Made by a program: the position numbers and the translations under genes
The notes under the pieces: model-generated
What the model was told of the DNA's origin: nothing
Database searches by the model: none
What the model saw: only the letters and a program-made list of their open reading frames with translations
Assembly: GCA_013416795.1 (NCBI GenBank)
Contig: RQSC01000842.1
Location: 1-36,726, forward strand
Direction of reading: 5' to 3'
From: Prasinococcaceae sp. CCMP 1430
Lineage: Eukaryota; Prasinodermophyta; Palmophyllophyceae; Prasinococcales; Prasinococcaceae
Length of the DNA: 36,726 nucleotides
Shown here: one piece after another, positions 1 through 36,726 of the stretch
Layout: each line of letters opens with the position of its first letter
Numbering within the stretch: the first letter of the stretch is position 1

Positions 1-2
1 CG

Positions 3-3000
3 TGCTCCCGCCTCCCGCGGCGCGCGAGCGCCGCACGCGACGAGCGCCGCGCGGCGGCGGGCGGCAAGCGCTTCCGCGAGGTCGCGGCAGAGCTCGGCGT
101 GGACGCGTGGCAGCGCTTCACGTCGGTGGCGCCCCCACAGTGCCCGCACGCGCAGACCTCGTTTCGCGACGGCAAGCTCGCGCGTGTCGAGGGGGTCTTC
201 TGCGAGGGCGTGCTATTCAGCGGCGGCGTGGCGACGGGCGACGTCGACGGCGACGGCGTGGATGACCTCGTAATGACGCGCTACGACGACAGCCCGGTGC
301 TCTTCCGCGGCACGCGCGACGGCGGCTTCGAGGACGCCTCGGAGGGGGCGGGACTCGTGGGCGTCGCCGGGCACACAAACGGGGCGCTGCTCTTCGACGC
401 CGACAACGACGGCGACCTCGACCTCTACATCACCACCGTGGGCAGCACGAGCGGGCACCTTTTCTTCGTCAACGACGGCGCGGGGCACTTCACTGAGGTC
501 GCGGAGGAGCGCGGCGTGATGCTGGCGACGCCCTACCCGAACAGCGGCACCAACCCCACCGCGGCAGACATCGACGGCGACGGCTTCCTCGACCTCCTCG
601 TGCCCGAATGGCTGCCCGACTTCAGCCGCACGCCTGAGTCCCCGCAGGTGACAGCCGCCATGGGGGGCTCGCGCCTGCTGCGCAACCGCGGCGCCGAGGG
701 CGACGCGTGCGGCCCCGCGCGCGACCAGAGCTGCGCGGGCCACTTCGTGGACGTGACGGTGAGCGCGGGCATCTCCCTCCCGCCGAACATCAATACGGAC
801 ACCGAGGGGTACGGCAAAGGCAACTACGACTTCCAGGCCGTGTGGCTCGACCAAAACGACGACGATCTCATCGACATGCTGATGGTCTCGGACTTCGGCG
901 GGTCGCGCGTGTGGATGAACGCCGGCAACGGGACCTTCGAGGACGCAGGGACGCCGGGGGGATGGATGGCGTACAGGCCCGACGCGATGGGGTCGGCGCT
1001 CGGCGACTTCACGGGCAACGGCAGGCTGGACGTGTTCCTGTCGGGCATCTACGACATAGACGAGCGCAAAGAACGCTCGCAGCTGATGCACGCGTTTGCG
1101 ATGGGTAACCTGCTGTGCATCGGCGAGCGCGGAGGGCAGAACAACTTCGAGGCGGACAGCCGCGAGACCGCGCGCCTGGGAATCAACCACGACTTCTGGG
1201 CATGGGGCTCCGCGTTCGTCGACCACGACAACTCGGGCGTGCTCTCGCTGGCCGTGACCAACGGCATGGACGTGCCAGGGATCACCGAGGACGACGGGCT
1301 GTACCTGAATCGCTCGGCGCACTTCTACGTGCGGGAGACCGCGGAGCCGACGTCGCCGCTTGCCGACCAGGGGCCGGGCGTGGGGTTCGCGCCTCGCACG
1401 GAAGGGCGCGCGCTGCTCACGTGGGACTTTGACGACGACGGCGCCATTGACATGGTGCACACCGGCAACAAGGCCAGGATGGAGTTGTATCGCAACGAGG
1501 GCGAGGCTGCCGGCCTGGAGCATGGAGCGTGGCTCCGCGTGAGCGTCAAGGAGCCACCGGCCCGCGGAGGCCGCGACTCGCTGGGCGCGCGCGTGCGCGT
1601 GCAGCTCGTCGGCGACGGCGAGTGGCGCCTCGGCTCCATCGGGCCGAAGGAGGGCTACCTTGCCAACGGCATGGTCGACGCGCACTTCGGCCTCGGCGAC
1701 GTTTCTACCGAGACGCCCGTGCACGCTGTGGAGGTGCGCTGGCCGGCGACGGGCAACGAGATGGTCCTTTACAACGTCTCACACAGCCGAACGCTGGTGG
1801 TGACGTCCCCCGCGGGATTCGAGGAGCGGGTGGTCATTGACTTTGCCTCGCAGGTGGATCGGTGCGCGCGCGCCACGATCGAGGCGATCACGCAGCCCGA
1901 GGCGGGAGGGGGCTCGCTTGTGCTCGAGCCATCGAGGCGCTCCATCCGTTACTATCCGCCCGCGCTTGCGCCCGGCACGAAGGCGACGCACAACTTCACG
2001 TACGTGCTCGGCGACGGCCTGGGTGGCACGTCCGAGGCCACGGTGACCCTGGCGCTCAGCGCATCGGAGGTGGCGTCCGGCGGCGAGGCGCCAACGAAAG
2101 GGTACGCGCCCTTCGACGGCCACGGCAACAACGTCGCGAACCCGACGCTCGGCTGCCCCTTCGCCCCCATGCTGCGCAGGGCCGGCTACGATTATGCCGA
2201 CGGCGTCGACGCCGCCGCCGGTCTGAATCGGCCGAGCGCTCGGCTCGTGTCCAACGCGCTGTGCCGGCAGGTCGGTAGTATGCCAGGCAGAGCGCGGCTG
2301 AACGACCTGCACACCAACTTCGGTCAGCTACTTGCGCACGACCTCGACTTCTCGACGCCCTTTGCCAACGCCAAGGTCGAGAGCAACCTCCCCATCGACG
2401 TCCCTGCTGGCGACCCGTGGTTCGACAGCTCCGCGGCGGGAGAGAAGACACTGCGCTTCAAGCGCAGCGGCGTCGTGGCGGGCACTGGCGCCAACTTCGA
2501 GATCCCACGCGAGCAATTCAACAAGGTGACATCGTTCCTGGATCTCTCGCAGGTGTACGGCTCGGACGCGACGCGCGCGGGAGCGCAGCGCGAGCGGAAG
2601 GGCGGCCGTTTGCTCATGGCCAGCGACGGGCTCCTGCCGCTCAACACGCTCGGGGTGCCGAATGCCAACCCGCTTGACAGGCCTCGCGAGGAGCTCTTCG
2701 TCTCCGGCGACAATCGGGCGAATGTGCAGCCGGGACTCTTGGTGCTGCACACGCTGTGGCACCGCGAACACAACGCCAATGCGGACGAGCTCGCGGCAGA
2801 GCTCGTCGAGGGACGCGCGGCGCGTGGCGACGCGCGAGGGGCTACCCTCACGGCCGAGGATGACGAGTCGCTCTTCCTGCGCGCGAGAGCCCTGACGATG
2901 GCGAAGTGGCAGGCCATCGTGGTGTACGAGTATCTGCCGCTCCTCCTGGGTGTGCGCTCGCTGGGCCCGTATGGCGGCTACAACGCCAGCGCGCATCCGG

Positions 3001-3887
3001 GCGTCAGCAACGAGTTCGCGACGGCGGCATTCCGCTACGGCCACTCTGCGGTGGCGGACGTGCTGCTGCGCCTGGACGAGCGTGGCGAAGAGCACGCGGC
3101 GGGCCACCTGCTCCTTCGCGATGCCTACTTCACGCCGGGCCGCGTGCGCGTCGAGGGCGGCATCGAGCCGCTGGCGCGTGGCATGCTCGCCCAGCCGGCG
3201 CAGGAGATTGACACGCGCATGGTGGAAGGCCTGCGCAACTTCCTCTTCGGCACATCGCGCGACGGCCTCGACTTGTGCGCGGTCAACATCCAGCGAGGGC
3301 GTGACCACGGCCTGGCCGACTTCAACAGCGCGAGGGAGGCGTACGGGCTCCCGCGCGTGCGCGACTTCGCGGAGGTGACGCCCGACGCGACCGTGCGCGC
3401 GCACCTCGAGGCGTTGTATGAGTCGGTCGACGACGTGGACCTGTTCGTCGCGGGGCTTGCCGAGCGCCACGTGAGGGGCGGCGCGCTGGGCGAGACGTTC
3501 GCCGCCATCATCGCCGAGCAGTTCGAGCGCACGCGCGCGGCGGATCGCTTCTGGTTCGAGAACGCAGACACGGCCCCCTTCCCCGAGCGCATTCCCGAGC
3601 TGCGCGCGACGCGCATCTGTGACATTCTCCAGAGGAACGCCCCCGGTGTGCGGTGCCCCGACGGTGGGTCCGCCTTCGTGCTCGATGCCGACGTCGGGGG
3701 CGATGGCGGCGACGGCGGCGGGGTCGAGTACGGCGGCGCTGTCGTTGCACTCGTTGGCGCTGGCAGCGCCCTCGGAGGCGCCGGCGTGGCGCTGCTGATG
3801 ACCCTGGCGGCGAGGCGTGCGGCAGCTTCAAGAGGAGGAGGGCGGCCGTACAAGCACGCCGCCCAGGCGAATGGGGGCACTCTGTAG
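3..3887 (+). CDS. FG-GAP/UnbV propeller fused to animal-type haem peroxidase, C-terminal membrane anchor (5' partial)
   Basis: The frame is open from the window edge with no ATG before the first repeats, so the 5' end lies outside or in an upstream exon. Seen in order: seven FG-GAP/VCBS-type calcium motifs such as DVDGDGVDD, DADNDGDLD and DFDDDGAID (about nt 240-1460); an ASPIC/UnbV segment (about 1570-1800); a bacterial Ig/cadherin-like segment (about 1855-2070, YVLGDGLGGTSEATVT); then an animal haem peroxidase domain (about 2090-3650). Peroxidase hallmarks are the distal His in LLAHDLDFS (codon 2337-2339), SFLDLSQVYGSD, HTLWHREHN, the proximal His in FRYGHSAV (codon 3042-3044) and NIQRGRDHGL. 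A hydrophobic segment (about 3723-3810) and a basic tail follow, suggesting a type I cell-surface protein with an extracellular peroxidase. Peroxidases of this family oxidise halides or phenolics with H2O2; the substrate here is unknown. The coding stretch has no intron. Confidence 0.9.
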   Translation, partial: CSRLPRRASAARDERRAAAGGKRFREVAAELGVDAWQRFTSVAPPQCPHAQTSFRDGKLARVEGVFCEGVLFSGGVATGDVDGDGVDDLVMTRYDDSPVLFRGTRDGGFEDASEGAGLVGVAGHTNGALLFDADNDGDLDLYITTVGSTSGHLFFVNDGAGHFTEVAEERGVMLATPYPNSGTNPTAADIDGDGFLDLLVPEWLPDFSRTPESPQVTAAMGGSRLLRNRGAEGDACGPARDQSCAGHFVDVTVSAGISLPPNINTDTEGYGKGNYDFQAVWLDQNDDDLIDMLMVSDFGGSRVWMNAGNGTFEDAGTPGGWMAYRPDAMGSALGDFTGNGRLDVFLSGIYDIDERKERSQLMHAFAMGNLLCIGERGGQNNFEADSRETARLGINHDFWAWGSAFVDHDNSGVLSLAVTNGMDVPGITEDDGLYLNRSAHFYVRETAEPTSPLADQGPGVGFAPRTEGRALLTWDFDDDGAIDMVHTGNKARMELYRNEGEAAGLEHGAWLRVSVKEPPARGGRDSLGARVRVQLVGDGEWRLGSIGPKEGYLANGMVDAHFGLGDVSTETPVHAVEVRWPATGNEMVLYNVSHSRTLVVTSPAGFEERVVIDFASQVDRCARATIEAITQPEAGGGSLVLEPSRRSIRYYPPALAPGTKATHNFTYVLGDGLGGTSEATVTLALSASEVASGGEAPTKGYAPFDGHGNNVANPTLGCPFAPMLRRAGYDYADGVDAAAGLNRPSARLVSNALCRQVGSMPGRARLNDLHTNFGQLLAHDLDFSTPFANAKVESNLPIDVPAGDPWFDSSAAGEKTLRFKRSGVVAGTGANFEIPREQFNKVTSFLDLSQVYGSDATRAGAQRERKGGRLLMASDGLLPLNTLGVPNANPLDRPREELFVSGDNRANVQPGLLVLHTLWHREHNANADELAAELVEGRAARGDARGATLTAEDDESLFLRARALTMAKWQAIVVYEYLPLLLGVRSLGPYGGYNASAHPGVSNEFATAAFRYGHSAVADVLLRLDERGEEHAAGHLLLRDAYFTPGRVRVEGGIEPLARGMLAQPAQEIDTRMVEGLRNFLFGTSRDGLDLCAVNIQRGRDHGLADFNSAREAYGLPRVRDFAEVTPDATVRAHLEALYESVDDVDLFVAGLAERHVRGGALGETFAAIIAEQFERTRAADRFWFENADTAPFPERIPELRATRICDILQRNAPGVRCPDGGSAFVLDADVGGDGGDGGGVEYGGAVVALVGAGSALGGAGVALLMTLAARRAAASRGGGRPYKHAAQANGGTL

Positions 3888-4038
3888 TCTCGAGTCGTCC
3901 GGCAATGGTAGCTGAGACTGTGCGGATGTTGGAGAGGCTGAAGTGGCGCGTGGCACACTGAGACTTTTGTATCGTACTAATCCAATTGACAATCCATTCA
4001 ACCTGTGCATCGATCGAGCGCTCGCGGCCGGCGCCAGA

Positions 4039-4056
4039 CCCCCCCCCCCCCCCCCC

Positions 4057-4090
<34 letters not shown>
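4039..4090. repeat. Homopolymer pair: about 20 C followed directly by about 32 G
   Basis: A run of C (4039-4058) abuts a run of G (4059-4090), making a perfect loopless inverted repeat. It sits in the 698-bp gap between the convergent peroxidase and APEM9-like genes. The strand could fold as a hairpin, or the G run as a quadruplex. Equally it may be an assembly or polymerase artefact, since exact lengths of such runs are unreliable. The rest of the gap (3888-4585) is low-complexity GC-rich DNA in which I see no gene. Confidence 0.9.
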
Positions 4091-4091
<1 letters not shown>

Positions 4092-4585
4092 GCGTGTCGC
4101 GCCTCGCATGCGCGCGCGCCGTCTCTGAGCGCGAGCGGCGGGCGCGGCCGTTGCCTGCAACGCGGCGCTTTCCGCGCGCGGCATGGTCGGCGCGGGCCAC
4201 GGTGACGCGCGCGCGGCCCTTGCATGCACAACTCGGACCGTCTGCCGGTGCCGCAGCGGGACGGGGCAGCGCCGGGCTACGCGGAGGAGATGGCATGTGG
4301 CTGCCGCTATCGCAGGTGGCGGGCGGAACGGGGCGGCGCCGCAGGGCGGGCAGGGGTGTGTGTGGGCGGGGGAGGGGGGGCAAGGGAAAACGAAAAGGCG
4401 CGCGTTGGATCCCGCAGTGGGCGCGGGCGTTGCAGCAGTACCACGCGCGTGCGTTCAGTGCTGCTCACCGACGTGCGCTGCGCTTACGTTCCCGCGCGGG
4501 GTCGGAGCAGAGGCGCGGGTCGGGAAGCCTCGCGCGGGAGACGGGGGGGAGATCTCGCGTGCGGCGGCCACGGCGCGGCCGCAGC

Positions 4586-5575
4586 TCAGAGCTGTCCAGT
4601 AGCGGCCGGCGCGCCGAAGGCAATGCGCCCGAGGTCGCCGATCGAGCGCTGCACGGCGCGGATCGCCGACTGCCCGCGCGAGCTCAGCAGCATAGCGAGC
4701 ACCGCCGCGCCTGCGACGGCGATCGTCGCGCCATGCGCGTCGAGCGGCCACGTGCCCAGCTTCAGGTTGCTCGCGATGCTGCCGACGCCATCTCCGCCCG
4801 CGGCGGCACCCTTGCTGCTCGCCACCGCGGCGGGCGCCGCGCCCGCCGGGGCCTTGCCAGTCGCTGAGCGCGCGGGTAGGGTCGGCGCCGAGGTAGACGC
4901 CTCCGCTTTGCGCGCGAGCGCAGCCTCCGCCGCGGCAGCCTCCTCCTCCTCCTCCTCGGCCGCCACAGCCTCGGCGATCTGCTTGAGGATCTGGGCCTTG
5001 GCGGTCGCCTCGAGCGCGCCAGCGGGCAGCGCCTTCACCCACGCCTCCGCGGCGGCCGCGTCGCCTTCGGCGGTGTATGTGATATCGAATGCGTACATGC
5101 GCGCGCAAGCAGCCACGCGCTTGGCCATGGTGCGCGTGCTGTCCAGCTTGCCGAGCCGCGCGAGCGCGGGCGACGCGCCGTCCGCACCGGCGACGTACGC
5201 CGCGATCAGCGCCGCCGCCGCGTCGCGGCCGGGCTTGCCCTGCGCGGCCATTAGGTTTGCGAGTAGGACGACGATCGAGGCGTGGCAGTTTGCCACACCG
5301 CCCACCAGCTCATTGAGCACCGCCTCACACTCCTTCGTGCGCATCATCTTGTCGTACGCCTGCAACAGCACGAAGAGCGCGCATGTGACCAGCGAGCCCC
5401 CGTCGGCGGCCTCGCGCGCAGAGGCGCTCCCTGCGGCGCGCACGGCGGCCACGGCCGACTCCGCCGCGTCATCGAAACATCCACACACCAGATAGCGCTC
5501 CGCCTCGTCCAGGCGCGCCTCGGGCCCGACCGCCGCCGTCGCGGCCGCGATGCGCCTGTCGATGTCCGAGAGCAT
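4586..5575 (-). CDS. APEM9/PEX26-like tail-anchored peroxisome biogenesis protein (tentative)
   Basis: From the ATG at 5575 the protein is 329 aa. The N-terminal helical part contains the motif EAERYLVCGCFDDAAES, which resembles the conserved start of plant APEM9 proteins (a Tyr-Leu-Val-Cys helix followed by paired helices). A Glu-run (EEEEEE) and an Ala-rich linker follow. Near the C-terminus is one hydrophobic segment (ATIAVAGAAVLAMLLSS, about residues 283-299) with a 30-residue tail, as in tail-anchored proteins. APEM9 in plants, like PEX26 and PEX15 elsewhere, docks the PEX1-PEX6 AAA ATPase on peroxisomes to recycle PEX5; that role is inferred here from similarity I recognise by eye. The frame stays open upstream of this ATG (FRKEFGESIDAAM) up to the N at 5612, so the true start may lie at or beyond the N. 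It is convergent with the peroxidase gene and head-to-head with the DUF3007 gene. Confidence 0.5.
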   Translation of the reverse strand: MLSDIDRRIAAATAAVGPEARLDEAERYLVCGCFDDAAESAVAAVRAAGSASAREAADGGSLVTCALFVLLQAYDKMMRTKECEAVLNELVGGVANCHASIVVLLANLMAAQGKPGRDAAAALIAAYVAGADGASPALARLGKLDSTRTMAKRVAACARMYAFDITYTAEGDAAAAEAWVKALPAGALEATAKAQILKQIAEAVAAEEEEEEAAAAEAALARKAEASTSAPTLPARSATGKAPAGAAPAAVASSKGAAAGGDGVGSIASNLKLGTWPLDAHGATIAVAGAAVLAMLLSSRGQSAIRAVQRSIGDLGRIAFGAPAATGQL

Positions 5576-6473
5576 CGCCGCGTCGATGCTCTCACCGAAC
5601 TCCTTGCGGAANACACGCGCGCGCCCCGCGCGTCGCGCCGCGCCGCCGCGCCCGGATGCGTTTCGACCTCGCGGTCCGCCGGCGCCGGTCCGACCGGGTC
5701 TTCCTTCGGACGCAGGGGGGGCATCCCAGGCGCACGACCGGGGATCTCCCGCGATGGAAGCGCGTCCCAGGGTTCGTTCGGCGCGCGTCCCTGGTCTGCG
5801 GAGCCGACGGCGTCGCGGCGGCGGCGCGCTCGCGCGCGCTGCGCTGCGCGCGCGCCCGAAAGCCCTCCTCGCACCCATCACCACACAAGGGGAGTTCGGG
5901 AAGACGCGCGGGGTCTCTCTCTGTCCGTGGTGTCTGTGTTGAGAGGAGCGCAGGACTGTGTGCACACGTGCCGTGACGGAACCGTGGGCCGCTTCCTCCT
6001 CGCGCTTCGTCTCGGTCTCTGCCCTTCCATCGAGTTCCCCAAGGCGCACGCCTCGGCAGGGTGAGTCGGCACCGCAGCTGGGGAGTCGACTGCCCGCCAG
6101 AGCACGCGCGGAGCGGCCCATCACCGCGGCCTTGTTCGGATGGACCCATCGCACGCAGCATTCACACCGCACCTCTCTTGCTGGCGAAGGTGCCGGCTGC
6201 GCGCCGCGCTCTTGCGAAGCCGCGGGTGAGAAGCGCGCAGCCGCTCGCAGCTGCGACCCGTGCGACCCGTGCGACCTTGCGACAGCGCGAGGTTGAGGTT
6301 GTCATTTAGGGTTTATCCGCGGGTGCGACCGGGCCGCGAGGACAGTCGCGGCGACCCCGTCGTTTTTGTGGTAAAAGAAGTTCTGTGTTTTGCGGAATTT
6401 GGCATTGTCTCTGCGGACTCTGGTTATTTGGCCCGGCGCAGAGCAGGGTTTCCGTTCGGGCGCATGGCGTTTG
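5576..6473. promoter_or_regulatory. Divergent promoter region with a perfect telo-box at 6305-6315
   Basis: This stretch separates the head-to-head APEM9-like (-) and DUF3007 (+) genes. The only clear motif is TTTAGGGTTTA at 6305-6315, whose complement contains the plant telo-box AAACCCTAA, about 160 bp before the DUF3007 ATG. In plants the telo-box is bound by Trb/PUR-type factors at promoters of growth and translation genes; use here is inference. The open frames running through this region look like GC-rich noise. Confidence 0.5.
5612..5612. other. Ambiguous base N at the 5' end of the APEM9-like gene
   Basis: A single N interrupts an otherwise open minus-strand frame just upstream of the first usable ATG. 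It may be a collapsed gap of unknown size, so the N-terminus of the gene to its left is uncertain. Confidence 0.9.
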
Positions 6474-6920
6474 ATGTGGGCGCGCGAGCGGCGCGAGCAC
6501 GGGGCGCCACGGCGGCGCGGCGCGCGACCGCGGCGCGCGGCGGCGCGCGCCGAGGGCGGTGCCGACGGCGCGGAGCAGCAGGAGGGGAGGAAGTTCGTGC
6601 AGAACACCGAGTTCGGGCGCTCGCGCAAGGACGTGCTGCTCATCTGCGCGGCGCTCTTCGTGCTGCCGTTCGGCCTGCGCTCGGCGCTTGAGGCCGCGGG
6701 CATGTCGCACCTGCGCGCGGGCTCGACGAGCGTGGCCCTCTTCATGGTGGTGGTCATGCTCGGCTACACGAGCACGTACCTCTTCCGTGTGGGGCGCAAG
6801 GAAATGACGTACATCACGCAGCTCAAGGAGTACGAGGAGGCCGTCATGGAGAAGCGCCTCGAGGAGATGCCCAGCGCCGAGGTCGAGAAGCTGCTGGAAG
6901 AGCTCTCAGGGGACAAGTGA
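6474..6920 (+). CDS. DUF3007-family plastid membrane protein
   Basis: The conserved part starts at about nt 6613 (EFGRSRKDVLL) and has two hydrophobic segments (LICAALFVLPFGL and SVALFMVVVMLGYTSTYLF). The family signature follows: YLFRVGRKEMTY, then QLKEYEEAVMEKRLEEM and an acidic end. This is the cyanobacterial/plastid DUF3007 pattern, an uncharacterised thylakoid-type membrane protein with the C-terminal helix on one side. The start is uncertain. The ATG at 6474 is in frame and gives 148 aa with an Arg/Ala-rich leader. An ATG ten bases earlier (6464) in another frame also opens an Ala/Arg/Thr-rich transit-peptide-like leader (MAFDVGARAARARG), so either an unseen splice or a one-base error may hide the real leader. 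No typical ER signal peptide is visible. Confidence 0.8.
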   Translation: MWARERREHGAPRRRGARPRRAAARAEGGADGAEQQEGRKFVQNTEFGRSRKDVLLICAALFVLPFGLRSALEAAGMSHLRAGSTSVALFMVVVMLGYTSTYLFRVGRKEMTYITQLKEYEEAVMEKRLEEMPSAEVEKLLEELSGDK

Positions 6921-7232
6921 ACAGCGTGCTGCGGAGACCGGGTGGTGGCCGCTGCCTCCCCACTCTAGCTAGAGCTGCAGTAGTGAGTCCGCGAGAGGCG
7001 CCAGCTGGCCGGGGGCTGCACACCGCGCGCCGGCGTGACAAGCAAGACTGTTTCGTTTACGTCTGACGTGTGTTTTATGAGTACATGGGCGCCCGCGCTC
7101 GCGTGTGTGCCCGAGCGCGCGGCCTGTCGCGATTTGCTGCATTGTTGGCGCAGCTCTCTCACCACTCCATTCCCCCAGCCCCGCCTGGCGGGGTGGCATC
7201 CGTGCGATTCTTGAGCCAGCGAGTGGCGGCCC
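6921..7232. other. Convergent 3' intergenic region (DUF3007 / RING gene)
   Basis: 312 bp between two facing stop codons, expected to hold both 3' UTRs. It is less GC-rich around 7035-7085. I see no gene, repeat or recognisable polyadenylation signal in it. Confidence 0.5.
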
Positions 7233-9045
7233 TCACCCGGACCCGGCCATCTCCTCGAGCTGCAGGGCTCGCTGGTCGGCCTTGGCGCGGTTCTGTTTGC
7301 GGCGCGCGCGCCGGCCGGGCTTGCCGCTGCTGCCCGGCGTGTGCACGTGCTGCGGCGGCGACGCGCCGAAGACCTGCGCGCGCGGTGTGTGGCACATGAT
7401 GGCAGCGCGTGAGGCGCGTCAGCGGGCGGGCGCGTACGGGCGTCCATGCGAGCGCGCGAGGGCGTCGCCAGGCCGATGCAGCCAGCGCGCACGTGCGCGC
7501 GCCGCCCACCTTGTCCGATGGCCCGCTGTTGCGCCTCCCCCATCCCCCGGCCGCATTGGGCGACGTCCCAAGGTAGCCCGCACTGAGCGCGGGCGACTTG
7601 CTGAGCTTGCCGCCGCTATACTTTGGCGAGCGCGCGTGCGCGCTGCTGCCCGCGCCGCTGCTGCCCGAGCCGCCCGCGCCGTTCCTGCCCCTGCGTGGGA
7701 CGGCCGACATGCGGCCGGCCTGCACGTAGCCGCCCGCGCCGAAGCGGCGGTTTCCCAGCGTGATTTGGTTGCGCACCTTGTGGCTCGCGCGATAGCCACA
7801 GTCGTCGTCGTAGTCGCAGTCCAGGTCCCACTGGCACTCGTCGTCGTGGTCGTCGAAGCTGGTGTTGGGCGACGCGCAGTGGTCCTCGGCGCCGCGCAGA
7901 GCCTGCTTGCCGCGCACGAACCATGAGGCGCGCAACAAGAGCGTCACCGGCTCCTCGCCGAGCTCGTCCCCAACGGAGCCGTCCAGCGCGCGCCGGGTGA
8001 GCATGTATTCGAAAGGCACCTTGCAGGTCGGGCAAGGCACCTGCGCGTCGTTGTTGTCCCCTGCCTTGAAGCGCGCCCAGTCGAGGATGCAGCCGATGCA
8101 GTATGCGTGCATGCATCCCTTGACCAGCGAAAGCTCCTCGTATGGCACCTCATCGAGGCAAACCGCGCAAAGCACAGCGTCGTCCTCCTCTTCCGGCGCC
8201 TCGGGCGGCCCTTCGGGCAGGGGCGCCTTGCCCTTGCCGACGAGCGCATCCTCCGCCGGGGCGTATTCCGAAGACGGCGACACGCTGAGTGGCGAGCTGC
8301 TGCCGTGCATTTCCGCCTCTGCGTCGGCCGCTGCGTCGGGGCGCGCGTCCATGTCCACCGCCCACTCGTCGTCGTCGGAATGCGCAAACATGGCGTCGTC
8401 GGCGCCCCAGCCGCACAGCGGGTCAGCGGCGGGCGGCGGGGTTTGAAGCTCCTCGCCGTAGTCGAAAGGCAGCCAGCCGTCGTCGCTGGCATTGCCATCG
8501 CAGCGAACGCCTGGCGCATGGTCGTCCTCGGCCGCCTTGCTCTTGCCCTTGCCCTTGTCCGCCGCTGCCGCATCGGGCGAGCCCTCACGCGCAAGCACGA
8601 AGGGGGGGGTGGAGGGCGTCGCCACGGGCATAGCCGCTGCCGCTGTAGGCGGCGTCGCCGGACACGCCGCCGCTGCCACTGAAGGCGCCGCCGCTGAGGG
8701 AGACGACGCCGTCCCTGCCACAGCCGCGGCCGCCGTGGGCCACGCTTCCACATCAACCACCGTGCCACCCACCTCGGGGAGCGCGCCGTCCGCCTGGGGC
8801 GCCTTGCGCGGCACGCCCCACCCTCCCCACGCGGGTGCGGGGCGCCCGGCCAGCGTCGAGCGCTCGCCGAGCGCAGGCCAACAGCTGCTGCCCCCGGCGG
8901 CGCTTGCGGGCTCGGGCGCGGCCGCTGCCGCCAGGTGGAAGAGGCGCTCTCCATGCGGCGTGGGGAAGAGCTCCACACCCACGCGCCCGCCGTCCACCAT
9001 CAGGCACACCACCACGGCGAGCGCGCCGCCGTCCGCGTGCGACAT
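7233..9045 (-). CDS. RING-HC finger protein (probable E3 ubiquitin ligase), two exons
   Basis: Exon 1 runs 9045-7510 and exon 2 7373-7233, with a 136-nt GT-AG intron (7509-7374, gtgggc...gcgcag) in phase 0; together 558 aa. The second exon (VFGASPPQHVH, then GRRARRKQNRAKADQRALQL and stop) is inferred from phase and coding character. The N-terminal half is Ala/Pro/acidic low complexity. A C3HC4 RING follows: CAVCLDEV, CMHAYCIGC and CPTC, with 13 residues between the first two pairs. After it comes an acidic stretch rich in Asp and the motif LGNRRFGAGGYVQAGR, which matches a plant RING family ending in LGNRRWGDNGYVRAGR. This supports a cytosolic or nuclear ubiquitin ligase; substrates are unknown. 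The start is the first ATG before the conserved MSHADGGALAVVV. It is head-to-head with the UPF0114 gene. Confidence 0.82.
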
Positions 9046-9341
9046 CGCTCGCGCCCGCGCCCGCACGAGCGTTCCGGAGCTCGAGGCAAACCGCCGCGCA
9101 CGCTCGTCAAGCCCCCTTCCCCTACTCACCCCCCCTTTCTCTCCGCGCAGCTGCGCGCCTCGCCCGGGCGGGTGACCTGCCGCGCGCGCGCGCTCGCGCG
9201 CGCGCCCCAGCGAGCGGCCACAGCTCCCCGCTCCCCCCAGGGGAGCCGGCCGGCCGCGGGTGCGGAGAGGCCGAGGGGAAAGCCGGAGGGACCGCGCCAC
9301 GAGCGGCAGAACGGGCGTCTGGAAAGGTCGAGGATTGCTCG

Positions 9342-9369
<28 letters not shown>
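9342..9369. repeat. Poly-C run of about 28 bases
   Basis: An uninterrupted C tract in the divergent promoter between the RING (-) and UPF0114 (+) genes, about 300 bp upstream of the RING ATG. On the minus strand it is a G run able to form a quadruplex. Its length may be inexact in the assembly. Confidence 0.9.
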
Positions 9370-9372
<3 letters not shown>

Positions 9373-9714
9373 TGCGCCCTGCGCCCCCTCCCCCTCCCAC
9401 CCTCCCCACCACCAGCACACCTCCCCGCGCGCCCGCGCGCGCACACGCGCGCGCGCGCTGAACGCCGGGTCGGAGCCGGCGCCGCCCGCCGCCATCCGGA
9501 GCCGCGCACGCTCGTGCGCGCTCACGGACGCACGCACATGCGACGCCCGCGCGCCTCACCCTCCAGTGTGCCCTGAGCAGCCGCCGGCGCCCGCAGCGCG
9601 CCGCCAGAGCGGTGTGCCGCCACCACCACCGTCACCACCACCTCGGCGCCCGCCGCCGCCACGCTCCCAGCCGCCGCCGCCAAGTCGCAGCACGGGGTTT
9701 GCACCGTGAGGTTC

Positions 9715-9746
9715 GGGTTTATAGTTAGGGTGTAAATAACGGGTTT
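9715..9746. promoter_or_regulatory. Telomere-repeat-like cluster in the RING/UPF0114 divergent promoter
   Basis: Three degenerate telomere-type units lie close together in AT-richer sequence (GGGTTTATAG, TTAGGGTG, CGGGTTTA). They sit about 280 bp before the UPF0114 ATG. Similar motifs recur in other gaps of this window. Function is inferred only. Confidence 0.4.
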
Positions 9747-9795
9747 ATTCGTTAGCAATGAGCTACTATATGAGAGCATGCGGGCACACACACGT

Positions 9796-9839
<44 letters not shown>
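9796..9839. repeat. (CA)22 microsatellite
   Basis: A perfect CA dinucleotide run, bordered by further CA/CG alternating sequence to about 9865. It lies about 190 bp upstream of the UPF0114 ATG. Long purine-pyrimidine alternation of this kind can adopt Z-DNA. It is noncoding despite open frames that read as His-Thr repeats. Confidence 0.95.
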
Positions 9840-9843
<4 letters not shown>

Positions 9844-10024
9844 GCGCGCGCACGCACGCGCACGCATCCTTGCATGGACGGGCACGCACATGCTGTGGCT
9901 GTCAGTGCTGCCACTGTCTGTGGTGGCGCGCCGCGCGCGAGCGCGCACTCAGGGTCTGCAAGACTGCAAGTGGCCATTTGGCTGCCCGCGAGCGCCCCCA
10001 CGCTGCGCGGGGCGCACATCAATC

Positions 10025-10846
10025 ATGGCGGCGCCCGTTGCGTGCGGCTGGTCGCTAGCTGCCGGCCACGTGCGGCCGACTGCGCTGCGGGGCCGCGTGC
10101 TGCGGCTGCGGCGTCGGTGCGTACCGAGGGCCTCGGCGAGCTCCGACCAAGAGCCTCGGGACGGCCGCGGCGGGCCCGAGGGCGCGCGCGGTGGGGCGGC
10201 GAAGCAACTTACCAAGCGCAACGTGGAGCGAGTGCTAGTCTCCTCCCGCCTCATTGTGCTCCTCGGGGTGTTTCCAACGTTGTGCGCGAGTGCCCTGGAG
10301 TTTTTGAGCGGCGGTCGGACCGTGTTTTTGTCCGCGTCAGATCTGTTCCTCGAGCCTCCCGAGAGCGCCGAGGCGCTGAGCGCCGCCGCGGTGTCCGCGG
10401 TCGACCAATTTCTGGTGAGCGCATGCGTGGTGCCGGTGGATCGCGACTTCTAGGTGTCCACCTGTTTGACTGCGAACTGACTGCGAACTGACTGAGTACA
10501 TGCGCGTCCATCGCCCGCGCCCACACCACTGCCGCAGCTTGGAACGGTGCTGTACATCTTCGCGGCAGGCGTGTACGAGATCTTCGTGTCTCCGCTGACA
10601 GACGATGTCCTTGGGAGCGCTGCCAGTGCGCCGTGGATTGGTGAGAGCAAGACCACGCTCGAAAATCTCAAGCTGCGTCTCGGGCAAGTCATCGTGGTCA
10701 TTCTGCTAGTCAGAATTGTGGACGGCGCCAAGGCAGTGACGATCGAGAGCACGCTCGATTTGGTCCTCCTTGCGCTGGCGGCAGCGCTGGGCTCGCTCGC
10801 GCTTCGCCTCTCCATCGGCGACTACGTCGACTCCCCAGACCGCTAA
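10025..10846 (+). CDS. UPF0114 (YqhA-type) membrane protein, probably organelle-targeted, two exons
   Basis: Exon 1 10025-10414 and exon 2 10538-10846, joined by a 123-nt GT-AG intron (gtgagc...gccgcag) in phase 0; 232 aa. The first 45 residues are Arg/Ala/Ser-rich without acidic residues (ending PRASASSD), like a plastid transit peptide. The mature part begins with VERVLVSSRLIVLLGVFPTL, and across the intron reads VDQFLLGTVLYIFAAGVYE. It continues with a charged loop, LKLRLGQVIVVILLVRIVD, and a final helix ALAAALGSLALRL. This order of three to four membrane helices is that of UPF0114, known in bacteria and in plant plastids but without an assigned function. Restoration of the conserved second helix across the junction strongly supports the splice. 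It is head-to-head with the RING gene and convergent with HSP20 (231 bp between stops). Confidence 0.85.
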
Positions 10847-11076
10847 ATATGTGTACATATAGTACTTGCGTTGTTTACATGACTTCTGGCTCTTCTCGCG
10901 TACGATCAGTGGTAGAAGTTGCAATGCTGTCGCGATCAGCGCGTATACGTAAGCGCGTCTTGCGAGCTTCTATGATGCCGTACTCACCACAAAACGAAAA
11001 GTACACAGGCCGCCGCTCTGGTCGTGAGCGACCAACCTCCTCGGTGCGTCTTTGCTCGCTGAGCTTCGCTCGCTCG

Positions 11077-11793
11077 CTAGTTGGTCTCCTCGTGCCATGG
11101 CACCTCCTCCTCACCGTCGCCGTGCTCGGCCGCGGCCTCCTTCTGCACGACGGGCACTTGCACCGTGAGCACGCCGTGGTCGATCTTAGGCTTGATGCCC
11201 CTGACGGAGTCGTATTCGTCGGGGAGCGTCCACGAGCGGTCGAAGGACGCCCTGAAGGTGCTGCGGCTCGAGTACACCGCGCCACCCTCCTCGTCCTGCG
11301 TGGGCTCGCCGACCTCCTCGTCCTCACGGTTGGCGCGCACGCGGAGGACGTTGTCCTTGATGGTCACCTTGGTGTTCTCCTTGTGGCAGCCGGGCAGCTC
11401 GATGCGCACTGTGTAGTCTCCCGGGTTGTCGCCGCCGTCCGCTTGCAGCACGTCCGTGCGCCCCCAGCCGCCGAAGTGGCTGGCCGCGTCGGGCACGCCC
11501 GCGATCGCCGACGGGGCCACCTCATCGAGCATCTTGAGCATGTTGTTGAAGTCACGCAACGGGCTGAGCATGCCCATCGGCATCAGGTCGGAGTTGCGGT
11601 CGAACAGCGAGGGCCCCACCGCGCCCGGCCCGAACTCGTCGAAGAGCGAAAGCGGCGCCCGACCGCCGCGCATGCGGCGGCGGCGCGCCAGGCCGCCGCG
11701 GCCCTCCATCGGAGCCTGCGCGGCCGCCTGGCGCGCCCACCTCGAGGCCGCCGGGCGGCGCACGAGGCGCGCGGCGATCGTCACGGCGGACAT
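11077..11793 (-). CDS. HSP20-family small heat-shock protein, probably mitochondrial
   Basis: 238 aa, single exon. The ATG at 11793 opens an Arg/Ala-rich amphipathic leader (MSAVTIAARLVRRPAASRWA) typical of a mitochondrial presequence. A linker with SLFDEFGPG and SPLRDFNNMLKML is the N-terminal arm, and the alpha-crystallin domain covers about residues 108-215. Seen in it are YTVRIELPGC, VTIKDNVLRVRA, SFDRSWTLPD and the family signature DHGVLTVQVPV (A-x-x-x-n-GVL-type), followed by a short acidic tail. Such proteins are ATP-independent holdases that form oligomers and trap unfolding proteins. A perfect three-unit heat-shock element lies about 210 bp upstream of the ATG, so heat induction is likely. 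The next gene upstream on the same strand is the EGF-like gene, 570 bp away. Confidence 0.93.
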   Translation of the reverse strand: MSAVTIAARLVRRPAASRWARQAAAQAPMEGRGGLARRRRMRGGRAPLSLFDEFGPGAVGPSLFDRNSDLMPMGMLSPLRDFNNMLKMLDEVAPSAIAGVPDAASHFGGWGRTDVLQADGGDNPGDYTVRIELPGCHKENTKVTIKDNVLRVRANREDEEVGEPTQDEEGGAVYSSRSTFRASFDRSWTLPDEYDSVRGIKPKIDHGVLTVQVPVVQKEAAAEHGDGEEEVPWHEETN

Positions 11794-12004
11794 TCTCCTC
11801 GCGAGGATCCGAGTCGTCGCTCCCAGGCCCAGCAAGTGCGCGTGGCGTACGCGGTGTGGCACCCCGCCTCCCCCCCCCCCCCCTGGCAACGCGCTGCTGC
11901 TTGTTCCCGCGCGCCCGTTGCGTACCGCCGCGACCGCGCGCACATCAAAACGCATTGGATCCGCGCGTCGGCCCGCACAGCCGCGCCGATATGCGCAGCT
12001 CTCT

Positions 12005-12019
12005 GGAAGCTTCGAGAAA
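12005..12019 (-). promoter_or_regulatory. Perfect heat-shock element upstream of HSP20
   Basis: The sequence GAA-gc-TTC-ga-GAA (GAA at 12006, TTC at 12011, GAA at 12016) is an exact nGAAnnTTCnnGAAn array, the binding site for a heat-shock factor trimer. It lies 212 bp upstream of the HSP20 ATG. Confidence 0.75.
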
Positions 12020-12055
12020 ATCAACGCGGGCGTGAGCGTCTTTGGGGTTTTGGTG

Positions 12056-12064
12056 TTAGGGTTT
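12056..12064. promoter_or_regulatory. Telo-box (AAACCCTAA on the minus strand)
   Basis: TTAGGGTTT on the plus strand is an exact telo-box complement, 263 bp upstream of the HSP20 ATG and preceded by a GGGGTTTT tract at about 12044. It is a second perfect match to the plant motif in this window. Confidence 0.5.
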
Positions 12065-12192
12065 GAGTTCGGCGCGCGCTGTGTGCGAGTTCATGTGCGA
12101 CGCGCGCGGGGGTGCGACCCCGCAGGCTCCGTGGGTAACGGTTCGCACGGGAGCGCCTAGTGATCCCGACGTGGCGGAGGGTTCCCCCTGGG

Positions 12193-12205
12193 GAAGCTTC
12201 TCGAG
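12193..12205 (-). promoter_or_regulatory. Second, imperfect heat-shock element
   Basis: GAA-gc-TTC-tc-GAG repeats the same core as the site at 12005 with one mismatch in the third unit, about 400 bp upstream of the HSP20 ATG. It could be a weaker heat-shock factor site. Confidence 0.4.
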
Positions 12206-12363
12206 GGGGCGCGTCGACGGAGGGGCCAGCGTGCGGGCAGGCGGGCAGAGCCCGCGCGCGCTGTCTGCGCGCGCGCGCGTGCCCATTGACTGGACCGAGT
12301 CCAAGCGAGTTGTGCAAGATGGCGGTGCACGTGCCGATTCGTGCGTTACAGCCGTCGACCGTG

Positions 12364-13338
12364 CTAGGCGCCGAGGTCCGCTGTGTCGTCCAGCATGCTG
12401 CTGTCGTGGCGTCTGTTGGCGACGGGGGGCAGCGCGTCTGCTGCCTGCGGCTTCACCTGCGACGCGCGCGGTAAGTCCCCGCCGTTGCCGAGCTCCAGTT
12501 CGACGTGGTCGTCCTGGACGTCGTCGAGCAGCGGCTTGAACAGCGGCGCGCCCTCCTTCTCGCGCTTCACCATGAAGGTAGCGAACGCCACGGCCACCGC
12601 GGCGACAATCGCGGCAATGACGCCGATCACCACAGCGGCCGTGCTGTCGCCGCCGCCACCATCCGCGCCTTCGTCCGGCAAGAACAGCGCGGTGGCCTTC
12701 TCGCAGTGCCGACCGGTGTACCCATCAACGCAGTCGCACTCGCTCTTGCCCCGGCATCCCAGGCTCGAGTCGGCCATGCAGTAGTGTTTGATGGTGTCGT
12801 ACTTGGTCTTCTCGCATATGACAATCTCGTGCTCGCAGTGCGCACCGGTGAAGCCCTCGGGGCAGCTGCAGCTGATGGCCGCATTGCACGCCCTTGTGTC
12901 GTACGTCCCCCCGTGGCAGAAGTACATGCCCGTGCGCGCGGGGTGCGTCTTGTCCTCCTTGCACACCCCACCGCCATTGTTGCACTCCGTCTCACCGTTG
13001 CCGTGCACCCACGCGGTGCCGCGCGTCGAGCACGTGGCCCCATTGTCCAGACACCACACTCCCGTGCCGCAGTCGACGGTCGGTACCTCGCACTCGGCGC
13101 CAGTGTAGGTCGGGCCGAGCGCCCAGTGCGTGTTGCAGATGCACCGGGGAGCGCCGTCGGGTCCGGTGCCGCACGCCGTGCCCTCGTCGGTGTGTTGGCA
13201 CACGAGGCCCTCGCCGCCGCAGGCCACGCTCGCGGCAAACGCAGGGGGCGCGGCGCAGACTAGGGCTCCTGCGACTGCAGCGGCGGCGGCCACCGCGAGC
13301 ACCCCGCGTCCCCGCGCCGTCCGGCTGGACCGCGCCAT
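12364..13338 (-). CDS. EGF-like type I membrane protein
   Basis: 324 aa, single exon, from ATG 13338. A signal peptide is clear (Arg-rich n-region, GVLAVAAAAAVAGALVC, AFA cleavage context near residue 36). The ectodomain is Cys-rich with several EGF-like modules; the two best end CSCPEGFTGAHC and CDCVDGYTGRHC, with less regular ones before them (GLVCQHTDEGTACG; NGATCSTRGTAW). A transmembrane helix (TAAVVIGVIAAIVAAVAVAF) lies at about residues 233-255, with stop-transfer KREKEG and a 65-residue acidic cytoplasmic tail that has no kinase or recognisable domain. It may be a cell-surface adhesion or receptor-like protein. I do not recognise a named orthologue. Confidence 0.85.
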   Translation of the reverse strand: MARSSRTARGRGVLAVAAAAAVAGALVCAAPPAFAASVACGGEGLVCQHTDEGTACGTGPDGAPRCICNTHWALGPTYTGAECEVPTVDCGTGVWCLDNGATCSTRGTAWVHGNGETECNNGGGVCKEDKTHPARTGMYFCHGGTYDTRACNAAISCSCPEGFTGAHCEHEIVICEKTKYDTIKHYCMADSSLGCRGKSECDCVDGYTGRHCEKATALFLPDEGADGGGGDSTAAVVIGVIAAIVAAVAVAFATFMVKREKEGAPLFKPLLDDVQDDHVELELGNGGDLPRASQVKPQAADALPPVANRRHDSSMLDDTADLGA

Positions 13339-13458
13339 GGTGTACCTGTGGGCAGCCCCCTCTTCTGCGGCCGACGGCTCGACGGCGGGCGCGCGCGTTG
13401 GCGCTGACGGCCGTGCCCCGCCCACCCTGCGCAGCCGGCGAGGTGTGGAGCACCCCTT

Positions 13459-13479
13459 TCTCTCTCTCTCTCTCTCTCT
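13459..13479. repeat. (TC)10 microsatellite
   Basis: A TC run (GA on the coding strand) about 120 bp upstream of the EGF-like gene's ATG, probably in its promoter or 5' UTR. Alternating CG/CA-rich sequence follows to about 13600. The rest of the 875-bp gap 13339-14213 holds no gene that I can see. Confidence 0.85.
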
Positions 13480-13916
13480 GTGCCTCTCTTCCGCACATGC
13501 ATTGGCCTTGGCACTCCTCTCTCGCGCGTTCGCGCGCGCACGCGCATATGCGCGCGCCCGCGCGCGCACACGCGCGCGCGCGCTGTGGCCACGCGCGCGC
13601 GCGCGCTATCGCCGCCGCGATTCCGATTCTCTCTCGCGCGCCCACCCTCCCCTCACGTCTATCCAATCCCCAGCTAAATTCAAAAAGTGCGCCAATCAAT
13701 CGACGGTGCGCACGTCCTCGATCGATGGATTGATTTGATTGATGCGCCCAGCCAACCAATGTCATTTGACCTATCGCAGGGGCGCCTCGACCGGCAGAGA
13801 GATCCGCATCTCCACAGCTCAGCAGCGCTTCATCGCGTTGACTCTCGCGGCAGCGAGACCGTCAATCGAAGCAAACCTGTTGTCGCCAAGAACGACAGTT
13901 GCGGTAGATTCGAGCT

Positions 13917-13948
13917 TGGTTAAGGGTTAGACTATAATAGGGTTAGGG
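13917..13948. promoter_or_regulatory. Telomere-repeat-like cluster between the EGF-like and kinesin genes
   Basis: Degenerate units TTAAGGGTTAG and AGGGTTAGGG flank a TATAATA stretch in locally AT-rich sequence. A further GGGGTTAGG occurs at about 14146. They lie upstream of the EGF-like gene (about 580 bp before its ATG). They are interstitial, so they do not mark a chromosome end. Confidence 0.4.
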
Positions 13949-14213
13949 CAGGTCGCGCGCATATGCGCGTATGTGCATGCGCGCAGGCCAGGCCAGGCCC
14001 CCGCCGGCGCCAGGTACAGGCCGGCCGGGCCGCCGCCGGCCAGGCCGCGCTGCGGCCAGGGCGCAGCCGGGGCGGGTGCCTGGCGTCTGCTGCCGCTGGG
14101 TGGGTTGTGTTGGCTTCCAATGGGATCGTGTTCGCATTTATGTGTGGGGTTAGGCCCTTGAGCTACGTGCTCGCTCGCCAGCTAGAGTGGAAAGCTGCCG
14201 GCGAGGCGAGCTC

Positions 14214-17200
14214 CTAGCCGAGGGGCGGCAGGGGCGCGCTCTTCGCGACGCCAGCATCAATGCGCTCAGTGACCGTCACCAAGACCTTGTCTAGACCCAT
14301 GCGCCGCACGTGCGACGAGCTGGAGCCGGGCGACGCGCGGGGCGCCGGCGAGCGGGCGGGCGGCGGGGACCGCAGGGGCGAGCCCGCCGGCGTGCGCCGG
14401 GCAGGGGAACGCGGGGGCGACGGCAGGGGCCCGCGCGCGGGACTCATCGCGTCCGTCGCCTGCGCCGAGGCCGCTGAGGCCGCCTTGGCGCCACCGCGGG
14501 CTCCCGCGGTGAATATGGCTACGCCCGCGCCGGCGACCGCACCCGCGATGCCTCGCAGTGCGCGGAACGGCTGGAGCAGCTCGCGCCCCGCTCCCTCAGG
14601 CCTCTTCGCGCTGGCCTCGCCGCCATTCGCGCCGACGTCGGCGCTCCCGCCGTCACTGGGAGTCGCCTGTCCGGTGCCCGCTGCGGCGGAAGCTGGAGCA
14701 CCCACCCCAGTGCTCTCCTGCGGCTGCGCAGATTGCTCCGGTCGATGCTCGCGCCGGCCCGCCGCCAGGCGCGCCTGCTGCTGCTGGACTCTGCTCAGCT
14801 GCGCGCGCGCGCGCCCGAGCTCCGTGGCCGTCTCCTTGTGCTCCTTGGACGCCTTCGCGAGCTCGCGCTTGCGCTTGTGCGCAGCCGCGGACATCGCGGC
14901 GATGGCTTTCTCGCGCTTGCCGATCTCAGCTTTGGCGCCTGCGAGCTGCTTGGCGAGGGCATCTGCATGCATCTTCGACCGGGCGAGCTCGCCGCGATGC
15001 ACTCGCTCCGCGTTCGCGAGCTCAGCCCGATGCTCGCGCGCGGTGCCCGATGCGGCCCTGAGCTCGCTCGCGAGCCGCTTCACGTCGGCTTCCGAGCGCG
15101 CGCGCGTGTTCTTGAGCGATTCCGACAAGCGCTTGGCACTCTCGCGCGACTTTTCCAGCTCCGCGCGCAGCCTGGCCACGTCTTTCTTCGAAGCAGCCAC
15201 GCCCGCCTTGGCATTGTCCACCTCAGCCCTCGACTTCTGCTCAGCGCTCGCCTGCGCACCCTGCAGGTCTGTCCGCAGCGAGCATAGCTGGGTCTCTAGC
15301 TCCGCGGCGGCGGCCTTGTACCGATCGCCGTCGGCGACAGCACTCCTGAGCCGCCCGTCGACCTCCGCCAGCTCTGACTGCGCGGTGACCCTCCCTGCCC
15401 GCTCGACTTCGAGCTGTGCGCGCACAGCATTGAGCTGCGACTCGTTGGCCTCCGCCTCGCTCGCTGCGGCCGCCACGGTCGAGCGCAACATCTCCTCGGC
15501 GGTGGTGGCTGCCGCCGTCCGTGCGGTCTCCGCGTCGGCGCGCGCGGTCTCCGCGTCGGCGCGTGCGGCCTCCGCGTCGGCGCGCGCGGCCTCCGCGTCG
15601 GCGCGCGCGGCCCCCAGAGCAATCTCGAGGCGCGCCCTCTCCGTGCGGGCACTCGCGAGCTCCTTCTGCAGTTCGGACACGGTCGAGCCACTTGACGCAA
15701 GCTCACCGTCGACGCGCGCGGCCGCCGCCGCCATCCCCTCCAGCTCACCACGCAGCTTCTCCTTCTCGGCCTGAGCGGCGCGCATCTCGACCTCCGCCGC
15801 GTCCCTGCCTGCCAGCGCGGCCTGCGTCTGCTCCTCCGCGCTCTCCTTGTCAGCGCGCGCAATCTTGAGCTCCTCGCTCAACTGCTCGAGAGTGGCCTCG
15901 AAGCCCGAGTTGGTGTCATTGACTGCGTCCAGCGCGCCCTTGAGGCCCGACTTCACCTCCGTGACCACCTTCAGCTCGTTCTGAGCCTCTTCCTTCATCT
16001 TGGTCGTGGTCGCGAGCTCTGCTGCAAGTGCCTCGAGCGTAGATTCGACGGTCGCCTTGGCCTCGGCCACGGCACTCAGCTCCGCGCGCAACGCGCGCTC
16101 CGTGCCGGCGCTCTCGTCGACGGCGGCTTTCAGCATTTCATTCGCCCGATCCAATTCAGACTCGGCACGCGCCCTGGCTTCTCCCACCGCGCACAGCTCG
16201 TCGCGCAAGGCACGCTCGATGTCGGTGCGGGCTTGAACGGTAGCGTCTAGCTTCTCCTCAGCGGCGCTGAGCTTTGCGTCGACGCTTGCTTTGGCCCCGA
16301 CCACTGCGGCCAGCTCAGCCTCGATGCTGGCCTTGGCCTCGGCGAGCGCCTTGAGCTCGGCACGCCAGCCGGTTTCGCTGTCCTCGCTTGCTCGTCTCTT
16401 CGCCGCTATGGCCTCGGTGGCCGTTTTGAGCTCGCCCTCGACGCCGGCTTTGGCTGCTGTGAGCGCAATGACTTCAGTCCTGAGGGTCCGCACGTCTCCG
16501 ACGAGCTCAGTGTTGGTCTCCTTCATCGCAGCGAGTTCCCCTCGGAGAGCTTCCTCAGTCGCGCGGTGGGCCTCCTTCATGGCCGAGATCTCTCCTTCGG
16601 CAGTGGCGTGATCTACATCCGCGTTGGCTGCAGCTTTCGCACTCATCTCCGCCAACTCGAACTCCATGCTCGAATTTGCGGCGGCTGCATCGGCGAGCTT
16701 ATGCTCGAGGCGCCTCGTGTCATCAAGCGTCGCCTTCAGCTCGCCCTCTGCTCGGCTCTTCGCAGCCATTGCTCCATGCAGCGACGTCTCGATTACCTGT
16801 ATGGAAGCCGTCGCGACGCCGAGCTCAGCCTCAGCGTTGGCCTTCGCCTCGGAGATAGCTCGCAGCTTCGTGCGTAGGTTTGCGTTGGCCTCAGCGAGTG
16901 CCTCCAGCTCCCGCTCTGCCGCGTCGCGCGCGTCCTCAACGTCCAGCTTGCGCGCTCGGAGCGCGTACAGCTCACCCTCGGCCTTCGCGCGCCCCTCAGC
17001 CTCCAAGCGCAACTTCGCCTTGGTCACCTCCAACGCGCTCTGGGCAACGAGCTGAGCGGCGCGCGCCTGCTCGAGCTCGGCATCGCCGACCGAGATGGAT
17101 TCCTGCGTTTGCGGAGGGGTGCATTCGGACGCCCCATAGGCTTCTTCTTGCCACTCTAGACCCTTCTTCGCAGGAGTCGAGGGCGAGTCGCCGCCCTCAG

Positions 17201-18719
17201 ACGCCTGCTCAGCTGCGGCCGCGCCTTCCTGGTCACTGTCCCTGCCGGGCGACGACAAGGAAGCGAAGATTGCGGCTGCCGCAGCGGCGGCCTTCTCGGT
17301 TGCCACTGACTTGCGGCTCCGCCGGACCGGCGGCGCTCGCGAGGCCGCGAGCCTGCGCGTGTGCTCCTCTCGCTCCTCGTCCAGAAGTGCCTGACGCAGC
17401 CCGAGCAGCTTCTGCTCTAGGTCCGGATGGTTGGCCTGAGTGCCATCGCCATCGCCTTCGGCGTGCGCCTGCGCGAGCTCAGCGCGCAGCGCAGCAGCAG
17501 CTCCCGCTTGTCGCAGGAAGAAGGAGTCGGAGCTGCTAGTCACCTCGTTCACGCGAACGGCGTTGCGCACCCGCATGCAGCTTGCCGCGAAGCGCAGCGT
17601 TGACTTGTTCTCTTCGACGTTCCACGGCGCGGGCGTCAGGGCGCAGATGACCACCGTCCGCGCATTCCCGCCCAGCGGGGCGCGCAGGATGCGCGTGAGC
17701 ATGCTGTCGCGGTATGGGATGCGGCTGATGCCTTTGTCGGTGCCATACGCTTGCACCCCACGCTTTCTCCGCCCAAGCTTCGAGACGACCAGTCCCAGCG
17801 TGACGAGCGATCTGTTGATGATATCGCCCGGCTCGGCGAGCCTGCCAGCTCTCTCGGCCTCGATGTGCTCACGCCCCACGTTGGCCACCTCCACCAGGTA
17901 CAGCCTCCCAACGCGCGCGCTGGAGTTCCGGCTCCCGCCTCGCTCAGCGGATTCGACGGTGAGGCGTAAGATCGTGTGCGCGCGGCTTTCCTCCGCGCCG
18001 TCGATCGCCCGGCGCGTGCGCTCACCTTCGTCCAAGATGGCCTCGACGTCGTCCTCGTCGCGAACAATCCGCTCCGCGCAGCCCTTCACGACGGCACCGC
18101 TCGTGGCCTCCGCGCGCATCACGAGCGATTCGTTTCGCGCGTCCAACAGGTCAGCAAGCTCCTCGCCATGCACCTGGAAGAAGGCCGCGCGCACGACGCA
18201 CTCGCGCTGCGCGGCCTGCGCAGCGGCGGCCGTGAAGACGTCGCGGGCGGCACGCAGCGCAACGCCCGGGTCGGACGCGGTGCCGCGCATCGTGTGCGAC
18301 TTGCCCGCGCCCTCTGGGCCATAGACGAGCACGCATCCATTGCAGCCCTCGGCGACAGAGCGCGCAATGGACGCGGGCCAGTCCAAATACACCTCCGCCG
18401 TGGATGCGTCCGGACGGTAGACAGCATCGTACTCCCACGGTCCCGTGGGAAGTTTCACGGGAGACGAGCCGGCGGGCGGCGGCGACGAGGGCGCCGCGGC
18501 CGCGTCGCCCGAGTACGCGAGCGTGTTCCCGACGACGCGCAGCTTTGGCAGTGGCACCAGCGCGGATGGAGAGTCAGCGTGCGTGGCCGCGTGCATTGCG
18601 GCTTCCTTGGCAGCCCTTCGGCGCTCGGCGTCGGAGAGCGGCCTGAGGCGCACGACGACGGCCACGCCGAACTCGTCCGTATCCGCGACCACCTCCGAGG
18701 CGCCGCCGGCCGCCGCCAT
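14214..18719 (-). CDS. Kinesin-like protein with degenerate motor and very long coiled coil
   Basis: 1501 aa, single exon, from ATG 18719. The N-terminal motor (about residues 15-400) has a P-loop GPEGAGKSHTM (K140), switch I remnant EESRAH, the alpha-4 region SLVTLGLVVSKL, IPYRDSMLTRIL, LGGNARTVVICALTPA and neck STLRFAASCMRVRNAVRVNE. These match the kinesin order closely. Switch II is badly changed: LVEVANVGRE (residues 275-284) stands where LVDLAGSER is expected, losing the switch Gly and Glu. ATP turnover may be slow or absent. From about 420 to 1330 there is an Ala/Glu-rich coiled coil with repeated blocks like ALRAELSAVAEAKATVES, resembling kinesin-7/CENP-E layouts. The C-terminus is Pro/Ser/Arg-rich. 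The frame continues past this ATG toward the kinase, but that part looks noncoding. It is head-to-head with the kinase gene. Confidence 0.88.
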   Translation of the reverse strand: MAAAGGASEVVADTDEFGVAVVVRLRPLSDAERRRAAKEAAMHAATHADSPSALVPLPKLRVVGNTLAYSGDAAAAPSSPPPAGSSPVKLPTGPWEYDAVYRPDASTAEVYLDWPASIARSVAEGCNGCVLVYGPEGAGKSHTMRGTASDPGVALRAARDVFTAAAAQAAQRECVVRAAFFQVHGEELADLLDARNESLVMRAEATSGAVVKGCAERIVRDEDDVEAILDEGERTRRAIDGAEESRAHTILRLTVESAERGGSRNSSARVGRLYLVEVANVGREHIEAERAGRLAEPGDIINRSLVTLGLVVSKLGRRKRGVQAYGTDKGISRIPYRDSMLTRILRAPLGGNARTVVICALTPAPWNVEENKSTLRFAASCMRVRNAVRVNEVTSSSDSFFLRQAGAAAALRAELAQAHAEGDGDGTQANHPDLEQKLLGLRQALLDEEREEHTRRLAASRAPPVRRSRKSVATEKAAAAAAAIFASLSSPGRDSDQEGAAAAEQASEGGDSPSTPAKKGLEWQEEAYGASECTPPQTQESISVGDAELEQARAAQLVAQSALEVTKAKLRLEAEGRAKAEGELYALRARKLDVEDARDAAERELEALAEANANLRTKLRAISEAKANAEAELGVATASIQVIETSLHGAMAAKSRAEGELKATLDDTRRLEHKLADAAAANSSMEFELAEMSAKAAANADVDHATAEGEISAMKEAHRATEEALRGELAAMKETNTELVGDVRTLRTEVIALTAAKAGVEGELKTATEAIAAKRRASEDSETGWRAELKALAEAKASIEAELAAVVGAKASVDAKLSAAEEKLDATVQARTDIERALRDELCAVGEARARAESELDRANEMLKAAVDESAGTERALRAELSAVAEAKATVESTLEALAAELATTTKMKEEAQNELKVVTEVKSGLKGALDAVNDTNSGFEATLEQLSEELKIARADKESAEEQTQAALAGRDAAEVEMRAAQAEKEKLRGELEGMAAAAARVDGELASSGSTVSELQKELASARTERARLEIALGAARADAEAARADAEAARADAETARADAETARTAAATTAEEMLRSTVAAAASEAEANESQLNAVRAQLEVERAGRVTAQSELAEVDGRLRSAVADGDRYKAAAAELETQLCSLRTDLQGAQASAEQKSRAEVDNAKAGVAASKKDVARLRAELEKSRESAKRLSESLKNTRARSEADVKRLASELRAASGTAREHRAELANAERVHRGELARSKMHADALAKQLAGAKAEIGKREKAIAAMSAAAHKRKRELAKASKEHKETATELGRARAQLSRVQQQQARLAAGRREHRPEQSAQPQESTGVGAPASAAAGTGQATPSDGGSADVGANGGEASAKRPEGAGRELLQPFRALRGIAGAVAGAGVAIFTAGARGGAKAASAASAQATDAMSPARGPLPSPPRSPARRTPAGSPLRSPPPARSPAPRASPGSSSSHVRRMGLDKVLVTVTERIDAGVAKSAPLPPLG
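15521..15612. repeat. Coding 18-bp tandem repeat in the kinesin coiled coil
   Basis: About five copies of an 18-bp unit with the core GGTCTCCGCGTCGG or GGCCTCCGCGTCGG. On the minus strand they encode a six-residue unit of the type ADAE[A/T]AR. Six is not a multiple of the heptad, so the repeat may locally overwind or interrupt the coiled coil. Confidence 0.85.
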
Positions 18720-19182
18720 CGCGCCGGGGCGCTGCGGGCGCGCCGCCGGCGAGGAGATTGCCAGGGATGGGAGGGGACTGCGGCGCGCGGCGGCGACGCG
18801 CCCCCCGCCCGCGCTGTGACCCGGCCGGCGCTCCCCCCTTCTCTCCCTCCCCCATCCCCCTAACCCCCTCCCACCCGGTTCGGCGCCGCACCGAGCGCAC
18901 CCGCCGCGCGGCGCCGTGCCCCCTGGATTCTCCAGCAGCTCGCCAGCCGGAGCGGGCGCGGTCTCGGACGGGCGGGAGGACTCCCCCGAACCCCATCGGC
19001 GGCGGGGGCGAAAGGGCGTCCCAACCGCCGCGCCCCGCCGCGCCCCGCCGCGCCGATGCCGGATCGGATCCGTCGATCGACTCCTCGCTCGGCCGGTCGG
19101 TCGGGTGGATCCGTCCGGATCGGGATCGGGGGGGCGGGGATCCCCACGCTTGCGAGCTGCCTCCTTCTGCGCAAAATTACAG

Positions 19183-19196
19183 ACCCTAACCCTAAA
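19183..19196. promoter_or_regulatory. Two adjacent telomere-type units in the kinesin/kinase divergent promoter
   Basis: ACCCTAACCCTAAA is two consecutive CCCTAA/CCCTAAA units, about 460 bp upstream of the kinesin ATG. It is the cleanest tandem telomere-like match in the window. An N at 19315 lies in the same gap, next to a CACACA stretch. Confidence 0.5.
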
Positions 19197-19314
19197 TCCT
19201 CGGAGGCCTGCCCGGGCCCACCCACCCCCGCGCACGCGCGCTCGCCGGCCGGCGAAACAAAAACACGTCCGGCTGGCAGGCGGAAAAAAGACTGACAGAC
19301 GGAGAGACACACAC

Positions 19315-19315
19315 N
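19315..19315. other. Ambiguous base N in the kinesin/kinase intergenic region
   Basis: A single N after an ACACAC run. It may mark a gap, and the missing 5' exon or start of the kinase gene could lie there. Confidence 0.9.
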
Positions 19316-19526
19316 CCGCTGGGAGCGCGGCTGGTGGTGGGCGCGGCGAGGGGATTGAGGGCGCGGATGGCGGTGGCGGCGACGGCCGGCCGCGAGCGCG
19401 GGGGCAGAGGGCGGGGGAGGACGATCGAGGGCCGGTGCCGTCCCGCGAGCGCGGGCATCCGCACGGGGCGCGGGGGCGAGCGAGGAAGCGAGCGCAGCAG
19501 CCACCCCCGCTGGATGGCGCGCCTGA

Positions 19527-21200
19527 CTCCGACCGCGAGGCGCCTGCGCCTGCGACCCTCGGGCTGACGGCGAGTGCGGGCTTGCTCGCGGTGGGCCTCG
19601 TCGCTCGCGCGCTCGCGCGGCGGCGCACGCGGCGGCGCAGGCCGCAGCTGAGCGCGCGGCAGCCGCGCAAGCGGCGGCCGTCGCACGGCGCGAGGCGGAG
19701 CAGCGCGCCGCTGCCCGAGCCGTCGCGCTGGCTGAGCTCGAGGCGAAGTTCGAGCCTCTGCCCAATTGCAAGCTCGTACCGCGGGCCGAGCTCGCCAGGC
19801 CGTGGTCGCCCGTCGGCGGAGGCTCGTTCGGCTCGGTCTTCAGCACGTCGTGGCTCGGCCAGCCTGTCGTGGCGAAAAGGCTCAAGCGCGTGCGCGATCT
19901 CGCCGATGTCGACGCGCTCGTCGCTGAGGCGGCCGTCCTCGGCGCGATCGGCCCGCACCCCTGCATCGGGCTCTATTACGGAGTGAGCGTGGACGTCGTC
20001 GACGAGCCCGCCAGGGGGGGAGGCGAAGGCGACGGCAGCGCGAGCGCGGACGACGGCGGCGGCGGCGCGCGGCGGGCAGGCAGCGCACCCGTCTGGGATC
20101 GCCTGCGCCCCGACGTCGCGCTAATCATGGACCTGGCGGAGGGTGACCTGTCGATGCTGCTGTACAGCCGCGACAGCGCCACGGGTGAATTCGACTACCC
20201 GCTCTCGCTGGCAGACGCGCTGGGGCTGGCGCTGCAGATCGCGCAGGCGCTCGCGCACCTGCACTCGACGGGCGTGGCGCACATGGACCTGAAGCCGGAG
20301 AACGTGCTGCTCGAGGCTGCGCGCGAGGGCACGCCCACGGTCGCCGGCGGTCGGTGGCGCGCTCGCGTCGCCGACTTCGGCCTCGCACGCATCTCGACGT
20401 ATCAACGCACGAATTCGCCAACCTCGACATTGCAAGGCTCCACTGTCAGCTCGAGCGTCATGAGCTCGGTTCGTGGCGCGCGCGGCGCTCATTTGGCCGC
20501 GTCGTACGTCGGCAGCACTGCCACGAGCGCCTACCGGCCGTCGGCCGCCGTGGCACTTGGGACGCGTGGCGCTGAGGGAACTGTTGAAGTTGGGGGCGCG
20601 CCCATGGCTGGCGACACCGTCGACGAGACGGAGGCTGCCGGGAGAGGCGCGGAGGAGGGCCGCGGAAGCGCGGGTCAGGCGGCGCAGGATCAGCCCGCAA
20701 CACCGGCGGAGGCCGTGCGCGCGGCGGCCGTCGCGGCGCACGCCGCCGCGCACGGCGCCGCGCCGCGGAATCGGCGCGTTGGAACGTACGCCTTCATGCC
20801 ACCTGAGGCGTTTTCCACGTCTGATAGCGACATGGACGGTTCGTACGACGAGCGCTGCGACGTGTACTCCTTCGGCGTGCTGCTGTGGACGCTCATGACC
20901 CGCGAGCGACCGTGGCAGCGTTGTGGCAGCCGCAAGGAGCTGGTGGCGCGCGTGACGTCTGGCGAGCGGCCACCGTTGCGCCTGCCGCACGCGGAGATGC
21001 TCCGTCCGCAGCCGCCGCAGCTCGTTCACCTGTGGCCAGCGGGCACCCCTCCAGGGGTGGCCTCTCGCTTCGCCGAGCTCGTGCGCGCGTGCTGGCACCA
21101 CGAGCCCGCGGCACGCCCGGACATGTCCACTGCGATCACCGAGCTGCAGGCGATCGCTGCAGAAAGCGCCGCCGCCGCCGCCAGGGCCCCCTCGCGCTAA
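19527..21200 (+). CDS. TKL-like protein kinase with activation-segment insertion (5' end unresolved)
   Basis: The frame is open from after a stop at 19524-19526 and has no ATG before the glycine loop, so the start must come from an upstream exon or a frame error. An Ala/Arg/Glu helical stretch (about 19629-19760) precedes the kinase domain. Seen there: glycine loop GGGSFGSVF; VVAKRLKR with Lys codon 19875; catalytic loop HMDLKPENVLL (Asp codon 20286); DFG codons from 20373; PPE in FMPPEAF (20799-20807); DVYSFGVLLW; and CWHHEPAARPDM. All catalytic residues are present, but HMD replaces HRD, making it a non-RD kinase. About 142 residues separate DFG from PPE, versus the usual 20-35; the insert is Ser/Ala/Gly-rich. 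The pattern DVYSFGVLLWTL with a CW-x(7)-RP motif is typical of tyrosine-kinase-like Ser/Thr kinases. It is convergent with the prolyl hydroxylase, 173 bp between stops. Confidence 0.82.
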   Translation, partial: LRPRGACACDPRADGECGLARGGPRRSRARAAAHAAAQAAAERAAAAQAAAVARREAEQRAAARAVALAELEAKFEPLPNCKLVPRAELARPWSPVGGGSFGSVFSTSWLGQPVVAKRLKRVRDLADVDALVAEAAVLGAIGPHPCIGLYYGVSVDVVDEPARGGGEGDGSASADDGGGGARRAGSAPVWDRLRPDVALIMDLAEGDLSMLLYSRDSATGEFDYPLSLADALGLALQIAQALAHLHSTGVAHMDLKPENVLLEAAREGTPTVAGGRWRARVADFGLARISTYQRTNSPTSTLQGSTVSSSVMSSVRGARGAHLAASYVGSTATSAYRPSAAVALGTRGAEGTVEVGGAPMAGDTVDETEAAGRGAEEGRGSAGQAAQDQPATPAEAVRAAAVAAHAAAHGAAPRNRRVGTYAFMPPEAFSTSDSDMDGSYDERCDVYSFGVLLWTLMTRERPWQRCGSRKELVARVTSGERPPLRLPHAEMLRPQPPQLVHLWPAGTPPGVASRFAELVRACWHHEPAARPDMSTAITELQAIAAESAAAAARAPSR

Positions 21201-21373
21201 GCGCGCGCGCATGGCGGTGTGACGAATTGAAGGCGCCTGGTGGGCTCTGCGCGCCCCACGCGCGTCTACCACGCCCGTTCCTCCCAGCAGCGGCTTTCGA
21301 CGCCAAATACGGCCCGCAGTGACACAGTGACGCAGAGAATCGTTGTATACCAAGTTAACAGTACCAATTAATG

Positions 21374-22727
21374 CTAGTCGCACACGGACGGCGTGGAGGG
21401 CGCAACGCACGCCGTGCTGTCGTCAGAGAGCGACGGCGCCGCGTCGTCCGCGAGCTCCTCAAGCGCGAGCGCGGCGAGGCCGTCCAGCGCATCGTGTCCC
21501 TCCCCCCCGACGCCGAGTCCAGCGCCCGCTTCGACGCCCGCACCCGCCCCCACTTCGGCGAGCGCGTCCAGCGCGGGCGCGGTGCCGGCTTCGCAGCCGT
21601 CGCCCTCGCCGTTGAGAGCGCCAGAGGTGCGCGCGAGCCGTCGCTGTCCCATCACCCATAGCGTGAGGGCGTACCTGTCCGGTGCGTCGATGGAGATCGG
21701 AAGCACCTCATGGCGCGTGGCGTCCGCTTCAAAGAGCACGACCGTACCCGCCTCGGGCACAACACGCATCTCCCTCTCGCCCTCCACCTCAACCTCGCCC
21801 ACCTCCTGCAAGCAGCAAGTGCGTCAGCGACGCAGCGCGCACACTCGCGCTCTCCTGGACGTGCGGATGCGCAAGGGGTACGCAGATGCGCGCTCGCGCG
21901 TGCTGACCCGCACGCACGTGCCTTCCGCAGGTCCACTCGCAGGCAGCCCCCGTGCGCGTCGGCGTCCCAACCCTTGGTGAGGTACGCGACGGCGGTGAGC
22001 ACGCGGCCGTCCCCACGGCCGTCGCCGTCAGCGTTGTCCACGTGCGCACCGTAGCCTGATGCACCCGCGGCGTAGCGCGCCACCATCGCATCCGTGCGCT
22101 CTGTACGCTGAAGCACGTCTGTAAGCGCGTCGCACGTGGCCTGCGCGTGTCAGGCAGCGCATGCGAGCGCGTGCCGGGGGCGGGTGTGTGTGGGGGGGGA
22201 AGGGGCAGGGCGTCAGCATGTCAAGTGCATCCGACTGCATACGCACATGCGCGGCGCGAGGCATGCGTGAGCGGTCTCACCTCCGCTATCGCGGCGAGCT
22301 CCCCGTCGACCACCGCGAGCGCACTTGTAGAGAGCGTGCTGAGCAAATCTTCCTGCGTACAGCCGACCCCGCTGGCTCTGCTCGCCGCTGCGGCAGGGGC
22401 TGCGGGTGCTCCCGTCGTCTCTGCGGCGACTCCAGCTCGCCGCGTGGCCATCCGTTCCGCTCGGTGTGCGTGCAGCCACATGACGCTGTCGGATCGCGCC
22501 GCAGCGTCGTGGGCCGCAGTGAGCCCCCCCCTCCCCCCCTCCACCGTCACCTGACCCGCCTCCATCGCGCCCGCCGCGTGCAGCTCGCGCGCCTCCGCGG
22601 CGGCCGCCGCGCAGAGCTCCGCGGGCAGCGCGCCACCTCGCACGCCCGAGCGGGCGCACCGCGGCGGGGCGCGGCCGCTGCGCGCGCCGCGACCTCCACC
22701 CCGGCCGCATCCATACCACCACCCCAC
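21374..22727 (-). CDS. HIF-type (EGLN/PHD-like) prolyl 4-hydroxylase, three exons
   Basis: Exons 22727-22281, 22140-21922 and 21805-21374; introns of 140 nt (gtgaga...gcgcag) and 116 nt (gcacgt...ttgcag), the second a GC-AG intron. All junctions are phase 0. The catalytic core reads like animal EGLN: SDSVMWLH, MVARYAAGASGYGAHVDNADGDGR, LTAVAYLTKGWD, GGCLRV, then VVLFEADATRHEVLPI and DRYALTLWVM. Iron ligands are His (codon 22044-22042), Asp (22038-22036) and distal His (21712-21710); Arg at 21676-21674 binds 2-oxoglutarate. A Gly/Ala-rich acidic tail of about 80 residues follows. The reaction is O2- and 2-oxoglutarate-dependent proline hydroxylation. In protists such as Dictyostelium and Toxoplasma this family acts on Skp1, so an O2-sensing role is likely by analogy. 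The 5' end has no in-frame ATG: 22727 is a GTG, while an ATG at 22714 (MDAAGVEVAARAAAAP) is in another frame. Confidence 0.85.
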
Positions 22728-22763
22728 GGGTGGGAGAGAGTGAGAGAGGGAAGGACGAAGGTG

Positions 22764-22789
22764 GGAGGAGGAGGAGGAGGAGGAGGAGG
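22764..22789. repeat. (GGA)n purine tract
   Basis: A GGA triplet run inside a longer purine-rich stretch (about 22730-22820) in the divergent promoter between the prolyl hydroxylase (-) and the exonuclease (+). It could act as a GAGA-type or quadruplex-forming element. It is noncoding. Confidence 0.8.
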
Positions 22790-23172
22790 GTGAGAGAGAC
22801 AGCGAGAGAGAAGGAGGGCACCGGCTGCGGCGGGGAGGGTGGGGCCGAGGCGGGGCGCACCCGCCCGCCCGGGGCGCGGCGCGCCAAGTGGCGCCGGCGA
22901 TCGATTACCCGCACAAATCCAAATCCGCCAGATTATTGATTGATGGATGGGCAAACTCATCGCGCTTCGACCAGTCGACTGACTGACGTGCGTTTGGTTT
23001 GTTGGTTGGACCCCTGCGCGCGCATCTGGATCAAAAGACGGGCTCGTCCGGGGCGGCGGCGAGCGCGGCGGCGCGCCTGGCGCCTGGCGCCGGGTCGCGC
23101 GCGGGGAGGGGGCGTTGCGAGCGCGAGCACGCCCACCCCGCCCGCGAGCAAGCGAGCGCGCCGACGGGCGCG

Positions 23173-24287
23173 ATGGCGCACGCGCGCCCGGTGTCGCTCG
23201 CCGAGCAGCCCATCCTCCAGGTGTCGCCCGCGGGCCCCGTGTACTGCATCGACGTCGAGTGTGCCGCAACCGGGACCGGCCACAACGACCGCGAGATGAT
23301 CCAAATCGGCCTCGTGGACGCCGCGGAGAACGTGCTGTGCAACCTCTATGTGACACCAGAGTCGGCCGTCGTAAGCTATCTGACACCGCTGACAGGTGAG
23401 GGCGAGAAGAGCTGGACAGCCGCCCCACCCACCCACCCACCATCCCTCCCTTCCCTCCCCCCCCCCTCTCCTTTCTCGAGCATCATGTGCGCTGACGCGT
23501 CTGCGCGCGGGCCGGCCCACGTGCCGCCCTCCCCGCGTTGCGGCCCCCCACGCCATGGGCCTCGGCGCCCCGCGCCTGTGCACACAGGCATCACCGCCGA
23601 CATGATCGCGCAGTACGGCATGCCGCGTGACCAGGCGCTGGCTGCGCTGCGCGCATGCCTGCCACGCAACGCCGTCGTCGTGGGCCAGAACATTTCAACC
23701 GACATCAAGTGGCTGCAACTGCGCGAGGGACAGGACTACGCCAGCCTGGTCGACCTCGTGGGCCTCTTCCGCGCGTGGAATGAGAAGTATTCGAGCTACA
23801 CCTACTTTGGGCTGGAGCACGAGACCTCTATGCTGCTTGGCATTGATGACGCAGGCCAGGCGCACAACGCCGTCACCGACGCCATCAAGGTGCGAGCGCT
23901 CTGCCCGCACGCGCCACGAGAGGAGCGGGGTGGCGCGCCGACGCGCATGCCGCTCGATTCACGAGCGCTCGCGCGTCTCCCTCGAGCAGCCGCGCCCAGT
24001 GCACGCCCGAAGCTGGTGCTGTGCGGCCGAGTGAGCCGTTCCCATCGTTCCACGCAACTATGCTGACCTGCGCGCCATGGCAACACGCCGCTGCTCCGCT
24101 GAAGTCCATGCGCCTCTTCAAGCTGTACATGAGCCTGCAAGCGGACCCAGCCGCCATGGAAGCCGCGAGAAGGAAGCTGCTCTCGCGGCCTCCGGCGCCG
24201 TCATTCGCCCGCCTCAACCCGACTTTCGAGGGCTGCTGCATGGGCAACCGAAGAACATGCAAGTGCGGCGCTCCATTCTTCAGCTGA
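23173..24287 (+). CDS. DEDDh 3'-5' exonuclease of the REX4/ISG20/SDN type, three exons
   Basis: Exons 23173-23395, 23588-23889 and 24105-24287; introns of 192 nt (gtgagg...acacag, phase 1) and 215 nt (gtgcga...ctgaag, phase 0); 235 aa. Motifs: ExoI YCIDVECAATG (D27, E29), ExoII GQNISTDIKWL (D113), ExoIII AHNAVTDAIK (H167, D172), so the DEDDh set is complete. The first junction rebuilds LTPLTGITADMI, the usual text between ExoI and ExoII. The last exon (SMRLFKLYMSLQ, then CMGNRRTCKCGAPFF) matches a plant exonuclease tail and ends in a small Cys cluster, perhaps a zinc-binding element. It likely trims RNA 3' ends in nucleus or cytosol; the substrate (rRNA, small RNA or DNA) is not determined. 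The third-exon acceptor (AAG) is weak but fits phase and family. Confidence 0.85.
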
Positions 24288-24749
24288 GCGGCGCGAGGAG
24301 GGCGCGCGCCTGGCTTTGTCAGGCAGGGGCGGAGGCGGACATGGTGACGCGCAATGGGCGTGGGCGCGAATCAGCGCGACGGGGTGGGCGGAGGATGAGG
24401 CGTGAGAGGGGGGGGAGGGCGGAGTGGGAAGGCGGTCAGGGGCAGCTCGACCGTGCAAGCTCTACGAGCGGCAGCGCTGCCTGAAACCGAGCAGGCCGTA
24501 GGCGGCCTTGTACGATATGAATGCGGACACACACTAGCAAAAGCCAGCAAAAACATGTACACGAAAACTGATGTCACACTTGCCTCGAGCACATAGCCAG
24601 ACCATGCGCGGCCGGCGCACCGCCCGCGACCCGCCTGCTGTAGGCGGCGAGGCGGGGGGAGGGACTCGCTGGCTCATCGCGAGCGCCACACGCGCTCTCG
24701 GTCGCGCCCTCGCGGCCGGGACGCGCGCGCGCACAGGGGCGGGGGGGCG
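24288..24749. other. Intergenic region before the FAM135 gene
   Basis: 462 bp between tandem plus-strand genes, presumably the exonuclease 3' UTR and the FAM135 promoter. It includes a purine-rich tract (about 24365-24440) and an AT-richer segment (24515-24600). I see no gene, telo-box or RNA in it. Confidence 0.5.
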
Positions 24750-27700
24750 ATGGCGCCAGCGGGGGGCGCTGCAACCCCCGCCGCGACCCCGAAAGCGATC
24801 GCGATCGCGACCACGCCAGCGCCCGCGACGACGCCCGCCCCCGGCCTGGTGGACGCTCGTGCGGCGCAGCCGGGGGCTCCTCGGCTCGCGATTGGGGCCG
24901 CCGTCGTGGAGCTCAAGCTGTGGCTACACCGCTTCGTCAACGTGGACCTCTTCGAGCAAGGATGGTACGCCTTCCGCATCTCGGCGAGCGCGGATGCAGC
25001 GAATCACGCCACCGGTGGCAGCGGCACTGGCGGAGCTGCCGGAAACGATGCCAGCGGCACTCCGCGTGGCGGGCTGTTGCGGAGGACACGACGAGCAAAT
25101 GGAGTGGAGGCTAGAGAGCGAGGGGGCGGCGCGGGCCCGCAACGAGCGCGCGTGCTCGTGGCGCGTGGCGTCGGCGAAGAGCATCGGCAGCAGGCGCCGC
25201 AGAGCAGCTGTGGCGTAGTAGAGTCGACGCCGCTGGCGGGGGACTCAGCGGCCGCAGGAGGGGGGGGACATGCGCGTGTGCGGCTAACGGCCAACGATGG
25301 CTCTGGCACCGTGACCTCCTCCCCCTTTCGTATCAACTACGAGCGCGAGGACGTGGAGCTCGACCACGAAGTGTGCCTCGAGCTCGCATTGCGGGCTGAC
25401 GACGTGTGCGATGGCAGCGCGTCTGCCCTGCTGCGCGTCGAGCTGTTGTGCCTACCCAGCGCACGCGAGAGGCTCGACCCTGTCGACGGTTCTCCCCGGC
25501 CCCCGCCGCCGCTGCCACCCCTGTCGGCCCTGAAAGTCGTGTCCACCGCCGAGCTGCGCCTGCGCGGGCTCTCGCACGGCCTGCTCGAGGCCACCATGGT
25601 CCTGTTTGAGAGGCTTCACGTCGCCGCCATCGAGACGACCCTGCTTGCAGGCGTCATTAGATTTGAGCAGGTGGAGACGCTGGGCGTGACGTGGGGCGCG
25701 CGACAGAGCGACGACGACAGGCACGGCGGTGGATCCTTGCGCGCGCTGTCGCCACGTGCGTGCTTCAGCCCGCGGGGGCACGGCGCGCGCGGCGCGGCGG
25801 TTGAGTGGGGCAGCGAGCCACCTGGCGAGACAGCCGCGAAGAACGAGGTCGAAGTGGGCGTACGCTCAAAGGGTAGATCGGTTGGTTTGGATCGGTCCTG
25901 TCTCGATTCGCTGTATCACCGCGGCCTATCGCTCTCCCGTTTTGCTCGCCTCCTGCGGCCGCTGCTATCCACGGACGATGTGCCGCTGTATCCACGCGGC
26001 CTCGGCGGTGACGGATCGGCCGCAAACTCGCAGCTGATGGAATTCACCGACGCGGGCCTTCGCGCCGTGGCAGCGCTCGACGATCTGGTGGATGCCGCAG
26101 AGCTGGCCCGCGCTGCCGCCGCTGCCGCGGCTGACGATCTGCGATACGGAGGCTCTGGTGATCTGGTGTGCTTGGAAACGATGTGCGCACGCGCGCGCGA
26201 GCAGCTCGATGCCGCGCGAGGGGAAGTGTGTGCCATGCAGCGAGTCCGCCCGCGCGCGATGTGGCGCGTGTTGCGCGCGCGGGCGCATCTGCGCGAGCGT
26301 GGCGCTCCCTCGGCCAGACTGAGCAGCGTGCGCTCAACCGACTTCTGGGGCGGCGGCGCGCCGCAGCAGAGGTCGCTCACGAACATTGTTGCGCAGCGCA
26401 AGAGCGTTCGCGAGGCGGCACACGCACATCCTATGGTCGCACCCATTGAGGACTGTACGGCCAGAGGTCACGTGCCCTTCCTGCTCTTGCAGCCCATAGG
26501 AGAGACGGCAGTCGATGAGAGGCTCGAATGGCTGCTCGATGGGCGGACGGCGCACCTGCGGGATGGGACGGATGGCGCGCGCGCGGGCGAGCAAGCAGGC
26601 GTCATCGAGTGCGCTGTCGCCGACGTGGAAACGCCCACGGCGCGAGCCAGCGTCAAGGACGAATCCCGCGCCGCCTCGAATGCGAATGGCGGCGGGGCCC
26701 CACCTGCTCCCCTTGTCCCCTCTGCCGCACCCGCCGCCGCCGCCTCGGCGAGCGAGGGAGAGATGGATGTCGAGTCACCGATCGATGTGCGCTTCGACGG
26801 TGACCTGTTGGTGGGGGACTCAGACACTCCCGGGGAGGGGACTGGCGATTCGGCGGGAGTGCGGCGAGAGGAAAAGGAATCTGAGGGCGTGCCAACCCCC
26901 GAGTGGGACAAGTGCCAGGAGGGCAGCGCGAGCGACAGGAGCAGCACTGGCGCGGCGGGCGCCGCGCCTTGCGTGGGCGATGGAGACGGAGGATGTGATC
27001 GCGCGAGCCACGCGGCCGATGTGGCTGCAGTGCCCTCGCCCAAGGATGGACGCTCGGAGCTCGAAGAGACCGACGAATCTATAGTTGCCTCCCACATCGA
27101 TGGCGCTCCGGCCCCCTCTAAACCTAAGGACCGCAGCTCTGCTGCATCCCCAGCTCTCTTTCGTTTGGCTTCGGATGAACCCGGAGTGTGCCACCTGGTT
27201 GTGCTCGTCCACGGCTTTCTTGGGAACTCGCTCGACCTGCGCCTGTGGCGTAACCACATCGCGCTCGTGTATCCGGGCACGGAGTTTTTGATGAGCTGTG
27301 CCAACGAGAACAAGGGGACCTTCGACGACATCGACCTACTCGCGGAGAGGCTCGCGACGGAGGTGGACGACAAAATCGCCCAATTGGCCGATTGCAATCG
27401 CGGCGTTGTCCGGCTCAGTTTCATTGGCTGCTCCATTGGCAATCTCGTCGTGCGCGCCTGCCTGGGCAAGCCTCTCATGCGGCCGATGCTCGCCCGCCTG
27501 CACACGTACGTCTCCATCTCGGGGCCACACCTGGGCTGCCTCTACATCGGCAACTCGCTCGTCGACGGTGGCATGCGAGTGCTGGGAGCAGGTGCGCGAA
27601 TGAGTGGCTTTTGATTGCTGTGGGCGTGCCGAGCTCCGCGCGATGGTGCTCTAGAGGCGCGCGCGCTTGCTGCTCGCGTGTCCATCGCTCTGACGCCGCC

Positions 27701-28254
27701 CCGCGCGACGACGATGCGTACACACCGTGCGCCGCCGCCGCCGCCCCACGCTGGCGACGGCAGTGTGTCGCTCGAAGAGTCTGCAGCAGCTGTGTTTCAA
27801 GGACGCCCGGCGCTTCTCCGACACGTACCTGTACAAGCTCGCGCATTCCCCCACCGGCCTGGGCCTCTTCACCAATGTGCTGGTAATTTCCAGCCCGCAG
27901 GATCGCTACGTGCCGTACTGCTCGGCGCGGGTTGAGCCGCTGGCGCCCTGGCGCCCAAAGGACGATCGCTGGAGAGAGCACGCACGCATGGCTAGGGCCC
28001 TTTTCAGCCCCCTACTTCGCGCGCTGGCTGGCGGGGAGGCGAGGGCTGGCAAAGAGGGTGGCGTTGGCGACGCCCCGGCTGCTGCTATGCGCGGCGTCCG
28101 AGCGCGGTGCGACGTCGCCTTCGACTGGCCGCGCGCGTCCTCGCTCAGGGATGGCATCAACAAGGCTCTCGGGCGGGCGGCGCACATTGAGCTGGTGGAT
28201 AACGAGGCGTACATCACGCTTCTGCTCACAGAATTCCCGACGCTCTTCGAGTGA
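24750..28254 (+). CDS. FAM135-family lipase-like serine hydrolase, two exons
   Basis: Exon 1 24750-27591 and exon 2 27764-28254, with a 172-nt GT-AG intron (phase 1); 1110 aa. The N-terminal FAM135 domain shows LKLWLHRFVNVDLFEQGWY (about residues 52-70), then an Ala/Gly-rich linker and FRINYEREDVELDHEVCLEL. The middle (about 300-800) is variable, with an acidic Ser/Glu/Asp-rich region. The C-terminal DUF676 alpha/beta-hydrolase starts at about 812: HLVVLVHGFLGNSLDLRLW, nucleophile elbow FIGCSIGN (S895), ISGPHLGCLY, then across the splice KSLQQLCFKDARR, VISSPQDRYVPYCSAR (probable catalytic Asp) and GRAAHIELVDNEAY (probable His). Animal FAM135A/B have the same order with GHSLG at the elbow. The biochemical substrate is unknown for the family; lipid ester hydrolysis is assumed. 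The variable segment around 25060-25270 may hide a small intron, since a second frame is also open there. Confidence 0.88.
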
Positions 28255-28393
28255 CGGAAGCGACCGGCACTCGCGGCACCCTGCGATGCGGCGCGCCTTC
28301 CCCGTCGGGGCGGCGCGCGCCCGGGACATGCGGGTGGCGGTTTGTGGAACACGGCCGAATCGCGCAATCTGTCCAATGCAATTCTTTCCTTTT

Positions 28394-28399
28394 AATAAA
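28394..28399 (+). terminator. Possible AATAAA polyadenylation signal of the FAM135 gene
   Basis: AATAAA lies 140 bp after the FAM135 stop in a T-rich pocket (TTTCCTTTTAATAAA). It is the only canonical hexamer I noticed at a gene end here. Whether this organism uses it is unknown. Confidence 0.3.
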
Positions 28400-28482
28400 T
28401 GGCTGCAGAGCAGGTCACATACGGAGGGCCGTCGCACCGCATCAGTGCCCCTCGCTCTACAGTCCGCGGCGCGGTGGTCGGA

Positions 28483-29308
28483 TCAGTTGGCCGCCGCGGC
28501 GTCCTCCTCGGGCGTCCTGCACGTGAGCGCGAGAGCGTGAAGCGAGCCCTTGAACTCATCCGCAAGCAGCTCATACACCTTGCGCTGCCGCTTGACGCGG
28601 TTGAGCCCCTCGAATGCCGATGACACCACCTCCATACGGAAATGCGTCTCCTCGCCGCGGAGGCCGTTGACGCCGGCGTGCCCTGAGTGCGAAGCGCTCT
28701 CGTCGTCGAGCTCCAGACGGGAGGGTGCCAGGGCGGCGCTCACCTTGGACACAATGGCGGCGTACACAGGGCGCGCCGCGTCTGTGTCATCCGTGGCGGC
28801 GCTCGCAGCTGGCTCGGCGTCCGTGCCCGCCGCTGCGCCCGTGGCGCCTCCCGCGGCGAGCGCCGCGGTCTTGGCCTGGATGAGCGCGAGCATGTTCAGA
28901 AACCCGTTGTTGCGAGAGGGCGTGAGGCTCTGCTTGAGACCGAGCTCTTCGACGAAGTCGGGCTGGACGGCCGCAACCTCGTCGGGCGTCGCGCCGCTGA
29001 GGCCCTCCACGAGCAGCGCGGCGAGGCCTTTGGTGAGCTGGGAGTCGCTGTCGGCCTCGTAGAGCATGGTGCCCGTCGCCGCATCCAGCCGCGCCACCAC
29101 CCACACCTGGGACACGCAGCCCTTGACCTTGTTGTCGTCGGTGCGCGCGGCGTCGTCCAGAGGCGCGAGCTTGGTTGCGAAGAAGAGCAGCTGCTTGTAG
29201 CGCTGCATGGGGTCGGGCACGGCCTGGAAGGAGCCGACGATGGCGCGCAGGCGCGCGGGCAGCGCGGCCGCGTCCGCCGCGCCGCACAGGGCCGTCAAAG
29301 AGCTGGTC
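28483..29308 (-). CDS. SufE-BolA fusion (plant SUFE1-like), N-terminal targeting exon not resolved
   Basis: The SufE domain runs from about nt 29290 to 28890: VPDPMQRYKQLLFFATKL, then KVKGCVSQVWV with the catalytic Cys (codon 29118-29116). A linker of about 50 Ala/Thr residues leads to a BolA domain: SHSGHAGVNG, THFRMEVVSSAFEGLNRV, RKVYELLADE and HALAL. SufE activates the cysteine desulfurase (NFS2/SufS) and accepts its sulfur for Fe-S assembly; BolA partners monothiol glutaredoxins. The same fusion exists in plant SUFE1 of plastids and mitochondria. In the BolA domain, RQR replaces the usual RHR. There is no ATG: the frame begins after a candidate acceptor (gtgtcag, exon start 29308). An ATG at 29470 opens an Arg-rich leader (MQCSMRRLPARHSARIGRG), but joining it needs an intron of about 34 nt or another exon. 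Convergent with FAM135. Confidence 0.88.
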
Positions 29309-29342
29309 CTGACACGGGCGCGACTACTCGTAGTATGCCCAC

Positions 29343-29377
29343 CGCCTGCCGCCTGCCGCCTGCCGCCTGCCGCCTGG
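29343..29377. repeat. Five-copy 7-bp tandem repeat (GCCTGCC)
   Basis: A short tandem repeat just upstream of the SufE-BolA exon, within the presumed targeting exon or intron on the minus strand. Copy number changes would shift the reading frame if it were coding, which argues that at least part is intronic. Confidence 0.8.
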
Positions 29378-29689
29378 CCCGCCCCTCCCGAAGCCCTCCG
29401 TTTGCGCCGCGCAGCCGCGCCCTATCCGCGCACTGTGGCGCGCAGGCAGCCTGCGCATGGAACACTGCATGCGGAGTCACTCGCGCATTCCGTTCTGTGC
29501 TGTGTTGTTGGATGCGCACCTGCCTCGCTGCGGCGCGATCTGCCGGTTGCGGGGTTCGATCCCGCGGTTCGGGGAGGCCCCAGCCGGGTGCGTGAGCGGT
29601 GGTGGGCATTTCGCGGGGCGCTCTCCGCGATTTGATGCAGCCGCCGGCGGCGGCCGGCGGCCGCGCGGACAGGCCGCGAAGAGGCGCGA

Positions 29690-29720
29690 GGGGGGGAGGG
29701 GGGAGGGGGGGGGAGGAGGA
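29690..29720 (+). promoter_or_regulatory. G-rich tract with quadruplex potential upstream of eIF2A
   Basis: Three long G runs separated by single A residues, about 160 bp before the eIF2A ATG and on its coding strand, so possibly in the 5' UTR. Such tracts fold into G-quadruplexes in vitro; a role in translation control is inference. Confidence 0.45.
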
Positions 29721-29876
29721 GATGCGGCGGAGGACAGAAGGGGTGTGATGGGATGGGGAGAGCCGCGAGAGTGCCACTCCTCCGGCGCGCGGTGGCTGCG
29801 GCGCGGGTGGAGCGCTCCTGTGCCGGCAGCAGAGGCGGCGGCGCGGCTGGTGCGGCGCGGATCCCGACCTGCCGCC

Positions 29877-31772
29877 ATGCCGAGCTATGACCAGTACATG
29901 TCCGTGCTCTGCCGCACGGACGAGGGCGCCAAGGTCTGCGCCATGAACGGCCTGTCGACCGACGTCAACATTCCGTACGGTGGCATCACCAAGTACTCGG
30001 CTGACGGCTCCCTGCTTGCCGCCGCGCGCGCCGAGACCGTCGCCGTGGTGAACGCGATGACCGGCGAGAGCGTGTGCGAGATCAGGTGCCACCGCGTCAG
30101 CGCGCTTGCCTTCTCGCCCAACAACACCTTCCTGCTCTGCTGGTCCAAACCCAACAAGGATGAGAAGAACCTCAACATGTTCAAGCTCGCCGACGGCAGC
30201 GAGGCCACGCCGTGCTTCAGCGTCTTCCAGAAGGTGCGTGCTGCGCGCGGGCTGTCGACGGACCACGCGTGTGGACGATGGCCGACGTGCTGACGACGGC
30301 ATGCCGTCTGCGATTGCGCGCTCACTCACGTCGCCTGCGCGTCCGTCCCTGCGCAGGGCTTTAGCCGCGACGCGTGGCCGAGCGTGCAGTGGTCCAGCGA
30401 TGAGACCACGGCGTGCCGGTGCGTGACGAACGAGGTGCACTTCTTCGACGGCACCGACTTCTCGAAGGGCATCATCGACAAGCTGCGCCTGCCGGGCGTC
30501 GACGCGGCCATCATGTCGCCCGCCGGGCCATGTGTGGCGTGCTACATCCCGGAGGCGAAGGGCGCCCCCGCGAGTATCGCGCTGTACGACACGAGCCATC
30601 TGACCGACCCGACTGGCAAGAGCACCGCGACAGCGCCGCTCGCACGGAAGTCTTTCTTCAAGTGCTCCTCGGCGCGCTTCATGTGGAACTCGACCGGTAC
30701 CGCTGTGGTGGTGCAGACCACTTCGGAGGTAGACACCGCCAACAAGTCGTACTACGGCTCGTCCAACCTCCACTTCCTCACGGCCGACGGATCGTACGAT
30801 GGCGCGGTCCCGCTGGACAAGGAGGGGCCCATCCACGACGTGCAGTGGAACCCGAACGGCCTGGAGTTTGCGGTGACGTACGGCTTCATGCCCGCGAAGA
30901 CGACCATATTCTCGTCCAGCTGCAAGGTGCTGCAGGACTTCGGCTCGGGCGCACATAACATCGTGCGCTTCAACGCCTTTGGCACGTACATGGCCGTGTG
31001 CGGCTTCGGCAACCTGCCAGGTGACGTCGACCTGTACGAGCGCAAGGCGCGCAACTGGGGCAAGATCAACACGGTGCGCGTGAGCAACGCGGTGGACCTC
31101 GAGTGGTCGCCGGACGGGCTGGCGTTCCTCACGATGACGGTGGCGCCGCGCCTGCGCGTGGACAATTGCTACAAGGTGTTCAACGCCGCTGGCTACAACG
31201 TGTCTTGCGTGAACTTCCCGGTGCTGTACGCGGCGAGCTGGCAGCCAGCACCCAAGGGAATCTACAGCGGGGAGAGGCTCACCAAGGAGGAGCTCGCAAA
31301 GGCCAAGGAGCTGGCGGCAGCGGCGCCTGCCGCGAAAAAGGTTGAAGCCTTCAAGCCCAGGCACCTCCGTGGGGTGGGCAGCGGCAATTTTTCGCTCAGC
31401 AAGGACGATGAAGACCTCAAGGGCAAGGCCAAGGCTGCCTTTGGTGCTTTCCGCTCCAAGCAGACGGTGGTGGGTGCCGAATTCGCCCAGCCGTCGGCGA
31501 GCGCGAAGAAGAACGCCGCCAAGAAGGCCGCCAAGAAGAAAAGGCAGGAGGAGGAGGCTGCCGCGGCCGCCGCGGCCGAGGCTGCGAAACTCAAGCTCTC
31601 CGAGCAGGTGGCTACCGATCCCGCGAAGAAGTTGCGCAACCTCAAAAAGAAGCTCAAGCAGATTGAGGACCTCGAGAAGAAGGTGGCGGATGGCCTCGCT
31701 CCTTCGGCTGAGCAGCAGGCCAAGCTCGCGGGCAAGGATGCGCTGCTGGGCGAGATAAAGGAGCTCGAGTGA
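29877..31772 (+). CDS. EIF2A: Eukaryotic translation initiation factor 2A, two exons
   Basis: Exon 1 29877-30233 and exon 2 30357-31772, with a 123-nt GT-AG intron (gtgcgt...gcgcag, phase 0); 590 aa, the usual eIF2A length. The ATG sits in GCCGCCATGC. The N-terminal part is a WD-like beta-propeller: LSTDVNIPYGGITKYSADG, VSALAFSPNNTFLLCW, then after the splice GFSRDAWPSVQWSSDE, FKCSSARFMWNSTGTAVVV, GPIHDVQWNPNGLEFAV, HNIVRFNAFGTYMAVCGFG and VDLEWSPDGLAFLTMTVAP. The latter ones are eIF2A signatures. A Lys/Ala/Glu-rich region and a C-terminal helical segment (KLRNLKKKLKQIEDLEKK) complete the protein. eIF2A binds 40S subunits and has been linked to non-canonical Met-tRNA delivery. It is head-to-head with SufE-BolA and convergent with the hydrolase (237 bp between stops). 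Confidence 0.95.
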
Positions 31773-32009
31773 ATGGGGCGCCGCCTGTGCGCATATTGAT
31801 CGATCCTGCGCCGCTCTCGGTGCGGCCACGAGCTGCGGGGTGTCGGGGGCACATTGCCCGCCGCGCATGCCCGCGCGCACGCATCTGTGACTAATAGGGA
31901 CGGAACGAGTAACGAAAATCAGAAACACATCACTGCTCAGCAATGCGGTGCGGTGCGCACGCAGGCGGCGTGGAGCACGTGGCCGCTCGACTGTTCGGCC
32001 GCTCGGCCG

Positions 32010-33200
32010 TCAGTCACAGAGCACGTGCGCCCAGGCGTCAATCACCGAGTCGCTGCCGTACCAGGCAGTAGGCGTGTTCATGGCATGAAAGACGCCGTCC
32101 AGGATCAGGGATTCACTCCCGGCATCCTCCCCCAGCAGCGCGTAGTGCGTGGGTACCACGCCGTCCCCCGCCGTGGCGCTGGTGCAAGCTACTTCCTTGT
32201 AACTCTCGCTTGCGCGCATGCGCCAGAGCAGCTGCCAGGGTAGCTCGGAAGCCCCATCGCCCGCCTCAGCCGACATCGCGCTGGCATCGACCCCTGCATC
32301 GGCCATGGCAGCGCCCAGCTTCTCCTTCTCGAGGCCGACGACCGCTCGCCCTGCAACGCAAACAACGCGGGTCTCTCCGCTGTCCAGCGGCGGTGCGCGT
32401 GCCACGCTAGTGAGCGCACCCCCTGTCATGTCGCGCCCGGGCGGCGGCGTCGGGAAGTGAGGCGTTCCCAAAGTCACCAGGTGCGAGGCGAGGTCGGGAC
32501 GGGAGGCAGCCACGCTGCGCGCCAGCCAGCCGCCGGCGCTGTGGCCCACCAGTGCGGCGCGGCGGCCGCTGCACTGCGCGGCATTGCGCAACGCGCTCTC
32601 GAGCCGCCGCAAGTACCAGCCGTACGCCACGTCTGGGGTGGCCGATGCTGCCCAGAAGTCGCGGCGAGGAAGCCCCGCAGCAAAAACACGCAGCCAATCC
32701 GCACGCGCCACGCTCGCCACCAGAACGCGGAAGCCGCGCGCCTCCAGAGCGCGCACCATGAACCTGTAGTCGCTACTCGCGTTGCCAAAGCCGGGCGCAA
32801 TCACAATTGTCGGCGCGTCGGCACCCGCACGGACTGAGCCGACCTCCCAGCTGCGTTCGATGTTGAAGACGCCGTCGAACCGTTCGCACGGCGGCGCGTG
32901 GCCGCGTGCGTCGCACAGCGCCGACACGTCGTCCGGCGACAGCGGCGGCGAGAGCGCCGGAGAGGGGGGATCGGCCTTGGCACCACGCATGCCGAACGCG
33001 CTGGACCAACTCGCCGGGTTGTGCCAGGGAAGCTCGGCCTGCGCCACCTCGCCGTTGGCCCCGCCGGCCCCACCCCCGTTGCGGCCACCGGTGCTGCAGC
33101 ACCGGCGGGGCGACCGCCGCTCCCGCGCCCTCGCGGCACGCCTCCCGCCCATGAATACGATCCCGACCCACGAGCCCGTGCATAGGAACTTGTTCTGCAT
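32010..33200 (-). CDS. Alpha/beta hydrolase, plant PGAP1-like/lipase-like
   Basis: 396 aa from ATG 33200, single exon. After a basic, Gly-rich N-terminal region of about 130 residues the hydrolase fold begins at TIVIAPGFGNASSDY (oxyanion-loop position). The chain continues with VRALEARGFRVLVASVAR, LVGHSAGGWLAR with nucleophile S221, SHLVTLGTPHFP, TAGDGVVPTHYALL (D346) and DGVFHAMNTP (H372). The Ser-Asp-His triad is therefore complete. Plants and algae carry plastid-predicted homologues with the same order, often labelled PGAP1-like, with no established substrate. The N-terminus (MQNKFLCTGSWVGIVFMGG) is weakly hydrophobic and could serve targeting. The frame stays open further upstream into the neighbouring gene, but this ATG avoids overlap. 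Head-to-head with the VEFS-box gene, 428 bp apart. Confidence 0.82.
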   Translation of the reverse strand: MQNKFLCTGSWVGIVFMGGRRAARARERRSPRRCCSTGGRNGGGAGGANGEVAQAELPWHNPASWSSAFGMRGAKADPPSPALSPPLSPDDVSALCDARGHAPPCERFDGVFNIERSWEVGSVRAGADAPTIVIAPGFGNASSDYRFMVRALEARGFRVLVASVARADWLRVFAAGLPRRDFWAASATPDVAYGWYLRRLESALRNAAQCSGRRAALVGHSAGGWLARSVAASRPDLASHLVTLGTPHFPTPPPGRDMTGGALTSVARAPPLDSGETRVVCVAGRAVVGLEKEKLGAAMADAGVDASAMSAEAGDGASELPWQLLWRMRASESYKEVACTSATAGDGVVPTHYALLGEDAGSESLILDGVFHAMNTPTAWYGSDSVIDAWAHVLCD

Positions 33201-33628
33201 CGCGCCCGCCCCGCCGTGCCGTGCCGCACGTGTGTGGCCGCCCGCCGTGCGCGCACACCCACCCGCAGACGCGGACGCCACCGCGCCACCCACCGACAGA
33301 CGGTCGCGAAACCTCGGAAGCCGTGCGATGTGAAGTGTCGATTTCCCTTGATCTTCGCACACGAATTGGCCTTCTTTCCGACCTTTCCGAAACTCTGCGG
33401 CGGCCGGCTCCTTCGCGCCTGTCGCGTCGTCGGAAATTGGCAGCCTGCGCGGGCGCGCCAGGTCGATTCGCGTGCGCCAGAGGCGGGGCAGGGTGCGGGG
33501 GGCACCCGGGGAGTCGAGATGGCGCCGATAGCGTCCATGTGCTCCATAATCTTGAGGTCCAGCAGGAGAGCCTAGCGTTCGCTGGATCGGGGGGGGGGCG
33601 GCGAGAGAGGCGTGCGCGCTGGGGCGCC
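33201..33628. promoter_or_regulatory. Divergent promoter region (hydrolase / VEFS-box gene)
   Basis: 428 bp between two facing starts. It contains a G run just before the VEFS-box ATG (about 33588-33600) and an AT-richer pocket at 33330-33400. No telo-box or other clear motif is visible. Confidence 0.45.
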
Positions 33629-35731
33629 ATGGACGCGCTCGCGGCTGGCGCGCGCGGCAGAGGCGCGCCGGCCTACGGTGGAGGCGCAGGTGGGGGCGCA
33701 AATGGGGACAGTCGGGGCAAGGGTGGGACTAGGGACGGGTCGGGTGGCGTTGCGGGTCGAGTGGAGGCGCCCATGGCCGTGACTGTGCCCGCAGGTGGCG
33801 GTGGCGTGGCGTCAAAGCGCTTGCGAGAACAGAGCGGCCAGCTCGAGTTGGCGAAAGGGCGGACAGCGGACGAGCGTGCACGTGCCGAGGCAATCGCGGA
33901 GGCGAGCTTCAGTGTGTACTACAAGCCGACGGAGCTGTATCTGGAGCTCCAGCAGAGGCTGTCATGGAAGGGGAATGGTGTGCCTGTATTCATGCGACGT
34001 AACCTGCTCTTCCGCCGCGTGGCGCCGCGTCCACCACGACCCACATCTCCTAAGGTTCGCGTGACCGTGCGCTCAACGATCAAGGCACCAGTGACACTGC
34101 TCATCATGCTCGCTCGGAAGGTGTCCGCGGGTGGGAGCACGGTGTACGACGTGGCGCAGACGCTGGCGGCCCCCGTAGGCAAAGCGCATGACGGCGGCGA
34201 CGGCGCGGCGTTCTCGGAGCCGTGCACGGTCGAAGTCGACACGCTTCGCTTGGCCAGCAAAGACGGCGCGCGACTGATAATCGCCGTGCTCCACGATCGG
34301 CCCCAGCTGTCATGGGCGCTGCCAAGGGCTGCCGCTAAAGCAGTCGAGAGGCCACTCCGCAGAGTGGACATCGGCGCGATCACCGGGGCAAAATCGATGA
34401 TGTGGTGCGACAGGCTTGACTTGGAGAAGCACATGCGGTCGGCGGGCACGGGGGACCACGCCAATGCTGGCGTGCACACGGTCAGTGGCATTTCCAAGTG
34501 GGACGCGCGCCTCAAACCGATGAGAATTATGGTGCAAAATCGCAACGGAGGCGGCGTGAGCTTGGTCTTTGCGAAGGGGGAAAACCTGCCCGGGGATGTT
34601 TCCCGCCTGCAGGCAATGCAAGTGACTGTCGAGACCGCTGACGCAAGGCTGTCAAGGGGGCAGGCGCTCCTCTCGCACTCCAGTGCACGTCACGATGAGG
34701 GCGCCGTGCTCTTCCACTACCTGTACTTTAACAACACGCGCCGCAAGGTGGAGCGCTGCACGCAGTGGAGCTGCCCATGGTGTATGCTCAAGTGCGGCAC
34801 GTACGACGGGCTGCAGTGTCACCTCTTGGCGTCGCATGACCTTTTCGGCTACGACTTCGGGCCGCGGACTTCTGACGGCAGCGATGTGAACATCAAAGTG
34901 ATTTGTCGCACAGACGCTCATGACAAGCTCGGCTCGCTGCGCATCCTCGACAGTGAGATGCTCGCGGAACCGTCGGAGCGCACATTCTGGTACCGCAGGG
35001 GGCACGGGACTAAGTCGCTTCACAAGCAGCTGGACAGTGAGCGGCGGAGCTTGCTCGTGGCGTGGCAGGAGAACGAGGTCGCAGCGATCGAGGCTGCCCG
35101 AGCGCGCGTTCAGGCTGGCGACAAGGACAAGGTCAAGGACGCCACAGACAAGGACGTCGGCGTTCGCGCGCGCAAGAAGCAGCGGGGCGAGGGCGGTGGG
35201 ACGAGCGGCGCGGGAAAGAAGCGCGACAAGGCTGCTGAGGTGAACGCCCGGCCTGGCACGGGCCGCCGCACGGGCCCGACCCCTCTCGACCAGCGGCAGT
35301 TTTACCACTCGCGCACGTGCCAGCCAATGTCTTTGGAGGAAGTCTACGGCGAGGAGGACAGCGACGACGAGATCGATATCACCGTCGCCGATGCTGAGGA
35401 CCTCGCGATGCTGGGCGAATACGCCAACCTTGACGACGCGCAGCTCGAGTTTATGCACCTGTGGAACATGTTCACGATGAGACACCAGATCTTCGCGGAC
35501 ACGTACGTGCCGAAAGCGTGCGGCATTTTCGCGGGGGAGAGTCGCGAGCAGTTGTCCAAGCCCGCGATGCGGAGGTGCTTCGTGCTTCACTTGCTCAACC
35601 TCACAGAGTTCGGCCTGCTGGACGGCCAAGCCATGACCGAGTGCCTGCGAGTCGTGGACGGCAAAGCATCGACCGCGCCAGCCGACGCAGGCGCGGTAGC
35701 CGGGTCGCCATTTGTGACGGCAGCGCAATGA
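33629..35731 (+). CDS. VEFS-box Polycomb protein (Su(z)12/EMF2/VRN2-type PRC2 subunit)
   Basis: 700 aa, single exon, from ATG 33629 in GCCATGG context. A Gly-rich start (about 50 residues) precedes the conserved N-terminal region with YYKPTELYLELQQR and VPVFMRRNLLFRR. A C2H2 zinc finger is seen at C382-x2-C385-x12-H398-x4-H403 (CPWCMLKCGTYD, CHLLASHDLFGYDF), as in all Su(z)12 proteins. A Lys/Arg-rich linker follows (about 475-545). The C-terminal VEFS box (about 555-665) shows RQFYHSRTCQPM, acidic DSDDEID, FMHLWNMFTMRH, FADTYVPKACGIF and CFVLHLLNLTEFGLL. Su(z)12 bridges the E(z) methyltransferase and the p55 subunit in PRC2, which trimethylates H3K27. Its presence predicts Polycomb silencing in this alga. 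Convergent with the NSE2-like gene, 200 bp between stops. Confidence 0.95.
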   Translation: MDALAAGARGRGAPAYGGGAGGGANGDSRGKGGTRDGSGGVAGRVEAPMAVTVPAGGGGVASKRLREQSGQLELAKGRTADERARAEAIAEASFSVYYKPTELYLELQQRLSWKGNGVPVFMRRNLLFRRVAPRPPRPTSPKVRVTVRSTIKAPVTLLIMLARKVSAGGSTVYDVAQTLAAPVGKAHDGGDGAAFSEPCTVEVDTLRLASKDGARLIIAVLHDRPQLSWALPRAAAKAVERPLRRVDIGAITGAKSMMWCDRLDLEKHMRSAGTGDHANAGVHTVSGISKWDARLKPMRIMVQNRNGGGVSLVFAKGENLPGDVSRLQAMQVTVETADARLSRGQALLSHSSARHDEGAVLFHYLYFNNTRRKVERCTQWSCPWCMLKCGTYDGLQCHLLASHDLFGYDFGPRTSDGSDVNIKVICRTDAHDKLGSLRILDSEMLAEPSERTFWYRRGHGTKSLHKQLDSERRSLLVAWQENEVAAIEAARARVQAGDKDKVKDATDKDVGVRARKKQRGEGGGTSGAGKKRDKAAEVNARPGTGRRTGPTPLDQRQFYHSRTCQPMSLEEVYGEEDSDDEIDITVADAEDLAMLGEYANLDDAQLEFMHLWNMFTMRHQIFADTYVPKACGIFAGESREQLSKPAMRRCFVLHLLNLTEFGLLDGQAMTECLRVVDGKASTAPADAGAVAGSPFVTAAQ

Positions 35732-35931
35732 TGTCGGCGCGCGAGCCGGGCGAGGGACACGGTGATGTAAGATATTATAAGCGCAGATGAAGGCGCAATG
35801 GTACAACCTGGGTGGCGCGCGCGCGGCGTGGGGGAGCGACCCTTTCCAGCCCGAGCGAGTAGACGGGGGCACGACGAAGAGCCTTCGCGTGCACATCTCC
35901 CACATACGCGCGCACGGACGCACGAGGCCGC

Positions 35932-36666
35932 TCAGTCATCGTCGAGCGTGACGGCGCGCGGGCGCTTGCGCTGCTGCCCCCCGCTGAGCATGTGGTCGCA
36001 CTCTTCGAGTGTGTCTTTGGTGACGTAGTGCGTCGTGCCCGGGCACGGGCACGCTACGCGGCCCCCTCTCCCCTTGGCCGCAATGTACTGTAAGATGAAT
36101 TCCTTTTCGTACACGTACCCCTTCTCGTCTTGCACGGGTTCTCGGAGCTCTGGCAGCGGCACAGCACACAGCGGGCACTTCTTGTTGATGGTGCCCTGCG
36201 TCGGCTCCATTACGAGGTCCTCATCCTCCTGCCCCGGCATTGCCTCGCCGGCGTGGTTGACCGCCCAGATCTCCTGCTCGAACTTGGCGATCCTGTTGCG
36301 CGCGTTCTCCTGCTGGCGCGGATTCTGCTTCGCCTGCTGAGCGAGCTGTTCGATCGCGGCCGTGAAGCCGACGACCGACATGGCGCCGCTCTCCTGCCTC
36401 TGAGGCACGGCATGGTTGCCCTTTGAGATTTCGGCCAGCGCCTTGACGTGCGCGCGCGCGTCGGTCTCGACCTCGGTGAGCTCCTTGAACGCCGCCCTGA
36501 GCTTCTCAACACGCTCAGAGTCGCCGTACTTCTCGCACGCCAGCGCGGCGTCGATCACGGAGTTCATGCTGTTGACTCCCTCCTTCACGAACTCCTTGGC
36601 GCTCGTCATGAGGTCGGCCGCCTTCTCGTGCACCCGTGAGAGCTCGGCCACCCCCGCCGCCGCCAT
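35932..36666 (-). CDS. NSE2/MMS21-like protein of the SMC5/6 complex with degenerate SP-RING
   Basis: 244 aa from ATG 36666, single exon. The N-terminal 100 residues are helical (LSRVHEKAADLM, KEFVKEGVNSMNSVIDAAL, EVETDARAHVKALAEI), as in the SMC5-binding arm of NSE2. The C-terminal domain has CPLC (C164, C167), REPVQDEKGYVYEKEFILQYI and VACPCPGTTHYVTKDTL, which align with the SP-RING of NSE2 SUMO ligases (CPxT, PV-x-CxHxYE, CPxxGC). The expected C-x-H pair is K182-G183-Y184, and the last Cys of CPxxGC is T211, so only one or two zinc ligands (C206, perhaps C208) remain. The fold may be U-box-like and zinc-free. NSE2 SUMOylates partners in DNA repair with SMC5/6; ligase activity here is uncertain. 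An earlier in-frame start codon (36711) is possible. Confidence 0.78.
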   Translation of the reverse strand: MAAAGVAELSRVHEKAADLMTSAKEFVKEGVNSMNSVIDAALACEKYGDSERVEKLRAAFKELTEVETDARAHVKALAEISKGNHAVPQRQESGAMSVVGFTAAIEQLAQQAKQNPRQQENARNRIAKFEQEIWAVNHAGEAMPGQEDEDLVMEPTQGTINKKCPLCAVPLPELREPVQDEKGYVYEKEFILQYIAAKGRGGRVACPCPGTTHYVTKDTLEECDHMLSGGQQRKRPRAVTLDDD

Positions 36667-36726
36667 CGCGTCGCACGACGCGCGGCGCCTCGTCCCCGGC
36701 GCCGGGCGCAACGGCTGCGCGCGCGG

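Follow-up and report, generated by a model that had tools for sequence, protein, structure and literature searches.

A single open frame joining a CRTAC1-like calcium propeller to an animal-type haem peroxidase in Prasinococcaceae sp. CCMP 1430

Several described proteins each resemble one part of the gene considered here. CyanoPOX, a cyanobacterial lactoperoxidase-like enzyme, was crystallised with non-covalent haem and has iodide and aromatics as active substrates (PMC11776367). The secreted peroxinectin-like peroxidase DdPoxA of Dictyostelium has one haem ester bond. Iodide and thiocyanate are fast substrates for it, bromide reacts at 15 M-1 s-1 and chloride is not oxidised, and the enzyme limits bacterial contamination of fruiting bodies (PMC5787809). 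The Fe(III)/Fe(II) potential correlates with the number of ester bonds, and compound I formation is independent of haem ester modification (PMC5787809). Peroxidasins are extracellular multidomain enzymes with LRR, Ig and VWC modules; in short peroxidasins the ester residues are absent (PMC3533774). Moreover, calcium-blade propellers are known from extracellular proteins such as integrins (PMC3123361), and CRTAC1 (cartilage acidic protein 1) and bacterial members of its family combine an FG-GAP calcium propeller with an ASPIC domain.

The window, which is the whole of contig RQSC01000842.1 (36,726 bases) from the 24.5 Mb assembly of Prasinococcaceae sp. CCMP 1430, brings such parts together. 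At 3-3887 of the forward strand, on which all features below lie, we confirmed a single open frame that joins propeller, ASPIC, Ig-like, peroxidase and C-terminal hydrophobic segments. Its peroxidase domain is about 44% identical to that of CyanoPOX (PDB 8s6c) and agrees with it in fold, in catalytic residues and in the distal calcium site; however, CyanoPOX retains Asp80 and Glu202 (Asp94 and Glu242 of MPO), and the protein that was solved has no propeller. DdPoxA (PDB 6erc), a protist member of the same superfamily with 37% identity, has lost one ester residue (Asp to Ile) and kept the ester Glu, whereas the fusion protein has lost both; DdPoxA also has neither propeller nor anchor. Peroxidasins share the multidomain layout, the Ig segments and the extracellular place predicted for the fusion protein, but the fusion protein has an FG-GAP/ASPIC propeller in place of their other modules. 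Dual oxidases (DUOX) have an animal-type peroxidase domain that is membrane-linked, as is predicted for the fusion protein; unlike them, the fusion protein has no EF-hands and no ferric-reductase/NADPH-oxidase half, and it keeps both haem histidines. With the CRTAC1/UnbV-ASPIC family it shares the calcium propeller followed by ASPIC, but no family relative examined has a peroxidase, and three calcium blades are degenerate in the fusion protein. The integrin-binding KGD motif of peroxinectins (family 3) does not occur in the translation, and a Pfam scan of the whole frame returned no dockerin module of the bacterial-type peroxidockerins (family 6). A lone RGD tripeptide was dropped as an integrin motif, its occurrence being estimated at about chance expectation for the composition.

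Reading frame, genomic setting and relatives

The frame runs without interruption for 1294 aa to a TAG stop and is open at its 5' end, which is truncated by the contig start. The N-terminus, including any signal peptide, lies beyond that edge, and a search of the assembly for the missing end on a second or overlapping contig found none. Per 100 codons, GC was 60-77 at first, 46-59 at second and 84-95 at third positions, and it stayed steady over the entire frame, the propeller-peroxidase junction included. This steadiness, together with the domain scores, ruled out that the frame is open by chance alone in a GC-rich genome. On the same contig lie a RING gene and two plastid-type genes, DUF3007 and UPF0114, the latter split at 10415-10537 by a GT-AG intron of 123 nt. 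Because plastid-type genes are present and one of them is intron-split, we take the contig to be eukaryotic, in accordance with the algal setting supposed by an earlier note on this DNA.

That note had also called the architecture unusual, a statement which our searches uphold for bacteria only. In about 1,840 bacterial genomes, drawn from six phyla and covered by bulk searches that scored only 2-3 candidates per genome, propeller and peroxidase were never found in one frame; both parts were found, at 34-47% identity, always as separate genes. The fusion was likewise absent from 80 bacterial propeller loci and from plasmids, a search for viral relatives of the protein found none, and we found no report on a propeller-ASPIC-Ig-peroxidase architecture in the open-access literature. 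The sampled bacteria thus lack this combination of two extracellular modules, each of which was already known separately. In a tree with MPO and LPO as outgroup the fusion peroxidase joined the bacterial set (100/100) without taking a firm position inside it, and in a tree with long eukaryotic rows added it fell outside 33 bacterial rows (97/91), on a long end branch both times. The gene may have its origin in an older transfer or in ancient eukaryotic inheritance.

Two simpler accounts of the locus have to be weighed against these data. Propeller and peroxidase could be two genes joined by an assembly error, an unspliced intron or read-through, as might be suspected from their separate state in every bacterium examined and from a contig that begins inside the gene. 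We consider this very unlikely, since frame and coding signal pass unbroken through an Ig linker that is itself a recognisable domain joining both parts, and codon usage is similar in the two halves. Bacterial contamination, or a very recent bacterial transfer instead of a settled algal gene, would suit the bacterial nature of the nearest sequences found (up to 41% identity for the propeller and 47% for the peroxidase), the lack of a visible intron in the fusion gene and its very high GC3. It is nevertheless very improbable. The plastid-type and intron-bearing neighbours led us to reject contamination, and the low identities, the absence of the fusion from every bacterial relative and the long branch of the domain also count against this account.

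Domains and active-site residues

All seven FG-GAP calcium motifs that the earlier note had counted were located in the seven-bladed, CRTAC1-like propeller (residues ~22-525; 66-1577), which was recognised by Pfam FG-GAP_3 in three stretches (E 5e-26) and by an AlphaFold2 model. Four motifs are canonical: DVDGDGVDD (motif 1, residues 80-88; 240-266), DADNDGDLD (motif 2, 132-140; 396-422), DIDGDGFLD (motif 3, 189-197; 567-593) and DFDDDGAID (motif 7, 475-483; 1425-1451). Motifs 4 to 6 are degenerate, namely DQNDDDLID with Gly replaced by Asp (283-291; 849-875), DFTGNGRLD (335-343; 1005-1031) and DHDNSGVLS with two Asp lost (407-415; 1221-1247), so that blades 4-6 lack ligands that nearly all bacterial relatives retain. 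Propeller and Ig part were modelled alone (residues 21-690, pTM 0.82); the full-length AlphaFold model had the second half of the propeller wrong, probably through misalignment of relatives that carry propeller and peroxidase separately and were combined in one alignment. Mouse CRTAC1 was the best PDB match of the 21-690 model (E 2.5e-26, TM 0.71 by target length).

The other segments of the earlier note were recovered in the order it had given. The UnbV/ASPIC domain (residues 527-598; 1581-1796) matches PF07593 with E 1.9e-8 and scores higher than any other ASPIC match of the genome. It is followed by an Ig-like linker of the Big_9 type (residues 622-683; 1866-2051; PF17963, E 1.7e-5), which is all-beta in the AlphaFold2 model at a pLDDT of about 60-77. 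At the C-terminus, the transmembrane helix of the earlier note corresponds to a predicted segment at residues ~1245-1270 (3735-3812), Gly/Ala-rich and moderately hydrophobic, with a best 19-residue Kyte-Doolittle mean of 2.01; Arg1271-Arg1272 and a 22-residue basic tail come after it. From these properties we infer a transmembrane topology.

The peroxidase domain (residues 702-1215; 2106-3647) is complete, as had been claimed, and matches PF03098 (An_peroxidase) with E 6.5e-136 and 454 bits against a curated cut-off of 25, over model positions 2-521 of 530, that is, as a full-length member of the superfamily. Against CyanoPOX the sequence match has E 1.2e-118 and the predicted fold a TM of 0.89 by target length. 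By alignment, the distal motif GQLLAHDLD (2322-2348) keeps Gln775, distal His779 and calcium Asp780; the distal calcium site TSFLDLS (2529-2549) has Thr843, Phe845, Asp847 and Ser849, as in MPO at four of four positions; RANVQ (2715-2729) keeps catalytic Arg905; RYGH (3033-3044) holds Arg1011 and the haem ligand His1014; and Asn1108 (3324-3326) is the hydrogen-bond partner of the proximal His. Both haem His regions and the other residues expected of the superfamily (distal Gln, catalytic Arg, proximal Asn and distal calcium site) are therefore present, and the Arg333 equivalent is also intact. However, both haem-ester residues are substituted, Asp94 by Ala778 and Glu242 by Val908, with Gln909 at the position of MPO Met243. 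These two residues, which define the chordate peroxidases (MPO, LPO, EPO, TPO; family 1), are kept by 33 of 33 aligned bacterial relatives, by CyanoPOX, MPO and LPO.

Proposed function and the DUOX-like gene

With moderate confidence, we read the gene as coding for a haem peroxidase of lactoperoxidase/peroxinectin type that is secreted and tethered to the membrane, with a propeller head, a C-terminal anchor and non-covalent haem, making mild oxidants. This explains best the domain calls, the structural matches to CyanoPOX and CRTAC1, the kept catalytic and calcium residues and the unbroken coding signal. The propeller, ASPIC and Ig parts would form a rigid head for binding or adhesion, with the C-terminal helix keeping the protein on the outer surface. 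Haem would be bound through the His1014-Asn1108 pair, H2O2 would react by way of His779, Arg905 and Gln775 to give compound I, and the distal calcium site would stabilise the domain. With Ala and Val in place of Asp94 and Glu242, the haem is expected to be non-covalent and of lower redox potential. From the relation of ester-bond number to potential, iodide, thiocyanate and phenols or tyrosines would be substrates, bromide a poor one and chloride none, and the products should be mild oxidants, not bleach. Of the halide or phenol oxidation put forward earlier, the part concerning iodide, thiocyanate and phenols stays plausible, whereas loss of the ester residues speaks against strong oxidation of chloride or bromide, and hence against broad halogenation. 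The oxidant may repel bacteria locally from the cell, or cross-link wall or mucilage polymers.

The same enzyme could instead serve chiefly to cross-link proteins of the wall or mucilage oxidatively, by tyrosine or phenol coupling, and not to make antimicrobial oxidants. Animal peroxidasins and DUOX systems do consolidate extracellular matrix (PMC3533774; PMC3591440), and a low-potential haem would presumably favour one-electron phenol over halide oxidation; but DdPoxA, the nearest studied haem chemistry, restricts bacteria on fruiting bodies (PMC5787809), and we regard this role as possible yet rather doubtful. It is unlikely that the domain is instead a structural relic for protein contacts with no catalysis, comparable to the peroxidase-homology domain that animal DUOX carries. 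Loss of both ester residues and the long end branch would fit such a relic, and human DUOX1, in the same alignment, also lacks the ester residues; there, however, the distal and proximal His are lost besides, whereas the algal domain keeps both of these together with Gln, Arg, Asn, the Arg333 equivalent and the entire calcium site, and compound I needs no ester modification (PMC5787809).

The candidate source of H2O2 is the sole other animal-type haem peroxidase of the genome, which sits in a DUOX-like frame on a separate contig (C38). Its peroxidase domain retains the haem histidines, and EF-hands and the NADPH-oxidase half are present in part. Its FAD part is not visible in the assembly; an FAD-domain search of the genome aimed at other NADPH oxidases gave no matches anywhere, and the controls were likewise blank. 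Counted against the tethered-enzyme reading were the N-terminus off the contig, the moderate C-terminal hydrophobicity, the erosion of three of seven calcium blades and the DUOX-like gene without a visible FAD part.

A more specific reading is offered only tentatively: the algal lineage may have its own surface-tethered peroxidase, a CRTAC1-type propeller with an LPO-type domain whose non-covalent haem is tuned for iodide, thiocyanate or phenols, paired with the DUOX-like protein. If true, the plant side would have an equivalent of the DUOX-peroxidase pair known from animals. NOX surveys report no DUOX-like protein for green plants or outside animals (PMC9421330, PMC9524095), and the DUOX-like gene, if real, would place such proteins outside animals, contrary to those surveys. 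Since the remaining active site is intact, the fusion peroxidase offers a natural test of how important covalent haem links are in animal-type peroxidases.

Frame and contig setting

The frame encoding the 1294-residue protein (3-3887, +) is already open where the window begins, and it closes with a TAG stop. The window is a complete contig, one of 145 in a 24.5-Mb genome, and a DNA search of the genome with its first 1200 bases gave no second copy and no overlapping contig; hence the true start of the protein lies off the contig. Pfam searches confirmed the domain order proposed in the earlier note within this single frame, giving FG-GAP_3 repeats, UnbV_ASPIC (527-598), Big_9 (622-683) and An_peroxidase (702-1215). 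A 26-residue Gly/Ala/Val/Leu segment ends 24 residues before the C-terminus, and Arg-Arg comes next. The seven calcium motifs claimed for the propeller were all recovered by pattern search, but in an alignment to 35 bacterial rows only motifs 1, 2, 3 and 7 are canonical, while motifs 4, 5 and 6 are degenerate and lack ligands present in nearly all relatives.

Long open frames come easily in GC-rich DNA, and for this reason codon-position GC was examined; the window has 69% GC, and 90 frames of at least 150 aa were listed in it. Third-position GC was 84-95% in each 100-codon block of 3-3887, including the propeller-peroxidase junction, and codon usage is common to both halves. The protein is real, and intact save for the absent start.

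Neighbouring frames include DUF3007 (6390-6917), HSP20, a RING protein, a DUF676 esterase and a UPF0114 gene (10025-10846) split by a 123-nt GT-AG intron located by eye (10415-10537), whose spliced product matches PF03350 (E 2e-20). The N-terminal extension of this product may be a plastid transit peptide. The window is also enriched in plant telomere-type motifs resembling TTTAGGG (4 observed versus 0.16 expected), with interstitial copies at 6305, 12041-12064 and 19187. Because of the intron-split gene, the other neighbours and these motifs, the contig is eukaryotic, and its source is probably a green alga. A Cys-rich frame at 12364-13569 (-) has EGF-like-looking repeats and an apparent membrane segment, with no Pfam match at E 0.001. 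Long homopolymer C/G runs occur at ~4040-4090 and ~9343-9369 and are possibly an assembly artefact or an unusual structure; among them, ~150 bases beyond the end of the peroxidase gene, poly-C passes straight into poly-G.

Relatives and predicted structure

A scan of the genome collection returned 80 loci from Chloroflexota, Myxococcota, Acidobacteriota, Planctomycetota, Bacteroidota and other phyla, every one a propeller match, and none of the 80 had a peroxidase in its flanks. Genome-wide searches of 18 selected genomes and six phylum samples (235, 301, 343, 199, 398 and 345 genomes) found many peroxidases (identity up to 47%) and many propellers (up to 41%), and none of the candidates scored, 2-3 per genome in the bulk searches, joined both in one frame. 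Plasmid matches were again to single parts, without the fusion. Each part is of a known kind, and the combination is new among the genomes searched, which were bacterial and, in the bulk samples, came from six phyla other than the cyanobacteria. The unusual part order suspected earlier held within this range.

In peroxidase frames from Chloroflexota-phylum genomes (L123 and L124), model positions 133-491 or 107-491 precede 15-122 or 1-110, an order that a circular permutation of the domain or a shifted tandem copy would give. In a Planctomycetota-phylum genome, one frame (L129:1-3846) encodes both a haem peroxidase and a vanadium-chloroperoxidase-like/PAP2 region, the latter on weak Pfam matches. 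The haloperoxidases combined in this protein are of two unrelated types.

AlphaFold2 modelled the peroxidase domain confidently from residues 21-1220, and its best PDB match was CyanoPOX (E 3.4e-44, TM 0.89 by target length, 41% identity), followed by DdPoxA, MPO and LPO. This run did poorly on the propeller's second half. A second run on residues 21-690, with an alignment of propeller relatives only, reached pTM 0.82 and gave one clear match, mouse CRTAC1 (E 2.5e-26, TM 0.71 by target length), with the runner-up well behind (E 8.9e-8).

Active site and origin of the peroxidase domain

Both haem His regions reported earlier are present in an alignment with MPO, LPO, DdPoxA, CyanoPOX, DUOX1 and 33 bacterial domains. 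Distal Gln775 and His779, Arg905, and proximal His1014 with Asn1108 and Arg1011 are kept, as are all calcium positions of the domain. The haem-ester positions are replaced (Asp94 of MPO by Ala778, Glu242 by Val908); both ester residues are present in 33 of 33 bacterial domains. The position of the MPO sulfonium Met243 is Gln909, and likewise Gln in LPO and CyanoPOX. The most informative new fact is this loss of both ester residues from an otherwise complete active site. DdPoxA has lost one of them, and short peroxidasins, like this protein, have no equivalents. Since the number of haem ester bonds has been tied to haem potential and to the halides that can be oxidised (PMC5787809), the enzyme is predicted to perform iodide, thiocyanate and phenol chemistry and not to oxidise chloride. 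CyanoPOX has non-covalent haem in the crystal and is active on iodide and aromatics (PMC11776367).

In a tree rooted with MPO and LPO, the domain grouped with the bacterial set (100/100), without a supported position among its members. When DdPoxA, DUOX1 and the second peroxidase of this genome were added, it moved out of the bacterial clade of 33 rows (97/91) and stood with the long branches of the eukaryotic sequences. The domain may derive from bacterial transfer or from old eukaryotic inheritance.

A DUOX-like gene in the same genome

The sole other An_peroxidase match of the genome lies on another contig, C38 (L085:4049-8752), in a frame with peroxidase, EF-hands and ferric-reductase helices. 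Its best PDB match is human DUOX1, in three collinear stretches, and it retains the distal His, the proximal His and the ester Glu. The frame ends directly after the ferric-reductase helices; part of an NAD-binding domain (E 0.00097) follows in a different frame at L085 ~8688-9221, and no FAD part is visible. The gene has therefore been broken or rearranged, or else it is spliced or misassembled. For green plants, one NOX survey gives only RBOH or unclassified NOX-like proteins (PMC9421330). The NOX surveys consulted give no DUOX for green plants, and here a DUOX-like frame sits in an apparent green alga. As a speculation, its product might supply H2O2 to the propeller-linked peroxidase.
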